NCBI GenBank assembly: GCA_030265965.1
Contig: JAJDHA010000001.1
Location: 1-64,000 of the forward strand
DNA from: Odoribacter sp. OttesenSCG-928-L07
Lineage (GTDB): Bacteria; Bacteroidota; Bacteroidia; Bacteroidales; BM520
Length of the DNA: 64,000 nt
Direction of reading: 5' to 3'
Notes under the pieces: generated by a model
Seen by the model: the letters and a program-made list of their open reading frames with translations, nothing else
What the model was told of the DNA's origin: nothing
Databases searched by the model: none
Shown: positions 1-64,000 of the stretch, piece after piece
How positions within the stretch are numbered: the first letter of the stretch is position 1
How the letters are laid out: every line of letters begins with the position of its first letter
Position numbers and translations under genes: made by a program

Positions 1-80
1 CATCGGGAATTTCGAACGGTAGCCTCGTGATATGTGCCATTTTCCCACGCGCGCCATAGGTGCGCGACGAAACGATGTAA
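1..80. repeat. GC-rich block, candidate dispersed repeat (cut by window edge)
   Basis: I count 43 G+C in these 80 bases, far above the AT-rich DNA that follows. It contains an imperfect hairpin (CGCGCC, a short loop, GGTGCG). All three minus-strand frames are open across it and run off the window, which is typical of a GC-rich repeat. The translated frames remind me of spurious short ORFs seen repeatedly in Bacteroidota genomes, but this is memory, not a search. It could instead be the start of a real minus-strand gene. Confidence 0.3.
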
Positions 81-136
81 ACAAAACAGTTGAGAAATGA
101 AAGTTTCGAAATGTTTTATCAAAAGTTAAATTTTGT

Positions 137-144
137 TATATTTG
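137..144 (+). promoter_or_regulatory. Promoter -7 box for the exported barrel protein
   Basis: TATATTTG matches the Bacteroidota -7 consensus TAnnTTTG and lies 26 bases before the ATG at 171. No clear TTTG -33 element is visible. Confidence 0.5.
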
Positions 145-170
145 CATAAAATTACAAAATCAAAAATAGA

Positions 171-1409
171 ATGAAAAAACTTATTTCAATATCAATCTTT
201 ATTTTCATTGCAACTTGTCTTTTTGCGCAGGTTAATCCTATTGAACAGGAGATTATAAATCAGAAAGAAACAAAGTCAGTAATAATATACAAAGGCAAAG
301 AATACATGAAGGAAAAACTAATCGAAGGGGATCTTGATAAATTTAAAGAAATCAAAGATTATTTAATTTATAATATTGAGGATGAATATCATTCTGTCTT
401 TAGTAGTGATGAATATATACTTGTTTTGTATTACACCCGTGAATATGAAACTTTAGGAAATATAATTTTAATGGATATTCATAATAGAAATAAAAGTTAC
501 TTCATCTATGGAAATGAGATATTAAAATATAATTTAAGTAGTGTTCTGGTAAAAAAGGCAGAGGTTGATGCTGACAAAATTAAATCATGGATATTTGAAT
601 CAAATATTGCACATGATCTTAGAGATTTCTTAATTTTATACTTCAATTATATATATAGCTCAAAATTAGGCTTTTCTCAAGATAATTTAAACGAATTATC
701 TGAACAATTTGTAAAGAAATATCCAAAGAGTAAGTATATTTCTTACATTTTGGGTAACATAAGTAATATGAGAAATAAACTTTATGTTAAAAGCAATTGG
801 GGATGGACTATTAATGTTGGATTAGGCTGCGGTATTTTGTCGGGGACATTGAAAGATTATTACAAACATTATGGAATCATTGATGTATCTTTTGATATAT
901 TTTATAAAAAATTTGCGTTACTTTCTGACATGTATTTCGGTCTAAGTAAAAACAAAAAGCCACTTGAATATTCGACAGGAATGCTGAATAAAGGCTCCAG
1001 ATATAGTACTGTATCTATTAATACTGCTTTTGGATATGGCATTTACAATAATCATAAAATAAAAATTACTCCATACATAGGAGTTGGTTACATAAGTATT
1101 GGTCCTGAAAGTGATAAATTACCAGACGAAGTAAGGGAATTGGAATTGGAATCTATAACATATAACATTGGATGCTTTTTTGATTATAAAACATCAAGTA
1201 GAGAAAATTCCTATTCTGTTTTTACCCATCATTCGAATCTCACTTTGTTTTATTTTAGAATGGGTTATTCCTATAATATTCCAAGATTTGAAAAAAAACA
1301 TCCTGAAATAACAGGTGGGGTACATCTAATCAAAGTAATGGTAGGATGGGAGTTTAGAAAATGGGTTAAAAACAAAAATCTCAAAGCAGAAAATCCTTGG
1401 TTAAACTAA
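171..1409 (+). CDS. Exported protein with C-terminal outer-membrane beta-barrel, function unknown
   Basis: 412 residues. The N-terminus (MKKLISISIFIFIATCLFAQ) is a clear signal peptide with cleavage expected after the Ala-Gln region. Residues about 25-205 are charged and look soluble. From about residue 212 the sequence alternates aromatic and small residues in short strands (WGWTINVGLGCGI, VSFDIFYKKFALLSDMYFG), with a late strand ending VMVGWEFRKWV. This is the look of an outer-membrane beta-barrel. No named family was recognised. Its 3' end overlaps the convergent cold-shock gene by 9 bases. Confidence 0.7.
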   Translation: MKKLISISIFIFIATCLFAQVNPIEQEIINQKETKSVIIYKGKEYMKEKLIEGDLDKFKEIKDYLIYNIEDEYHSVFSSDEYILVLYYTREYETLGNIILMDIHNRNKSYFIYGNEILKYNLSSVLVKKAEVDADKIKSWIFESNIAHDLRDFLILYFNYIYSSKLGFSQDNLNELSEQFVKKYPKSKYISYILGNISNMRNKLYVKSNWGWTINVGLGCGILSGTLKDYYKHYGIIDVSFDIFYKKFALLSDMYFGLSKNKKPLEYSTGMLNKGSRYSTVSINTAFGYGIYNNHKIKITPYIGVGYISIGPESDKLPDEVRELELESITYNIGCFFDYKTSSRENSYSVFTHHSNLTLFYFRMGYSYNIPRFEKKHPEITGGVHLIKVMVGWEFRKWVKNKNLKAENPWLN

Positions 1410-1835
1410 CTCAATATTCACCGCATTCATCCCCCTATTACCTTTCTCCAAAGTAAAAGTAACAATATTTCCTTCGGCGATATTTTCAGGCGCCATGCTG
1501 ATGTGGAAAAAATATTTATTTACACTTGCTAAGTCCTTTATAAATCCAAATCCTTTAGCTTCATTGAAATGTTCAACACGACCTTTTAAAACAAGAATTT
1601 CTTCCTTGTCTTTTTTCGGAATTGAAATAATAATATCCTCTTGCTCAATATCTTCCTCTTTATCTTGCAATTCAGGCGGCGTTGATGTAATATTCCCGTG
1701 AGCATCAACGTAAGCTATCATATCATCGAAGTCGGATTTACCCGTAATCTTCTTTTCTTCCTTACGTTTTTGCTTATCTAATTTCTTTTGTTGTCTCTTT
1801 TTTTCGTTTTCTCTTTTGTTTGATGATATTGCCAT
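1401..1835 (-). CDS. Cold-shock domain protein with charged N-terminal extension
   Basis: 144 residues. A single cold-shock (OB-fold) domain occupies about residues 82-144, with both RNA-binding motifs visible: KGFGFI (94-99) and YFFHIS (108-113). The first 35 residues are almost all Lys, Arg, Glu and Gln, followed by an acidic linker. That form is common in Bacteroidota, unlike the compact 70-residue CspA type. It lies 32 bases downstream of the helicase gene on the same strand, so the pair is probably one transcript. The likely role is RNA chaperone or unwinding support at low temperature. The pairing with RhlE supports this, but function is inferred. Confidence 0.85.
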   Translation of the reverse strand: MAISSNKRENEKKRQQKKLDKQKRKEEKKITGKSDFDDMIAYVDAHGNITSTPPELQDKEEDIEQEDIIISIPKKDKEEILVLKGRVEHFNEAKGFGFIKDLASVNKYFFHISMAPENIAEGNIVTFTLEKGNRGMNAVNIELV

Positions 1836-1867
1836 ATATAAAATTTTGATTATTAATCTATTAAAAC

Positions 1868-2992
1868 TTAAACTGCTGTTACAGCCTGATTGATTTTTAC
1901 TCCCATTAATTTTTGAATACCGTTAACCAATTTTCTTTCTTCTTGGGAACAAAATGATACGGCTCTGCCTGAATGTCCTGCTCTACCTGTTCTTCCAATA
2001 CGATGAATGTATGTTTCAGGTACTTCCGGAAGATCGAAATTTATCACCAAAGGTAATTCATTTATATCAATTCCGCGCGAAGCAATATCTGTAGCAACTA
2101 TTACTCGAGTTTTCCCGGTCTTAAAATTAGATAGAGCTGTTTGTCGAGAAGTTTGACTTTTATTTCCGTGCAAAGCTTCACTTCCGATACCTGCTTTAAC
2201 AAGTTTTTTCACAATATTGTTAGCATTATGTTTTGTGCGTGAAAAAACTAATACCGATTGATTTTTCTCTTCTTTTAAAATAGAAATCAACAGATTACTT
2301 TTATCTTTTTTCTCCACAAAGTACAATAATTGTTCAATTTGTTCTGTTGGTGCTGATTCTGTCGAAATATTAATTCTAACAGGATTCTTTAATATCTTAT
2401 TTGTTAATGATGTTATTGAAGAAGGAATTGTTGCAGAGAACAATAGAGTTTGTCTTCTCTCAGGAAGTTTTGATATAATACGTTTTATATCATTAATAAA
2501 TCCCATATCAAGCATTCTATCTGCTTCATCCAACACAAAATAACGAATATCATTTAATTTGATATAACCTTGATTTATTAAGTCGAGCAAACGCCCCGGT
2601 GTCGCTACGAGTATATCAATACCCTTACGCAACATTTTATTTTGAGGCTCTTGGTTCACTCCGCCGAATATTACTCCATGTTTTATGTTTGTATATTTTG
2701 CATAATCTTTAATACAGTCGCTGATTTGCAAAGCAAGCTCGCGTGTGGGAGTTAATATTAATGCTTGTATTTTACGCGATTTATCTTGAATTTGTTGCGA
2801 TTGCAATAATTGAATAATAGGTATTGTAAATGATGCTGTTTTCCCAGTGCCTGTTTTTGCGCAACCAATAATATCTCTTTTAGAAAGTATTACTGGTATG
2901 GCTTGTTCTTGTATCTCAGTAGGCTTTTCATAACCTTGTTCTTCTACTGCTTTTAATATTTGTGGTATTATGTTTAATTCTTTAAATGTCAT
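1868..2992 (-). CDS. rhlE: DEAD-box ATP-dependent RNA helicase, RhlE type
   Basis: 374 residues with the full DEAD-box motif set: Q motif PTEIQEQAIP (24-33), Walker A AKTGTGKT (45-52), PTRELALQ (82-89), DEAD (155-158), SAT (186-188), then ATDIASRGIDI and HRIGRTGRAG in the second RecA domain. It stops soon after motif VI (ending near LMGVKINQAVTAV), so it lacks the long basic C-terminal tail of many RhlE proteins. Such helicases remodel structured RNA in ribosome assembly and decay. It is first in a two-gene operon with a cold-shock protein and has a long untranslated leader (see 2993-3352), which suggests post-transcriptional or temperature control. Confidence 0.93.
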   Translation of the reverse strand: MTFKELNIIPQILKAVEEQGYEKPTEIQEQAIPVILSKRDIIGCAKTGTGKTASFTIPIIQLLQSQQIQDKSRKIQALILTPTRELALQISDCIKDYAKYTNIKHGVIFGGVNQEPQNKMLRKGIDILVATPGRLLDLINQGYIKLNDIRYFVLDEADRMLDMGFINDIKRIISKLPERRQTLLFSATIPSSITSLTNKILKNPVRINISTESAPTEQIEQLLYFVEKKDKSNLLISILKEEKNQSVLVFSRTKHNANNIVKKLVKAGIGSEALHGNKSQTSRQTALSNFKTGKTRVIVATDIASRGIDINELPLVINFDLPEVPETYIHRIGRTGRAGHSGRAVSFCSQEERKLVNGIQKLMGVKINQAVTAV

Positions 2993-3352
2993 GTTTTTTT
3001 CTAATTATATATTTTTCCTCTATTTTCGTCGATCAATCTCAGATCTCATTTATAATATATGTATCAAAATCTTAATAAAATAAATTCTACCATTACCTAT
3101 ATGAGACAACATAAGCAGTTTAAACTTTAAATAAGATTAAATGGAAAATTTCTAAAGGGGATGGATTCGAAACTCTAAAAATAATTTGTTTAAGTCATTA
3201 TCGTTAACATTATAACTTAAACTTGTAATGTAAATGTTCATTAAAAATTGTTTAAATAAATACTAAGTGATTGAGAGGGAAAGATTAAAAGGAGAGACAA
3301 CAAATAATAATGAAGAACTGTACTAAAAAAAATTCTAACTCAATTTCGATTG
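2993..3352 (-). promoter_or_regulatory. Long 5' leader of the rhlE-cold-shock operon
   Basis: There is no open reading frame of substance in this stretch. The nearest good -7 box upstream of rhlE is at 3353-3360 on the minus strand, which puts the transcription start near 3345 and leaves about 350 untranslated bases. Most leaders in this window are only 10-80 bases. Long leaders are typical of cold-shock mRNAs. I did not find a single dominant hairpin by eye. Confidence 0.4.
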
Positions 3353-3360
3353 CAAAGATA
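3353..3360 (-). promoter_or_regulatory. Promoter -7 box for rhlE
   Basis: On the minus strand this reads TATCTTTG, an exact TAnnTTTG match. No canonical TTTG lies 19-21 bases upstream, so promoter strength is uncertain. Confidence 0.5.
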
Positions 3361-3437
3361 ACACAATTATTGATTGATAAGCTATTTCGACAATAATTTA
3401 TTATTTTTACTATACTGAAATACAAAAATTAATTCTG

Positions 3438-3469
3438 TTTGCACAATCAATTGCAATTTATTATTTTTG
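3438..3469 (+). promoter_or_regulatory. Promoter for the flavin reductase/ferredoxin pair
   Basis: TTTG (3438-3441), 20 bases, then TATTTTTG (3462-3469). This fits the Bacteroidota TTTG-N19-21-TAnnTTTG consensus. The ATG at 3498 follows after a leader of about 20 bases. Confidence 0.65.
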
Positions 3470-3497
3470 CACGATATTAACAACAAAACTAAAATCT

Positions 3498-4079
3498 ATG
3501 AGAAATCACATTTTTATTTTAATCATTTTATTTGGGGTCATTATGAATTCATGTAACACTAATGAAAAACAATTCGAAAGAATTGATATTAAAGATTTAA
3601 AAGAAAATACTTTTGAACTATTTAACGACAATTGGTTTGTTGTAACAGCAGGAGAAGACAATAACTTTAATCCTATGACTATCAGCTGGGGTGGCTTTGG
3701 TATATTATGGGGATATCCTGTTGCCACAATTTATATTAGAGATTCGCGCTATACTTATCAGTTTATTGATGAGGGACATTATTTTACTTTATGCGCTTTT
3801 GACGAAGAATACAGAGATAAAGCATCTTACTTTGGAACCGTTTCAGGCAGAGATGAAGATAAAATTAAAAATTCCGGTTTAACTCCTCAATACACATTAC
3901 AAGGTAATATGTATTTTAAAGAAGCGCGGTTAGTAATCGAATGCGAAAAGATCTTTTTTAATGATATGATTAAAGAAAATATTCTTGATGATAAAGCAAG
4001 AGATTTTTACAGCGGAGCTGAAGAAGCATACCATACAATGTTCGTTGGCAAGATTATTAATGTTTGGGAGAAAAAATAA
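3498..4079 (+). CDS. Flavin reductase-like (FMN-binding split barrel) lipoprotein
   Basis: 193 residues. A lipoprotein signal (lipobox IMNSC, Cys19) is followed by a flavin reductase-like domain: DNWFVVTAGEDNNFNPMTISWGGFGILWGYPVATIYIRDSRYTY is the characteristic FMN-binding segment of the family, and CAFDEEYRDKASYFGTVSGRDEDKI continues it. The family usually reduces flavin or binds FMN in the cytoplasm. A lipid anchor would place this one outside the inner membrane, which is odd. The stop codon overlaps the next gene's ATG (TAATG), so the two are translationally coupled and probably act together in electron transfer. The substrate cannot be read from sequence. Confidence 0.8.
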   Translation: MRNHIFILIILFGVIMNSCNTNEKQFERIDIKDLKENTFELFNDNWFVVTAGEDNNFNPMTISWGGFGILWGYPVATIYIRDSRYTYQFIDEGHYFTLCAFDEEYRDKASYFGTVSGRDEDKIKNSGLTPQYTLQGNMYFKEARLVIECEKIFFNDMIKENILDDKARDFYSGAEEAYHTMFVGKIINVWEKK

Positions 4080-4852
4080 TGATTTTCTATTTTTCTGGGA
4101 CAGATAATTCTCTGTGGGTTACGAGAAATCTTGCCGAATATCTTGAAGATGAAAAGGTAATTGCAATTGGAGATTATTTTTCACTTGGAAATGAATTAAT
4201 TCCGAAATTTTCAGTAGAAGAAAATGAAAGAATTGGATTTGTATTTCCAACTCACTCTTGGGGAATTCCTCCAATAGTAAAACAATTTATCAAAAAGCTT
4301 GAAATTGATAATTATAAAAAGAATCTCATATATGCTATAGTAACATGTGGTGATCAATGTGGCTATACCGATAAAATGCTTCAAAAACTTTTTCGAGAAA
4401 AAGCATGGAAAACAGAGCATATCTATTCTTTACAAATGCCAAATAATTATATTATATTTCCATCATTTGATGTTGATAATAAAGAACTTGAAGAGCAGAA
4501 AAAAGTTAGAGCAGAAAAAACCTTACCTGTAATTATGCAATTGATATTAGATGATTACCCACTGGATTATTATACAAAAGGGAATGCAGCATTTCTTAAA
4601 TCTCGAATAATACATCCTCTTTTCTGCAAGTATGCCATGAATGACAAAGATTTTTATGCTGATGACAAATGTATTTCATGCGGAATATGCTCAAATGTCT
4701 GTCCGGTAAAGAATGTAATTTTACATGAAGCTAAACCCAAGTGGTTGGGAAACTGCACTCAATGTCTTGCTTGCATTCATCATTGTCCGGAAACCGCAAT
4801 ACAATATGGTAATAAAACCCAGAATAAGGGAAGATATACTTTTTACAATTAG
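4079..4852 (+). CDS. EFR1-type flavodoxin/ferredoxin protein
   Basis: 257 residues from the ATG at 4079; an in-frame TTG at 4064 exists, but the ATG overlapping the upstream stop is the better start. The N-terminal flavodoxin-like fold begins MIFYFSGTDNSLWVTRNLAEYL, with the phosphate loop FSGTDNS where the family usually has FSGTGN. Two 4Fe-4S clusters follow near residues 200-235: CISCGICSNVCP and CTQCLACIHHCP. The protein is expected to be a cytoplasmic electron carrier. It is coupled to a lipoprotein flavin reductase homologue, an interesting topology mismatch. No membrane segment is visible. Confidence 0.85.
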   Translation: MIFYFSGTDNSLWVTRNLAEYLEDEKVIAIGDYFSLGNELIPKFSVEENERIGFVFPTHSWGIPPIVKQFIKKLEIDNYKKNLIYAIVTCGDQCGYTDKMLQKLFREKAWKTEHIYSLQMPNNYIIFPSFDVDNKELEEQKKVRAEKTLPVIMQLILDDYPLDYYTKGNAAFLKSRIIHPLFCKYAMNDKDFYADDKCISCGICSNVCPVKNVILHEAKPKWLGNCTQCLACIHHCPETAIQYGNKTQNKGRYTFYN

Positions 4853-4873
4853 AATTTGAGTTAACTGATGAAC

Positions 4874-5851
4874 TTACTTTATCTTAATATTTATCGTAAG
4901 TTTGTTGTACCATTCAATTGTTTGACTGTCGTACCGATTATAGTCAAACTTTGACATTATTGCAATGCTATAATTACTTGTGCGAAATAGAATAATTTCA
5001 TTTTCAAGATTAACATTAAATTTACTTATCCATTTTTCCGATAAGAATTTATCTTCTCCCGGAAAAAATATTCTTCCGCTATTTTTTATTCTTACATAAT
5101 GTTTAAAATCTTTTTCAAAATAGAAATTTATTGACAAGCCTAATCTGTTAATCAAAACTTTACCTGAATTTACTCCATTAATAATTTTTTCATCTAAATT
5201 TTCATAAATCTTTTGGTTGAGCATTATCGTTGATTGTACTGATGCAAAGTTTACCGAAAAACGTTTTGTAACTTTCTTATTATCTTCGAAATAAAATCCT
5301 AAGGAATATTGAAATTGACCCGGTGATAAAAAACTTGAAATCAACAAACCATCTTCAAAAGAATTAAATAATTGAGAGTTAAAAGCACTAATAACGTTAA
5401 ATTTTATTTTCTTTGATTTGTATATAATCGATTGATTTAGATTTAACTCATCTAAGGTGATTGAAAACTTTTTATTTGATTCAAAATTATATCCAAAAGA
5501 ATAGTTTGAAATCAAATTATAATTGATGTTTTTTGATAAATATTTCAATGAAAAATATGTTGATACATCGCCGCTAAGATTGTACATTGAAATATTTTCC
5601 TCGATAAACTCATTCGAATTGACGCCTAAGGTTACAAAGTACAATTCGGCGTTTAGCAACCAACTTTTTTGGGGAACATAAAGAGGAATGCTTTCATCTA
5701 AGATCATCTTGTAATAATCATTTGACAGATAATCTTTTAGTGAAACGCATAACGAAATTTGATTGTTTATTTTATTTGGATAATATACGTTTAAAAATGT
5801 ATTCTCCATCATAAATAAAATCGCCAACACAGTGAAATAAAATACATCCAT
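4874..5851 (-). CDS. Exported probable outer-membrane beta-barrel (possibly DUF3078-like)
   Basis: 325 residues. The hydrophobic start (MDVFYFTVLAILFMMENTFL) can act as a signal peptide. The rest is built of short amphipathic strands rich in Asn, Tyr and Phe (INYNLISNYSFGYNF, GQFQYSLGFYFEDN, INRLGLSINFYFEKDF), ending in a strand with alternating hydrophobics (YNKLTINIKIK). The layout recalls the Bacteroidota DUF3078 family, but I saw no diagnostic motif. It is convergent with the ferredoxin gene and 97 bases downstream of the next minus-strand gene. Function unknown. Confidence 0.6.
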   Translation of the reverse strand: MDVFYFTVLAILFMMENTFLNVYYPNKINNQISLCVSLKDYLSNDYYKMILDESIPLYVPQKSWLLNAELYFVTLGVNSNEFIEENISMYNLSGDVSTYFSLKYLSKNINYNLISNYSFGYNFESNKKFSITLDELNLNQSIIYKSKKIKFNVISAFNSQLFNSFEDGLLISSFLSPGQFQYSLGFYFEDNKKVTKRFSVNFASVQSTIMLNQKIYENLDEKIINGVNSGKVLINRLGLSINFYFEKDFKHYVRIKNSGRIFFPGEDKFLSEKWISKFNVNLENEIILFRTSNYSIAIMSKFDYNRYDSQTIEWYNKLTINIKIK

Positions 5852-5888
5852 TCATATATTATCAATTTAATTTGCTTATTTTTTATAA

Positions 5889-5914
5889 ACGGTTCCCGTT
5901 TTTGCGGGAACCGT
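5889..5914. terminator. Perfect 10-bp hairpin between two exported-protein genes
   Basis: ACGGTTCCCG (5889-5898), six-base loop, CGGGAACCGT (5905-5914). It lies just after the stop of the 170-residue gene on the minus strand. Neither strand shows a clean U-tract after the stem, so termination or mRNA 3'-end protection are both possible. Confidence 0.5.
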
Positions 5915-5948
5915 GTGAAAAAACTACTAGTAAAACTTGTCAATATTC

Positions 5949-6461
5949 CTATAATGGAATATGAATTTTCACTTTACCGTTTTCAAAACTTACTTTGTAA
6001 CTTCCGGCACTAACTTTCTTTTCTCCTCTTATACCCAATTCCATCATAACTTCTGCCGGAATAGTAAACGCTTGGTCGAACTTAATTCCGCTTTTACTTG
6101 ATGAAATGTTCTTTGATAAGATGTCATCTCCCTTAATATCAGATTCTTCAAGAAAAAGTACAAGTTCTTTGCCTGTGTTTTCTATTTCACCAAACATTCC
6201 ATCATCATTACCCTTGCTGTTTTTGCCAAAAGTTACAGACAATCTTATTTCGCAAATTCCAAAACCGGGAACACAATCACCATTAATCCATCTTCCCCAG
6301 TAAATCCTAAGTCTTAGTTTAGGCCTCTTTTCTTGTGCTAAACTTAAAGCTTCAGATTCTACTTCATCATTTACAACCGGAATACTGCTTGTATTCGCAT
6401 AATTTAATCCGACACACATAACCGTGATCAGAATTAATAAAAACATTTTTTTCATAATCAT
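5949..6461 (-). CDS. Small exported protein, function unknown
   Basis: 170 residues with a clear signal peptide (MKKMFLLILITVMCVGLNYA; the adjacent upstream ATG gives MIMKKM). The mature part has RPKLRLRIYWGRWINGDCVPGFGICEIRLSVTFG with two Cys, then a Lys/Glu-rich half ending AGSYKVSFENGKVKIHIPL. Such small exported proteins with a cysteine-bearing G-x-C-x-P-G-x-G-x-C core recur in Bacteroidota, but no function is known to me. It has its own upstream region and is followed by the hairpin at 5889-5914, so it may be transcribed alone. Confidence 0.7.
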   Translation of the reverse strand: MIMKKMFLLILITVMCVGLNYANTSSIPVVNDEVESEALSLAQEKRPKLRLRIYWGRWINGDCVPGFGICEIRLSVTFGKNSKGNDDGMFGEIENTGKELVLFLEESDIKGDDILSKNISSSKSGIKFDQAFTIPAEVMMELGIRGEKKVSAGSYKVSFENGKVKIHIPL

Positions 6462-6624
6462 TTAATTTTTAATTGCGTCTACTCTTTTAGGATTTTCGAC
6501 TTACTCCTTAGTTTTAGGATCCTACTTTTATATTAATATGCACAAAACATGAGAACATTACCTTATATTAACTTTTTTTAATGATATTTTCATTTTTAGC
6601 TCAAAATAAAGTCTTGTATTTTAT

Positions 6625-6632
6625 TATCTTTG
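6625..6632 (+). promoter_or_regulatory. Promoter -7 box for the gldH-like gene
   Basis: TATCTTTG, exact TAnnTTTG match, 22 bases before the ATG at 6655. A -33 element is not obvious. Confidence 0.5.
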
Positions 6633-6654
6633 CAGCGTTAAAGAAAATTTTATC

Positions 6655-7143
6655 ATGAAATTTAAAGGTATCTGTTTATTAATATTAGCCACTATTGTAC
6701 TATCAAGTTGTAATAAGCAAAAGGTATATTTTACACAAAATTATACTTTTGAAAATGGAATATGGCCACGCTTTGAACATGTTAAGTTTGAAGTGCCAAT
6801 TAATCCTGATAATAGTTATGATATGATCCTTGAAGTCAATTATGATCCGAATATTAATTATAATGTTTTACCACTGCATATTATTACAACAACTGATGAT
6901 GGAGAGGAGCGAATTAAGGAATTTCAATTCAGGTTAAAGGATGCTTATGAGTTTCGTGGTGAAATGCAAGATAATGGTACTATAACTTACTCTCAAGTTA
7001 TTAGAGCAAATTTTTCTGTAAATCAAGCTACAAAATACAATATTGATATTGAATGTTTCTATCCAAAATATGAAATACCTTTTATTAATTCTCTAACATT
7101 AAAGTTAGTAAAAGCGCCTTCATCTAAAGTCAAGAAGAATTAG
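6655..7143 (+). CDS. gldH: GldH-like gliding-motility/T9SS-associated lipoprotein
   Basis: 162 residues. Lipobox VLSSC with Cys19, followed by a short conserved opening (KQKVYFTQNYTFENGIW) and a strand-rich body resembling GldH: 'Y-D-M-I-L-E-V-N-Y' then 'L-P-L-H-I-I-T-T-T-D-D-G'. In Flavobacteria GldH is needed for gliding. In non-gliding Bacteroidales the homologue is kept near type IX secretion functions, and its exact role is unclear. It is first of a tight gene line with the HD protein and dxr. The match rests on lipoprotein length and sequence look, without a search. Confidence 0.65.
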   Translation: MKFKGICLLILATIVLSSCNKQKVYFTQNYTFENGIWPRFEHVKFEVPINPDNSYDMILEVNYDPNINYNVLPLHIITTTDDGEERIKEFQFRLKDAYEFRGEMQDNGTITYSQVIRANFSVNQATKYNIDIECFYPKYEIPFINSLTLKLVKAPSSKVKKN

Positions 7144-7161
7144 TATCCTAAATAAAATTTT

Positions 7162-7719
7162 ATGGATATTATTAATGTAATTGAAAAATATTTCCCTCCG
7201 GAAACAGATTCTTATAAGATATATATTCAACATGTTAAAGCTGTTGCAAATGCTGTGGAAAAAATTTGCGACTACAATAAACATCTTAATATTGACAAAA
7301 GTTTTGTCAAAAATGCTGCTCTGTTACATGATATTGGAATATGTATGGTAGATGCGCCAAAACTTCATTGCTATGGATTTGTGCCTTATATTCAACATGG
7401 AATAATGGGGCGACTTATTCTTGAAGATGAAAAACTTGAAGAATATGCTTTGGTTTGTGAAAGACATATTGGAACGGGAATTTTTAAGGATGATATCATC
7501 TCCAACAAATTACCACTTCCCATAAAAGATATGTACCCGATAAGTATCGAGGAAAAAGTTGTGGCTTACGCTGATAAGTTTTTTTCTAAATCTCAAAATG
7601 AACTCGCAAAACCTAAAGCAATTGAAGATATAAAAAATGATATTGCTAAATACGGCAAAAAACATTTGATAATCTTTGATGAATGGTGCAAATTATTCGG
7701 CTATAAATACATTTATTAA
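7162..7719 (+). CDS. HD-domain metal-dependent phosphohydrolase
   Basis: 185 residues. The HD signature is visible: H24, then ALLHDIG with H56-D57, a further His in CERHIGTG, and a late Asp in YADKF. These would bind the divalent metal(s). The length and single domain match small HD-superfamily phosphohydrolases whose substrates (nucleotides or other phosphoesters) are unknown. It sits 18 bases after gldH and ends 10 bases before dxr, so it is probably cotranscribed with them. Nothing in sequence fixes the substrate. Confidence 0.82.
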   Translation: MDIINVIEKYFPPETDSYKIYIQHVKAVANAVEKICDYNKHLNIDKSFVKNAALLHDIGICMVDAPKLHCYGFVPYIQHGIMGRLILEDEKLEEYALVCERHIGTGIFKDDIISNKLPLPIKDMYPISIEEKVVAYADKFFSKSQNELAKPKAIEDIKNDIAKYGKKHLIIFDEWCKLFGYKYIY

Positions 7720-7729
7720 TATAAATAAG

Positions 7730-8881
7730 ATGGAACAAAAAAAAATAGGAATACTCGGTTCTACGGGTTCAATAGGAACGCAAACAATAGAAATTGTTAA
7801 AGAACATCCTGAACTGTTTGTAATTGAAGCATTAGCTGCCGGAAGTAATGCCGAACTTTTAATCAAACAAGCGCTTGATTGTAATCCGAATGCTGTTGTA
7901 ATTGCCGACAAAAACAAATACAAATATGTTGCAGATATTTTGCAACCAAAAGGAATAAAGGTTTATACTGGTACGGAATCTGTAAATAAGTTTTGCGATG
8001 TTGCTGAAATGGATACTATTGTTCATGGTATTACCGGATTTGCAGGCTTCTCACCAACTTATTACGCTATCCTTGCCGGTAAAACCATTGCGTTGGCTAA
8101 TAAGGAAAGTTTGGTTGTTGGTAATGATATTATTATTGAACTTGCTCGCAAACACAAATCTGCAATTTTACCCGTTGATTCGGAACATTCAGCAATCTTC
8201 CAATGTTTGCAAGGTGAAGGACTTAATGAAATTCAACGATTGATTCTCACGGCATCAGGCGGACCTTTCAGAAATTATGATATTTCCGACTTGGAAAGTG
8301 TTACTCCTGAGATGGCTCTAAATCACCCTACATGGAAAATGGGCGCAAAAATCACAATCGACTCCGCAAGCTTAATGAATAAAGGCTTTGAAATAATTGA
8401 AGCAAAACTCCTCTTTGATGTTGATGTAAATAATATTGATGTGGTTATTCATCCTCAATCGATTATCCACTCAATGGTTGAGTTTGTAGACAATTCTATT
8501 AAAGCGCAAATGGGCTATCCGTCAATGAAAATTCCAATTCAGTACGCTTTATCCTATCCTTATCGAGTTCAATCTCAAAGTAAAACGTTTGACTTCAACC
8601 AATTTAACCAATTAACTTTTGAACAAGTTGATCATAAAAAATTTCCATGTTTAAATTTAGCTAAAGAAGCATGTAAAATTGGAGGAAGTATGACCGCCGT
8701 TTTAAATGCCGCCAACGAAGCCGCTGTTTATTCATTCTTAGATAATAAAATAAAATTTACCGATATTCCTAAAATTATTACTAAGGCAATGGAAAATCAC
8801 AATGTGATAAATAATCCAACTTATGATGATTTATTGGCGGTGGATAAGGAGACAAGAGAACAAATAATATATGCCTATTAA
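7730..8881 (+). CDS. dxr: 1-deoxy-D-xylulose 5-phosphate reductoisomerase
   Basis: 383 residues from the ATG at 7730 (MEQKKIGILG). An in-frame ATG at 7676 lies inside the HD gene and would add 18 unrelated residues, so it is rejected. It converts DXP to MEP with NADPH, the committing step of the non-mevalonate isoprenoid pathway. Visible motifs: nucleotide-binding GSTGSIG, ANKESLVVG, metal-site PVDSEHSAIFQ, LTASGGPF, SASLMNKGFE and HPQSIIHS. The length is normal for the family. It is followed by a perfect hairpin and a convergent gene. Confidence 0.97.
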   Translation: MEQKKIGILGSTGSIGTQTIEIVKEHPELFVIEALAAGSNAELLIKQALDCNPNAVVIADKNKYKYVADILQPKGIKVYTGTESVNKFCDVAEMDTIVHGITGFAGFSPTYYAILAGKTIALANKESLVVGNDIIIELARKHKSAILPVDSEHSAIFQCLQGEGLNEIQRLILTASGGPFRNYDISDLESVTPEMALNHPTWKMGAKITIDSASLMNKGFEIIEAKLLFDVDVNNIDVVIHPQSIIHSMVEFVDNSIKAQMGYPSMKIPIQYALSYPYRVQSQSKTFDFNQFNQLTFEQVDHKKFPCLNLAKEACKIGGSMTAVLNAANEAAVYSFLDNKIKFTDIPKIITKAMENHNVINNPTYDDLLAVDKETREQIIYAY

Positions 8882-8886
8882 ACTTC

Positions 8887-8923
8887 TACTCAAGGTTTGT
8901 TATACTATCACAAACCTTGAGTA
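8887..8923. terminator. Perfect hairpin between convergent dxr and T9SS-protein genes
   Basis: A 14-bp stem (TACTCAAGGTTTGT pairs with ACAAACCTTGAGTA) around a nine-base loop. It lies 6 bases after the dxr stop and 16 bases before the end of the opposing gene, so it can serve both. U-tracts are weak. Confidence 0.6.
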
Positions 8924-8938
8924 AAAGTCATATTATTT

Positions 8939-10261
8939 TTACTTAACAATAAATTTATCAGTATATATTTTGTTGTTATACTGCAAATTATAAAAATACA
9001 ATCCGGGTGCCCAACCTTTTACAGAAACAGATTCTCTATATTCACCTGATGCCACAGCAACTGGTTTGGAAAATATTGTTCGACCATGAATATCTGTTAT
9101 ATTTAATGCCACATTTGCACTTTCATTCAAATCAATATTAATTGTAATTAAGTTATTGGTGGGATTTGGGTAAACTGTAAACTTAACATTGCTATCAAAT
9201 TCTTGTTTTTCAATTCCAACAACAATATTATCAGGGATAGGGGCAATAATAACACCAAGTCCGTCTCCTCTAGATGAGAAAACGCTGCAAATAATATTTC
9301 CATCAGCAAAAACAAACCCCATTGGACAATCATAAAATGTAAGTTCAGGAATAGGAGAGTACCCTGGAAAATCATCTTTAAAATCAATCCAAGTTTCACC
9401 ATTATCTAAGGTGTACCATACACCATCAATAACGTGTCCTATAAACAATGCATCTCCATAAAAATCAAGAACTCTTACACTCGTTGAAAGGCCATCGGGT
9501 ATATTCATAACTGTCCAGTTCTCACCATCCGAAGTATAACGGATAGCTTGAGGAATTCCATGCGCATTATGATTAACATATAATATATCGTTGTGAACAA
9601 CTGCTCCTGAGTTGTACCAAGCATCATTTATCATATTCCATAAATCACTATCCTCATCATAAGTCCAAATACCAAAAGCTGCCAAGTTATACAATTTACC
9701 TTTATAAGCTCTGAGTCCGTAACACCATTGGCCACCATCTTCGGGGTTCTCTAATAAAAGTGATTCTCTGTCTGTCATTACCCATGTTTCACCCCAATCT
9801 TCACTGTAGGCAATACCTAAATATAAAACAGAAGCATATATTCTTTCATTATGATATTCCATTGCATAAATGGGATAACTATCAGTGATATTTTCTCCAA
9901 TGGCTTCGGAAAGATTGGATAATGTCCATGTTTCGCCGTTATCGTGCGAAATAGCAATGTTTCCAAAAAGTCCTCCCATATAAACAGAATTTTCAACCAC
10001 GACATAAGCTGAATAATTATAACCGGCAACATTGCATTCTTCCCAAGAACCAGCATTATCTTTTGAGATGTAGAGTTTCCCGTTATTATCCGGATATTTA
10101 TCTACAGCCGCAATTATATTACCATTTGCCGTTTTACATATTGTCCAAGTCGATGCTTCGGGAAAGTTTGCCGGTTTCCATTGCTGTGATAATGCTAAGT
10201 TGAAATTTAATGAGATTATTCCCATTAAGAAAATTGAAATTAAGGTAGATTTTTTCATCAT
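8939..10261 (-). CDS. T9SS-secreted protein with Asp-box (sialidase-type) propeller repeats
   Basis: 440 residues from the ATG at 10261 (MMKKSTLISIFLMGIISLNF), which gives a proper signal peptide; the frame extends 20 codons upstream to 10321, but that part is not signal-like. At least five Asp-box-like repeats are visible: SKDNAGSW, SHDNGETW, SEDWGETW, TSDGENW and TLDNGETW, which indicates a beta-propeller such as those of sialidases and photosynthesis factor-like proteins. The C-terminal about 75 residues (VYPNPTNNLITI ... GLYFYNLQYNNKIYTDKFIVK) are a type A type IX secretion signal. No catalytic residue set for a sialidase was recognised. It is probably a surface or secreted protein. Divergent from the TPR/HTH regulator. 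Confidence 0.88.
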   Translation of the reverse strand: MMKKSTLISIFLMGIISLNFNLALSQQWKPANFPEASTWTICKTANGNIIAAVDKYPDNNGKLYISKDNAGSWEECNVAGYNYSAYVVVENSVYMGGLFGNIAISHDNGETWTLSNLSEAIGENITDSYPIYAMEYHNERIYASVLYLGIAYSEDWGETWVMTDRESLLLENPEDGGQWCYGLRAYKGKLYNLAAFGIWTYDEDSDLWNMINDAWYNSGAVVHNDILYVNHNAHGIPQAIRYTSDGENWTVMNIPDGLSTSVRVLDFYGDALFIGHVIDGVWYTLDNGETWIDFKDDFPGYSPIPELTFYDCPMGFVFADGNIICSVFSSRGDGLGVIIAPIPDNIVVGIEKQEFDSNVKFTVYPNPTNNLITINIDLNESANVALNITDIHGRTIFSKPVAVASGEYRESVSVKGWAPGLYFYNLQYNNKIYTDKFIVK

Positions 10262-10338
10262 AACTATAAGTTTTAAGATTTTTAAATATAAATATTTATG
10301 TAAATGAAAAATGACATACATCCATTCAAGTACAAGTG

Positions 10339-10346
10339 CAAAGATA
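10339..10346 (-). promoter_or_regulatory. Promoter -7 box for the T9SS Asp-box protein
   Basis: Reads TATCTTTG on the minus strand, about 78 bases before the chosen start at 10261. Confidence 0.5.
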
Positions 10347-10521
10347 TTGTATTAATATCCCAACAACCAAATTTTAAAGGTATACAAAGGGGATACATAA
10401 TATAAATATTAATATTGAATGTCAATATATTATAATTTATATATTATTTCATCTTAAAAATAATGAGTTTTGTTTCGTCTAAAATGTGTTACTTTGCATT
10501 TAATATATTTTTCAGTCTTTT

Positions 10522-12213
10522 ATGAAACATATTTTATTTAAAACAGCAATTGTTTTCGGAATCGTTTGTTATTCAACCGGAGCATTTTCTCAAAAAAGCA
10601 ATATAAGTGATTTTTGGGAAGTAAGCCAAAAGGTGGAGGATATTTTACCATATAATTATTCCGAATCAATGGAACTACTAAATGATTTATACAATATTGC
10701 CGATTTATATCCTGAAAACAGTAACTATTACACAACATGCCTTTATTTGGAAAGTTTGATTAACTATAATAATTTCAAATATGACTCTCTCCTAATAAAT
10801 AAACTAAATGATCATTTAACATATCTACAGCATTATGAAGGAAGCAGTTTATTCAACATTGCTTTAACTGAATATGCTATAGCCGTTAATAACATAGTTT
10901 TGAACGAGTTTTTAGATAGTTTTTTTGCGGCAATGCATGCATTAGAAAACTTTAAAATCGAAAACAACACCTACTACATTGCAAAAACATTAAATCTTCT
11001 TGGAAATATCTCAAACCAAATTCATAGTCATCATTTAGCAAATGATTATTTTGTTGAAGCTTTGTCGTATCTTACTCCTACCGACAATTTATATTATCGT
11101 GTTAAATGCAACTTATATATGGCAAATTCCTTTCTACAAAATCATCCTCTATCATTGGTTGATTCTCTGTTATCATTAGTTGAACCTATAAAAACCGGTA
11201 ATCACCCATCATCCTTACTTCATTTATATGCGAATCTGAGCGGAATTTATTCATTCCTTGGGCAATATGAAAAATCATTTAAGTATTTGAAGATTATTGC
11301 CGCTTTACTTGATGAAAATCCCGAAATTAATAACAAATATTTTTACTATAATTTAAACTATAATACTGCCTATTATTATAATCAATTGAGCATGCATGAT
11401 TCTGCATTATATTATTTTGAGAAAACTTATGATATAGCTTTAATACTTAACAACCAGAACTTATCAAGTAGTTGCTTATTAGAAATATCAAATATATATA
11501 GTGGTTTAGATCAAAAAGACAGCGCATATTATTATCTGACGAAATATGTTGAGTTACAAGATAACATAAATAATAGAGCAAAAATGTTTGAAACATACCG
11601 CACTTATATAAATGCCATAATAAATTATTCGAAAAAAGAACTTAAAATAAAGGAAAAGGAACTCTACATGCGAAATATAGGTCTGATAATTTCAATTATT
11701 GCTGTAATAATAAGTATGCTATTGATGATTATGCTGTTAATAATAATTAAACAAAAAAAGAATAAACAACAACTTCTAAAAGAAAGTCTCGACTCAAAAG
11801 TAAGAGAAATAACTTCATATTCGATGCTACTTTCAAACAAGAATAACTTGCTTGTAAACATTATGGATAATGTAAATGAGCTGACTTCCAACGATAATAA
11901 CAAAACAAGGATTGAAGAAATTAACAATTTAATAAAAAACAACCTTCATACTGATCTTGATTGGGAAACTTTTGTAATGCACTTTGAAAAAGTTCATCCG
12001 AATTTCTTCAAAAATCTAAAAAAGAAATGTGATGATTTGACCACAACAAATCTTCGATTTTGCGCATATATTAGAATTGGATTGTCAACTAAAGAAATTG
12101 CAACGATTCAGAATATTGCAACAACATCTGTTAAAGTTGCACGTTTTAGACTAAAGAAAAAATTTGGATTGAACGAAAATGACAGCTTGGATGAATTTAT
12201 TACTAGAATGTAA
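10522..12213 (+). CDS. TPR-repeat membrane protein with C-terminal LuxR-like HTH
   Basis: 563 residues. Signal peptide (MKHILFKTAIVFGIVCYSTGAFSQ), then a periplasmic helical array with TPR-like units to about residue 385 (for example SGIYSFLGQYEKSFKYLKIIAALL, SNIYSGLDQKDSAYYYLTKYV). One transmembrane helix follows (IGLIISIIAVIISMLLMIML), then a coiled coil, then a C-terminal HTH: LRFCAYIRIGLSTKEIATIQNIATTSVKVARFRLKKKFGL has the GLSTKEIA and SVKVARFRLKKK features typical of this Bacteroidota family. It resembles one-piece membrane regulators that sense in the periplasm and bind DNA in the cytoplasm. Its divergent partner, the T9SS protein, is a plausible target, but this is inference. Confidence 0.85.
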   Translation: MKHILFKTAIVFGIVCYSTGAFSQKSNISDFWEVSQKVEDILPYNYSESMELLNDLYNIADLYPENSNYYTTCLYLESLINYNNFKYDSLLINKLNDHLTYLQHYEGSSLFNIALTEYAIAVNNIVLNEFLDSFFAAMHALENFKIENNTYYIAKTLNLLGNISNQIHSHHLANDYFVEALSYLTPTDNLYYRVKCNLYMANSFLQNHPLSLVDSLLSLVEPIKTGNHPSSLLHLYANLSGIYSFLGQYEKSFKYLKIIAALLDENPEINNKYFYYNLNYNTAYYYNQLSMHDSALYYFEKTYDIALILNNQNLSSSCLLEISNIYSGLDQKDSAYYYLTKYVELQDNINNRAKMFETYRTYINAIINYSKKELKIKEKELYMRNIGLIISIIAVIISMLLMIMLLIIIKQKKNKQQLLKESLDSKVREITSYSMLLSNKNNLLVNIMDNVNELTSNDNNKTRIEEINNLIKNNLHTDLDWETFVMHFEKVHPNFFKNLKKKCDDLTTTNLRFCAYIRIGLSTKEIATIQNIATTSVKVARFRLKKKFGLNENDSLDEFITRM

Positions 12214-12324
12214 TTTAAAGTATTTACATACAAGCAAATTAGTCATATAAATAATACTTTTTCAAAACAGAATCCTTTTATGCTTTTTTAATTAATTTAC
12301 AATTTTCAAACCGATTTTCTTTAT

Positions 12325-12332
12325 TACCTTTG
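12325..12332 (+). promoter_or_regulatory. Promoter -7 box for the rseP-gpmI-ostA line
   Basis: TACCTTTG, a TAnnTTTG match. The ATG of rseP is at 12419, giving a leader of about 80 bases. Confidence 0.5.
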
Positions 12333-12418
12333 TCAATTGTGTTAATTTGTTGTGGCTTAACTACAATTTACACAAGGTTAAAACGTTATATTCAAGAAAA
12401 AAATGAAAAAATAATTTT

Positions 12419-13900
12419 ATGGTAGTATTTATAAAAATCGTACAATTGTTATTATGTCTGTCCCTTTTAGTTATCGTTCATGAGTTCGGACATTTTATCG
12501 CAGCTAAAATATTTAAAGTTAGAGTAGAAAAATTTTATCTGTTTTTTAATCCGAAGTTTTCCATTTTAAGAGCTAAGAAATTTAATGACAAATGGCATTT
12601 TAAATTCTTCTCAAAAAACATTGTTAATGAACGACCAAAACTTGATGAATACGGTAATCAAATGACTGATTCAAAGGGTCGAATGATTTATGAACAAATT
12701 CCTATTGAAGAATTGAGCGACGACAATTGGATGAAATATCCTGAAACAACAGAATGGGGAATCGGCTGGGTGCCATTAGGCGGATATGTCAAAATCGCTG
12801 GGATGATCGATGAATCAATGGATATGGAACAAATGAAGAATGAACCTCAACATTATGAATTTCGTTCAAAACCTGCTTGGCAACGATTAATAATAATGCT
12901 CGGCGGTATTATTATGAATATCGTTGCAGCAATGGTTATTTATATCGGATTATTAGCAGCTTACGGTGAAGCTTATCTTCCAACAGATAATGTAAAATAC
13001 GGAATTACAGTCGATTCATTAGGTTATGAAATGGGATTAAGAACCGGAGATAAAATTTTAAGCATTGACAACAACAAGGTTGAATCATTTTATAAAATTC
13101 CGGAAGAAATACTTCTTGAGCAAGCATCTACAATACAAGTTCTTAGAGATGGCGAAAAAGTTAATGTAACGATTCCCCAAGAAACAATGGGCAAAATCGT
13201 TAAAGCTCAAGAACTATTTATGAGTCCGCGCATTCCTTTTAACGTTGGCGGATTTTCTGAAGATTCTCCGGCAAAAATTGCAGGAATTGAAGTCAATGAT
13301 AGAATTATCGGCATAAATCATAATTACATGGATTTCTTCGATGAATACAAACCGGAATTACAAAAATATGCTAATCAGGATATTATTGTAAGTGTTATAA
13401 GAAATAATGACACATTAGATTATCCCGTTCATTTAAGTGAAGAAGCATTGCTCGGCGTATTTGTTACAGCATCAGGGGTTTTTGATTTCGCCGAAAAAAA
13501 TTATTCCTTCTTTGAAGCAGTCCCCGCCGGTTGTGCAAAAGCATTCACCGGAATTGGAAGTTATTTGAAACAACTGAAATTATTGTTCTCACCGGAAGTT
13601 AAAGCATACGAATCTGTTGGTAGTTTCATAACAATAGGAAGCATTTTCCCGGGAACTTGGGATTGGCAAGCCTTTTGGCAATTAACAGCATTCATCTCAA
13701 TCATTCTTGCGATAATGAATTTATTACCAATTCCGGCACTTGACGGAGGTCACGTTATTTTTACTCTTTACGAAATGATAACGAGAAGAAAACCAAGCGA
13801 TAAATTCTTGGAATACGCTCAAATAATAGGAATGCTCTTGATATTTGCATTGTTCGCTTTGGCAATGTGGAATGATATCACACGCTTTATTATAAAATAA
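12419..13900 (+). CDS. rseP: RIP site-2 metalloprotease RseP
   Basis: 493 residues. The zinc-binding HEFGH (21-25) lies in the first transmembrane helix and the second metal site, [12 protein letters not shown], near residues 435-446. Between them are two PDZ-like regions ([28 protein letters not shown] and [29 protein letters not shown]). It is an inner-membrane intramembrane protease, which in the sigma-E-type pathway cleaves anti-sigma factors; in Bacteroidota the substrate is not settled. An inserted hydrophilic segment after the first helix (about residues 40-110) is typical of the Bacteroidota form. The gene is 5 bases before gpmI. Confidence 0.95.
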
Positions 13901-13905
13901 TTATT

Positions 13906-15420
13906 ATGCAAAAAGTACTTTTAATGATATTAGACGGTTGGGGTATTGGCGATGGTTCGAAAGCTGATGTTATTAGCAATACACCTACACCGAATATAGA
14001 TAGATTGACAAAAAAATATCCGCATGCTACTTTGAAAACCAGCGGCGAAGATGTTGGACTTCCTGAAGGCCAAATGGGTAACTCCGAAGTAGGACATTTG
14101 AATATTGGCGCTGGAAGAGTTGTATATCAAGATCTTGTAAGAATAAACAAAGCATGTGAAGATAATTCAATCACGAAAATTCCAACGATTGTCGATGCAA
14201 TGAATTATGCGAAAGAAAATAATGTTGCAATACATTTTATCGGATTAGTTTCTGATGGTTGCGTTCATTCATCCGACAAACATTTATACAAACTTTGCGA
14301 TATCACAAAAGAATATGGCATTGAAGATGTTTTCATTCACGCAATTACTGATGGAAGAGATACCGACCCGCACAGTGGATTAGGTTTTATTAAAAATCTA
14401 AACAAACATTTGGAAACAAGTAATGGAAAAATCGCAACTGTTGCAGGTAGATACTATACAATGGATAGAGATAAACGTTGGGAGCGAGTAAAGCGCGGCT
14501 ATGATGCAATGGTTAATGGTATTGGAATTGTTGCACATTCTGCAGAAGAAGCTATAGAGAAATCTTATGTTAAGGATGTTACCGATGAATTCATCATTCC
14601 TACCGTAATACTTGATGATAACAATAAGCCCATTGCTTGCATCAAAGATAATGATGTTGTTATTAGTTTCAATTTTCGCAATGACCGCGCCCGTCAATAT
14701 ACGCGAGCGCTTACGCAGGAAGCATTTCCGGAATACGATATGAAACCATTAAATTTGTATTATCTAACAATGACTCCTTATGATGATACATTTAAAAATC
14801 TTCATGTTATCTTCGACAAAGAACATGTGCATGTTACCTTAGGAGAAGTTGTGTCAAAAAATTTATTGCGCCAAATAAGAATTGCGGAAACTGAAAAATA
14901 TGCTCACGTTACTTTCTTTTTTAATGGAGGTGTTGAAACTGAATTTCCGGGAGAAAAACGTATCTTAATTCCTTCTCCGAAAGTTGCAACTTATGACCTT
15001 CAACCGGAAATGAGCGCTTATGAAGTTAAAAATGCAATTGTCGAAGAAATCAATAATGAATCTGCTGACTTCATCTGTTTAAATTTTGCTAATGGCGATA
15101 TGGTAGGACATACCGGTGTTTACAGCGCAATTCAAAAAGCAATTACTGTTGTTGACGAATGTGTCGGCGAAATTGTGGATGCTTCGGAAAAACATGATTA
15201 CACGGTTATTATCATAGCCGATCATGGTAATGCCGACTACGCTTTGAATAGCGACGGCAGTCCGAATACCGCACACTCGCTAAATGTTGTACCAATAATT
15301 CTTGTTAGTGACAAATACACTAATGTAAATGACGGCAGACTATCCGATATTGCACCTACTATTTTAAAGATAATGGGAATAGAAATTCCGAAAGAAATGA
15401 CAGGAAATATTTTAGTTTGA
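13906..15420 (+). CDS. gpmI: 2,3-bisphosphoglycerate-independent phosphoglycerate mutase
   Basis: 504 residues, the normal length of this alkaline-phosphatase-superfamily enzyme, which interconverts 3- and 2-phosphoglycerate using two Mn ions. Metal and catalytic motifs are visible: LDGWGIG with D10, [16 protein letters not shown] with catalytic S60, [17 protein letters not shown] and late ADHGNAD. It follows rseP by 5 bases and precedes the OstA-like gene by 17, so the three share a transcript although their functions differ. Confidence 0.97.
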
Positions 15421-15437
15421 AAAAATAAATTTCACTT

Positions 15438-16997
15438 ATGCTTAACACATTATCAAATATATTAACAAAACTGTTATCGGTAATTATCTTGATTATGTTA
15501 AGCGTTTTTTGTAATGCTCAATCCGAAGTCGAAAAAAAGTCAACCGACGATGAAAAAAAACCAACATTAATACAACTAATTCAGGCTGACGTTGCAAATA
15601 ATCATCGTTCTACAAATAATCAAATTTTAATAGGCAACGTTATCTTTAAACATGACGAAGCCTTCCTTTATTGCGATAGCGCATATTTGAATAAGAGTCG
15701 CAACGATTTAGAAGCTTTTGGTAAAGTACATGTTATTGAAAGTGACACAATCAATTTGTACGGAAAACATTTGATTTACAACGGTAATACAAAACTTGCA
15801 GAAATTAGTCGTGAGGTTTTATTGACAGATCCAACTACTAATCTTCGCACCGAAATTTTATTTTACGACAGAGCAAAACAAGTTGCGTATTATAATACCG
15901 GAGCAACAATTATTAATAGTGATAAAACTTTGGTAAGCAAACGAGGTATTTATAATTTAGATAATAAAGATTTCGATTTTTTTATTGATGTGGTAATAAC
16001 AGACCCTGAATATGTTTTAGAGGCAGATACGGTTTTTTATAATAGTAATACTGAAATTGCAAGAACAATTAGCAAAACAATTATTCACAATGGCGAAAAT
16101 ACAATATATTGTGAAAAGGGAATTTATGATTCTAAAGTTAAAAAATCATTTTTAAAAACAAATGTTGAAATACACTATAATGAATATATAGTTTTTTGTG
16201 ATAGCGCTTATTATAATGAATCAATAGAATATGCAGAGGCTTATAAAGATGTAATTACAATCGATACCGCAAATAATGTCAAATCTTGGTCGGAATATCT
16301 CGAATACAACAAAATAGGAGAATACGCATTTATTTCTGAGGATGCAGTAGCAAGAGCAGTAAACGAAGGCGATACTATTTTCCTTTTTGCAGACACTTTG
16401 TTCGCAAAATTTAATAATGAAACTGAAACTATTGATAAAGCATTCGCATATAATAATACAAAAATATTTAGTAATGATTATCAGTCTGCATGCGATTCGT
16501 TAGTGTATTATCATTCAGATTCAATCGCTGTGTTATATAATAGTCCTGCTTTGTGGTCGGGAAATAATCAAATTACCGGTGATTCAATTACATTCATAGT
16601 TAAAAATGAAACTCTTGAAAAAATTACTGCAACACCAAACGGATTTATTATTTCAGAAGATAGTCTCGGCGCATATAATCAAATTAAAGGCAAACTTATT
16701 GACTTATTTTTTGAAAACAATAAACTCGACAATGTTTTTGTTAATGGCAATTCTGAGATTTTATATTTTCTTAGAGAAGATGATGGGACAATGATTGGTC
16801 CTTATTATATCATTTCATCCGATTCAAGAATTTTCTTTAATGAAAATGAAATTTCGAAATTAATTAACCTTAGTAATCCTAAATCAGAACTTACACCTGA
16901 AGAAAAATCAGTAAAAGAAAAAGAAATTTTAACAGGATTCAAAAATAAATTTGATGAAATACCTGAAAAACCTACAAATAATAAGTTTTTTCGGTAA
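15438..16997 (+). CDS. OstA-like protein (LPS-transport LptA/LptD-type beta-jelly-roll)
   Basis: 519 residues. N-terminal hydrophobic signal region (LLSVIILIMLSVFCNAQ), then many short repeats of the OstA fold: GNVIFKHDEAFLYCDSAYLNKSRNDLEAFGKVHV, KRGIYNLDNKDFDFFIDVVITDPEYVLEADTVFYN, and further VYCDSAYYN-type strands. The OstA/LptA fold binds the acyl chains of lipopolysaccharide in the periplasm. The Bacteroidota OstA-like proteins are distinct from canonical LptA and LptD, and their place in LPS export is inferred. It ends at 16997 with no strong terminator. Confidence 0.85.
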   Translation: MLNTLSNILTKLLSVIILIMLSVFCNAQSEVEKKSTDDEKKPTLIQLIQADVANNHRSTNNQILIGNVIFKHDEAFLYCDSAYLNKSRNDLEAFGKVHVIESDTINLYGKHLIYNGNTKLAEISREVLLTDPTTNLRTEILFYDRAKQVAYYNTGATIINSDKTLVSKRGIYNLDNKDFDFFIDVVITDPEYVLEADTVFYNSNTEIARTISKTIIHNGENTIYCEKGIYDSKVKKSFLKTNVEIHYNEYIVFCDSAYYNESIEYAEAYKDVITIDTANNVKSWSEYLEYNKIGEYAFISEDAVARAVNEGDTIFLFADTLFAKFNNETETIDKAFAYNNTKIFSNDYQSACDSLVYYHSDSIAVLYNSPALWSGNNQITGDSITFIVKNETLEKITATPNGFIISEDSLGAYNQIKGKLIDLFFENNKLDNVFVNGNSEILYFLREDDGTMIGPYYIISSDSRIFFNENEISKLINLSNPKSELTPEEKSVKEKEILTGFKNKFDEIPEKPTNNKFFR

Positions 16998-17113
16998 TAT
17001 TAATGAATCTTAATTTTCTTTGCTTGTTTTTTCAAAAAACAAACCAATCAAACCATTGTTAATCAAGATTGTAAAATTTGTTAACATTTATTAACATTTT
17101 TTATTGAAAAAAC

Positions 17114-17145
17114 TTGTCACAAAATCAAATTTATTTATACCTTTG
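17114..17145 (+). promoter_or_regulatory. Strong consensus promoter for a candidate small RNA
   Basis: TTG (17114-17116), 21 bases, TACCTTTG (17138-17145). It is one of the best matches to the Bacteroidota consensus in the window. No convincing ORF follows before the terminator at 17262-17295. Confidence 0.6.
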
Positions 17146-17151
17146 TCAAGT

Positions 17152-17293
17152 TCTTTTTTTTGTATTTACAATGTGGTTGGTCGTCAGTTCGTCCCTTCCT
17201 TTTAGTTCCTAAAATAATGTGTGTATATATTTACCCCCCCTTTAGAAACGACCAACCCATTAAAGGTAGAAGCGATTGCTTCTACCTTTTTTT
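17152..17293 (+). ncRNA. Candidate structured small RNA upstream of pgi
   Basis: About 140 bases between a consensus promoter and an intrinsic terminator, without a credible ORF. The 5' arm GGTTGGTCGT (17175-17184) is a perfect complement of ACGACCAACC (17248-17257), closing a 63-base interior. Within this, TTTTAG-TTC-CTAAAA forms a 6-bp hairpin, and a run of seven C lies in TTACCCCCCCTTTAG. A small stem closing a large loop plus terminator is a layout shared with several structured RNAs including 6S-like RNAs, but it is shorter than 6S RNA and I do not recognise the family. It could alternatively be an attenuator for pgi. Confidence 0.5.
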
Positions 17294-17295
17294 TT
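17262..17295 (+). terminator. Intrinsic terminator of the candidate small RNA
   Basis: AAAGGTAGAAGC, loop GATT, GCTTCTACCTTT, continuing into an unbroken T-run to 17295. It is the cleanest Rho-independent terminator in the window. The -33 element of the pgi promoter lies within it. Confidence 0.85.
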
Positions 17296-17304
17296 GTATA
17301 TTTG
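17276..17304 (+). promoter_or_regulatory. pgi promoter overlapping the terminator
   Basis: TTG (17276-17278), 18 bases, TATATTTG (17297-17304). With the pgi ATG at 17316 the leader would be only about 5 bases. Confidence 0.5.
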
Positions 17305-17315
17305 CCAAAAAAATT

Positions 17316-18605
17316 ATGAAAGCAATAAGTGTAAACAACAAGTTCTCAGAACAATTTATTCCAATCGAATTAAACAATATCATAATTAATGAATTAATTT
17401 CCGCCTATAATACATTAATTGATAAAACGGGCAAAGGGAAGGAATTTACCGGTTGGATTGACACGCCAAAATCTATTCTTGATTCATCTTTATTATATGA
17501 AGTAAATGAACACATCGGAAGTTTAAAAAACAAAATTGATTCTGTTGTAGTTATCGGGATTGGCGGTTCTTATCTTGGAGCAAAAGCAATTATTGATGCA
17601 TTAAATTATCAACATATTTCAAATGGAATAAAAATTCATTATGCCGGCAATGATCTTAACGGAATCAACCTGAGCAATTTACTCAACAACTTGGAACGTG
17701 AAGATTATGCTGTGGTAGTAATTTCAAAATCAGGGACTACAATAGAACCTGCAATAGCTTTCAGAATAATTAAGGAACATATTGAAAAGAAATACGGCAC
17801 TTCTGAAGCCGCAAATAGAATTATTGCAATTACAGACAAAGAAAAAGGTAAATTGCGCGAAACTGCTAATCAAAATAATTACAAAACATTCGTTATTCCT
17901 GATGATGTCGGCGGAAGATTTTCTGTGTTGACTCCCGTAGGATTGGTGCCGCTTGCTTTTGCCGGAATAGATATTAACGAACTTGTTAGAGGAGCCAATG
18001 ATATGGCAGAAATATGTACAAAGGAAAATGATATATCAAAAAACCCTGCTTTACAATATGCAATGACAAGATATAGCTTGCACGCATTAGGATTTGATGT
18101 TGAGATTCTTGTAAATTACCTCAACCAGCTTAACTCACTCTGTGAATGGTGGAAACAACTTTTTGGTGAAAGTGAAGGAAAAGATGGAAAAGGTTTATTT
18201 CCGGCAAGCACTTCATTTACAACAGATTTACATTCATTAGGACAATTTATCCAAGATGGCTCAAAAATACTCTTTGAAACAATTCTACATATAGAAAATA
18301 TTGACAAAGATGTCATAATTCCAAAAATTGAAAATGATTTCGACGGATTAAATTATCTTGCAGGAAAAAGTTTGCATCAAATAAATAAAATCGCTGAGGA
18401 AGCAACAACCCAAGCTCATGTTGACGGCGGTGTGCCAAACATTACCATTAATATTCCACAATTAAATGAGTATTATCTCGGACAATTAATATATATGTTC
18501 GAATTTGCTTGCGGCATTGGCGGTTATATGCTTGATGTAAATCCTTTCGACCAACCCGGAGTTGAAGCGTATAAAAAGAATATGTTTAAACTACTGCAAT
18601 ATTAA
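17316..18605 (+). CDS. pgi: Glucose-6-phosphate isomerase
   Basis: 429 residues from the ATG at 17316 ([10 protein letters not shown]). The frame is open from 17160 but that part encodes the candidate RNA and terminator, so it is rejected. Visible PGI features: [16 protein letters not shown] near residue 75, [10 protein letters not shown] (sugar-phosphate site), the signature [23 protein letters not shown], and the late QPGVEAYK with the active-site lysine region. The roughly 430-residue length matches the short bacterial PGI class. It interconverts glucose-6-P and fructose-6-P. Its last 20 bases overlap convergently with leuS. Confidence 0.96.
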
Positions 18606-21372
18606 TAATTCTTTTCGGCACAAAAATAAATTTTTTGACCTCTTTACCTTCAGTCCATTTTTGCGCTTCAGGAGTTGCGAGAACTATTTTTTCAACCTCA
18701 TCTTGACTTAATGTTAAAGGTAAATTAATTTTAAATCTAACTTTTCCATTAAACGAAACAGGATATTCAAAACTATCTTCATGAACATATTTTGCATCGA
18801 AAACAGGATATGCTGCATATTCAACCGTTGTGTCATGTCCCGACAATTGCCATAATTCTTCTGCAATATGCGGTGCGTAAGGCGAAATTAAAACGGTAAG
18901 TTCATCTAAAATTTTTCTTTTATTACATTTTAACTCTGATAATTCATTTACTGCAATCATAAAACTTGCAACAGCCGTATTAAAAGAAAAGTTTTTAATA
19001 TCGGTTTCAACCTTATTGATTGTTTTATGTAAAACCTTCAACTCTTCTGCGGTTGGCTCTTCATCAGAGAGAATAAAGTTGTTATCTCTATCATGATATA
19101 ATCTCCACAATTTTTTCAAGAAACGAAATACACCTTCTATTCCGTTGGTATCCCATGGTTTATGCGATTCCAATGGTCCCAAAAACATTTCGTAGAGACG
19201 TAAAGTATCTGCGCCGTATTTTTCAACCAAGTCATCAGGATTTTGCACATTGAATTTCGACTTCGACATTTTTTCGATTTCCCAACCGCAAATGTATTTT
19301 CCATCTTCTAAGATAAATTCTGCACTTGCGTTTTCGGGACTTTGTTTTTTGAAAGCTTCAATATCGAGTTCATCATTTTTTACAATATTAATATCGACGT
19401 GCAAAGCAGAGGTGTCATAATCATTTTTCAGATTCAAAGAAACATATTTATTTGTGCCGTTTATACGATAAACGAAATTCGAACGTCCTTGTATTTTACC
19501 TTGATTGATAAGTTTTTGATACGGTTCCTCAGTAATAGCCACACCAATATCGAACAAAAATTTATCCCAAACACGCGAATAAATCAAATGACCTGATGCA
19601 TGTTCGTCGCCGCCCAAATACAAATCTACATTAACCCAATAACTTGCAGCTTCTTTTGAAACCAACTCATTATTGTTTTTCGAATCCATGTATCTCAGAT
19701 AATAAGCGCTTGAACCTGCAAATCCGGGCATTGTATTTACTTCTAAGGGATAACCTTTGTAAGTCCAATTTTTAGCGCGCGCCAAAGGAGGTTCGCCGCT
19801 TTCAGTCGGTAAAAACTTATCAACTTCCGGCAATTCCAAAGGCAAATCCTTTTCATCCATTGCGTAAGGAATTCCATCTTTATAATAGATTGGGAACGGT
19901 TCGCCCCAATATCTTTGTCTGCTGAAGATTGCATCACGAAGACGATAATTGATTTTTCCTTTACCGACATTCATCTCTTCAAGTTTTTTCACAACTGTAG
20001 AAATTGCTTCTTTCACATTCATTCCAGTAATAAATCCGGAGTTAATAATCACACCATCTTTAGAATCATAAGATTCTTCCCAAGTTGAAGTATCTTTTGG
20101 CTCATCGCCGGGAGCACAAACAACTTGTAAAACAGGAAGTCCGAAATGGCGAGCAAAAGCAAAATCTCTACTATCATGACCCGGAACAGCCATTATTGCG
20201 CCGGTTCCATAACCAGAAAGAACGTAATCGGCAATCCAAATTGGAACTTTTTCGTTTGTCAACGGATTTATTCCGTAAGCTCCGGTAAATACTCCGCTCA
20301 CAGTTTTAACTTCCGTCATTCTTTCGCGTTCGCTACGATTTTTAGCGTAGGTAACGTATTCTTCAACTTGAGCTTTGTTTTCAGGTTTAGTGATTATATC
20401 GACATAATCGTGTTCAGGAGCAAGTACCATAAAAGTTGAACCCCAGAGAGTATCAGGACGGGTTGTGAAGATTTCCAACTTCATATCAGGATGATTTTCA
20501 ATACCGAAGAAAACAGTTGCGCCTTCGGAGCGACCAATCCAGTTTCTTTGCATTTCTTTTAGGGATTCAGACCAATCGACAGTATTGAGTCCGTCGAGCA
20601 AACGTTGAGCGTAAGCTGTAATTCTCAAAATCCATTGCTGCATCTTTTTTCTTTCCACAGGAAATCCGCCTCTTTCAGATAATCCGTTGATTACTTCATC
20701 ATTAGCCAAAACAGTTCCGAGAGCAGGACACCAATTAACCCAAGTTTCAGCCAAATAAGCAAGACGATAATTCATAAGAATTTCTTGTTGTTCTGCTTCC
20801 GATTTAGAGTTCCACTCATCGGCGGTAAACGACATTGGCTCAGTACAAGCCAAATCCAAATCTTTTGTTCCTTGCAATGAAAAGACTTCGACAAGCTCAT
20901 CAATTGGCCGCGCACTATTCGCCTGATTGCAATAATAAGAATTAAATAATTGAATAAAAACCCATTGAGTCCATTTGTAATATTTCGGGTCAGAAGTTAC
21001 AACTTCTCTATCCCAGTCGAAAGAAAAACCAATTTTATCAAGTTGTTCTCTATATCTTTTGATATTTTTTTCGGTAGTAATAGCAGGATGTGTTCCTGTT
21101 TGGATTGCGTATTGTTCTGCAGGAAGTCCGAAAGCATCATAGCCCATCGGGTGCAACACATTAAAACCTTTGTGGCGCATAAATCGCGCATAAATATCCG
21201 AAGCAATGTAACCCAAAGGGTGACCGACATGCAAACCTGCTCCCGAAGGATAAGGAAACATATCAAGCACATAATATTTTTTCTTATTATTATCTATTTC
21301 CGTTTTAAACGTTTTATTTTCAGCCCAATACTTTTGCCATTTTTTTTCTATTTCCGAATGTTTATATTCCAT
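18586..21372 (-). CDS. leuS: Leucyl-tRNA synthetase
   Basis: 928 residues, class I synthetase. The HIGH motif is HVGH (48-51) in [10 protein letters not shown], and the KMSKS loop is exact (701-705). The editing (CP1) domain is present, with [19 protein letters not shown] and the [15 protein letters not shown] segment. The C-terminal anticodon-binding and tail domains follow ([12 protein letters not shown]). It charges tRNA-Leu and hydrolyses mis-charged products. purN lies 26 bases upstream on the same strand. The 3' end overlaps pgi by 20 bases. Confidence 0.97.
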
Positions 21373-21398
21373 AAAAGCAATTATTCTAATTAAAAATT

Positions 21399-21980
21399 TT
21401 ATTTGTGTTGATTAATATATTGTTGAATTTGACTTTCAATAACTTTAGGGTAGCACTCATATTCAAGAACATGAATTTTTTGTGCTAATGATTCTGCTGT
21501 ATCATCATTTTCAACATTACATTTAGCTTGAAAAATGATTTTACCTTCATCATAAATATTGTTCACATAATGAATTGTAATTCCCGATTCTGTTTCCTTA
21601 GCATCAATTACCGCATTATGAACATTAGTGCCGTACATTCCTTTTCCGCCGAATTTTGGCAGAAGCGCAGGATGAATATTAATGATTTTATTTGGGTATG
21701 CATCCACAATAAAATCCGGAACTAAGAGAAGGAATCCTGCGAGGATAATGAATTCGATTTCATTTTCTTGAAGAATTTTGAGAACACCTTCGCTATCTTT
21801 TAATTCTTTTGGTGAAAAAACGACGCAGGGAATATTCAACTTTTTTGCTCTTTCGATAACGTAAGCATCATTCTTATTTGTAAGAAACAACTTAACATTA
21901 ACCTTAGGATTTCCTTTAAAATAATTTGCGATATTTTCAGCGTTAGAACCATTTCCGGATGCGAATATTGCGATATTCAT
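21399..21980 (-). CDS. purN: Phosphoribosylglycinamide formyltransferase
   Basis: 193 residues, the usual length for GAR transformylase, which moves a formyl group from 10-formyl-THF to GAR in purine synthesis. Visible: N-terminal [13 protein letters not shown] (phosphate binding), the conserved [14 protein letters not shown] with N101 and H103, and YDEGKI with D144, giving the catalytic Asn-His-Asp set. It is the first gene of a purN-leuS pair. Its promoter (22005-22012) marks the edge between core genome and the restriction island. Confidence 0.95.
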
Positions 21981-22004
21981 TGCTATTAAAAATTAAATTA
22001 GCTG

Positions 22005-22012
22005 CAAAGATA
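22005..22012 (-). promoter_or_regulatory. Promoter -7 box for purN
   Basis: TATCTTTG on the minus strand, 24 bases before the purN ATG at 21980. Confidence 0.55.
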
Positions 22013-22036
22013 GGATTTTCAGTTGAAAGTTGGGAG

Positions 22037-22052
22037 TTGAGGGTTGAAAGTT
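22037..22052 (+). repeat. Left boundary copy of a 16-bp dispersed repeat
   Basis: TTGAGGGTTGAAAGTT within a longer run of the same TTGA-purine pattern (22018-22052). An exact inverted copy is at 33149-33164, beyond hsdM, and a 14/16 direct copy is at 26328-26343. Confidence 0.7.
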
Positions 22053-22122
22053 TTTTGGATAAATCTTTTTTTGAGTCGATTTATTATTTTAAATTTACTT
22101 TACTGTTATAAAAAACTAATAA

Positions 22123-25100
22123 CTATTTATTTCTTTTAAAATTCTCCGCTTGTTCAAAAATTTCCACATAAACTTCATCGCGTTCCACAGGAGGATATCC
22201 GTATTCATCTAACAATAATATCAAACCAACTTTCAATGCAGATTTAATATCATCGCGTTTATTCCAATCAGGGTATTTCGCTTGTGAATCTACAAGGTTT
22301 TTTACTCCTTTAGCTAATTCAATCATTTTATCATCAGGGTAAGTAAAGTCATATTTAGTACACAATGATTTGAGTATGTCGTAAAAAGCCTTTTCTTCGA
22401 AATCAATACCCATTGCATCACCTGCGGAAAACTCTTTATGAACTTCCCAAATCAAATTGGTTAGCTGTTCCGCTATTTCTTCATAAACTTCACTTCTTAA
22501 AATATCGTTTGCATCTCGCTGATTGTATCGTTCCACCAAACTCTCCATTTTTTTACTGAAGTCGATCCCTTTCATGCGGTTTACCTTTTTCAGTTCTCCG
22601 ATTACTTTCGCCAACAGCTTTTGGAGCAGCTTGATTTTTGTATTGGGCAGCTTTATCTTATCTATCTTTGCCAAATAATCTTCATCGAAAATGTCTTGTT
22701 CAGTTTCATCTTCCGAACCCATTTTGAAGAGTTCTTCCACGCCGTCACTTATCAAAGCGTCTTTTATCATTTCCTGCACTTTGGCATTCATCTGTGCTGT
22801 ATCGGGAGCATCGCCTTTGGTCAATTTAAAAACGATAGAACGAACAGCCAAATAGAAGTGTGTATAATCTCGTTCTTCCTGCGTGAGTTGTTCGCTGCCG
22901 GTGCAAATATCATACGCTGCTTTCAGGCGTTTCACCAAATCCATAAAACGAGTTTCAAATTCTTTGGTGCACTGTATATATTCAGCGGCTTTGTTCAAAC
23001 AGTTCAATTGTTCCAATGTACCACCTGAGAAATAAGCTGAGCTATCGAATTTGTGAAACAGTTTTGTCAACAGATCCAAATGATCTTTTACCACCACAAG
23101 CGACTGGGTGATATCTTCAAAATTATCTTTGTCGCCTTTATTGTAGTGAGCCAAAGCAAGGTTCATTTGTTTCTTGATTCCGATATAATCGACCACCAAA
23201 CCTTTGTTTTTACCTTCAAACTTACGATTTACGCGCGAAATCGTTTGTATCAGATTGTGTTGTTGTATCGGCTTATCAATATAAATGGTATCGAGAAACG
23301 GCACGTCGAAACCTGTGAGCCACATATCGACCACAATGGCAATTTTGAAGTTTGACTTTTCATTCTTGAATTGTCGGTCGAGTTCTTTACGATACTCCTT
23401 TGTTCCCAATAAATCATATAACTTTTTGTCGTCGTCTTTATTGCGAGTCATCACAAGTTTGATACGTTCCATCGGTTTCAACTCACGTTTGTCTTTATCG
23501 GTAAGTTCAACACCCTCTTCCGCGAATCGGACTTCTCCCCATTCAGGACGAAGCGCCAGTACCTTTTTATAAAAATCGTAGGCGATAGTACGATTGCTGC
23601 ACACAAACATGGCTTTACCTTTTACCGAAGAACCTTCAGAAATACGATTTTCGTAGTGTGTAACAAAGTCTTCGGCTAATGCCTGCAAACGGTCAGGATC
23701 GCCAAGAATAACATGTAATCGGGCAGACTCTTGTTTACTTTTCTCTATTTGATATTCGTTTGCTCCTTCTTCGGCTACATCGTTATAATATTGTTCTATT
23801 TTTTGTAGTTCGCTGTTATTCAAAACTACTTTGGCAGCCCGTCCTTCATATACAATGCGAACGGTAATTTCATCGCGAACTGATTCGGTCATAGTATAGG
23901 CATCCATCACTTTACCAAACACATCGAGTGTGGCATCGATGGGAGTACCAGTGAATCCTACATACACTGCGTTTGGCAATGAATCGTGCAGGTATTTGGC
24001 AAATCCGAAAGTTTTGGATACACCTTTCTCGCTTATTTTTATTTTTTGGTCCAGATTGGTTTGACTGCGATGGGCTTCGTCCGAAATACAAATTACATTT
24101 TGACGGTCAGTTAATAATTCGGTATCCTCGGTGAACTTATGAATAGTGGTTAGAAAAACGCCGCCGCTTTCACGTCCTTGCAACAATTCACGCAAATCAT
24201 TTCGACTTTCAACACTAATGACATTATTGTCTCCAATGTATTGTTTGGCATTGGTAAATTGTCCGGCTAATTGGTCGTCCAAATCGGTACGATCGGTAAT
24301 CAATACAATGGTAGGGCTGCCAAAGTATTCGCTTTTCATCAATAGCCGGGTAAGGAAAAGCATTGTATAACTTTTCCCGCAACCTGTTGCCCCAAAATAA
24401 GTACCACCTTTTCCATTTCCAAACGGTTTTTGAGCCTGTTTTATGTTGTCATATAGTGCTCGAGCCGCGTAATATTGCGGATAGCGACAAACTATTTTCT
24501 CGTTCTTTTTCGATGAATCTGGAAAGTAAACGAAGTTTCGCAGTACATCCCGCAATCTATTTTTCTGGAACATACCTTGAACCAAGGTATACATAGAATC
24601 TATGCCATCCACATCTTTATTCATGCCGGCAATGCGTCGCCATGCATAGAAGAAATCGTAAGGAGCGAAAAACGAACCTACTTTGTTGTTTATACCATCG
24701 CTGATTACACAAAAAGCATTGTATTTGAACAGTTCGGGAATATCACGTTCGTAACGGACAGTCAACTGTGTATAAGCATCGTGAATGGTAGTATCTTCTC
24801 GAATGGCACTTTTGAATTCGAAAACCACCAAAGGCAAACCATTGATATATAGAATGCCATCAGGAATGCGTTTTTCCGAACCTTGAATTTCCAACTGAGT
24901 TATAAAGCGGTAGATATTTGCATCCGTTTTGTATTCAGCTTGTGGTTCAGCGACAACGGAAATTAGTTCTTCGGCAGTGTAAGTCTGATTCTCCAATCCC
25001 GAATAATCAATCAGCTGGATATAAACATCTTTATGCGTATGATCTTCACGTTTGAGAATAAATCCATCGGACAACATTTTCATAAAATGTTTATTGCTCT

Positions 25101-25329
25101 CGTACAGATCAGAAGCGGGAAGCGATTTCAGCTCCAACAGAATAGATTTGATTTCCGTATCGGTAATACCGTGATTAGCATAACGCTTTTTCAGGAAATT
25201 GCACAAATCGTCTTCTATCAGTACTTCATCAGGCTGGCGGGTAAGCGTATTGCCCAAGCAATGCGGATAACCTTCTTGTGAAAGAAGTTCGGCAAATGCT
25301 TGTTCGAGTTTGGCTTCGGTGAATTTCAT
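22123..25329 (-). CDS. hsdR: Type I restriction endonuclease subunit R
   Basis: 1068 residues, full length. The N-terminal nuclease domain has IPDGILYINGLPLVVFEFKSA (PD-(D/E)XK, about residues 155-175). It is followed by the SF2 translocase: Walker A YFGATGCGKSYT, DRTDLDDQL, ISDEAHRSQ, GFTGTPID and a late motif set QHNLIQTISRVNRKF. The C-terminal helical part binds HsdM/S. It cuts DNA after ATP-driven translocation in the HsdR2M2S complex. Last gene of the island operon, 6 bases after rhuM. Base composition is higher than the core: 28 of 60 bases at 23521-23580 are G or C, consistent with transfer. Confidence 0.95.
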   Translation of the reverse strand: MKFTEAKLEQAFAELLSQEGYPHCLGNTLTRQPDEVLIEDDLCNFLKKRYANHGITDTEIKSILLELKSLPASDLYESNKHFMKMLSDGFILKREDHTHKDVYIQLIDYSGLENQTYTAEELISVVAEPQAEYKTDANIYRFITQLEIQGSEKRIPDGILYINGLPLVVFEFKSAIREDTTIHDAYTQLTVRYERDIPELFKYNAFCVISDGINNKVGSFFAPYDFFYAWRRIAGMNKDVDGIDSMYTLVQGMFQKNRLRDVLRNFVYFPDSSKKNEKIVCRYPQYYAARALYDNIKQAQKPFGNGKGGTYFGATGCGKSYTMLFLTRLLMKSEYFGSPTIVLITDRTDLDDQLAGQFTNAKQYIGDNNVISVESRNDLRELLQGRESGGVFLTTIHKFTEDTELLTDRQNVICISDEAHRSQTNLDQKIKISEKGVSKTFGFAKYLHDSLPNAVYVGFTGTPIDATLDVFGKVMDAYTMTESVRDEITVRIVYEGRAAKVVLNNSELQKIEQYYNDVAEEGANEYQIEKSKQESARLHVILGDPDRLQALAEDFVTHYENRISEGSSVKGKAMFVCSNRTIAYDFYKKVLALRPEWGEVRFAEEGVELTDKDKRELKPMERIKLVMTRNKDDDKKLYDLLGTKEYRKELDRQFKNEKSNFKIAIVVDMWLTGFDVPFLDTIYIDKPIQQHNLIQTISRVNRKFEGKNKGLVVDYIGIKKQMNLALAHYNKGDKDNFEDITQSLVVVKDHLDLLTKLFHKFDSSAYFSGGTLEQLNCLNKAAEYIQCTKEFETRFMDLVKRLKAAYDICTGSEQLTQEERDYTHFYLAVRSIVFKLTKGDAPDTAQMNAKVQEMIKDALISDGVEELFKMGSEDETEQDIFDEDYLAKIDKIKLPNTKIKLLQKLLAKVIGELKKVNRMKGIDFSKKMESLVERYNQRDANDILRSEVYEEIAEQLTNLIWEVHKEFSAGDAMGIDFEEKAFYDILKSLCTKYDFTYPDDKMIELAKGVKNLVDSQAKYPDWNKRDDIKSALKVGLILLLDEYGYPPVERDEVYVEIFEQAENFKRNK

Positions 25330-25335
25330 ACGGCT

Positions 25336-26355
25336 TTATTCTTTATCGTTATTTTCCGACTGTTCTTTTAACTCTTTGATTGCCCTATCGAAATCGCTTT
25401 CGTATTGCAACATTTCTTTTCGACGATATTCTTCAAATTCTTGTGTTGCTTTTTCTATGGCTTGTTTGTGTGAAATAGTCCCTGCATTATTGAGCAAAGG
25501 ACGGTTGCCTACCATCAGAATATTATCTAACTTTTCAATCCATTGCTGCATGGTCATAGCTTGTTGTTCTAAGGCTTGCAATTCAGCAAAATCAAGATAC
25601 TGAGATACTAACAAATTCAAGACTTGCAACTCTTTTTCCGAAAGATAGTTTTTTGCAATTTTTACATCATCGCGCGTTATGTAATCGCCTTTGAAATTGG
25701 TCATGCCCACCATGGGTTTTTCGGAATCTACCCGCTGATAAATAACCTCAGCCGCTGTATGTTGATGAGCGGCATAGTGCATTTTATTCTGAACGGTTGC
25801 AAAAAACGATCTAGTAACATCTGAGTTTGGATCATAATCAATCGCAGTAGCATAAATATCAGTTACTTGTTGATATAGATTGCGTTCGCTGGAACGAATA
25901 TCCCGAACACGTTGTAACAGTTCCCGAAAATAACGATTTCCATTCCCTTTCAATCGCTCATCGTCCATCGTAAATCCTTTTTGGATATATTCGTGCAGAC
26001 GTTGTGTTGCCCATTGCCGAAATCGTGTAGCCACTTGGGATTTCACACGATAACCGATGGCGATAATCATATCTAAATTATAGTTTGGAATATTCCGTTT
26101 TACAGAACGCTTACCTTCCGTTTGAACCTGTAAGAAATTCTTACAAGTTCGATCTTCCTGTAATTCAGCTTCTTGGTAGATATTTCGGATATGCTGCACA
26201 ATATTCTCGCGCGTTGTATCAAACAGCAAAGCAATCTGCTGTTGCGAAAGCCAAACATCTTGACCATCAAAACGGACATTGACATTTGTTATCCCATTGT
26301 CGTCTTGATAAAGAACGAACTGACTATTTGAGGGTTGAGGGTTATTGTTTGACAT
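25336..26355 (-). CDS. RhuM-family protein
   Basis: 339 residues. The N-terminus follows the RhuM pattern: LYQDDNGITNVNVRFDGQDVWLSQQQIALLFDTTRENIVQHI, a DNA-binding-like winged segment, then FLQVQTEGKRSVKRNIPNYNLDMIIAIGYRVKSQVATRFRQWA. RhuM was named in a Salmonella pathogenicity island and is often found beside type I restriction genes; its function is not established. The ATG overlaps the stop of the Bro-N fragment (TAATG). Codons 4-10 are encoded by the 16-bp dispersed repeat at 26328-26343, so the true N-terminus may start later or the repeat has been added to the gene. Confidence 0.85.
   Translation of the reverse strand: MSNNNPQPSNSQFVLYQDDNGITNVNVRFDGQDVWLSQQQIALLFDTTRENIVQHIRNIYQEAELQEDRTCKNFLQVQTEGKRSVKRNIPNYNLDMIIAIGYRVKSQVATRFRQWATQRLHEYIQKGFTMDDERLKGNGNRYFRELLQRVRDIRSSERNLYQQVTDIYATAIDYDPNSDVTRSFFATVQNKMHYAAHQHTAAEVIYQRVDSEKPMVGMTNFKGDYITRDDVKIAKNYLSEKELQVLNLLVSQYLDFAELQALEQQAMTMQQWIEKLDNILMVGNRPLLNNAGTISHKQAIEKATQEFEEYRRKEMLQYESDFDRAIKELKEQSENNDKE
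26328..26343 (+). repeat. Internal copy of the 16-bp dispersed repeat
   Basis: TTGAGGGTTGAGGGTT, identical to the boundary copies except for two adjacent bases. It lies in the first codons of rhuM, in the same orientation as the left boundary copy. Confidence 0.6.
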
Positions 26356-26459
26356 TATTGAATTATTTTAATTATACTGTACCATTTCTCTTGTTCTTCG
26401 TCCCAGATGGTACGAACTTTCTTTTCTTCGAATGGCTTTATGGATTCTTGGTTGGGCAT
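26355..26459 (-). pseudogene. Bro-N/antirepressor-like N-terminal fragment
   Basis: 34 residues. IKPFEEKKVRTIWDEEQEKW is the typical start of Bro-N domain proteins found beside restriction genes, normally followed by about 60 more residues of the domain. Here the homology ends after WY and the frame closes with a few unrelated residues. The stop overlaps the rhuM start codon. It reads as the 5' remnant of a lost gene, though it may still be translated and couple ribosomes into rhuM. Confidence 0.6.
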
Positions 26460-26496
26460 GCTACACGCGGATTTATAAGTTTTGAAATAACTATTT

Positions 26497-26622
26497 CTAT
26501 TTTGGAACAGTTGCTTTATTTTCCAATCGAGCTTCTACTTTTACAGCTCCGCTGTCGGATTGGTAAAGAAGGATTTCGCCTTTTGAGGGATTGAATTTAG
26601 TGAATTTCATATTCTTCTTCAT
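26497..26622 (-). pseudogene. RhuM N-terminal fragment
   Basis: 41 residues beginning at an ATG directly after the stop of the GHKL gene (TAA-ATG). GEILLYQSDSGAVKVEARLEN matches the first strand pair of RhuM proteins, including the two intact paralogues in this island. Homology then breaks off where VWL and the HTH should follow, and the frame ends in TVPK. It is a truncated third rhuM copy. Confidence 0.65.
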
Positions 26623-28575
26623 TTATTGAAAATCATCTGGTAAATACTGTTTGTATTTCTCTTCAAGTAGAGATAGTGCATCTTCATTTGTTTGAAGATT
26701 TAAATTTAACTTATCTTTTATATACTTGTATTTTGATCTTGCTGTTTGAATTATGTCGCTCCAACGAAGGATAAACACATTTACATGTTCTGATTCTATA
26801 ATGTGACCATAACGTCTGTGTTGCTGCTCTACGCTTGTTTTTAATTCATCTTTAATGTCTCTTGTTAATAAAATAAAAGTCCATTTAGTTTTTTCTTTGG
26901 GAAATCGAGCATCATTACTGACTTTAGCAGCATAAGATTCTATTTGTGTTTTTTCAGGAAACCCTGCATCTTTAATTGGTCGTTTTAATTCAATTACCAA
27001 ATTTTCGTAATAATCAGCTTTTCCTAAATTGTATTGTTTCCATAGACATACATCAGGAATCGTTTCTAATTCTGAATTATCTTCAGAATTTACCACTTCT
27101 TCGAAATCATCTCGTCCTAAATCTTTTAGATATTGTTTTAGAACATTTTTAAGAGTTAAATCATCCGCACCATAAGTATAATCATCACCAAAAATCCAAG
27201 TTTCATTCACTACAATTTTGTGTAAATGCTTTCTCTCTTTTACTTTTTTTGAATGTTCAGGATCATATATAAGCAATTCTAATCCGCTTAGAAAATCAAG
27301 CCTATCTGTCACTAAACGCATAGTGTCAATCATATTCTCCAAAGAAGTTTTCTCTAACAATTCAGCCAACTCTTCTTTCTTATCGTCAGGCAATCCTATA
27401 ACTTCAGTGAGAATCTTTTGCAAACTAGCAGTGTTTGTCTCTAATGCCTCTTTAACTAAAGACAATGTTAATTTCTTGCTTATATTATCTTGTTCACTAA
27501 AAGAAGGTAGATATTCATTTATTTGAAGAGCAACTATATCAAAAACTTGGCGTTTTGCTATTTCAACATTTCCTTTTGCTTCTTCGTGATAGGGATATAA
27601 ATTTGACATTTTAAGATCTTCTATAAATTCTTTAGAATAATAGTGCAATCTTTTTCTGACATATTCTCGTGCTATTTTTTTACTTTGTTCAACGACTTTT
27701 ACTAACTCTGGATTAGCCTCAGCTAAATTTAATTCATTTTGTCTATGTAAAGATTCAATATATATTGATTGAATAAAAATTGAAATCGGCAAACTTGAGC
27801 GTATCCCAAGCGTGGCTTCAAGAAATGGAATTCCTTTTTCATTACATAAATATGTTTTCCTTTTATTCTCAAATTTCCATTCTATTATTTTAATTTCAAA
27901 TTTATACGTCAGGTTATTAATATCTGTTTTTATTATTTCCGTATATTGATTTTTTATAAGGTTGTCAAAATCTAATTTTTTATTGTTAATATATATTTGA
28001 AAATATGGATAACTTAAGTAATACAAAGCAAATCTTTCTTCTAGTTCTCTGAAATTATCTTTTAAAAAAACTTCATTTGCAATTTTATCATTGATATTGT
28101 TGATTGTGACCTTAAATCCCTTTTTCATGCCATTAACAGTCTCAATGTCGCTTAATTTAGGATTTCGAAGACTATTTTTATCAATAGCAACAGTAAAATG
28201 ATTAGAAAAATCATCTATGATCTGATAACTATCGAAATGCACCAGATCTCCAAGAGCTAAAGCTTTATACCTGCCTTTTCCTTCCTTGCCATGATAAACC
28301 CTTCCTGCAGGACTAACATTATTTTGTTTCTTATCTGAGCCTCCAAGTTTTTGAAAGACATCTTCTGCTAATTGATAAGATAATCCAATACCATCATCTT
28401 CTATAGATATGTACTCGTATTTGCCAAGTACATTTTTCTCAAAATTTATTCTTATTTCATTTGCATCAGCATCAAGAGAATTCCAAATTAACTCTGAGAT
28501 AGCATTGATTCCATTAGATCTTGTTAAAGACTCAATGTGATCCTGCTGGACAATTATTTCTAATTCCTTTGACAT
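26623..28575 (-). CDS. GHKL ATPase fused to a PD-(D/E)XK-type nuclease domain
   Basis: 650 residues. The N-terminal Bergerat-fold ATPase is complete: N-box ELIWNSLDADA (28-38, with E28, N32, D35), DDGIGL (60-65), GKEGKGRYKA (96-105) and KGFKVTINNI (152-161). This places it with MORC/paraMORC and Hsp90-MutL-like ATPases. After a helical middle, residues about 445-600 look like a PD-(D/E)XK nuclease: RKHLHKIVVNETWIFG (recalls the DUF4263/Shedu opening), D508 in IPDVCLW, and LVIELKRP with E529 and K531, then a Gln. It lies 7 bases after hsdS and before the rhuM fragments. It is AT-richer than hsdR (14 of 60 G+C at 27601-27660). A DNA-sensing ATP-gated effector is plausible; function is inferred. 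Confidence 0.82.
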   Translation of the reverse strand: MSKELEIIVQQDHIESLTRSNGINAISELIWNSLDADANEIRINFEKNVLGKYEYISIEDDGIGLSYQLAEDVFQKLGGSDKKQNNVSPAGRVYHGKEGKGRYKALALGDLVHFDSYQIIDDFSNHFTVAIDKNSLRNPKLSDIETVNGMKKGFKVTINNINDKIANEVFLKDNFRELEERFALYYLSYPYFQIYINNKKLDFDNLIKNQYTEIIKTDINNLTYKFEIKIIEWKFENKRKTYLCNEKGIPFLEATLGIRSSLPISIFIQSIYIESLHRQNELNLAEANPELVKVVEQSKKIAREYVRKRLHYYSKEFIEDLKMSNLYPYHEEAKGNVEIAKRQVFDIVALQINEYLPSFSEQDNISKKLTLSLVKEALETNTASLQKILTEVIGLPDDKKEELAELLEKTSLENMIDTMRLVTDRLDFLSGLELLIYDPEHSKKVKERKHLHKIVVNETWIFGDDYTYGADDLTLKNVLKQYLKDLGRDDFEEVVNSEDNSELETIPDVCLWKQYNLGKADYYENLVIELKRPIKDAGFPEKTQIESYAAKVSNDARFPKEKTKWTFILLTRDIKDELKTSVEQQHRRYGHIIESEHVNVFILRWSDIIQTARSKYKYIKDKLNLNLQTNEDALSLLEEKYKQYLPDDFQ

Positions 28576-28582
28576 GTTTTTT

Positions 28583-29776
28583 TTAATTTTTTATTGTTGC
28601 CATCTTCGAAAGAAGTAGCGATTGTAATTCTTTTAACTTTTTATCTTGTTCAGCAAACAGCTCTATATTTTTATCAAGAATAGATATAGTGTCTTCAAAT
28701 AGTTGAATAGTTTTATTGTTCGGAATGATAATTTTACTCTGATATAACGCCTCTTTTGTTATTGAGCCAAATATTGTTCCTTCGTCATTAGACACATCAA
28801 ATTCATTTCTAATTGCTAACATCAAATGAAAAAGAAATGAATTGTGTTTTGTTTTGCTATTCAAAGAGGCAATACCTCGACCAATTGCACAATCATTCTT
28901 TGTTATATTCAAGTCTCCTACTGGAGCTCTCACACTCATTAATATATCTCCCTTTTTAGCTCTTTTTTTAGGTTCAGTAGTGTAAGTTGTTATATCAGGA
29001 AATCTTATTCCAAAGTCTGTTCGCCCCTGATAAAATATCATCCCATTTCCTTCGGAATTATACGACTCACCTTCAGGTGACTGTCCCATAATGATATTTG
29101 CAATATCCGACAAAGCTCCCACTCTCCACCCCCTCGGAATCTCCCCCAACTCACTATCCACCATTTCGCCACCCGAACTTTTATACGACTTCCCGTCTTC
29201 ATTTGGAAACTCAAAATCCACAAACCACTGCTTGTAAATAGCCTGTGCAGTTTCTTCGAGTTTTTGTATCAGTTGGTTGTTGAGGTCTATACGACGTTGC
29301 ACGGCATTGTATTCGGCTACTATCTCGCGTTGTTTTTCGGGAGAGGGAATGGGGAGTTCAGTATTGCACAATTCTTCCCAATCAAACATTTCCCTAACGC
29401 TTCCATGACTTCTGAAACGAGCATATCTGTCAAACTCGGGACGCCGAAACCACATCATTAGATACTCAGGAAGAAGGCTTTCTGTGTCAGTAATTTCAAA
29501 AACAGTATATGCTTGAGAAACTAATGCCGTACCTCCATTCGCATACATTGCAATACCAATTTTGTCTCCTCTTCGAGAAGTGTCTGGGATATATGTGAAT
29601 TGAGTGTTTCTTACTGTTTTGTATTTTGTAAAGTCAGTTCCAACAGTATTTGCTACAGATTTAATAAATTCTTTTGACACAGAAACACCAAGTAGATTGT
29701 CTTCCCGTCCTTCAAGATTCCGCACATCCACTTCCCGAATATAATCACCCAATCGTTTATAATTGCTCATTCTCAT
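28583..29776 (-). CDS. hsdS: Type I restriction specificity subunit S
   Basis: 397 residues with the two-half HsdS plan. The first target-recognition domain covers about residues 1-130, then the conserved coiled-coil spacer (SPEKQREIVAEYNAVQRRIDLNNQLIQKLEETAQAIYKQWF). The second recognition domain (ELGEIPRGWRVGALSDIANIIMGQSP) runs to a second coiled coil at the C-terminus (DKNIELFAEQDKKLKELQSLLLSKM). It sets the bipartite DNA target. The ATG at 29776 (or 29770) lies inside the end of the DUF1016 relic, a 14-20 base overlap. The recognition halves are AT-rich and the spacer GC-rich, as expected if they have been exchanged. Confidence 0.93.
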   Translation of the reverse strand: MRMSNYKRLGDYIREVDVRNLEGREDNLLGVSVSKEFIKSVANTVGTDFTKYKTVRNTQFTYIPDTSRRGDKIGIAMYANGGTALVSQAYTVFEITDTESLLPEYLMMWFRRPEFDRYARFRSHGSVREMFDWEELCNTELPIPSPEKQREIVAEYNAVQRRIDLNNQLIQKLEETAQAIYKQWFVDFEFPNEDGKSYKSSGGEMVDSELGEIPRGWRVGALSDIANIIMGQSPEGESYNSEGNGMIFYQGRTDFGIRFPDITTYTTEPKKRAKKGDILMSVRAPVGDLNITKNDCAIGRGIASLNSKTKHNSFLFHLMLAIRNEFDVSNDEGTIFGSITKEALYQSKIIIPNNKTIQLFEDTISILDKNIELFAEQDKKLKELQSLLLSKMATIKN

Positions 29777-30323
29777 CTCTCAATTTTATGAACTCATTTT
29801 CTATTTCTTCTATCGTTGGTAAGCTATCTTTCAATTCTTTGGGCAAATGCTCGGTAATTTGAAATTCGCTTACTCCCATAGGTTTGTTTATATCGCGTAA
29901 TGAAAACTCGACTTCAATGCTATTCTTTTCGCGGCACAGTAAAATGCCAATCGTTTGTTGTCCGACAAAAGCAAATCCTTTACCTAATTCCAATGGAATT
30001 TTTGTAACGGGTTGTTGCACAATTTGTCCAACAGGTTGTTGGATTAATTTATCGTGATAGAAAACATAGAATTGCTTGCAATAAAATAAGTTACTCCTTG
30101 ATAAACCTTTCATGTCAGGAAATTCTGATTGCAGATCTTTAGCCGCCTGCTCTATCAGTTTATTACCCCACACGTTCTCTTTTTCGGAAATCATTTTGCC
30201 TAATTCCCAATAAAATTCAATCAATGCAGAATTGACAGCAATAGCTGCCTTAATTTGCGTTGAACGAATTTTGGTTTTTAGCTCTAAAATCCATTTTTTA
30301 TAACTGTTATCGGATATATTCAT
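29757..30323 (-). CDS. DUF1016/YhcG-family relic with two in-frame internal deletions
   Basis: 188 residues, where the family is about 340-370. The N-terminal DUF1016_N part is intact (about 1-110, including IEFYWELGKMI and GLSRSNLFYCKQFY). It then jumps at residue 110/111 from QQPVTKIP straight to LELGKGFAFVGQQ, and at 123/124 from GQQ to TIGILLCREKN, with a normal C-terminus (NKPMGVSEFQITEHLPKEL). Both gaps remove what is normally the second N-terminal part and the catalytic PD-(D/E)XK core (the segment with LLFYHLKLRCYVVIELK). The frame is kept. It is almost certainly nuclease-dead but may still make a protein. It lies between rhuM-fic and hsdS with tight spacing. Confidence 0.8.
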   Translation of the reverse strand: MNISDNSYKKWILELKTKIRSTQIKAAIAVNSALIEFYWELGKMISEKENVWGNKLIEQAAKDLQSEFPDMKGLSRSNLFYCKQFYVFYHDKLIQQPVGQIVQQPVTKIPLELGKGFAFVGQQTIGILLCREKNSIEVEFSLRDINKPMGVSEFQITEHLPKELKDSLPTIEEIENEFIKLRDENEQL

Positions 30324-30329
30324 ACCGCC

Positions 30330-31328
30330 TCAATTGTTTTTATTAATCAGATTGACTACTAATTTTACCATCACATCTTTCTCTTCCGAGCGGCTTTCGG
30401 CAATCATCAGGGTTAAAGCTACTAATGTATTGTTTTCAATCAACCTTGTTCCATCGGGCTTGTAAAGGATTCCGTTTTTCTCTAAAAACCAAAGGAACAG
30501 AAAAGCTGCAATCCGCTTATTCCCATCGCTGAAAGAATGATTTTTGGTTACTAAGTACAAGAGCATTGCCGCTTTTTCTTCAATACTTGGATAAAGTTCT
30601 TTACCATCGAATGTTTGATAAATGGTATTGATTGAGCTATGAAACGATCCGTCTTTTTCATTACCAAACAAGGAGCTTCCGCCAAATTTTTTGTGTAATA
30701 TAGAAATCGCCTCTTTTGCATTTTCGTAAGTGGCTCGAAAATCCTCTTTTGTAGTGGTTTGTTCGATACTCAACTGTTTATAGTCATATTTATCCAATGT
30801 ATCTAAAGCATACGTGTAATCACTTATCACTTGCAAGAGACCTGTAGCTTCGTCTGCCGATAGTTCTTTGCTTTGCAAAACATTCGATAGTAGTTTGACG
30901 GTTAGTTTCAGGTCGTTGTATTGTTGCAATTGTATCTTGTTATTAACGGCATAGCCTTTTACAAGATACTCTTTTAAAATACGGTTTGCCCAAATGCGGA
31001 ATTGAATTCCTCTGCTTGACTTTACTCGATAACCAACAGACAAAACCATGTCCAGACTATAAAATTCTATATTTCTTTCAACTTCTCGATCCCCTTCTTT
31101 TTGAACTGTCGCAAAATTTGCGACAGTTGGAATTTCAGCCAACTCTTCCTTTAAAGCATTATTAACATGCTTCCCTATTGTTTTAACATCCCTATCAAAC
31201 AATTCAGCCATCTGCTGACGATTGAGCCATACGGTTTCTTCTTTCAGCCTCACTTCCAACTTTGTAGTCCCATCGGCAGCCTGATAAATAACTATCTGAT
31301 TATCATCAACCATCTTTTCATCTTTCAT
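30330..31328 (-). CDS. RhuM-Fic/Doc fusion protein
   Basis: 332 residues. The N-terminal RhuM domain (IVIYQAADGTTKLEVRLKEETVWLNRQQMAELF) runs to about residue 125, and a helical linker follows. The C-terminal Fic/Doc domain has the complete active-site motif HSFSDGNKR (264-272). Fic motifs usually end in GNGR for AMP transfer; the GNKR form is found in Doc and related enzymes, so either nucleotidyl or phosphoryl transfer to a target is possible. No antitoxin-like inhibitory helix was recognised. It lies 15 bases after hsdM and 6 before the DUF1016 relic; the ATG at 31313 is an alternative start. Confidence 0.88.
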   Translation of the reverse strand: MKDEKMVDDNQIVIYQAADGTTKLEVRLKEETVWLNRQQMAELFDRDVKTIGKHVNNALKEELAEIPTVANFATVQKEGDREVERNIEFYSLDMVLSVGYRVKSSRGIQFRIWANRILKEYLVKGYAVNNKIQLQQYNDLKLTVKLLSNVLQSKELSADEATGLLQVISDYTYALDTLDKYDYKQLSIEQTTTKEDFRATYENAKEAISILHKKFGGSSLFGNEKDGSFHSSINTIYQTFDGKELYPSIEEKAAMLLYLVTKNHSFSDGNKRIAAFLFLWFLEKNGILYKPDGTRLIENNTLVALTLMIAESRSEEKDVMVKLVVNLINKNN

Positions 31329-31343
31329 TGTTTAGCCTCTTTT

Positions 31344-32954
31344 TTATTCAATACCATATCCCAATTCTTTAAACACTTTAATCAATTCCAGTTTCGATTG
31401 TTCTTCGGCTTGCAACAATTCTTTAAACTCGGCTTGTAATGTTTTCATCTTTTCGTCGAAGTCGATATTCTCATCACGATTCTTAAAAGCAATGTATTTG
31501 CTCGGAACTAAGGAAAAATCTTTTGCTTCTACTTCTTCATGCGAAGCTGAATAGCAATATTCAGGGATATTGAAAACTTCACGTTGAGACGCACGGCCGT
31601 GTTGAGACGCACGGCCGTGCGTCTCTATCGTAGCGGTCTGCCAATCGTGATAGGTTGCTGCAACCCGTCTGATATCTTCTATTGAAAATTGAGTAAACTT
31701 CTTCTCAAAGGGTTCGCCCATTTGGCGCAGGTCCATAAACAAGATTTCGCCTTTGCGGTGGCGATAGTTGCGGATTTCATCGCCTACCTGTACGGTTCGT
31801 TGGGTCTTATTTCGGTTCAATATCCAAAGTGTAACGCTAATATCGGTTGTATAAAACATATTTCGAGGCAAAACCAAAATCGCTTCCACCAAATCATTTT
31901 CAATCAGTTTTCGGCGAATTTTATATTCTTCACCTCCACCGCTTAATGCACCATTGGCAAGAATAAAACCTGCTACGCCGTTTTCAGAAAGTTTGCTTGC
32001 CATATTGAGAATCCAGCCGTAATTGGCATTGCTTTTGGGCGGCACATCGTAGCCACGCCAACGCGGATCGTCAATCAGTTCATCTTCGGCTCGCCAGTCT
32101 TTTTGGTTGAATGGCGGATTTGCCATAATGTAATCGGCTTTCAGGTCTTTGTGTTGGTCGTCTGAAAACGTATTGGCGGCTTTCGCTCCCAAATTGGCGG
32201 AAATACCCCGAATGGCAAGATTCATTTTTGCCAGTTTATAGGTGGTATTGGTGTATTCCTGTCCGTAAATGGAAACTTCGCGTTTGTTACCGTGATGACT
32301 TTCGATAAATTTAATGGATTGTACAAACATGCCACCTGAACCGCAAGCAGGATCGTAAATGATACCCTTGTAAGGTTCAATCATTTCGGCAATCAGGTTT
32401 ACAATACTTTTGGGCGTATAAAACTCTCCTTTCCCTTTTCCTTCCGCTAAAGCGAATTTTGAAAGGAAGTATTCATATACACGTCCAACAATATCCTGCT
32501 CTTTATCTTTTAGGGTGTTTATCTCACTGATTTCATCAATCAACGAAGCCAGTTTGGATGATTCCAAACCTAAGCGAGAGAAATAATTATCGGGTAATGC
32601 CCCTTTCAGGCTTTTGTTGTTTTTCTCTATGGTATGGAGAGCAGTGTCGATAATCAGAGCCAAATCGTCTTGTTTGGCTTTTTCTTTGATGTAATTCCAA
32701 CGTGATATTTCTTCGAGAAAAAACACATTGCTCATGTTGTAGAATTCGGGCATCTCTACGTACTTCTCTTTTCCGTCGGCAATGAGCTTAGATCTGTGTT
32801 CCTCGAACTTATCACTGACAAATTTCAGGAATATCAACCCCAACACCACATGTTTGTATTCCGAAGGCTCAACACTTCCACGCAATTTGTTTGCCGACTC
32901 CCACAGACTTACCTCTATTGGTTTTTCTTGTTTTTCATTTGCTTTTTTAGCCAT
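31344..32954 (-). CDS. hsdM: Type I DNA methyltransferase subunit M with palindromic in-frame insertion
   Basis: 536 residues. N-terminal HsdM helical domain (LWESANKLRGSVEPSEYKHVVLGLIFLKFVSDKFEEHR), then the N6-adenine methylase: FYTPKSIVNLIAEMI, SAM-binding DPACGSGGMFVQS and catalytic NPPF in MANPPFNQKDW. It is the first gene of the island operon. Near the C-terminus, the normally variable stretch after TYHDWQTATIET reads HGRASQHGRASQ. That is encoded by two direct 18-base units which create a palindrome (31583-31625) and keep the frame. The region lies outside the catalytic core, so the enzyme may well be active. Confidence 0.94.
   Translation of the reverse strand: MAKKANEKQEKPIEVSLWESANKLRGSVEPSEYKHVVLGLIFLKFVSDKFEEHRSKLIADGKEKYVEMPEFYNMSNVFFLEEISRWNYIKEKAKQDDLALIIDTALHTIEKNNKSLKGALPDNYFSRLGLESSKLASLIDEISEINTLKDKEQDIVGRVYEYFLSKFALAEGKGKGEFYTPKSIVNLIAEMIEPYKGIIYDPACGSGGMFVQSIKFIESHHGNKREVSIYGQEYTNTTYKLAKMNLAIRGISANLGAKAANTFSDDQHKDLKADYIMANPPFNQKDWRAEDELIDDPRWRGYDVPPKSNANYGWILNMASKLSENGVAGFILANGALSGGGEEYKIRRKLIENDLVEAILVLPRNMFYTTDISVTLWILNRNKTQRTVQVGDEIRNYRHRKGEILFMDLRQMGEPFEKKFTQFSIEDIRRVAATYHDWQTATIETHGRASQHGRASQREVFNIPEYCYSASHEEVEAKDFSLVPSKYIAFKNRDENIDFDEKMKTLQAEFKELLQAEEQSKLELIKVFKELGYGIE
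31583..31625. repeat. Palindromic element in hsdM with tandem 18-base duplication
   Basis: GTTGAGACGCACGGCCGT occurs twice head to tail (31583-31600 and 31601-31618). The second copy plus GCGTCTC makes a perfect 22-bp palindrome at 31604-31625 (half-site GAGACGCACGG). Such GAGACGCACGGCCGTGC-type palindromes recur in Bacteroidota and other genomes as far as I recall. Here it has been inserted within a coding sequence without breaking the frame. Confidence 0.75.
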
Positions 32955-33148
32955 TTCTCACATCTATTCTTTATGATCAAAAAAATATACTAATTTACAA
33001 TCTTATAACAATAATATTAAAGTTTCCACGAGAGACTGATATTACTATTGCAAGCTGAATAATGAATTTAATTCGGCACCAAAGGTAAGAAATTTTATTG
33101 AATTTTTAAGCATTGCTCCTATTTTACATTGTGTCAAAAACAATTTTC

Positions 33149-33164
33149 AACTTTCAACCCTCAA
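33149..33164 (-). repeat. Right boundary copy of the 16-bp dispersed repeat
   Basis: On the minus strand it reads TTGAGGGTTGAAAGTT, exactly the left boundary sequence (22037-22052) in inverted orientation, within a longer TTGAAAATTGA-type run. The two copies enclose the restriction operon. Confidence 0.7.
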
Positions 33165-33181
33165 TTTTCAATTAAATAAAC

Positions 33182-33189
33182 TATCTTTG
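33182..33189 (+). promoter_or_regulatory. Promoter -7 box for prs-rplY
   Basis: TATCTTTG, ending 14 bases before the prs ATG at 33204, so the leader is about 8 bases. Confidence 0.55.
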
Positions 33190-33203
33190 CAAAAAATTTT
33201 TCG

Positions 33204-34136
33204 ATGTCAAAAAATGTAAATATTTTTGCGGGTCGTTCTTCCGAGTATCTTGGCAGACAAATAGCTGAAAAGTATGGTACTACTTTAGGCAATGTAATTT
33301 TTGATGTTTTTTCTGATGGCGAATTTAAGCCTTCATTTGAACAAAACATTAGAGGAAATTCTGTGTATATTGTTCAATCTACTTTTCCACCAGCTGATAA
33401 TTTGTTGGAATTGTTAATGCTTGTTGATGCTGCTCGTAGAGCTTCTGCAAAACATATAGTAGCTATCATTCCTTATTTCGGTTATGCTCGTCAAGATAGA
33501 AAAGATCAACCGCGAGTTCCTATTACATCAAAACTTATAGCAAATCTTCTTACAGCTTCTGGGCTTGATCGTTTGGTTACTTTAGATTTACATGCCGATC
33601 AAATTCAAGGTTTTTTTGATATCCCTGTTGACCATTTATATGCGTCTTCTGTTTTTGTTCCGATTATTAAAGATTTAGGGCTTGAAGATATTACATTTGC
33701 TTCGCCTGATGCAGGTGGAACAAAAAGAGCAGCTTCTTATGCAAAAGCTTTCGGTACCGACTTTGTAATGTGTTACAAACAAAGATCTAAACCAAATGAA
33801 ATTGAAAAAATGGCTCTTATCGGAAACGTGAAAAATAGACACGTTTTACTTTTAGACGATATGATTGATACCGGAGGAACTATTACAAAAGCAGCAAAAT
33901 TAATCAAGAGCAAAGGGGCAAAAAGCGTTATGGCTTTTGCAACTCACGCTGTTTTATCCGGAAATGCATATAAGAGTATCGAAAAATCTGTTTTTAACAA
34001 AATATTCTTAACGGATTCAATTCCTTTAAGGGAAAATTCTTCTAAAATAGAAATTGTACCAACTGCGGATTTATTCGCACAGGTCATACATAAAATTGAA
34101 AATTGCGAATCAGTAAGTTCACTGTTCGAATTCTAA
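33204..34136 (+). CDS. prs: Ribose-phosphate pyrophosphokinase
   Basis: 310 residues, normal length. It makes PRPP from ribose-5-phosphate and ATP for nucleotide, His, Trp and NAD synthesis. Visible: the N-terminal IFAGRSSEYLGRQIA, the metal and ATP loop SDGEFKPSFEQNIRGNSVYIVQS, YFGYARQDRKDQPRVPIT, the flexible-loop LDLHADQIQGFF and the PRPP-binding VLLLDDMIDTGGTITKAA. It is followed by rplY at 29 bases, forming a two-gene unit. It lies immediately outside the right boundary repeat of the restriction island. Confidence 0.97.
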   Translation: MSKNVNIFAGRSSEYLGRQIAEKYGTTLGNVIFDVFSDGEFKPSFEQNIRGNSVYIVQSTFPPADNLLELLMLVDAARRASAKHIVAIIPYFGYARQDRKDQPRVPITSKLIANLLTASGLDRLVTLDLHADQIQGFFDIPVDHLYASSVFVPIIKDLGLEDITFASPDAGGTKRAASYAKAFGTDFVMCYKQRSKPNEIEKMALIGNVKNRHVLLLDDMIDTGGTITKAAKLIKSKGAKSVMAFATHAVLSGNAYKSIEKSVFNKIFLTDSIPLRENSSKIEIVPTADLFAQVIHKIENCESVSSLFEF

Positions 34137-34165
34137 TAAATATTTATTAATAAAAATTTAAAATT

Positions 34166-34753
34166 ATGAAAAGTATCTCATTGAGCGGTTCTTTAAGAAA
34201 GAACGTAGGGAAAAAAGATTCAAGACAAATTAGAAAAGATGAAATGATTCCTGCTGTTATTTACGGTGGAAATGAACAATATCAAATCATCCTTTCTGAA
34301 AAAGAGTTTGGAAAAGTTATTTTTACACCTGAAACTTACATTGTTAATGTAAATATTGACGGTAAAACTGTACAAACTATTCTTAAGGATATTCAATATC
34401 ATCCTGTAAGTGATAGAGTTCTACACGCTGACCTCTATGAAATTAGCGAAACTAAACCTTTTACTGTTTCTTTACCGATTATTTTAACCGGTACTTCAAA
34501 AGGTGTTTTGCGCGGTGGTAAATTACAACAAAGAATGCGTAAAATTCGCGTTAACGGATTATTACACAACATTCCCGATTGTATCGAAATCGACATTACA
34601 GACCTCGATGCCGGCTCTCCAATAAGAATTGAAGATGTTGATGTTAAGTATGAAAATCTTAAATTCGTCGATTCTAAACGTAATGTCATTGTTGATATTA
34701 AATCTTCTCGTTCTATGACTTCAGACGAAGAAGGTGCAGAAGAAGAAAAATAA
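34166..34753 (+). CDS. rplY: 50S ribosomal protein L25/general stress protein Ctc
   Basis: 195 residues. The N-terminal L25 domain (SGSLRKNVGKKDSRQIRKDEMIPAVIYGG) binds 5S rRNA, and the C-terminal beta domain (TL5/Ctc type, DLYEISETKPFTVSLPIILTGTSKGVLRGGKLQQRMR) follows. The long Ctc form is the usual one in Bacteroidota. The acidic tail ends EEGAEEEK. The gene is followed within 22 bases by a strong terminator, so the prs-rplY unit ends here. Confidence 0.95.
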   Translation: MKSISLSGSLRKNVGKKDSRQIRKDEMIPAVIYGGNEQYQIILSEKEFGKVIFTPETYIVNVNIDGKTVQTILKDIQYHPVSDRVLHADLYEISETKPFTVSLPIILTGTSKGVLRGGKLQQRMRKIRVNGLLHNIPDCIEIDITDLDAGSPIRIEDVDVKYENLKFVDSKRNVIVDIKSSRSMTSDEEGAEEEK

Positions 34754-34775
34754 GATTCTTAATTATATGTATAAT

Positions 34776-34807
34776 AAAAAAGCTGCCCGATTGGAGCAGC
34801 TTTTTTT
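34776..34807 (+). terminator. Intrinsic terminator of prs-rplY
   Basis: AAAAAAGCTGC, nine-base loop, GCAGCTTTTTTT. A clean stem with a seven-base T-run. Confidence 0.9.
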
Positions 34808-35069
34808 ATAAAAAAACTTGAAGCTTATATCAAATATGTTTTCTATTGATATGAATTCCTTGCAGGAATTTGAGTTTGTGCTTGCGCGTTGCCAATTGTT
34901 TTTTTTAATAATTTATAATAGCACATCGAAATAAGATTTAGCCCAATTCACCTTTAACATAATGTAGCTGTTTGTATTATTAACATTATTTATGCAAATA
35001 ATTGAAATGAAAACTATAGAGATATTATTGTGAGAATAATACGGACTTAATCTATCATCATATTAATGA

Positions 35070-35657
35070 CTACTGCAAAACCTGATTTATCTGTTCTGTA
35101 ACTGTTGTAATAAACTCTTTATAATCTTTAGGATTATGTCTATTATGATAAAATAATAACATTCCTGCAACACAATAATTCAACTGTTTTTTTAATACTT
35201 CTGCTTGTTCAGCTGAAAACACTTTTTTCTTCACGCAATATGCAAAGTCATCCTTACATAAATCATTAAGAGAATTATATATCAGATCGCAAATCTGTTC
35301 TTTATTTCCTATGTTTCCCATTCGCTCTAAGAAAAATAATTCGTATGCCCCGGGATATTCAAGGAAATATTTAACGTATAAAACAGAAATATCGCGTATC
35401 CTTTCTTTTCCTTGAATAGAATTTTCTACTCGCTCAGAGATAAAATCATTGCATTCTTCTACAAAAACCTTCACACTTTCAAAAATTAATTCATTTAAAT
35501 CTTTGAAATAATTGTATAAACTTGCAAAAGAATAACCGGCATTGTCTGCCACACTTCGTACATTAACGCTTCTTAATCCTTCTGTCTTCAATAAGTTAAC
35601 AGTAGAGTCGATGAAATATTTTTTTACTCTCTGTTCTTGAATTTCTTTTTTGTTCAT
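35070..35657 (-). CDS. TetR/AcrR-family transcriptional regulator
   Basis: 195 residues. The N-terminal TetR HTH is clear: KYFIDSTVNLLKTEGLRSVNVRSVADNAGYSFASLYNYFKDLNELIFESV (residues about 14-63). The C-terminal ligand domain has no motif that names a ligand. No obvious target operon is next to it: the M23 peptidase gene is divergent, with 204 bases between the two starts. A perfect palindrome sits inside its own promoter (35696-35708), which suggests autorepression. Confidence 0.88.
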   Translation of the reverse strand: MNKKEIQEQRVKKYFIDSTVNLLKTEGLRSVNVRSVADNAGYSFASLYNYFKDLNELIFESVKVFVEECNDFISERVENSIQGKERIRDISVLYVKYFLEYPGAYELFFLERMGNIGNKEQICDLIYNSLNDLCKDDFAYCVKKKVFSAEQAEVLKKQLNYCVAGMLLFYHNRHNPKDYKEFITTVTEQINQVLQ

Positions 35658-35686
35658 TTTAACCTCGTTTAATTATTTTAATCGTG

Positions 35687-35708
35687 CAAAGATAATGAAC
35701 ATTGTTCA
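35687..35708 (-). promoter_or_regulatory. TetR gene promoter with palindromic operator candidate
   Basis: The minus-strand -7 box TATCTTTG (35687-35694) abuts the palindrome TGAACA-T-TGTTCA (35696-35708), which lies between the -7 and -33 regions. Such a position fits autorepression by the TetR protein. Confidence 0.5.
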
Positions 35709-35861
35709 ATTTTGCAAATATTTTTTTCAACAATAATATTTTGCTATTTTCGCGTTTTAAATATTTAATATGTCTCAAATGAATTAATATTGGTTTTAAT
35801 TCATGTTTCGTCATTAAATAATATTATAAGTATTAACAACATAAATTTGATTTCTAATAAA

Positions 35862-36878
35862 ATGTTTAAAAAATTTCTAACAATAAATATCCTGATTTTT
35901 TATTATTGTTCCACACTTTTTTCGCAAAATTTAATTCAAGATAACAATTTTGAGAATTTTGATGAAAATACAATCACTGCTAATGTAGAAATTCCAATCG
36001 ATTCTATTGTTAAAGTTTCGCCGGAAGATGTTCTTTACGAAAAAATTGCAATTGATACTATCGACAGCAAGGATAAATTTATCAAGATAATTCTTTTCGA
36101 TGATCATACATGGAATTACCTTGATTTGCATAAGCCTCAAATTTCGGAAGATATTTTGACTTATTATTGGGATTCCGAAAAAATACATTCTTATAAGGAA
36201 TTAGACATTAAAACTTTGCCTGATGAAATTCCAATTGCTTTAATCGATTCGTTAAGCGGATTTTGTTCGCCTTTTGTTGCAAAAGTTAGTTCACCATACT
36301 GTTTCAGAGGTAAACGCGAACATAATGGAGTTGATCTTAAAGTACAAATCGGAGATACCATTAGAGCTGCATTTGATGGCAAAGTAAGAATAGCAAAAGC
36401 TTCAAGATATACTGGTGGCTATGGTAATTTAGTTGTAATAAGGCATACAAACGGACTCGAAACATATTACGGACATTTGTCTAAAATAATTGTTGAAGAA
36501 GATGAATATGTTAAAGCTGGTGAAGTAATAGGATTGGGCGGCTCATCTGGGCGAAGTACAGGCTCTCATCTTCATTTTGAAACACGCTATTGTGGGCAAT
36601 CTTTCGATCCTCAAAGAATAATCGACTTTGAAACGGGTTCACTAAAAAGTTTTTCCATAGTTTTGAAAAAACATTATTTCAGCATCTACTCCAATCACAA
36701 GCAAACTGATGAACAATCACTTGCCGCATCTCAACGTATTGTACACACTATTCGATCAGGTGATACGTTAAGTGGATTGGCTTCAAAATACGGAACCACC
36801 ATTGATAAAATTTGCAAATTGAATAATATTTCTAAGTCAACGACTTTAAGAATTGGAAATAAGTTAATTGTAAGATAA
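35862..36878 (+). CDS. M23 peptidase with C-terminal LysM domain, exported
   Basis: 338 residues from the ATG at 35862 (MFKKFLTINILIFYYCSTLFSQ), which gives a clean signal peptide; the frame opens earlier at 35790 but that part is not signal-like. The zinc peptidase has the expected motif pair: HNGVDLKVQIGD and GSHLHFETR with HLH. A single LysM peptidoglycan-binding domain ends the protein (IVHTIRSGDTLSGLASKYGTTIDKICKLNNIS). It likely cuts peptidoglycan cross-links in the periplasm or acts as an amidase activator. It is divergent from the TetR gene. Confidence 0.92.
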   Translation: MFKKFLTINILIFYYCSTLFSQNLIQDNNFENFDENTITANVEIPIDSIVKVSPEDVLYEKIAIDTIDSKDKFIKIILFDDHTWNYLDLHKPQISEDILTYYWDSEKIHSYKELDIKTLPDEIPIALIDSLSGFCSPFVAKVSSPYCFRGKREHNGVDLKVQIGDTIRAAFDGKVRIAKASRYTGGYGNLVVIRHTNGLETYYGHLSKIIVEEDEYVKAGEVIGLGGSSGRSTGSHLHFETRYCGQSFDPQRIIDFETGSLKSFSIVLKKHYFSIYSNHKQTDEQSLAASQRIVHTIRSGDTLSGLASKYGTTIDKICKLNNISKSTTLRIGNKLIVR

Positions 36879-36955
36879 CCTTAGTTGATATTGAAGAGGG
36901 TAGGAGAAATAAAATATCCCCATAATTAGGGATGCTTCTTTACGTTTTTCTTTAG

Positions 36956-36963
36956 TACTTTTG
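36956..36963 (+). promoter_or_regulatory. Promoter -7 box for feoAB
   Basis: TACTTTTG, a TAnnTTTG match, about 20 bases before the ATG at 36984. TTTTGCAAA occurs twice between box and start; no Fur-type palindrome was identified by eye. Confidence 0.5.
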
Positions 36964-36983
36964 CAAATTAGAGTTTTGCAAAA

Positions 36984-39461
36984 ATGGATGAAAAAAAATA
37001 CGTTTCTTTAGCTGATATTTCTACAAAGAGTTCTTGTGTGGTGATTAGTGTTCATGGGCACGGCGGATTTCGTCATCGTGTTATGGAACTTGGCTTTGTA
37101 AAAGGTGTAGAAGTTACAGTAGTAAAAAACGCACCATTACTTGACCCTATTGAATATGAGGTTATGAATACTCATGTATCTTTACGAAGAAGTGAAGCGG
37201 AACGTATCGAAGTTGTCGAATTGCAAGATTCAACAAAAGATGAAGTCAATTACAACGGACTCATTATTGAAGATATTGAAAAGAAAATAAAGGAAAAAAC
37301 AAAAACAATTTCTGTTGCTCTCGTAGGTAATCCTAACAGCGGCAAAACCTCATTCTTCAATCACGCTACAGGATTGCGCGAAAAAGTTGGTAATTATAGC
37401 GGCGTTACAGTTGAGTCGAAAGTTGGAACTTTCTATTGGAATGGCTATACAATTAATATGATTGATTTGCCCGGAACGTATTCTACAACGGAATTTACTC
37501 AAGAAGAGGTTTTTGTTCGAGAATATATTTCAAAAGATCTTCCTGATGTTGTGCTTAATATTGTAAATGCTTCTAACCTGGAAAGAAGCATGTTTCTTAC
37601 CACTCAACTTATTGACATGAATGTCAGAATGGTGATGGCTTTAAACATGTACGACGAACTGGAAAAAAGCGGTGCATCGGTTGACTACGTAAATCTTGGT
37701 AATATGCTCGGATTTCCGATCGTTCCTACTGTCTCAACAAAAGGAAAAGGAATTGATAATGTGTTGAAATGTATTGTTGATGTTTATGAAGATAAAAAAG
37801 GTATTTCAAAGCACATTCATATAAATTTTGGAAACGATATAGAAGAAGCCTTAACCGATATTAAATCTAAATTAGCAATTAATCAAGATGAAGTAAATAT
37901 TTTCCCGCTTAGATTTGTGGCTCTGAAAATCCTTGAAAATGACTCAATTACAAAAACTGAAATTGAAAAATTTGATAACAGTAACGAAATATTAAAAGTT
38001 GCTACAGATTACAGAGAAAAAATTGAAAAATCTTACAAAGAAGATATTGATTCAATTATTACTAATGCAAGATTCGGTTTTATTAGAGGTGCGTTGAAAG
38101 AAACTTTTAAATCGGGTGTTAATCCGAAAAAAAGATTGGCTTATTCATTAGATGTTGTTCTAACCAACAAATGGCTTGGATTTCCTGTCTTGTTCCTATT
38201 CTTATGGATAATGTTCCAAACTACTTTTACTCTTGGAGCTTATCCTCAAGCATGGATAGAATCAGGAATAAATTGGCTCGGCGATTTAGTGTCAAGGAAT
38301 CTTCGCACTGGAATAATTAATGATCTTATTGTTAATGGTATCATTCAAGGTGTTGGCGGTGTTCTCGTTTTCTTGCCTAATATCTTGATTCTCTTCTGGT
38401 TTATTTCTGTCCTGGAAGATAGCGGATACATGTCGCGTGCAGCATTTATTATGGATAAACTTATGCATAGAATAGGTTTACACGGAAAATCTTTTATTCC
38501 TTTTCTTATTGGCTTTGGCTGTTCTGTTCCGGCAATAATGGCAACAAGAACATTGGAAAATAAAAAAGACAGAATTATTACAATGCTTGCAATTCCGTTT
38601 ATGTCGTGTTCGGCAAGACTACCTGTTTATATTCTTTTTGTTTCTGCATTCTTCGCTAAACACAAAGGCTTAGTAATGCTAAGCTTATATCTTATCGGAA
38701 TAATGTTTGGAATATTAACAGCATTAATCTTAAAGAAAACTGTTTTTAAAAACGTATCAGATGAGTTTGTAATAGAACTTCCACCATATAGAGTTCCAAC
38801 TTTAAAAAATTCACTCATTCACATGTGGGATAAAAGCGTCCAATATATAAAAAAGATAGGTTCTGTAATTTTGTTGGCTTCTATTATTATTTGGGCTCTG
38901 CAATATTTTCCACAAGAAAATAAACAAACAAAAATTCTTGCAATGCAAATAGAAATGGTGGAAGATAGTTTGGACGATACTTTTGATAATAAGGAAGAAA
39001 TATTATCAAAACTGGAACTTGAAAAACTTTCTGCTCAACGCGAACATTCATATATCGGGCAAATAGGTCATTTTATTGAGCCTGCTGTACGACCATTGGG
39101 CTTTGATTGGAGAATGGGAGTAAGTATTTTAACCGGTTTTGCTGCAAAAGAAATTATTGTGTCATCATTGGGAATATTATATCAGGCTGAGTCAGAAGCC
39201 GATGAATCTTCAGAAAAATTAATAACAACATTGCAGAATGTTGAATATACCTCCGGACCAAAAGTCGGGGAGAAAGTATTCTCTCCTTTAGTTGCTTATG
39301 CATTTATGCTGTTTGTTCTGCTGTATTTTCCATGTTTTGCAACACTCGTAACAATACGAAAAGAAGCCGGACTGAAATGGGCGGCTTTCTCAATGGTTTA
39401 TACAACATTAATTGCCTGGATAGTATCTTTTACTGTCTATCAGATAGGCATGCTGTTTTAA
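36984..39461 (+). CDS. feoB: Ferrous iron transport FeoA-FeoB fusion
   Basis: 825 residues. Residues 1-80 form a FeoA (SH3-like) domain: HGHGGFRHRVMELGFVKGVEVTVVKNAPL. The FeoB G-domain follows: G1 GNPNSGKT (115-122), GVTVESKVG switch I, DLPGTYS G3 (161-167). Then come the multi-helix membrane channel with the two gate segments (GGVLVFLPNILILFWFI and MLFVLLYFPCFATLVTI) and the typical GFGCSVPAIMATRTLENKKDR. A hydrophilic insertion with coiled-coil character lies near residues 650-690. Fused FeoAB is common in Bacteroidota. It takes up Fe(II) across the inner membrane. An outer-membrane-like protein follows directly. Confidence 0.96.
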   Translation: MDEKKYVSLADISTKSSCVVISVHGHGGFRHRVMELGFVKGVEVTVVKNAPLLDPIEYEVMNTHVSLRRSEAERIEVVELQDSTKDEVNYNGLIIEDIEKKIKEKTKTISVALVGNPNSGKTSFFNHATGLREKVGNYSGVTVESKVGTFYWNGYTINMIDLPGTYSTTEFTQEEVFVREYISKDLPDVVLNIVNASNLERSMFLTTQLIDMNVRMVMALNMYDELEKSGASVDYVNLGNMLGFPIVPTVSTKGKGIDNVLKCIVDVYEDKKGISKHIHINFGNDIEEALTDIKSKLAINQDEVNIFPLRFVALKILENDSITKTEIEKFDNSNEILKVATDYREKIEKSYKEDIDSIITNARFGFIRGALKETFKSGVNPKKRLAYSLDVVLTNKWLGFPVLFLFLWIMFQTTFTLGAYPQAWIESGINWLGDLVSRNLRTGIINDLIVNGIIQGVGGVLVFLPNILILFWFISVLEDSGYMSRAAFIMDKLMHRIGLHGKSFIPFLIGFGCSVPAIMATRTLENKKDRIITMLAIPFMSCSARLPVYILFVSAFFAKHKGLVMLSLYLIGIMFGILTALILKKTVFKNVSDEFVIELPPYRVPTLKNSLIHMWDKSVQYIKKIGSVILLASIIIWALQYFPQENKQTKILAMQIEMVEDSLDDTFDNKEEILSKLELEKLSAQREHSYIGQIGHFIEPAVRPLGFDWRMGVSILTGFAAKEIIVSSLGILYQAESEADESSEKLITTLQNVEYTSGPKVGEKVFSPLVAYAFMLFVLLYFPCFATLVTIRKEAGLKWAAFSMVYTTLIAWIVSFTVYQIGMLF

Positions 39462-39473
39462 TTGATATATTTC

Positions 39474-40082
39474 ATGATTAAGAAGATCTCTATTCTAATA
39501 ATTTTATTTTTATTTTCATTGCAGATATTTTCTCAAGAGTTAGGTAACAAGATGAGATATAGCGGTTATGCCGGAGGAATGATGATAAATACAGGGTACC
39601 TTTTTGGGGGTAACTACACTTTGAATGGCAATTCGGGATCAATTAACGGAGTTCCTTTCGGAATTGGAGGCGCAATGAAGTTTTGTTTCGGGAAACATCT
39701 TCGTGTCGGATTCGAAGGATATACAACAACTTTATCATACAATGATAACGGAAGCTCAGTTAGTCTCGGTTGGGGCGGTGTTCTTGCCGATTGTAAATGG
39801 GATTTTGAAAAGATAACTTTATTTGTCGGAATAACTTTCGGTGGCGGTAGTTATAAGCATATTCTTAATACAGAAATTCAATATAATCAAGAAAATACAT
39901 ATTATTTGAGAAAAACTCCTGTGATGGTCGGAGTTCCATTCATTGGAATAGAATACGCCCCAACAAAAAGAATGCGCCTGACAGCAAAAATTGATATGGT
40001 TACATATCTTTCTCCTTGGAAAAATGATTTTGTAAACGGACCAAGACTTTATTTGGGGTTTTTGTTTGCTCGAAAAAAATAA
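39474..40082 (+). CDS. Outer-membrane beta-barrel protein downstream of feoAB
   Basis: 202 residues from the ATG at 39474; the frame has an earlier TTG at 39462 right after the feoB stop. Signal peptide MIKKISILIILFLFSLQIFSQ, then a small barrel of amphipathic strands (GFEGYTTTLSYNDN, VSLGWGGVLADCKWDFEKITLFVGITFGGG, MRLTAKIDMVTYLSP) ending in RLYLGFLFARKK. The 12-base gap to feoB makes cotranscription likely, so a role in metal passage or iron-linked surface biology is possible but unproven. No named family was recognised. Confidence 0.7.
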   Translation: MIKKISILIILFLFSLQIFSQELGNKMRYSGYAGGMMINTGYLFGGNYTLNGNSGSINGVPFGIGGAMKFCFGKHLRVGFEGYTTTLSYNDNGSSVSLGWGGVLADCKWDFEKITLFVGITFGGGSYKHILNTEIQYNQENTYYLRKTPVMVGVPFIGIEYAPTKRMRLTAKIDMVTYLSPWKNDFVNGPRLYLGFLFARKK

Positions 40083-40149
40083 TTGAAAATAGGAGCATTA
40101 TATATGACTCACAATACAACAACATAATATAAAATAGAAAATTTAAGGT

Positions 40150-40157
40150 TATCTTTG
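40150..40157 (+). promoter_or_regulatory. Promoter -7 box for the DUF4838 gene
   Basis: TATCTTTG, overlapping an in-frame GTG at 40157 and thus ruling that GTG out as the start. The ATG at 40178 lies 20 bases after it. Confidence 0.55.
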
Positions 40158-40177
40158 TGCATCCAAATGCAATTAAT

Positions 40178-42370
40178 ATGAGATTAAAACTATTATTTCT
40201 TATTTTTCTTTTTACTGTAACATTCTCTGTTAATGCTCAAATAACAATTGTAAAAAACGGCATTCCTAAATCGCATATTGTTGTGAATAACAATAATGAG
40301 CACAATATGGAAGCAGCAATTTTATTACAAGATTTTATCATTAGAATAAGTGGAACAAATCTGCAAATTATTAATAATTCAACTCCAAATAAAGGCGATA
40401 TAGCAATCGGATTTGGAAATATTGACGGATTAACGGAAGATGGGTTTCGTTTGGAAACGAAAAAAGGAATTCTATACATAAGTAGCGGCGGCGACAAAGG
40501 AGCTATTTACGGTGTAGTTACATTGTTGGAAAATCATCTTGGAGTTTCGTATTATGCAAGTAATACTTACACATTAAACAAAAGTAAAACGATAATAATT
40601 CCGGAACTTAACAGCGCAGAAAATCCTGCTTTTCGATACAGACAAACTCAAAATTACGCTATTGAAGAAGATAGTATTTTCAAATATTGGTTTCGCTTCG
40701 AAAAACCAAAAGAGGTTTTTGCAAATAATTTGTGGGTTCATACATTCAACGATTTGCTCCCATCTTCAAAATACGGAGCAACAAATCCGGAGTATTATTC
40801 TTTTATTAATGGAGAACATCGTCCCGGAAGACATAGTCAATGGTGTTTGACAAATCCGGATGTTTTTGAAATTGTTTCTCAAAAAATAGATTCAATATTT
40901 AAAGCGAATCCCGATAAAAATATTATTTCAGTTAGTCAAAACGACGGAAATAATACTAATTGTACTTGTCCTAAATGTAAAGCGCTCGATGAATATGAAG
41001 GCAGTCCGTCGGGAACAATAATTCATTTTGTGAATAAACTGGCAGAACGCTTCCCTGATAAAGAAATTTCCACACTTGCTTATGTTTATACGATGCATCC
41101 GCCGAAACATGTAAAGCCTTTACCAAATGTAAATATAATGCTGTGTAATATTGATTGCACACGAGAAGTTCCTTTAACAGATAATGCTTCTGGACAAGAA
41201 TTTATGAAAGCATTAAACGCTTGGTCGGCAATAAGTAATAATATTTTTATTTGGGATTATGGGATTAATTTTGATAATTATGTGTCGCCTTTCCCAAATT
41301 TTCATATCATTCAAAAAAATATTCAAATATTTAAAGAGCATAATGCAACAATGCATTTTTCGCAAACCGGAGGAGTAAAAGGTGGTGATTTTTCTGAAAT
41401 GCGTGCGTATATTATAAGTAAATTAATGTGGAATCCTTACTTAAATGCTGATTCTCTGATGCGAACATTTTTGAATGGATATTATGGAGCAGCAGCGCCA
41501 TACATTTATCAATATGAAAAAATGTTGGAAGGAGCTTTGCTGGCAAGTAAAAAGCCATTACGACTGTACGATACGCCTGTAACTCATAAAGACGGAATGT
41601 TAAATGCAAATTGTTTAAAACATTATAACGAGCTTTTCGATAAGGCTGAACAAGCTGTTGCAGATGATACTGTGTTATTAAACAGAGTGCAATTGTCACG
41701 ATTGCCAATTCAGTATGCGGAATTGGAAATTGCAAGAGTTGAAGGAAATTACAACAAGGGAATTATTAAATCTAAACTATTGCTATTTAATGAAAGAACA
41801 AGCAAGTTTGGAGTGAAAACATTAAATGAAAAAGTGTATCCTCCGGCAGAATATTGTCAAATATATTCTGACCGATATTTATCTGATGATATTGATAATC
41901 TTGCAAAAGATGCAAAGATTATTTGGATTACCGAGCCTTACGGTCATTATAAAGATTTGGGAGAAACAGCTTTGACCGACGGACTTTTGGGCGGTACGAG
42001 TTTTAATGAAAGTTGGGTTGGTTGGCTTGGAATAGATGGCATTTGGGTATTAGATTTGGGTGAAGAAAAGGAAATATCATCAATTGAAGGCGATTTTTTA
42101 CATCATTTAGGTGCATGGATATTTTTACCGTCAAAAGTGACATATTCAACCTCTTGCGATAATATTACCTACGAAAAATTCGGAGAAGAGTCTTTGGATG
42201 AAGATAAAAATATGAGAATAAAATTTGTAGGCGTAAAATGTACTGCGCCGGAAAAAGTATCTGCCAGATATATCAAGATAGAAGCCGAAAGCATAAAAAG
42301 ATGTCCCGATTGGCATTACGGAATCGGATACGATGCATGGTTTTTTATTGACGAGATAACAGTACAATAA
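40178..42370 (+). CDS. Exported DUF4838 protein (alpha-glucuronidase-like N-terminus), C-terminal carbohydrate-binding-like domain
   Basis: 730 residues from the ATG at 40178 (MRLKLLFLIFLFTVTFSVNAQ, a clear signal peptide). Residues about 30-160 resemble the N-terminal domain shared with alpha-glucuronidases and GH20 enzymes (AILLQDFIIRISGTNLQIIN, GDKGAIYGVVTLLENHLGVSYY). The DUF4838 catalytic-like region follows: GRHSQWCLTNPDVFEIV, SVSQNDGNNTNCTCPKC, FIWDYGINFDNYVSPFPNF. The last about 130 residues (LGETALTDGLLGG ... ARYIKIEAESIKRCPDWHYGIG) look like an F5/8-type C carbohydrate-binding domain. Probably a glycoside-active enzyme outside the cytoplasm; the substrate is unknown. No sugar-utilisation locus surrounds it. 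Confidence 0.85.
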   Translation: MRLKLLFLIFLFTVTFSVNAQITIVKNGIPKSHIVVNNNNEHNMEAAILLQDFIIRISGTNLQIINNSTPNKGDIAIGFGNIDGLTEDGFRLETKKGILYISSGGDKGAIYGVVTLLENHLGVSYYASNTYTLNKSKTIIIPELNSAENPAFRYRQTQNYAIEEDSIFKYWFRFEKPKEVFANNLWVHTFNDLLPSSKYGATNPEYYSFINGEHRPGRHSQWCLTNPDVFEIVSQKIDSIFKANPDKNIISVSQNDGNNTNCTCPKCKALDEYEGSPSGTIIHFVNKLAERFPDKEISTLAYVYTMHPPKHVKPLPNVNIMLCNIDCTREVPLTDNASGQEFMKALNAWSAISNNIFIWDYGINFDNYVSPFPNFHIIQKNIQIFKEHNATMHFSQTGGVKGGDFSEMRAYIISKLMWNPYLNADSLMRTFLNGYYGAAAPYIYQYEKMLEGALLASKKPLRLYDTPVTHKDGMLNANCLKHYNELFDKAEQAVADDTVLLNRVQLSRLPIQYAELEIARVEGNYNKGIIKSKLLLFNERTSKFGVKTLNEKVYPPAEYCQIYSDRYLSDDIDNLAKDAKIIWITEPYGHYKDLGETALTDGLLGGTSFNESWVGWLGIDGIWVLDLGEEKEISSIEGDFLHHLGAWIFLPSKVTYSTSCDNITYEKFGEESLDEDKNMRIKFVGVKCTAPEKVSARYIKIEAESIKRCPDWHYGIGYDAWFFIDEITVQ

Positions 42371-42396
42371 ACAATCAGTCGGTTGTACGTCTTTTC

Positions 42397-44862
42397 TTAT
42401 TTTTCTTCTAACTTATCTGAAATCAACTTCTGTACTTTCTCACGCATCTGAATGTAACTTTCGTTAACTTGCGGATAAATTGGTTCTAAAAATTCAATTG
42501 AAACTCTTGTTCCAAAACGTGGAAGAAAGCTTTTAATAACGGCAACATTTGTACCTTTAGTAACAATAGGAACAACAGGAATTTTTAATTCAGTACTCAA
42601 AATGGCAAACAAATCTTTGAAATCATTCATGCCGGTTTTAGATCGTGTGCCTTCAGGGTATATAGCTACATTTTTGTTGTTTGATAATACATACATCAAT
42701 TTTTGTAAAGACTCCCTCAGGTTCGAATTAATATCCATTAAGATTATATTATTTCTATTTGCCAGAAACTTCATGAAAAAATTCTTGAAATGTTTATTTT
42801 TAGCAAAGAAATAAGTTTTCTTTCTAACTTGTTTTTTCAATTGAGTAAATAGAACAACTCCATCGAGCATACTTTGATGGTTAGAAACAAAGATGCAAGT
42901 TTCTTCAGGAATATTTTCTTTACCGGTACTTTTGAATTTATAGCAAATATTTATTAACCCGCGGCAAATTCCCATGAGAAAACTGTTTAGAGCGCCGGCA
43001 CGAGGTAACTTTATCGGTGGAATATCGGAGGATAAAATATCTTTCCATGACAAATCTTCGTTTTGTAAATTAATAGTATTGTTGCTTTCCTCAACAAATG
43101 CGCTCATTTTAGCTAAAGTATCAAGAACTTCAATATCCTTTTCATTTAAACTGACTCCGAAATTAGTTTCAACAAAAGCCATTAAAGCAATTCGTGTCAA
43201 TGAATCCATTCCGAGATCAATTTCAAAATGATCGTTTGCTTTTGGAGTTTTTCCAGTTTCTTTTGCAATGAAATTTCTTAAAAGAATATATTGTTCACTT
43301 TTGCCGGAATCACTTTCAACGGTGTTATCTTCTACAACTTCAATAAGATCTGCAAACTTAAATCGTTGCAATTTTCCAAGTCGATTCTTTGGCAACTCGG
43401 TTGATATTATATGATATTGTTTTATTCTTTTGTATTGTGATACAGAAGAGTTGAAGTTAATAATATCTTGTTTTATTAATGAATTTATATCACCTAAGGA
43501 AGTCTCTCTAATTTCTTCCATTTCAGGAATAATTAATGCTTGTAAAATTCCTTCATGCATAAAAACTCCGATTTCTTTAGTGTATGGCGACATGCTCATA
43601 AACTTTCTTTCTAACTCTTCAGGAATAATATTCTTACCATTAGATGTAACAATAATTTCTTTTATTCTTCCCGTTAACTTTACGCCGTACTTGTCGATAA
43701 TTCCCAAATCGCCGGTATGTAACCATCCGTCAATAATCACTTCTGCTGTTTCTTCCGGTCGATTGTAATAACCTTGCATAACATTATCGCCTTTAACACA
43801 TATTTCCCCGTCGATTGATTTTACTTCGGCTCCATCCAAAGGTAATCCGGCATATCCGAGTTTCCATTTTTCCGGATGAGTAAAGCTAATCATTGGTGAA
43901 GTTTCAGTCATTCCATAACCATCGAGAATTTCAAATCCCAATGTTTTAAAAATTTTGCCTGTTTCTATAGACAAAGCAGCGCCTCCTGAAACAAGATATT
44001 TCAAATGTCCGCCGAACTTTTTATGAACGGAAGAAAAGAGCATATTAGAAAGTCCTCTTATCTGAAGACCGGCAGCGATTTTATAAATAATCTTTGTTAT
44101 TAACTTGGCATTAATCTTATCCATAACACCTTTAGCCAATAAAGCATACAAACGCGGAACTCCTATAATTAAATTAATCTTTCCCTTATTTAAGGTTTTT
44201 ATAATACTTTCGCTATTCATTCCTTCGGCAATAAAAATACTTTCACCGATGTATAATGGAGCCATTAACGAACCCAAAAGAGGAAAAACATGATGCAACG
44301 GCAACAAAATCATCATGGTTCGTTCTTCTGTGATAATGGGCACTTGCTTACAAACTGCATTCAGATTGAAAAGAATATTTTTGTATGAAAGCATCACTCC
44401 TTTCGATGTTCCTGTTGTTCCTGAGGTATAGATTATCAAGGCTGTTTTTTCAATATCTTCAATCAAAAAATCAATTATTGGAAGTGTGTGAACTTCAGAA
44501 ACATCAATATCTTTTGCTGTGATTAGTTTAGCTGTAAGTTTTTCTTCGTTAACAATTATGGAAAGACTTTCCTTTTTTTCTTCTGATGAGAAGATAATGT
44601 CAGGGTTACAATCTTTTAATATGTAAGCAATTTCGTCGGGAGTAGATTGTACATCAATAGGAATTGCAATTGCATTTGTGCGCAATGCGCCATAGAAAGC
44701 ATACACCCATTCTAAAGAGTTTTCGCCAATAATACATATTCTTTCTACATTATCATTTTTTGCAAAAGCTTCGGCGTAAGCCAATGAGTATTGCAATAAT
44801 TGCGAATATGTGATGTCTGTGTCTTTATATGATAAAGCTAATTTTTCGCTTTGTTTTAACAT
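42397..44862 (-). CDS. AMP-binding ligase-ACP-acyltransferase fusion (Aas-like)
   Basis: 821 residues in three parts. Residues 1-510 form an acyl-adenylating enzyme with YTSGTTGTSKG (145-155), GYGMTETSP and DGWLHTGDLG. Residues about 525-595 are an acyl carrier protein with the phosphopantetheine serine in DLGMDSLTRIAL (S554). Residues about 640-821 are a PlsC-type acyltransferase with NHQSMLD (H662, D667) and YPEGTRSKTG. So the protein can activate a free fatty acid, hold it on its own ACP and pass it to a lysophospholipid. It resembles E. coli Aas in the pairing but carries an ACP and the reverse order. It follows the alpha-2-macroglobulin gene by 11 bases. Confidence 0.92.
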   Translation of the reverse strand: MLKQSEKLALSYKDTDITYSQLLQYSLAYAEAFAKNDNVERICIIGENSLEWVYAFYGALRTNAIAIPIDVQSTPDEIAYILKDCNPDIIFSSEEKKESLSIIVNEEKLTAKLITAKDIDVSEVHTLPIIDFLIEDIEKTALIIYTSGTTGTSKGVMLSYKNILFNLNAVCKQVPIITEERTMMILLPLHHVFPLLGSLMAPLYIGESIFIAEGMNSESIIKTLNKGKINLIIGVPRLYALLAKGVMDKINAKLITKIIYKIAAGLQIRGLSNMLFSSVHKKFGGHLKYLVSGGAALSIETGKIFKTLGFEILDGYGMTETSPMISFTHPEKWKLGYAGLPLDGAEVKSIDGEICVKGDNVMQGYYNRPEETAEVIIDGWLHTGDLGIIDKYGVKLTGRIKEIIVTSNGKNIIPEELERKFMSMSPYTKEIGVFMHEGILQALIIPEMEEIRETSLGDINSLIKQDIINFNSSVSQYKRIKQYHIISTELPKNRLGKLQRFKFADLIEVVEDNTVESDSGKSEQYILLRNFIAKETGKTPKANDHFEIDLGMDSLTRIALMAFVETNFGVSLNEKDIEVLDTLAKMSAFVEESNNTINLQNEDLSWKDILSSDIPPIKLPRAGALNSFLMGICRGLINICYKFKSTGKENIPEETCIFVSNHQSMLDGVVLFTQLKKQVRKKTYFFAKNKHFKNFFMKFLANRNNIILMDINSNLRESLQKLMYVLSNNKNVAIYPEGTRSKTGMNDFKDLFAILSTELKIPVVPIVTKGTNVAVIKSFLPRFGTRVSIEFLEPIYPQVNESYIQMREKVQKLISDKLEEK

Positions 44863-44873
44863 GTTTGATTATT

Positions 44874-47800
44874 TTAATTTTTACGTTTAACGCTGATTTT
44901 AACGGCATCTGAATGGCCGCCGAATTCCGGAGCATACATACATTGAATTTTAGAAATACCGCCGGTAAAGTTACCGCTTTGTTGAATATTAACTTTGTAT
45001 TCAATTATATGTGTGCCTTTTGGTAAATATTCTATAAAGAAATTCATCGAATCGTCTTTGATACTTGTATAATACAATAAATTTCCGGCAAAAGAATAAC
45101 CTGAAAGTTTTTGTTCGGGGATGAAACAGGCCGGCAATACGTCTTTCAAATGAACATACTCGTATTCTCTATCACTTGTAATTACCATTCTTACAACAAT
45201 TTTATCTGTATTGTTAATTTCTTCGCCTTTCTTTATTTCGGTATAACTTATTGGTTGACCGTCGTAAGAAGATTTTAATATTTTCCTATCAACAGACAAT
45301 CCTGCCGCTGCCGAACTTACATTTTCATAATCGGTAGTATATTGCCAATACATTGCGCCCCAAGCTGTACCTTCGTTTTCTTTCTCAATTGAAATTTCCG
45401 CAAAGTCTTTGGAAATTTGTGCTGCCGGATAAGTTTCCTTAATGTATCCCGCTCCGGCGCTCGCTTTTGAAAATTCAACAGAATGATTTCCAATCATAAT
45501 CTTATCATTACTTTTAATCATAATCTCTGATGAATTATCCAACAAAAGTGCGAATATCGCTTTACTTGTAGCAGGACCACTTTGCCATGAATTTGTGCGT
45601 TTCTGATTTAACAACCATCTTTGCATCTCGGAAATAGATTTGCTGTCGCTGGAAATAGTATGATAACATTCGATTAACGCCGCCATAGTAACAATCGATG
45701 AACTGTAAGTGAAAGTCTTTTGCATATCTCGCCAATACATTCCTAACTCGGCGCTGTGTAATGCTCTTTCATTTAATGATTGCAAAATAAGACTTGCAGC
45801 TTTTCTGTTGTTAGTATTATGTAAGGTCGTTGCAATCATAGCTTGCATTTCTAATCCGTGAACATTCCAATTTTTTTCAAGATGCGACATAAAAAATTCA
45901 TAAGCTTGTGTATTGTCTTTTGAAACCGGATTGTTTTTTACAAAAATGTGACGAGCGTATAAATATTTAATAACATCAGAAGAAATAACATATTTATCCA
46001 AAGATTTATTCTTTTCTAAATTATTGTATGTTTTGGTAATTTCAGAATCAATATAATTCAAAGCAGGTGTTAATATCATTCTCAATTCATTGGAATATTC
46101 TACAATATTCAAAGAATAAAGATTTGCAAATCCTGTGATAATATTAAGAGTGATATAATAACTCGGATAACTACCATTTTCTATCCAAGTGAAAGCGCCG
46201 GAAGCATGTTGCATGTTTTTTAACTTGCTGAACATTGCGTTTTTCGTATAACTTATATTGTTTTTATCAAACAATAAAGCCATTCTTTCTCTTTGCAATT
46301 CTTCATTTTCTGCGTCCAAAACCCATGGTGTTTCTGAAAGAAGAATATTCTTCAATTCTTGATTTTGTGCTAATTGAGATGCAAAACTTTCAGGATTTGT
46401 TGCTTTAACTTGTTCGTAAATTTCTTGAATTTCCGGATTGTTTTTAACAATATGTTCAGCAATTAGATTTGAATACAACTTGTTGAAAACAGTCAAAGAG
46501 AATATTTCATCACCTTCAGATAAGAATGGTAACGATTGAACTGCGTACCAAATCGGATTAGCAGAATATTCGAAAGTTATTGATTGTGTTGAATATTTCG
46601 AATCGCTGTATTTCTTATTAAATCCATCAAAAGTAAATTTATTCAAACCTTTCTTGTTAATTGTAAGAGGTAACGATTCTGTTATCAGAATCTTTGTTGT
46701 TAACACAGGAATAATATGTTCTTCGACATCTTTATGTGAAGTTGTTTCAGCTCCGCAACGGATTTTTAGTAATCCTGCGTTTTCAGGAACGATTAATCTC
46801 CAACTTACATAAGAAGACGAGTTTTCATTAACATTAAAATGTGTTGTACTCACATCAACAACTTCTTTTGTAATATCTTTCCCGAATAAATCATAAACCT
46901 CTATAAATGCGCTTCCATAATGACTTTCGGTTGATAAGTTGGAAATTCTTGCACTATATTCAATTACATCTTTTTCGTATAATACTTTCGGCGTATTTGC
47001 TTGAATAAAAATATCCTTCTTGGAAATTATCTCAGTTTCAAAATATCCTGTCGACAAATCTTTTGTATGTGCCCAAGCTCTAAATTTCCATTTTGTCATA
47101 CTCTCAGGAACAAGAAATTCAAATTCAACATTGCCGTCTTTATTAACTTTCAGTTGAGGATAGAAGAATGCTGTTTCTTTAAAATCACGACGAATACTTT
47201 GAGTTTGGTCTTTATCTGTTTCGGAATCTTGGCTTGGCATTGATTCATCACGAACATCCAACATTGTGTCATCATTACCTTCAACTTCGTAATTATTAAT
47301 CATATCAGAGCTAAGAACCATTTCTTCTAGAACAACATCTCCTTTAGCAGATGACGACCTTTCTTTGTACATAATATTTTGATTTCTCGGAACTCCTCCA
47401 AAATAAATCGGGTAATACATATCCATCAAATTGAAATCATCATATTCTCTAGTCTCAATCTTTTTCGTATCAAAAACATAAGGATTTAATGTCCACTGGC
47501 GTGATAAATGATTAATATTACTGAATGAAAAACTATATTTCGACTTTGCTGAACGTGAGAAATTAAAACGCGGATTACTTTCTTTTGTAAAATAATCTAA
47601 CGACATATCGTACATTGTTGCAAGAAGTTCCGCATCAACAATATTGTTTTTGTAATCTCTTAAAGAAAGCGACCATTTTTCAGTAGTATTTGGAGTAATA
47701 AAACTTCTTTCGGTTAATAATTTAATATCAAGATTTTTATTATCAAAAGGTACTTCAATGTTTAATGATTTATTATATGATCTATTGTTGAACGCAGCGC

Positions 47801-50800
47801 CGGCAATAATTTTAATACTTCCTCTATCTTCTTCTTTTACATCAAAAGAAAGAACTTTCGTGCCGTTTAGACTTACAAAGTCATCATAAATAACTCGTTT
47901 CGGAGAATAAACAATTAAACGAATATTAGATTTCTTTTGTGATGAAGAAAGATAAATATCGAATTTATCTTCCGGTTTAGCTGAGGTTTTTGAAGTAAGC
48001 AAACTAATACCTTCTTGCGAGAAAACAGATTGTTTAGTTTTATCATAAGTACAGAAATAGAACTCTTTACTTACATCATTTCCAAACTTATCTTTAGTAG
48101 AAGCTTCAATAACATAATATCCTGCCGCAAGTTTTAAATCTTTAATATTAATTTTTCCGTCTGAATCATTAATTGTGGCAATTAAATTACCTTTTTCCCA
48201 ATCCTTGTATGAGTATTCGTTTTTGTAAGCATCTTTCGGAAGTTTATTTTTAAAATCTTTTTCCGAGTAGCTAAAAACATCCGGATTACTCGCCCATAAG
48301 CGCGGTCTAACAATATTTTCCGGTTCAGTAAGCTTATGAATCTTAACTTGAATATCGACTTTTATCGGTTCGTTATCTGTATTTGTTGTTTTAATTATAT
48401 ATTCATCCTCAACATATTCCGAATTATTAGAACTTAAAAAGACACTTTTGTTTGATATACGAAGTGAATAGCTTCCGGAAATTGTTTCGCCTGAATTATC
48501 TGTAACATCAACATTAATTGTGAAATAATATATTGGATCGATGAAATATGTTTTGTTTGTCGGACAAACTGCATTAAAACAAATTATTCCATTGCCATCT
48601 TCATCTAAGTTTAAAATTCCATTTGAAATAGCAACATTATTTGAACTGAAATATCTAAAATAAGAAACTCTTGAAATTGAATATTTTACATTTGCATTAT
48701 TTAGGGAAATTCCTGTTAATGATTTTGCGTTAACTTTCACACAAACTTCTTTATTGGCAATATTTTGTTCAGAAGTTTTCTCAAAGCTAATCTCAAAAGA
48801 AGGTCGTTTATATTCTTCTACTCTGAAATAAGTTGAATAATTACCATCAGTTATAGTATAAATTCCGGGTTTGCAATTATTTGGTAAAATAAATTCTCCG
48901 TTACAAGAACCAAACTCATTAGTTCTTAATTTGAAAGTTTGAAGATCTTTGTAATTATTATCTTTCAAAGAAATGTTCATAAGTTTATTAGGTTCTGCAG
49001 AGTAATTTTCCTCATAACCTTTGTGAGCAATAACCTTAAAGTAAACAGTTTGTCCCGGACGATAAATAGCTCTATCAATAAAGAATGACGACTGTTGTCT
49101 TTCATGACTGCTGTCTGTATATGTATTGCTGGAATTATCAAACAAAAACTTATCGCCATCTTTATTAATTACGATAGAATAAGAGTTGTAATAAGACGTT
49201 TTACCACTTAATTTTTTTAATTCATCTTTGTTGACAATTAACTTTCCTTTATCATTTGTTGATTTTTTATCAATAAGAATTTGTTTTTTATTATCGCCCC
49301 AACCATCAGTAAAATAGAATGATACTTCGCAATTTTTCAATGTTTGTCCGGAGTTTCTATCGCTAATAATTAATTCAAAATTATTTTCAGTATTTAAAAC
49401 CAGAGAATTAAGTTTTGTAACTTGGAAGGTTGCTAATGCAATTTTGTCTTCCTTTTTATTAAAAGTGTTTTTATTGCAAGTAATAACAACATAAGCGCCG
49501 TTTTTCAGAGGAGGTAAAATGATTTCAGTAGTGTGAGTTCTATAATCATTGCTTTTCGGAATATCTAATTTAAATTCTTCAACAGCTTGTTTAGACAGGA
49601 AAAGATCTAAATTTTTATCACTTTGTAGATTAGAATAAATGTTTTTACCAAAATATTCATTTTCAAAGTCTAAAGGAATTATTCTTACAAATATTTCTTC
49701 AATATTTTTATAGGATATACTTGCAGGGAAATATTCATTAGGATAATTATTTCCTACAACAGTTATGTTATTAATTTCTTGACTTTCAATTTCGTACATT
49801 AGATTATAACAACGTTTTCCACCGTTAGTTTCCGGAAATTGATCATATGCTTTTTTGCAATAAGCTAAAGAGTTAACAAGATAATCTTTGTATTCATCTG
49901 ATATCTCCGGATTGTATTCAAAAGCTTTTTGATAATAATAATTAGCAATTGTGTACATAATATCTGCCGCTGATTCGTGTTGCGCAAAATTTCTTTCCAA
50001 AGTAAAAAGCGCCTCAAGATATTTTTGTTCCTTATCATCAAACTCAGAGATATTGTTATAAACGAATTGTAATCTAAGAAGTTCAGCATCAACAAATGGA
50101 GTTGGATCATTTGCATGAAATTTCAATATATCTTGAAACAGTCTTACACCCATTTCAAGATAATCGTTAGTATTTTCAGGTAGAACTAATCTTAAGAAAG
50201 TATTATATGTTGAAAGATAATCTTGATTATTTAAAGTTTTGCCCAATAAATTATTTTCAAAATCCGAAAGAAATTCTAAAGCTCTGAACGCAAGAATATC
50301 ATATAAAGTTGGACGGAGTTTTCTGTTAGGATTTTCTTCTTTTTCCAAAATTACTTTGTAGTTTTCAATAGAGATATTTTGTAATTTTGAAGCGTTTTCA
50401 AGAGATTTTAAATAATAATCATAAGATTTCTCGAGTAAATTTTCTCTACTCCAAGTATTAATGTCGTCAGATTTTTCAGAGGTGTTGGCAAGATTTGCAA
50501 TTTTCCAATAATTGTTTTGCAAAAATTGAGTATATAGCTGAGCTGTAAGTGAATAATATATGTTCTTTTCCGGAAATTTGCTTTTAGTTAATATTTCTTC
50601 AAAATCATTTATAGAGTTTTGGAGAAAATCTTCAGCATATTGGGAAGAAATTTTAACTTTATAAATTGAAACAGCAATTAATTGTGAAGAATTATTTTCC
50701 TTTTTTGCTTGAGTTTCAATCTCGTTTATTATCTTTAATGCAGATTCGGGTAATTTTTTGTTGAAAAGTTCATCAACTTCATTCCATTTTTCCTTATAAT

Positions 50801-50873
50801 CAAATGGAGTTTGTGCGCATGCACCAAGCATTATTGCGTTTAACAATAAAATTATACAAAATCTTTTAGGCAT
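44874..50873 (-). CDS. Alpha-2-macroglobulin family lipoprotein without thioester
   Basis: 1999 residues. Lipobox MLGAC with Cys19 suggests an anchored lipoprotein. A helical N-terminal third is followed by macroglobulin domains, including the conserved MG2 segment FFIDRAIYRPGQTVYFKVIAHKG, then the alpha-2-macroglobulin and thioester-domain fold (VPESMTKWKFRAWAHTKDLSTGYFETEI). Where classical bacterial A2M has CxEQ in a conserved loop, this protein has LPFLSEGDEIFSLTVFNK and no Cys-x-x-Gln. It ends with a receptor-like domain (EYVHLKDVLPACFIPEQKLSGYSF). Bacteroidota homologues of this size often lack the thioester. It is probably a periplasmic or surface protein that traps proteases by another route or acts structurally. 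Confidence 0.9.
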   Translation of the reverse strand: MPKRFCIILLLNAIMLGACAQTPFDYKEKWNEVDELFNKKLPESALKIINEIETQAKKENNSSQLIAVSIYKVKISSQYAEDFLQNSINDFEEILTKSKFPEKNIYYSLTAQLYTQFLQNNYWKIANLANTSEKSDDINTWSRENLLEKSYDYYLKSLENASKLQNISIENYKVILEKEENPNRKLRPTLYDILAFRALEFLSDFENNLLGKTLNNQDYLSTYNTFLRLVLPENTNDYLEMGVRLFQDILKFHANDPTPFVDAELLRLQFVYNNISEFDDKEQKYLEALFTLERNFAQHESAADIMYTIANYYYQKAFEYNPEISDEYKDYLVNSLAYCKKAYDQFPETNGGKRCYNLMYEIESQEINNITVVGNNYPNEYFPASISYKNIEEIFVRIIPLDFENEYFGKNIYSNLQSDKNLDLFLSKQAVEEFKLDIPKSNDYRTHTTEIILPPLKNGAYVVITCNKNTFNKKEDKIALATFQVTKLNSLVLNTENNFELIISDRNSGQTLKNCEVSFYFTDGWGDNKKQILIDKKSTNDKGKLIVNKDELKKLSGKTSYYNSYSIVINKDGDKFLFDNSSNTYTDSSHERQQSSFFIDRAIYRPGQTVYFKVIAHKGYEENYSAEPNKLMNISLKDNNYKDLQTFKLRTNEFGSCNGEFILPNNCKPGIYTITDGNYSTYFRVEEYKRPSFEISFEKTSEQNIANKEVCVKVNAKSLTGISLNNANVKYSISRVSYFRYFSSNNVAISNGILNLDEDGNGIICFNAVCPTNKTYFIDPIYYFTINVDVTDNSGETISGSYSLRISNKSVFLSSNNSEYVEDEYIIKTTNTDNEPIKVDIQVKIHKLTEPENIVRPRLWASNPDVFSYSEKDFKNKLPKDAYKNEYSYKDWEKGNLIATINDSDGKINIKDLKLAAGYYVIEASTKDKFGNDVSKEFYFCTYDKTKQSVFSQEGISLLTSKTSAKPEDKFDIYLSSSQKKSNIRLIVYSPKRVIYDDFVSLNGTKVLSFDVKEEDRGSIKIIAGAAFNNRSYNKSLNIEVPFDNKNLDIKLLTERSFITPNTTEKWSLSLRDYKNNIVDAELLATMYDMSLDYFTKESNPRFNFSRSAKSKYSFSFSNINHLSRQWTLNPYVFDTKKIETREYDDFNLMDMYYPIYFGGVPRNQNIMYKERSSSAKGDVVLEEMVLSSDMINNYEVEGNDDTMLDVRDESMPSQDSETDKDQTQSIRRDFKETAFFYPQLKVNKDGNVEFEFLVPESMTKWKFRAWAHTKDLSTGYFETEIISKKDIFIQANTPKVLYEKDVIEYSARISNLSTESHYGSAFIEVYDLFGKDITKEVVDVSTTHFNVNENSSSYVSWRLIVPENAGLLKIRCGAETTSHKDVEEHIIPVLTTKILITESLPLTINKKGLNKFTFDGFNKKYSDSKYSTQSITFEYSANPIWYAVQSLPFLSEGDEIFSLTVFNKLYSNLIAEHIVKNNPEIQEIYEQVKATNPESFASQLAQNQELKNILLSETPWVLDAENEELQRERMALLFDKNNISYTKNAMFSKLKNMQHASGAFTWIENGSYPSYYITLNIITGFANLYSLNIVEYSNELRMILTPALNYIDSEITKTYNNLEKNKSLDKYVISSDVIKYLYARHIFVKNNPVSKDNTQAYEFFMSHLEKNWNVHGLEMQAMIATTLHNTNNRKAASLILQSLNERALHSAELGMYWRDMQKTFTYSSSIVTMAALIECYHTISSDSKSISEMQRWLLNQKRTNSWQSGPATSKAIFALLLDNSSEIMIKSNDKIMIGNHSVEFSKASAGAGYIKETYPAAQISKDFAEISIEKENEGTAWGAMYWQYTTDYENVSSAAAGLSVDRKILKSSYDGQPISYTEIKKGEEINNTDKIVVRMVITSDREYEYVHLKDVLPACFIPEQKLSGYSFAGNLLYYTSIKDDSMNFFIEYLPKGTHIIEYKVNIQQSGNFTGGISKIQCMYAPEFGGHSDAVKISVKRKN

Positions 50874-50929
50874 AATGGGTAGATTTAAATTAATAATTGA
50901 GGGAGCGGGATATCAAAAACCATTCCAAC

Positions 50930-51454
50930 TTATCTGAAAGATTCATCATACACATTTTCAGAATCATATAAATCTTTATGATATATTGAAATAGAATCTT
51001 GTTCTTGAAGTATTGGGGAATATGGTTCATCAAAGATTGAAATAAATTCCTTTACAAAAAAGGATGCTTTAAAATCTTTATGAATATTATTTAGTAAATG
51101 TTCTGCATCAAGTCTGCTTCTGAAGTTACCAACTTTTACTCTGTAGTTTGGCGCTTTAAAAGTTACGTATGCCGGAATATCGGGAAAGAGTTTGTAAAAT
51201 GCTTCAGCAGCATCGTAAGCGCCTTGTTTTGAGTGGTTTCCTGAGTTAGAGTATATTTGTACTCTATAACCCATATAACCGGAATGATAAACATCATAAG
51301 TGAGTTTTTTATTCAAAATTGAAAAAAATTCCGGTTCCGCAATAACATTCACCTTTTCTTTAGAACCAATAGAACTTTGTCCGGATAATGGAATAACAAA
51401 ATTCAGAATTAATAATAATAATAAGATGTTTTTATAATTTGAATCTAATTGCAT
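50930..51454 (-). CDS. Exported SPOR-domain protein
   Basis: 174 residues from the ATG at 51454 (MQLDSNYKNILLLLLILNFVIPLSGQ). The frame extends to 51481, but its promoter -7 box (51479-51486) overlaps that start. The SPOR domain covers about residues 62-150: YRVQIYSNSGNHSKQGAYDAAEAFYKLFP and PNYRVKVGNFRSRLDAEHLLNNI. SPOR domains bind denuded peptidoglycan glycan strands, often at the division site. The gene is 56 bases before the alpha-2-macroglobulin gene on the same strand. Confidence 0.88.
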   Translation of the reverse strand: MQLDSNYKNILLLLLILNFVIPLSGQSSIGSKEKVNVIAEPEFFSILNKKLTYDVYHSGYMGYRVQIYSNSGNHSKQGAYDAAEAFYKLFPDIPAYVTFKAPNYRVKVGNFRSRLDAEHLLNNIHKDFKASFFVKEFISIFDEPYSPILQEQDSISIYHKDLYDSENVYDESFR

Positions 51455-51478
51455 AAGTTGTAAATGAACGGTTTTTTG

Positions 51479-51486
51479 CAAAGGTA
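51479..51486 (-). promoter_or_regulatory. Promoter -7 box for the SPOR-A2M-Aas line
   Basis: TACCTTTG on the minus strand. It excludes the ATG at 51481 and supports the one at 51454. Confidence 0.5.
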
Positions 51487-51529
51487 AATTAAAAAAAACT
51501 TTATTATGTATAAAAAATTAAAAAAAATA

Positions 51530-51560
51530 TTGCAAATTGTAAAATAAAATGTTATTTTTG
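51530..51560 (+). promoter_or_regulatory. Promoter of a short transcript upstream of ruvB
   Basis: TTG (51530-51532), 20 bases, TATTTTTG (51553-51560), a good Bacteroidota consensus match. The predicted start is near 51567. Confidence 0.5.
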
Positions 51561-51673
51561 TACGATTTTATTTTAGATATAAGATTGGTTTTCATTTTGA
51601 AATATATTTTTTAAAATGAAATTTTAAGAGTAACAATAATGGAGTACATATTATCGGGATAAATGCCGATAAA

Positions 51674-51763
51674 ATGTTTCGTAATATGAGAGGTAAAGTT
51701 TATGAAATAATTAAAGAAAGTACTTTGTTATTGAGTGTAGTTTTCATATTTTTTGTGTTGTGA
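51674..51763 (+). CDS. Candidate 29-residue hydrophobic small protein or leader peptide
   Basis: An ATG at 51674 (or the in-frame ATG at 51686) opens a short frame with a basic start (MRGKVYEIIKE) followed by an uninterrupted hydrophobic stretch (STLLLSVVFIFFVL), i.e. one transmembrane segment. It stops inside a 13-bp hairpin. It has its own consensus promoter. No Shine-Dalgarno is visible, which is normal for this phylum. It could be a type I toxin-like or membrane small protein, an RNA-borne leader for ruvB, or a chance frame. Confidence 0.35.
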   Translation: MFRNMRGKVYEIIKESTLLLSVVFIFFVL

Positions 51764-51798
51764 ATTAAGGCGAACTAATTTTGTTCGCCTTAATTCTT
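51763..51798 (+). terminator. 13-bp hairpin between the small ORF and ruvB
   Basis: AATTAAGGCGAAC, loop, GTTCGCCTTAATT then CTTTA. The stem is perfect, the U-run weak. The ruvB ATG is 27 bases further on, so this may be a terminator or attenuator. Confidence 0.6.
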
Positions 51799-51824
51799 TA
51801 ATAAATTAAAATAGATTGATGTAA

Positions 51825-52847
51825 ATGAATGATAATTTGAATGCGGATTCGGAGATATTATCTCAAAAAGATAAGAAATATGAAATTGCTTTAAGGCCTT
51901 GTGACTTTGAGAGTTTTTCCGGACAAGAAGCAATTATTGATAATCTGAAAGTTTTTTGTGCTGCTGCAAAACAACGCAACGAGCCTTTGGATCATGTGCT
52001 TTTGCACGGTCCTCCGGGATTAGGAAAAACAACTTTATCTTACATTATTGCTAATGAACTCGGTGTAAATCTGAGAGCTACATCTGGTCCTGTTTTGGAA
52101 AAACCGGGAAATCTTGCAGGGTTACTTACCAATCTCGAACCTCACGATGTTCTGTTTATTGATGAAATTCACAGATTGTCGCCAATAACCGAAGAATACC
52201 TATATTCTGCAATGGAAGATTATAAAATAGATATTATGATTGATACCGGAGCAAATAGCAGGAGCATTCAAATAAGTCTTAATCCGTTTACTCTTGTTGG
52301 TGCAACAACTCGCTCAGGATTGCTTACTGCTCCGCTGAGATCGCGTTTCGGGATTACTTCACGATTAAATTATTACGATTCTAAAACTTTATCTAAGATT
52401 TTGTTGAGATCAGCAAATCTTCTTGATATTGAAATTGAAAATGATGCCGCTTATGAAATCGCACGACGCAGCAGAGGTACACCACGAATAGCCAACTTGT
52501 TGCTTAGAAGAGTTCGAGATTTTGCTCAAATTAAAGGTACAGGAATTATTGATATGGATATTGCTAAAAAAGCCCTGCTCGCTCTTAATGTCGATCTTAA
52601 TGGTTTGGATGAAATGGATAATAAGATATTATCAACAATTATAGAAAAATTTGGCGGCGGACCTGTTGGAATTTCAACAATTGCAACGGCTGTTTCTGAA
52701 GATGCAGGTACAATAGAAGAAGTTTACGAGCCTTTCTTGATACAAGAAGGTTATCTCATTAGAACACCACGCGGACGACAAGCTACTGAGTTGGCTTATA
52801 CGCATTTTGGTAAAAGTCCGTTTAATCGTGATGGGGGATTGTTTTAG
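51825..52847 (+). CDS. ruvB: Holliday junction branch migration helicase RuvB
   Basis: 340 residues, normal length. AAA+ motor: Walker [11 protein letters not shown] (61-70), Walker B FIDEIHR (111-117), sensor region [19 protein letters not shown] with the arginine finger, then the C-terminal winged helix ([27 protein letters not shown]). It forms a hexameric ring that drives RuvA-bound Holliday junctions. No ruvA or ruvC is in the window, as is often the case in Bacteroidota. It is preceded by the small ORF and hairpin at 51674-51798. Confidence 0.97.
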
Positions 52848-52882
52848 TTCAAGGTTTGAGTTGGGGGATAATTATACTGTCT

Positions 52883-52926
52883 TTTTGTCATAAAAATTAA
52901 TTACAATAATGCCATTTTGTCATAAA
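52883..52926 (+). promoter_or_regulatory. Direct-repeat operator candidate upstream of hsp20
   Basis: TTTTGTCATAAA occurs at 52883-52894 and again at 52915-52926, exactly 32 bases apart (about three DNA turns). Each copy has an upstream TGTC/TGCC partial match, giving TG(T/C)C-N-TGTCA pairs. It is about 100 bases before the hsp20 start and could bind a stress regulator. Confidence 0.4.
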
Positions 52927-53012
52927 TTTTAGCTTGGTATATTGTTTGTTTAAGCGTCATGAAAATAAAAGTTTAAAACAAATAATAAAAAATAATAATC
53001 TAAAATTTTAAC

Positions 53013-53019
53013 AAGGAGG
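53013..53019 (+). promoter_or_regulatory. Strong Shine-Dalgarno of hsp20
   Basis: AAGGAGG sits five bases before the ATG at 53025. Such a full anti-SD match is unusual in Bacteroidota, where most genes in this window lack it. Confidence 0.7.
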
Positions 53020-53024
53020 CAATT

Positions 53025-53450
53025 ATGAGAATCGCAAAAGTAAATGATCAATCAGATTTAACAAGAGTATTTGATGATTTTTTCAACACAGGCATGGATC
53101 GTATTAAAAATTTTTACGCACCATCAGTAAATATTTCCGAAGAGGAAAAGGAATATACCATTGAAGTAGCTGCACCGGGCAAAGAAAAAAGTGATTTCAA
53201 TGTAAGTTTATTTGATAATGTTTTAACAATTTCTTCTACTTCTGAAAACAAATCAGAAGAAAAACAAAGTACAGATAAAAATTACATTCATCAAGAGTAC
53301 AGCTATAGCGCTTTCGAAAGATCTTTCGTATTATCAGATGATATTGATCAAGAGAATATAGACGCTAAATATGACAAAGGGGTGTTGAATATAACATTAC
53401 CTAAGAAAGAAATAGCACAGAAGAAGAATAAAAGTATTGCTATTTCATAA
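53025..53450 (+). CDS. Hsp20/alpha-crystallin family small heat-shock protein
   Basis: 141 residues. A typical alpha-crystallin domain: YAPSVNISEEEKEYTIEVAAPGKEKSDFNVSLFDNVLTISS, and then YSAFERSFVLSDDIDQENIDAKYDKGVLNITLPK with the conserved GVLNITLPK strand. A C-terminal basic tail has the IAI motif (KKNKSIAIS), which makes oligomer contacts. It is an ATP-independent holdase for misfolded proteins. A tandem operator-like repeat and a full Shine-Dalgarno lie upstream, and a strong terminator follows, so it is a stand-alone stress gene. Confidence 0.94.
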   Translation: MRIAKVNDQSDLTRVFDDFFNTGMDRIKNFYAPSVNISEEEKEYTIEVAAPGKEKSDFNVSLFDNVLTISSTSENKSEEKQSTDKNYIHQEYSYSAFERSFVLSDDIDQENIDAKYDKGVLNITLPKKEIAQKKNKSIAIS

Positions 53451-53473
53451 TCATTAATTTTCTTATTACACAG

Positions 53474-53507
53474 AAAAAGCCGTTAGATCCCCTCTAACGG
53501 CTTTTTT
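53474..53507. terminator. Bidirectional terminator of hsp20 and the zinc-ribbon gene
   Basis: AAAAAGCCGTTAGA, loop TCCCC, TCTAACGGCTTTTTT. Both strands give a stem with a T-run. Confidence 0.9.
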
Positions 53508-53529
53508 GATGTTTCAAACTTTAAATATT

Positions 53530-54396
53530 TTAAGCTAATTCTTGATCGATTTCTTCGCGAACTTTGGTTGCGATATCATTATCTACCAAGATTCTACCAC
53601 AAAATTCACATACAATAATTTTTTTGTGCATCTTAATATCGAGTTGGCGTTGCGGTGGAATTTTATTAAAACATCCGGCGCAAGCATCACGTTCAATTGG
53701 AACAACTGCTAAACCGTTGCGAACATTTTGACGAATTCTTGTATAAGCATTCAACAAGCGATCTTCAATATAACCTTCATGAGTTTTTGATAAAGCAATT
53801 AAAGCTTCTTCGTCGTTGATAGTTTCTTGGATAATGCTGTCAAGTTCCGATTTTTTTACTTTTAAATCTTCACGTATTTGTTGCAAAGTCTTCTCAGCAA
53901 CATCAATATTTGCTTGCAGTCTTTCAATTGTTAAGGTATTTTCCTTGATTCTTTTTTCCGCAAGTTGAATTTCAAGTGTTTGATATTCTATTTCTTTATT
54001 GATAGAGTCGTATTCACGATTATTTCTAATAAGTTTATTTTGACTTTCATACTTTTTAATCAACTCATTAGATTCTTCTATTTTGTTTTTTTGTTCACTT
54101 ATTGAAGTCTGACATTTAACAATCTCAGATTTACTGTTATTAACGCGTGTTTGTAATCCTTCGATTTCATCTTCAAGGTCTTGTACCTCAATAGGAAGTT
54201 CGCCTCTGACGATTCTTATTTCATCAATTTTAGAATCGATTAATTGCAAGCCATATAAAGATTCAAGTTTCTTTTCAATTGTAACTTCTTGACTGTTTTG
54301 AACCTCACTATTTTGTTTTTTTGCAGTATTTTTTTCAGGATTTTTATTGTTTTCTTCAAGATTTTTATTTTCCTCAACGACTTTTTTCTTTGCCAT
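53530..54396 (-). CDS. Coiled-coil protein with C4-type zinc ribbon
   Basis: 288 residues. A charged low-complexity start (residues 1-40, Lys/Asn/Glu) leads to a long coiled coil (about 45-215). A C-terminal zinc ribbon has CAGC (C239, C242) and CEFC (C263, C266). This is the bacterial zf-RING_7/DUF164-type protein found widely, sometimes near RNase H or Nif3-like genes; the function is not firmly known, and a nucleic-acid or scaffold role is usually proposed. It is convergent with hsp20 and shares the terminator at 53474-53507. Confidence 0.85.
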   Translation of the reverse strand: MAKKKVVEENKNLEENNKNPEKNTAKKQNSEVQNSQEVTIEKKLESLYGLQLIDSKIDEIRIVRGELPIEVQDLEDEIEGLQTRVNNSKSEIVKCQTSISEQKNKIEESNELIKKYESQNKLIRNNREYDSINKEIEYQTLEIQLAEKRIKENTLTIERLQANIDVAEKTLQQIREDLKVKKSELDSIIQETINDEEALIALSKTHEGYIEDRLLNAYTRIRQNVRNGLAVVPIERDACAGCFNKIPPQRQLDIKMHKKIIVCEFCGRILVDNDIATKVREEIDQELA

Positions 54397-54458
54397 ATTC
54401 TATAAGTGTTTTATTAATAATAATTTATGAAAGTAGAATTAGATATCACAAATTCTTG

Positions 54459-54466
54459 CAAAAGTA
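54459..54466 (-). promoter_or_regulatory. Promoter -7 box for the zinc-ribbon gene
   Basis: TACTTTTG on the minus strand, 62 bases before the ATG at 54396. Confidence 0.45.
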
Positions 54467-54510
54467 AGATTTTTTTTCCACAAAAAGAATTTTTTTTTAA
54501 ATTTTTATCA

Positions 54511-54518
54511 TAACTTTG
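54511..54518 (+). promoter_or_regulatory. Promoter -7 box for lpxK
   Basis: TAACTTTG, a TAnnTTTG match, 41 bases before the GTG start at 54560. Confidence 0.5.
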
Positions 54519-54559
54519 CAGGGTGTTGATTAAAATAATGATATTGACAAAATTTTATC

Positions 54560-55630
54560 GTGAGTTATAAAAGATTATATCTATATCCAGCAGCTTTAAT
54601 ATACGGATTTATCATTCGCGCACGAAATGCATTTTTTAATTGGGGTTTGTTCAAACAAATTAATCATAAAAATGTATTTGTTATCGGTGTTGGAAATCTT
54701 ACTACCGGCGGAACGGGAAAAACTCCGATGGTTGAATATTTAATTAGAAAATTAAGTAACAACTATAAAGTTGTTGTTCTTAGTCGCGGATACGGAAGAA
54801 AAAGCAGAGGCTTTCGGTTGGTAACACCTTCTGACACAATTCAAAATTCTGGCGATGAACCCTTACAAATTGCTACAAAATTTGAAAATATTAAAGTTGT
54901 GGTACAGGAAGATCGTAATGCGGGAATAAAAAATATTATGAAAAAAATTCCTGATACGGAAATAATTCTTCTTGATGATTCTTTCCAACACAGGAAAGTG
55001 AAGCCTGATATCAACATACTGCTTACAGATTATTTTGACTTATATGCAAACGATTTCTTATTGCCTGTAGGTGGACTTAGAGAGCATAAACATGAAGCTA
55101 AACGTGCTGATGTGGTCATCGTTACTAAGTGTGACAAATTCATATCGCCAATTACAAAAAGATATTTCAAAGAAACTTTAAATTTATTAGAACATCAAAG
55201 ATTATTAACATCATATATTGTTTATGAAGATTTAAAGCATTATGAAAAATCTATTCCGTTTAATTTTGACAAGAAAAAATATACTACAGCAATATGTTTT
55301 TCAGGAATTGCGAATAATTATTGGTTTATTAATGAAATGAAAAATATTTTTTCGGATATAGAAATATTTGAATTTGGGGATCATCACAATTATTCTGTCA
55401 AAGAAATAAAAAAGATTGTACAAAAGTTTAAAGACAATTACGGTAATCGAAAAGTTGTTGTAACTACGGAAAAAGATTTAATGCGATTGAAAAACAAGAA
55501 ATTTGAATCAATCTTAAAAGAAATACCGCTTTTTTATCTACCGATAAAAACAGAATTTCACGATTCTCAGGGTGATGAACTGATAAAAATAATCAAAGAA
55601 AAACTACTCGTCAAAGTCCAAAACAGTTAA
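54560..55630 (+). CDS. lpxK: Tetraacyldisaccharide 4'-kinase
   Basis: 356 residues from a GTG start at 54560. Membrane-proximal N-terminus (YLYPAALIYGFIIRARNAFF), then the kinase P-loop VGNLTTGGTGKTPMVEYL (44-61) and the conserved SRGYGRKSRG, GDEPLQIA and LLDDSFQHRKV with the catalytic Asp. LpxK adds the 4'-phosphate of lipid A. Its last 27 bases overlap the convergent unknown gene. lpxH lies close by on the same strand but is separated by that convergent gene. Confidence 0.95.
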   Translation: MSYKRLYLYPAALIYGFIIRARNAFFNWGLFKQINHKNVFVIGVGNLTTGGTGKTPMVEYLIRKLSNNYKVVVLSRGYGRKSRGFRLVTPSDTIQNSGDEPLQIATKFENIKVVVQEDRNAGIKNIMKKIPDTEIILLDDSFQHRKVKPDINILLTDYFDLYANDFLLPVGGLREHKHEAKRADVVIVTKCDKFISPITKRYFKETLNLLEHQRLLTSYIVYEDLKHYEKSIPFNFDKKKYTTAICFSGIANNYWFINEMKNIFSDIEIFEFGDHHNYSVKEIKKIVQKFKDNYGNRKVVVTTEKDLMRLKNKKFESILKEIPLFYLPIKTEFHDSQGDELIKIIKEKLLVKVQNS

Positions 55631-56107
55631 ACTGTATTTCCAAGGTTTATCTAAATGATATTTTCTTTTATTAAGTGGTGTAACTGCCGCGGCGGCTGCC
55701 ATAAGAGATATTGGTACAACATAATCGGCTGTTGACATTTCTGTCCCTTCTTGGGTTATCAATGCATTAATACCCGTAAGTCCAAGATAAATTGCACCTG
55801 CACCACCTACTGCAGGTTGAAGAAGCTGAATTACCCTTCTATCAACAAAAACCTTTGTAATCTTAGAAATTTCATACTCATTAGAATAATTTACAATAAT
55901 TATATCATCCTCAATCACATTGATCTTTCCTCTAACTTTAATGCAAATATCATTATCACAGTATTTGAAAGATATTTCATCTCCAACGAAATATTTAGCA
56001 TTATATTTAGTGCCGTTTTTTTTCACCAATATCATTTTTTGTGACATCGCAGGCAAGGTAAAAAGCATTAATAATAACACAATACATATATGCAACTTAT
56101 TATTCAT
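55604..56107 (-). CDS. Small exported or membrane protein, function unknown
   Basis: 167 residues. Signal peptide MNNKLHICIVLLLMLFTLPAMSQ, a strand-rich middle (MILVKKNGTKYNAKYFVGDEISFKYCDND, IIIVNYSNEYEISKITKVFVDRR) and a late hydrophobic stretch (VVPISLMAAAAAVTPLNKRKYHL). It sits convergent with lpxK and divergent from lpxH. No family was recognised. Bacteroidota genomes carry similar small exported proteins next to lipid A genes, but I cannot tie this one to lipid A. Confidence 0.7.
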   Translation of the reverse strand: MNNKLHICIVLLLMLFTLPAMSQKMILVKKNGTKYNAKYFVGDEISFKYCDNDICIKVRGKINVIEDDIIIVNYSNEYEISKITKVFVDRRVIQLLQPAVGGAGAIYLGLTGINALITQEGTEMSTADYVVPISLMAAAAAVTPLNKRKYHLDKPWKYSLTVLDFDE

Positions 56108-56127
56108 ACGATTCTAATTATATTCGA

Positions 56128-56135
56128 CAAAGATA
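56128..56135 (-). promoter_or_regulatory. Promoter -7 box for the small exported protein
   Basis: TATCTTTG on the minus strand, 20 bases before the ATG at 56107. Confidence 0.5.
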
Positions 56136-56162
56136 GCATTTTTTTATTTGCAAAATAACAGC

Positions 56163-56170
56163 TATCTTTG
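56163..56170 (+). promoter_or_regulatory. Promoter -7 box for the lpxH-pncA-pncB operon
   Basis: TATCTTTG, 26 bases before the ATG at 56197, divergent from the box at 56128-56135. Confidence 0.55.
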
Positions 56171-56196
56171 AAGCGAAAAAATTATTATGATTTTTT

Positions 56197-56967
56197 ATGT
56201 CGATTGATCAAAAAAAATATTACTTTCTGTCTGATTTTCATCTTGGTATCCCCGATAACAAAAGTTCGAGAGAAAGAGAGATAATACTTATAAATTGGTT
56301 TAATGAAGTAAAAACCGATGCAAAAGAAATATATATCTTAGGTGATATATTCGATTTTTGGTTTGAATACTCTAAGGTAGTACCAAAAGGTTATGTAAGG
56401 TTTCTTGCAAAGCTGGCTGAACTGATTGAATCAGGCGTGAAAATTCATGTTTTTCATGGAAATCACGATCTTTGGGAATTTAAATATTTACGCGATGAAA
56501 TAGGTGTTATATACCATCGCAAACCTGAAACAATAGAATGTAACGGTAAAAAAATTCACTTGGCTCACGGCGACGGATTAGGTCCTGATGATATCTTCTA
56601 TAAATTATTATTAAGAATTTTTGAAGGAAAATTCAATCAATTTTTATTCAAATGGATTCATCCCGATTTAGGAATACGATTCGCATTGAGTTTATCAAAC
56701 AAGCATAGATATATAAAACGTCATGAAAGAGGTAAAGACATACAAATCAATCTCGACAATGAATTACTATATAAATATGCCCTTGAAAAAAATAAAGATA
56801 ATACTGAAATCGATTACTTTATTTTTGGTCATAGACATATTCCAATCATTGCTGATATTCCCGACAGCAAAGCTAAGTTTGCATTACTGGGCGATTGGAT
56901 GACTCATTATACTTATTGTATTGTTGATGAATCGGGAAATTTAACTTTAAATAAATTCATTTCTTAA
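56197..56967 (+). CDS. lpxH: UDP-2,3-diacylglucosamine diphosphatase (LpxH family)
   Basis: 256 residues, a calcineurin-type metallophosphoesterase. Metal-binding motifs in order: LSDFHLG (D13, H15), LGDIFDFWFE, FHGNHDLW, LAHGDGLGPDD and FGHRHIP. LpxH makes lipid X from UDP-2,3-diacylglucosamine. Bacteroidota also carry LpxH-like proteins, and this assignment rests on motif set, length and closeness to lpxK. It begins a tight operon (14-, 10- and 7-base gaps) with two NAD-salvage genes and a large exported protein. Confidence 0.88.
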   Translation: MSIDQKKYYFLSDFHLGIPDNKSSREREIILINWFNEVKTDAKEIYILGDIFDFWFEYSKVVPKGYVRFLAKLAELIESGVKIHVFHGNHDLWEFKYLRDEIGVIYHRKPETIECNGKKIHLAHGDGLGPDDIFYKLLLRIFEGKFNQFLFKWIHPDLGIRFALSLSNKHRYIKRHERGKDIQINLDNELLYKYALEKNKDNTEIDYFIFGHRHIPIIADIPDSKAKFALLGDWMTHYTYCIVDESGNLTLNKFIS

Positions 56968-56981
56968 TAAAAGGTCTAAAT

Positions 56982-57548
56982 ATGAATACATTACTTGTTG
57001 TTGATGTGCAAAATGATTTTCTTCCGGGAGGACAATTGGGCATTAATAATGCAGATTCAATAATAGAAAAAATCAATGAAATTACAAAACTTTTTGATTA
57101 TTGTATTTTTACTAAAGATTGGCACCCAGCTAATCATTCGAGCTTTATAAACATTTGGCCAAAGCATTGTATTCAATATAGCTCAGGCGCTGAATTTTCT
57201 AAAAACTTAATTGTTCCCAAAGATGCAATAATAATATACAAAGGAATGGATAATGTAATTGATTCGTATTCCGCCTTTTTCGACAATGATAAAACTTCTG
57301 AAACACCTCTTAACAGTATATTATTAAGTAAAAAAGTTGATACTATATATATTTGTGGATTAGCAACCGATTATTGTGTAAAATATTCTGTAATGGATGC
57401 TTTGTCGTTAGGATATAAAACTTACGTTATTGCAGATCTTACCAGAGCAGTTAATGTTTGTCCAAATGATTATGAAACAGCAATAGAAGAAATGAAAAAT
57501 GCAGGTGCAATAATTGTTACATCCGATGATTTAAAACTCAACAAATAA
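56982..57548 (+). CDS. pncA: Nicotinamidase
   Basis: 188 residues, isochorismatase-fold amidase that turns nicotinamide into nicotinate. The catalytic set is visible: D8 in VVDVQNDF, K87 in IIIYKGMD and C132 in ATDYCVKYSV. The metal site KDWHPANHSSF (D46, H48, H52) is complete. With pncB downstream it makes a Preiss-Handler salvage pair. It is 14 bases after lpxH. Confidence 0.93.
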   Translation: MNTLLVVDVQNDFLPGGQLGINNADSIIEKINEITKLFDYCIFTKDWHPANHSSFINIWPKHCIQYSSGAEFSKNLIVPKDAIIIYKGMDNVIDSYSAFFDNDKTSETPLNSILLSKKVDTIYICGLATDYCVKYSVMDALSLGYKTYVIADLTRAVNVCPNDYETAIEEMKNAGAIIVTSDDLKLNK

Positions 57549-57558
57549 AATCAAGAAA

Positions 57559-58722
57559 ATGATTAAATCAATATTAGACAATGATTTTTACAAATTTACG
57601 ATGCAAAAAGCAACGATAAATTTATTTCCGCGCGCAATAGTTAAATATGAGTTTATTAATAGAGCAGGAACGTTATTTCCTGACGGATTCGACAAAATTT
57701 TAATGGAGAATATCAAAGAAATGCGCAGTATAAAACTCACTAAGGATGAAAAAGATTACCTAATTTCGAGATGTTACTTTTTAGATCCGGCATATATCGA
57801 CTTCCTTGCCGGTTATCGTTTCGACCCTGACGAAGTAACCGTAACTTGTATTGATGGAAAATTAGAAATAAGTATTATTGGATATTGGTATAGAGCAATT
57901 TTATGGGAGATACCACTAATGGCTTTAGTCTCAGAATTGTATTTTAATATTTTAGGAGAACCGATACTGCCAGAAAATGAAATTCAAAAAAATGCGGAAG
58001 AGAAAATGAAATTCTATGAATCTCTCTGTGTTCGTGTTTCTGATTTTGGTACTCGCCGTAGATATTCATATAATAATCATGATAAAATAATTCAAACTCT
58101 AATAAAATTCTCTGACTCAACTTTCTTAGGCACTTCTAATGTGCATTTTGCTCAAAAATATAATGTTAGCCCAATGGGAACTCAAGCACATGAATGGTTT
58201 ATGTTTCATGCAGCAAAATACGGATTTAAAATGGCAACTAAATTTGCACTTGAACATTGGATAGATATTTATCGCGGCGATCTCGGAATTGCGCTCTCGG
58301 ATACTTTTACAACAGATCTTTTTTACCTTTATTTTGATACAAAGTTTGCAAAATTATTCGACGGTGTACGCCACGATTCCGGCGACCCAATCGTGTTCGC
58401 AGAAAAAACAATCAATCATTATAAAAAACTCGGTATTGATCCTACTACAAAATCAATTGTTTTCTCCGATTCGTTAACCCCGGAAAGAGTAAAAGAAATT
58501 CGCGATTATTGCTCGGGGAAAATTAGATTCTCATTCGGAATAGGAACTAACTTTACTAACGATGTTGGTGTTACACCTTTAAATATCGTTATCAAAATGA
58601 CAGAAGCTAAACCTGAAGGTAGAAATTGGGTAAATACAATAAAATTATCTGACGAAGCAAGCAAAAATACCGGCGATCCATATACAATCGACCTCTGTAA
58701 AAGAGTTATTGAAATACATTAA
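57559..58722 (+). CDS. pncB: Nicotinate phosphoribosyltransferase
   Basis: 387 residues, matching the roughly 390-400-residue bacterial class. Features: N-terminal LDNDFYKFTMQKA, VRVSDFGTRRRYS (active-site His/Arg region), GTSNVHFAQKYNVSPMGTQAHEWFM, and DVGVTPLNIVIKMTEA. It condenses nicotinate with PRPP to nicotinate mononucleotide. Together with nicotinamidase it recycles nicotinamide to NAD. It is followed by the large exported protein only 7 bases later. Confidence 0.95.
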   Translation: MIKSILDNDFYKFTMQKATINLFPRAIVKYEFINRAGTLFPDGFDKILMENIKEMRSIKLTKDEKDYLISRCYFLDPAYIDFLAGYRFDPDEVTVTCIDGKLEISIIGYWYRAILWEIPLMALVSELYFNILGEPILPENEIQKNAEEKMKFYESLCVRVSDFGTRRRYSYNNHDKIIQTLIKFSDSTFLGTSNVHFAQKYNVSPMGTQAHEWFMFHAAKYGFKMATKFALEHWIDIYRGDLGIALSDTFTTDLFYLYFDTKFAKLFDGVRHDSGDPIVFAEKTINHYKKLGIDPTTKSIVFSDSLTPERVKEIRDYCSGKIRFSFGIGTNFTNDVGVTPLNIVIKMTEAKPEGRNWVNTIKLSDEASKNTGDPYTIDLCKRVIEIH

Positions 58723-58729
58723 AACAATA

Positions 58730-61700
58730 ATGAAAAAATTATTTTCAATAATTGCTTTTTTGTTTTGTGCATTATTATTTTATGGACAAGATTCTGAAGT
58801 GTTATTTTCTCCGAGTAATGACCTGAATTTGCAATTCAATTCTTATATCGAAAATATTGGGAAAGATTTTACAAAAGAAGATATTCAAAATATAAAGACA
58901 AACTTTTCACAAATCATAAGTAACAATAAATTCAATTATTTTTTTGAAGAACAATTATGCAATTCATTAAATTGTCTCAAAATAAATAATACATCCTTTC
59001 CTATTATTAAGGTTTTTATATCTGCCTATTTGAATATGTTGAACAGCAATTTCAACGAGAAAGATTGTGAAAACTGGACAAGAGCAATTTGCAGCATTAA
59101 TCCGAATTTGCAACTATTTAATCTTTGGGAGGAACTTTTTGCAAATTATACAGTAAGCATTACTTCCTTCGGCAAATGGCAAGTTTTAAATTCAGCAAAA
59201 ATGGAATTAGTTTACAATAATGATGCTCCGCATATTGTTTTTGAAAAAGGAATGTTAACATGTCCGTTGAATGATAGTATTAAAATTCATGACTGTTCCG
59301 GAAAGATTAATCTTATTTCAAAAGAGTTTACCGGCATTCATGGTTTCATTTATTGGGAAAAGGCAGGAATGAATAGAGATTCTGTTTTTGCTGAATTACC
59401 TGCAACATACAAATTAACTCTTGATAATATTACAATTACTGTAGAAGCTGCCAAATTATACCACAAAAAGTACTTCTCAGGTAATGCTTTGTTAGGAAAG
59501 GTTACAGACAGATGCATTCAAGGTACTAACGAAGCGAATGCGAGATATCCGAAGTTTAATGTTTATTCTGAAAACCCAGTATTAATACAAAATATTTATC
59601 CTAATATTAATTATTTTGGTGGATTTGAATTAGAAGGAAGTCAAATAATAGGTTCAAACAATAAAAATCTTGATGCGGAAATCACTATTCAACACAATGG
59701 TAAAAAAAGTGTTGTATTGAAATCAAAACATTTTAATTTAAAAAAGGATAGTTTTGCTGCAAGTGAAACAAACTTTAAACTTATTACAGCAAAAGATACT
59801 ATTTCACATTCCAACGCAAGTGCTAAATATTCTCTGAAAAACAATGAATTGGAAATAATTCGTGACCCCAAAAAGAGGGGAGGCGCTCCCTTTTCCAGCA
59901 CTTACCACAAACTAAATATTTATTGTGATTATGTGAATTGGAAACTTGGAAGTGATGAAATAAGATTTACGTCCGGAACATCCATTGTTAAAGAAGGAAA
60001 AGCATTCTTCGAATCAAAAAATTTCTTTTCAAAAGATAGATTTCGCCAATTTGAAGCTGCCGACGGAACTAATTCAATCATTCAACTTGTTAAATTCACA
60101 AGAAAAAAATCTGATATTTTTTATCTTTACGAATATGCTGAATTCTGTAAAAAAGGTGAGGATCAGGTGAAAACAAGCTTGTTGCTTATGTCAAATTTGG
60201 AACTCTTAGATTATGACTTGGAAAACGACAGAATTACAGTTAATAAAAAATTGTACGATTATGTTGCTGCGTATAGTGAGAATAGAGATTATGATATTAT
60301 AAGCATTTTTTCTGATGTAAAAGGAATAGATAATGCTGTTTTAGATTATAATACAGACTTATTAACTATTAGTGGAGTTAGTAAAATAGTGTTTAGCGAA
60401 AAAAATAATGTAATCTTATATCCATCTGATAACAAAATAAATGTTCTTGATGAACTTACCTTAGAATATGGTGGTTATTTGCAAGCTGGATTAGTGGATT
60501 TTTATGTACAATCAGGAACTTTCGATTATCATAATTTTAAAATGAAGTTAACGCAAATCGATTCGATGAGCTTTTTCGTTAATACTGAAGAACTTGACCA
60601 GTATGGGAAACCAATTGTTTCAAAAGTAAACAGTCCTATCCAAAATCTTTCAGGAATACTTGAGATAAATAAGATTTTCAATAAATCAGGTAATTTAGAT
60701 TATCCGGAATATCCGATTTTCACATGTGATGATTTTGCACATATCTATTATGATGATCAAGATGGTTGTTATCAGGCTTATAACAGAGATGAATTTTATT
60801 TTCAGGTTGAGCCGTTTGCCATAAATAATATGCAAGATTTCTTGCCTAATAATCTTTCATTAGAAGGAGAATTTGTTTCCGCAGGAATCTTTCCGAACTT
60901 CAAGGAAAAAGCTACAATAATGCCAGATCTTTCATTAGGATTTATCCATCAAACCCCGCCGGAAGGTTATCCGATGTATGGTGGAAAAGGTAAATTCTTT
61001 AATACAATTGTTTTAGGTAATGGTTGCTTGAAAGGTCAAGGTAGAATTGATTATATTACAGCATCATTAAAATCTGAAGATTTCGCAATTTATCCGGATT
61101 CTGTAATTGCTGTTGTCGAGCATTTAAATATTAATGAACTTGTTTCTACTGTTGAATATCCTCAAGTAGCTGGTAATACATCAACAATGTTTTGGAATGT
61201 TAATGAAAACTTTATGGATTTCAATACAGTTTCAGGCGAGCCGTATTACTTTTTTAATAACTTCATAAGTCTGGAAGGCAACCTATTATATTCTCCGGAA
61301 TATTTAAAAGGGAATGGAATTATTAACAAAGATAATGGAATAATTATTTCTAATGATTTTGAATTTAAGGCACAAAGTTTTTATGCTGATTCATCACATT
61401 TTCAATTATATCTTCCCGGAAATAAATATTTGGCAATTGAAGTAGATAATTATAATGCGTCTTTAAATGTAAATAATCAATCGGTAAACTTTAATGCTAA
61501 TAATAAAGATAGTTGTGGATTATATTTTAAAGAAAATGCTTATTTTGTTGAATATGACAAATTTGAATGGAAAATCAACGAAAACTCTTTAATCTTAGGA
61601 GATAAAGATTTTCAATCGCAGATCTTAACAGATTCCTCATTAAATAATATTATTAACTCAAATGTAGAAGCATATCTTGCAACTTCATTAAGTAAAAAGA

Positions 61701-63247
61701 CTGATTCTTTGCAATTTTATACTAAAAATGGCTATTATGATGTTGATGCTTTTGTATTAACATTGAGTGGAATTAATTACATTAAAATTTCGGATGCAGC
61801 AATTTTCCCCAGCGACGGTTCGGTAAAAATTACTGCCGGCGGAACAATGATGCCGGTTTCTGATGGTTTTATGATTATTAATCCTGAAAATAAATACCAT
61901 ACATTATATAATATAAACTTAACAGTAGAATCAAAGGATATACTAAAAGGTTCAGGTTACTACAATTATGTTGATGTTACAAAAAATGTGACTCCAATAT
62001 ATGTTGAAAGTATTACGAGCAACGAAGAGCAGGTAAGAGGTAGGGCTGTTATCTCCGAATTAAGTCCCTTGCTTTTAAATCCGGTTGTAGAATATCAAGG
62101 CATGATAAGTATGAATAATACTTCACCGGAATTGGAATTTAACGGCTACTATAATATTAAACAAGTCTGTTTCGAAAACAAAACATGGATTAAATTGGAT
62201 CATAGTATTGAACCGAATAACATTATTCTTCCTGCTAATGAAAGTAGGTTGTCAAAAGAAAACAAACCGATATATTCAGGTTTGATTTTTTCAAATCCGG
62301 GAGCAATTCTTTATCCGGCATTTTTATCTTCCAAAAATAAGACTACCGATATTTCAATTTTTAATGTTGAAGGATTGTTGAGTTTTAATGGAAATATTTA
62401 TACAATTTCAAACTCAACAGAGACTGCCGATTTGAATAATATTAATGATTCAATAAGAGTTAGCGATTCAGCAAGCTATCTCAATATGGTAAGAGATTTT
62501 CCTAAAGAATATCTTACTCTTGATGCTCAAACCTGTACGATGAGTGGTAGTGGTAAGTTCGATTTTCTGGAAAATCCCGGAAGAATTTCTGTTGTAGCTG
62601 CCGGCGATTTCAACTATAATTTGATGACAGAAAATATTACCGCTGAGGTTTCACTCTTTCTTGATTTCCATTTTAATAATCAAGCATTGAAAATAATGGC
62701 TGATGAAATTCAAAATTCTCTCCAGATAACTGAACAACAAATTGCTAATGAAGATAAATATTACTCAGCATTAAGTTATCTTCTTGATGAAAAAGAATTT
62801 GAATCATATTACAGTGCTATTAGTGATTTTGGGATTGCTCAAATTACTCCCAAATTATTACAATCTAAAATTGCAATATCAAATGTTAAGCTTGTTTGGA
62901 ATGATGTAGATAAAGTGTTTTATTCAGAAGGTCCAATTACGATTTCAGCTATAAATGGTCAAGTTGTAAATAAAGCTATAAATGGAGCTGTTGAAATTTC
63001 TAAATTTGGTGGAACAGAATCTATTACATTGATGTTAGTTGCGAAAAATTTTGAAACACAAATTGAAGAAAATTATTTCTTTCAATACCACAATAACAAT
63101 ATGTTTACTTATTCTACTAACGAAAGGTTTTCCAAGTTAATTCGTACTGATGGGAATAAGACGCGCCGACTAAAACGCAAAGGTGATTTGCCACCGTATC
63201 AATATATTTTAGATACGGATGAAAGGTTTTTATCTTTTGGATTTTAG
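58730..63247 (+). CDS. Large exported protein of unknown function
   Basis: 1505 residues from the ATG at 58730 (MKKLFSIIAFLFCALLFYGQ, signal peptide); the frame opens at 58709, inside pncB. The body is almost entirely short beta-strand segments rich in Asn, Tyr and Phe with recurring D-S-x-x-F and FxxxxF patterns (LTLEYGGYLQAGLVDFYVQSGTF, YPMYGGKGKFFNTIVLGNGCLKGQGRIDY, NPVVEYQGMISMNNTSPELEFNGYYNI). No catalytic motif, TPR or cysteine cluster was seen. The C-terminus is basic (RTDGNKTRRLKRKGDLPP) and lacks a T9SS signal. It may be an envelope structural or transport protein. Its link to NAD salvage is by operon only. Confidence 0.75.
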   Translation: MKKLFSIIAFLFCALLFYGQDSEVLFSPSNDLNLQFNSYIENIGKDFTKEDIQNIKTNFSQIISNNKFNYFFEEQLCNSLNCLKINNTSFPIIKVFISAYLNMLNSNFNEKDCENWTRAICSINPNLQLFNLWEELFANYTVSITSFGKWQVLNSAKMELVYNNDAPHIVFEKGMLTCPLNDSIKIHDCSGKINLISKEFTGIHGFIYWEKAGMNRDSVFAELPATYKLTLDNITITVEAAKLYHKKYFSGNALLGKVTDRCIQGTNEANARYPKFNVYSENPVLIQNIYPNINYFGGFELEGSQIIGSNNKNLDAEITIQHNGKKSVVLKSKHFNLKKDSFAASETNFKLITAKDTISHSNASAKYSLKNNELEIIRDPKKRGGAPFSSTYHKLNIYCDYVNWKLGSDEIRFTSGTSIVKEGKAFFESKNFFSKDRFRQFEAADGTNSIIQLVKFTRKKSDIFYLYEYAEFCKKGEDQVKTSLLLMSNLELLDYDLENDRITVNKKLYDYVAAYSENRDYDIISIFSDVKGIDNAVLDYNTDLLTISGVSKIVFSEKNNVILYPSDNKINVLDELTLEYGGYLQAGLVDFYVQSGTFDYHNFKMKLTQIDSMSFFVNTEELDQYGKPIVSKVNSPIQNLSGILEINKIFNKSGNLDYPEYPIFTCDDFAHIYYDDQDGCYQAYNRDEFYFQVEPFAINNMQDFLPNNLSLEGEFVSAGIFPNFKEKATIMPDLSLGFIHQTPPEGYPMYGGKGKFFNTIVLGNGCLKGQGRIDYITASLKSEDFAIYPDSVIAVVEHLNINELVSTVEYPQVAGNTSTMFWNVNENFMDFNTVSGEPYYFFNNFISLEGNLLYSPEYLKGNGIINKDNGIIISNDFEFKAQSFYADSSHFQLYLPGNKYLAIEVDNYNASLNVNNQSVNFNANNKDSCGLYFKENAYFVEYDKFEWKINENSLILGDKDFQSQILTDSSLNNIINSNVEAYLATSLSKKTDSLQFYTKNGYYDVDAFVLTLSGINYIKISDAAIFPSDGSVKITAGGTMMPVSDGFMIINPENKYHTLYNINLTVESKDILKGSGYYNYVDVTKNVTPIYVESITSNEEQVRGRAVISELSPLLLNPVVEYQGMISMNNTSPELEFNGYYNIKQVCFENKTWIKLDHSIEPNNIILPANESRLSKENKPIYSGLIFSNPGAILYPAFLSSKNKTTDISIFNVEGLLSFNGNIYTISNSTETADLNNINDSIRVSDSASYLNMVRDFPKEYLTLDAQTCTMSGSGKFDFLENPGRISVVAAGDFNYNLMTENITAEVSLFLDFHFNNQALKIMADEIQNSLQITEQQIANEDKYYSALSYLLDEKEFESYYSAISDFGIAQITPKLLQSKIAISNVKLVWNDVDKVFYSEGPITISAINGQVVNKAINGAVEISKFGGTESITLMLVAKNFETQIEENYFFQYHNNNMFTYSTNERFSKLIRTDGNKTRRLKRKGDLPPYQYILDTDERFLSFGF

Positions 63248-64000
63248 TATTCGTATTTATCCTTCCACCTATTTTTTAGAAACTTACGGTGTTCTTCTTC
63301 GCGTAAGTTCTTTTGAGGATCGTAGAACTTCTTGCCGCTTAACTTTTTCGGAAGAAATTCCTGCTCAACAAAATTATCTTGATACGAATGAGCGTATTTA
63401 TAATTTTTTGAATATCCAATATCTTTCATCAATTTTGTAGGGGCATTGCGAAGATGTAGCGGCACCGGATCAACGCCATTTTTACGAATATAATTTTGTG
63501 CTTCATCTATTGCCATATACGAGGCATTGCTTTTTGGAGAGCATGCTAAATATATTGCAGTTTGTGAAAGAATTAATCTCGACTCGGGCCATCCGATTTT
63601 TTTTATGGCATCAAAACAGGTATTTGCTAACAATAAAGCATTCGGATTTGCATTGCCAATATCTTCGGAAGCTAATATTAACATTCTACGAGCAATGAAC
63701 TCCGGTGCTTCACCTCCTTCAATCATTCTTGCGAGCCAATAAACGGCGCCATTCGGGTCGCTGCCGCGCATCGACTTGATGAATGCTGAAATGATATCAT
63801 AATGCATCTCTCCGTTTTTGTCGTATAAAGCAAGATTTTGTTGGATGACTCCTAAAACAATATCATCTGTGACAACAATATCTTTTCCCGGACTAATATT
63901 TTGTATTTCAAAGCTAACAACCAATTCCAATGCATTTAGTAATTTTCTGGCATCACCGCCTGAAACTGTAATCAACGCTTCATTCTCTTGAATGATAACT
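63244..64000 (-). CDS. rarA: Replication-associated recombination protein A (partial)
   Basis: The 5' part is cut by the window end; the last about 250 residues are visible. GGDARKLLNALELVV begins the post-ATPase helical lid. LYDKNGEMHYDIISAFIKSMRGSDPNGAVYWLARMIEGGEAPEFIARRMLILASEDIG is the family's signature C-terminal tetramerisation domain. The 3' end overlaps the unknown exported gene by 4 bases. RarA (MgsA) is an AAA+ protein acting at stalled replication forks. The ATPase motifs lie outside the window. Confidence 0.93.
   Translation of the reverse strand, partial: VIIQENEALITVSGGDARKLLNALELVVSFEIQNISPGKDIVVTDDIVLGVIQQNLALYDKNGEMHYDIISAFIKSMRGSDPNGAVYWLARMIEGGEAPEFIARRMLILASEDIGNANPNALLLANTCFDAIKKIGWPESRLILSQTAIYLACSPKSNASYMAIDEAQNYIRKNGVDPVPLHLRNAPTKLMKDIGYSKNYKYAHSYQDNFVEQEFLPKKLSGKKFYDPQKNLREEEHRKFLKNRWKDKYEY

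Follow-up and report, generated by a model that had tools for sequence, protein, structure and literature searches.

Upstream of pgi in an uncultivated Bacteroidales bacterium lie a promoter, a structured segment and a terminator, and this arrangement raises two questions: does the segment encode a small RNA in its own right or serve as a leader of pgi, and what would control its expression? The locus is in a window of 64,000 nucleotides (the whole stretch of DNA that was analysed) from a 74%-complete genome, G000. A structured stand-alone small RNA had been predicted here, and covariation, the same placement in two other species and a -7 box of pgi's own beyond the terminator all bear this out. 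Judged from its sequence, the segment is a genuine stand-alone small RNA gene, new and ordinary in kind (Table 1). In this lineage it is most probably the small RNA that RprXY, a stress-sensing two-component system, controls: promoter and place would have been kept, with rprXY elsewhere and the body of the RNA diverged or replaced.

Anatomy of the small RNA gene

The TTG and -7 elements of the small RNA promoter are separated by 21 nt and agree with the Bacteroides promoter consensus TTTG/TAnnTTTG, the grammar of sigma-ABfr [PMC7366714], as had been proposed. The TAnnTTTG box is also present in two related genomes, G001 and G004. At the other end of the gene, the clean terminator of the original prediction is the single terminator-like site in 800 bases, where 0.3 would be expected. 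The predicted RNA folds at -37.4 kcal/mol (z = -6.95), with 0 of 200 shuffles equally good; the wider stretch 17114-17304 has z = -4.65.

The closing stem was described at first as 10 bp long. Its core pairs GGTTGGTCGT (17175-17184) with ACGACCAACC (17248-17257), AATG/CATT extends the pairing, and the whole holds out a loop of about 60 nt. The C7 run is at 17234-17240. The inner hairpin (UUUUAG-UUC-CUAAAA) did not hold up, since a pair is lost in G004 by a change on one side, with no compensatory change. There is no convincing ORF inside the small RNA stretch, also as predicted. A short ORF in the loop, MCVYIYP, cannot be claimed as a coding signal because its conserved codons are nucleotide-identical in three species and its ends differ. 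We also note a partial direct repeat within 17149-17237: the leader has AGUUC...GUAUUUAC, the loop AGUUCC...GUAUAUAUUUAC. The two copies are unpaired and conserved, and they possibly offer one partner two contacts.

Table 1. Features of the small RNA locus and its neighbours in G000
Feature	Positions	Strand	Basis and remarks
OstA_2 / LptA-like LPS export protein gene	15438..16997	+	PF13100, E 2e-50
Tandem 10-bp TTAAC repeats	17081..17102	+	Two clear copies, TTAACATTTA TTAACATTTT; pattern search; register shared with rprX loci
-33 element of small RNA promoter, TTG	17114..17116	+	Sequence and published consensus
-7 element of small RNA promoter, TACCTTTG	17138..17145	+	TAccTTTG, type TAnnTTTG; sequence
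Small RNA gene (predicted ends)	17150..17294	+	~145 nt; +1 about 17150-17152; fold, homologues in G001/G004, covariation
U-rich leader, AGUUCUUUUUUUUGUAUUUACAA	17149..17171	+	21/22 columns identical in three species
Closing stem, 5' arm	17170..17184	+	Pairs with 17248-17261
Closing stem, 3' arm	17248..17261	+	Covariation
Loop core, CGUCCCUUCCUUUUAGUUCCUAAAAUAAUGUGUGUAUAUAUUUACCCC	17190..17237	+	48 nt, almost invariant
Intrinsic terminator	17262..17295	+	12-bp stem (17262-17289), GATT loop, U tract
Probable pgi promoter	17276..17304	+	TTG 17276-17278, 18 nt, TATATTTG at 17297-17304
pgi, glucose-6-phosphate isomerase	17316..18605	+	NF010697, 578 bits (above cut-off); PF00342

Homologues and covariation

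BLAST against 40 relatives gave two homologues, one in G001 and one in G004. Both species belong to this genus, and in both the RNA lies between pgi and, on its upstream side, the OstA/LptA-like gene. The G001 homologue is 92% identical across its full length. The G004 homologue is 87% identical across the first 88 bases, and the remainder was aligned by R1, a model of the window RNA. R1 finds the window RNA in 3 of 393 Bacteroidales genomes; weak matches in G348 and G129 (a coding gene and an unrelated terminator near a tRNA) are spurious. In GTDB 220 the sole exact match to the loop core is the G004 record, a Bacteroidales MAG ('Bacteroidales bacterium isolate STF1_214'), so that search gave no extra homologues for covariation. 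As to whether the RNA always precedes pgi, it does so in 3 of the 5 species of the genus examined, and thus not always. In the other two, G002 and G003 (L040, L041), the RNA is missing and pgi is immediately preceded by an unrelated gene.

The original prediction did not recognize the family, and neither the RNA nor its homologous loci reach the gathering threshold of any family in Rfam 15. Relaxed thresholds give chance-level matches, mostly on the terminator hairpin. Elsewhere in the window, an Rfam DUF805b RNA (RF02914) scores above its gathering score at 6476-6509 on the minus strand.

Both stems covary among the three species. The alignment was guided by the structure of two of the sequences and leans towards it; in it, 14 of 26 pairs are altered on both sides and 96% of cells are paired. 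None of 500 shuffles scored as high, and pairing falls to 23-50% once the partner is displaced by 1-3 columns. When G004 was folded independently, the same two helices formed. The closing stem has five pairs altered on both sides and one G-C to G-U change, and the terminator stem has 9 of 12 pairs altered on both sides with every cell paired. Three sequences are few, so the weight rests on the number of compensated pairs. The plus strand is supported by the closing-stem pair that is G-U on that strand, and likewise by the promoter and the U tract.

The unpaired regions behave differently from the stems. Invariant columns make up 21 of 22 in the leader and 50 of 60 in the loop (longest run 34 nt), versus 13 of 28 and 6 of 24 in the stems; the neighbouring Pgi proteins are 54-74% identical. 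Rebuilt stems around a nearly invariant leader and loop are the signature of a scaffold stem and a working loop, and the loop core is likely the functional part of the RNA.

Relationship of the small RNA to pgi

In three species, a structured RNA that reads in the direction of pgi ends in a terminator about 20 nt upstream of the pgi start codon. Such an RNA could be a cis-acting pgi leader, that is, a riboswitch or attenuator governing read-through of the terminator. We consider this very unlikely. In G000 and G001 the terminator is immediately followed by a separate TAnnTTTG box, G004 has a near-match (TATACTTTTG), and similar boxes are found in three genomes of a sister genus (G005-G007). 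Most of the terminator stem has been rebuilt around an unchanged loop, there is no conserved alternative pairing between loop and terminator, and an antiterminator formed by these two parts therefore cannot be conserved. No Rfam riboswitch matches the RNA, which agrees with its not being a known riboswitch of pgi. Finally, the counterpart RNA at rprX loci (see below) has no pgi in 8 of 22 stretches read, some of them at contig ends.

The -33 element of pgi had been placed in the terminator stem. It does lie within the hairpin, and it spans mostly the loop, with the first base of the 3' arm as its one stem position. This overlap of terminator and pgi promoter is kept in G000, G001 and G004, with 17-18 nt between the TTG and the -7 box. 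Because the -33 element sits within the hairpin, strong transcription of the small RNA may damp pgi locally, as a secondary effect. The same conserved geometry could be taken to mean that the locus is chiefly a local device, in which transcription occludes the pgi promoter and the RNA product is unimportant. Such a device would not preserve a 48-nt loop core and a leader while the stems turn over, and we regard it as very improbable.

The long closing stem and large internal loop also recall 6S RNA, and RF00013 detects no 6S RNA in G000 or G001. It is nevertheless scarcely credible that the window RNA is a 6S RNA particular to this lineage or some other RNA that binds RNA polymerase: the window RNA lacks the long terminal stem of 6S RNA and does not match RF00013, a weak 6S match is found in G002 between zapA and rny, and G004 has both a similar sequence at that place and the window-type RNA. 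The 6S-like RNAs between zapA and rny are at L037:1501-1669, L131 (about 1800-1990) and L132 (G002, G004); in G000 the zapA-rny gap is only about 100 bases and holds no 6S-like RNA.

A small RNA linked to rprX in other Bacteroidales

Tandem TTAAC repeats precede the small RNA promoter; the original prediction had missed these repeats, which tie the gene to RprXY. The first TTAAC precedes the -7 box by 57 nt in G000 and by 58 nt in G001. The pattern TTAACN5TTAACN(41-44)TANNTTTG has a single match in the whole of G000 and a single one in the whole of G001, each at this RNA gene, and its reversed control has 0 matches in eight genomes. When the upstream region was shuffled, the repeat with a box at 57 nt arose in 0 of 20000 trials. 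Regulators of the OmpR/PhoB type bind tandem direct repeats, and the TTAAC repeats are a probable binding site for an RprY-type response regulator.

Genomes of the sister genus (G005-G007) also have a small RNA gene that ends in a terminator ahead of pgi, and its sequence is quite different from that of the window RNA. Upstream of it lies a divergent sensor kinase gene, and loci so arranged are present in other Bacteroidales families too. Common to these loci are four 10-bp repeats, each starting with TTAAC. When 119 genomes were searched for this four-fold repeat, 35 had matches; most of the loci read had a divergent RprX-like kinase motif, and many had a downstream small noncoding gene with a terminator and a -7 box 57 nt from the first repeat. 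At some rprX loci (L094, L114), an ORF begins shortly after the -7 box, and what the TTAAC promoter drives there seems to be a protein gene instead of a small RNA.

To avoid circularity, a sequence model of this second RNA (R2) was built from the transcribed part only, without the promoter, and was searched in 393 genomes. It found 14 loci outside the model set at E<1e-4, 12 of which have the repeats at 57-58 nt together with a divergent RprX-like kinase. Among the R2 loci with repeats (10 from the model and 12 new), the kinase is present in 22 of 22 and pgi is downstream in 14 of 22 within the stretch read. Thus the R2 RNA travels with rprX and only often with pgi. The RNA has the motifs UUUAUGUU..ACAUUGUGC..UUUUGGUUUUUGGUU and a terminator, occurs in about 22 Bacteroidales genomes (L133-L156, e.g., L137, L141, L143, L145) and is absent from Rfam. 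This locus of TTAAC promoter and small RNA, tied to RprXY across Bacteroidales, appears to have gone undescribed.

Is the window RNA the RprXY-linked RNA of its lineage?

The window RNA has the TTAAC repeats 57-58 nt before TAnnTTTG that characterize R2 loci (its G004 homologue does not). On the basis of this shared promoter layout and the shared place, we take it to be most probably its lineage's RprXY-controlled small RNA. The R2 motifs were not found in the window RNA, and R2 does not match it, so by sequence it falls outside the R2 family and is instead a positional counterpart. A weak R2 match elsewhere in the window (6684, 11.9 bits) is away from the RNA. Beside the window repeats there is no divergent rprX and the OstA/LptA-like gene stands there instead. 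In this genus rprXY is located elsewhere, next to a peptidyl-prolyl isomerase-like gene in G001 and G003; a search of G000, which is 74% complete, did not turn up rprX. The response regulator beside the G001 kinase has RprY as its best NCBIfam match (1.8e-96), yet scores under the curated cut-off (322 of 370 bits).

RprXY was reportedly first cloned in 1993, from B. fragilis, and to our knowledge its regulon and signal in Bacteroidales are poorly known. RprY is an OmpR-family regulator that has been studied in B. fragilis and Porphyromonas gingivalis. Our literature search found no link between RprY and a small RNA, and no published RprY site for comparison with the TTAAC repeats.

At the window and G001 loci just two of the four repeats can be made out clearly, and none is visible at the G004 locus, so control by RprY may not span the whole genus. 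The repeats might instead be bound by another regulator, or be a constitutive upstream element, with the RNA being a small RNA of unknown kind. The lack of repeats in G004 and the location of rprXY elsewhere in this genus speak for such an explanation. We consider it unlikely, given that a divergent RprX-like kinase accompanies every R2 locus with repeats, in an autoregulation-like arrangement with a fixed register to the -7 box, and that the repeats are of the kind suited to OmpR/PhoB-type regulators. It could further be that Bacteroidales have an undescribed small RNA locus under two-component control and that the genus of the window kept its promoter and place and swapped in an unrelated structured RNA, making the RNA arm of RprXY exchangeable in evolution; we entertain this idea with slightly more doubt than belief.

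A model for the small RNA

We favor, with a fair amount of confidence, a model in which the gene encodes a stand-alone, probably trans-acting small RNA that is controlled by RprY, has a clamp stem presenting its leader and loop, and is the positional counterpart of the rprX-linked RNA. An OmpR-family response regulator, most likely RprY, would bind the TTAAC repeats and set transcription. RNA polymerase would then, from the sigma-ABfr promoter, make an RNA of about 145 nt predicted to end at the intrinsic terminator. The closing stem would act as a clamp, free to vary in sequence, that presents the U-rich 5' leader and the nearly fixed loop of about 60 nt. These two parts are the likely contact surfaces, either for mRNA pairing (through the C-rich CCCUUCC and ACCCC) or for an RNA-binding protein, and through them the RNA would act in trans. 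A target search in three genomes with the seed complement AAGGAAGGGACG (of CGUCCCUUCCUU), allowing one mismatch, gave no excess over the reversed control. The window RNA would thereby fill the place that, in other Bacteroidales, is taken by the small RNA between a divergent rprX and, often, pgi.

Several known small RNAs share some of these properties. For example, envelope or osmotic two-component systems determine the expression of MicF, OmrA/OmrB and CpxQ in enterobacteria, as we propose for the window RNA. However, these RNAs belong to another phylum, depend on another sigma factor and have no sequence in common with the window RNA. The R2 RNA has the same promoter architecture and register, a terminator and, in many genomes, the position before pgi. 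The window RNA differs from it in having no significant sequence similarity, a long closing stem, a different conserved loop and no adjoining rprX. MasB (BTnc201, RF04177) and GibS of Bacteroides thetaiotaomicron are likewise intergenic, of a similar size class and from Bacteroidales, but the sequence of MasB, which is activated by Cur [PMC10994844], differs from that of the window RNA, which has no Rfam match. Lastly, SnoA of B. thetaiotaomicron is encoded at a locus that likewise overlaps a neighbour's promoter. It runs antisense to the hcp promoter and works together with HcpR [PMC13370916], whereas the window RNA is co-directional with pgi. Bacteroides has no obvious Hfq [PMC7366714].

If the small RNA is the most constant neighbour and target of RprXY, it would provide a direct readout of the system and a post-transcriptional arm comparable to what OmpR and CpxR have in enterobacteria. 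With its fixed register, the promoter offers a testable RprY site, and the locus can easily be sought in genetically tractable species.
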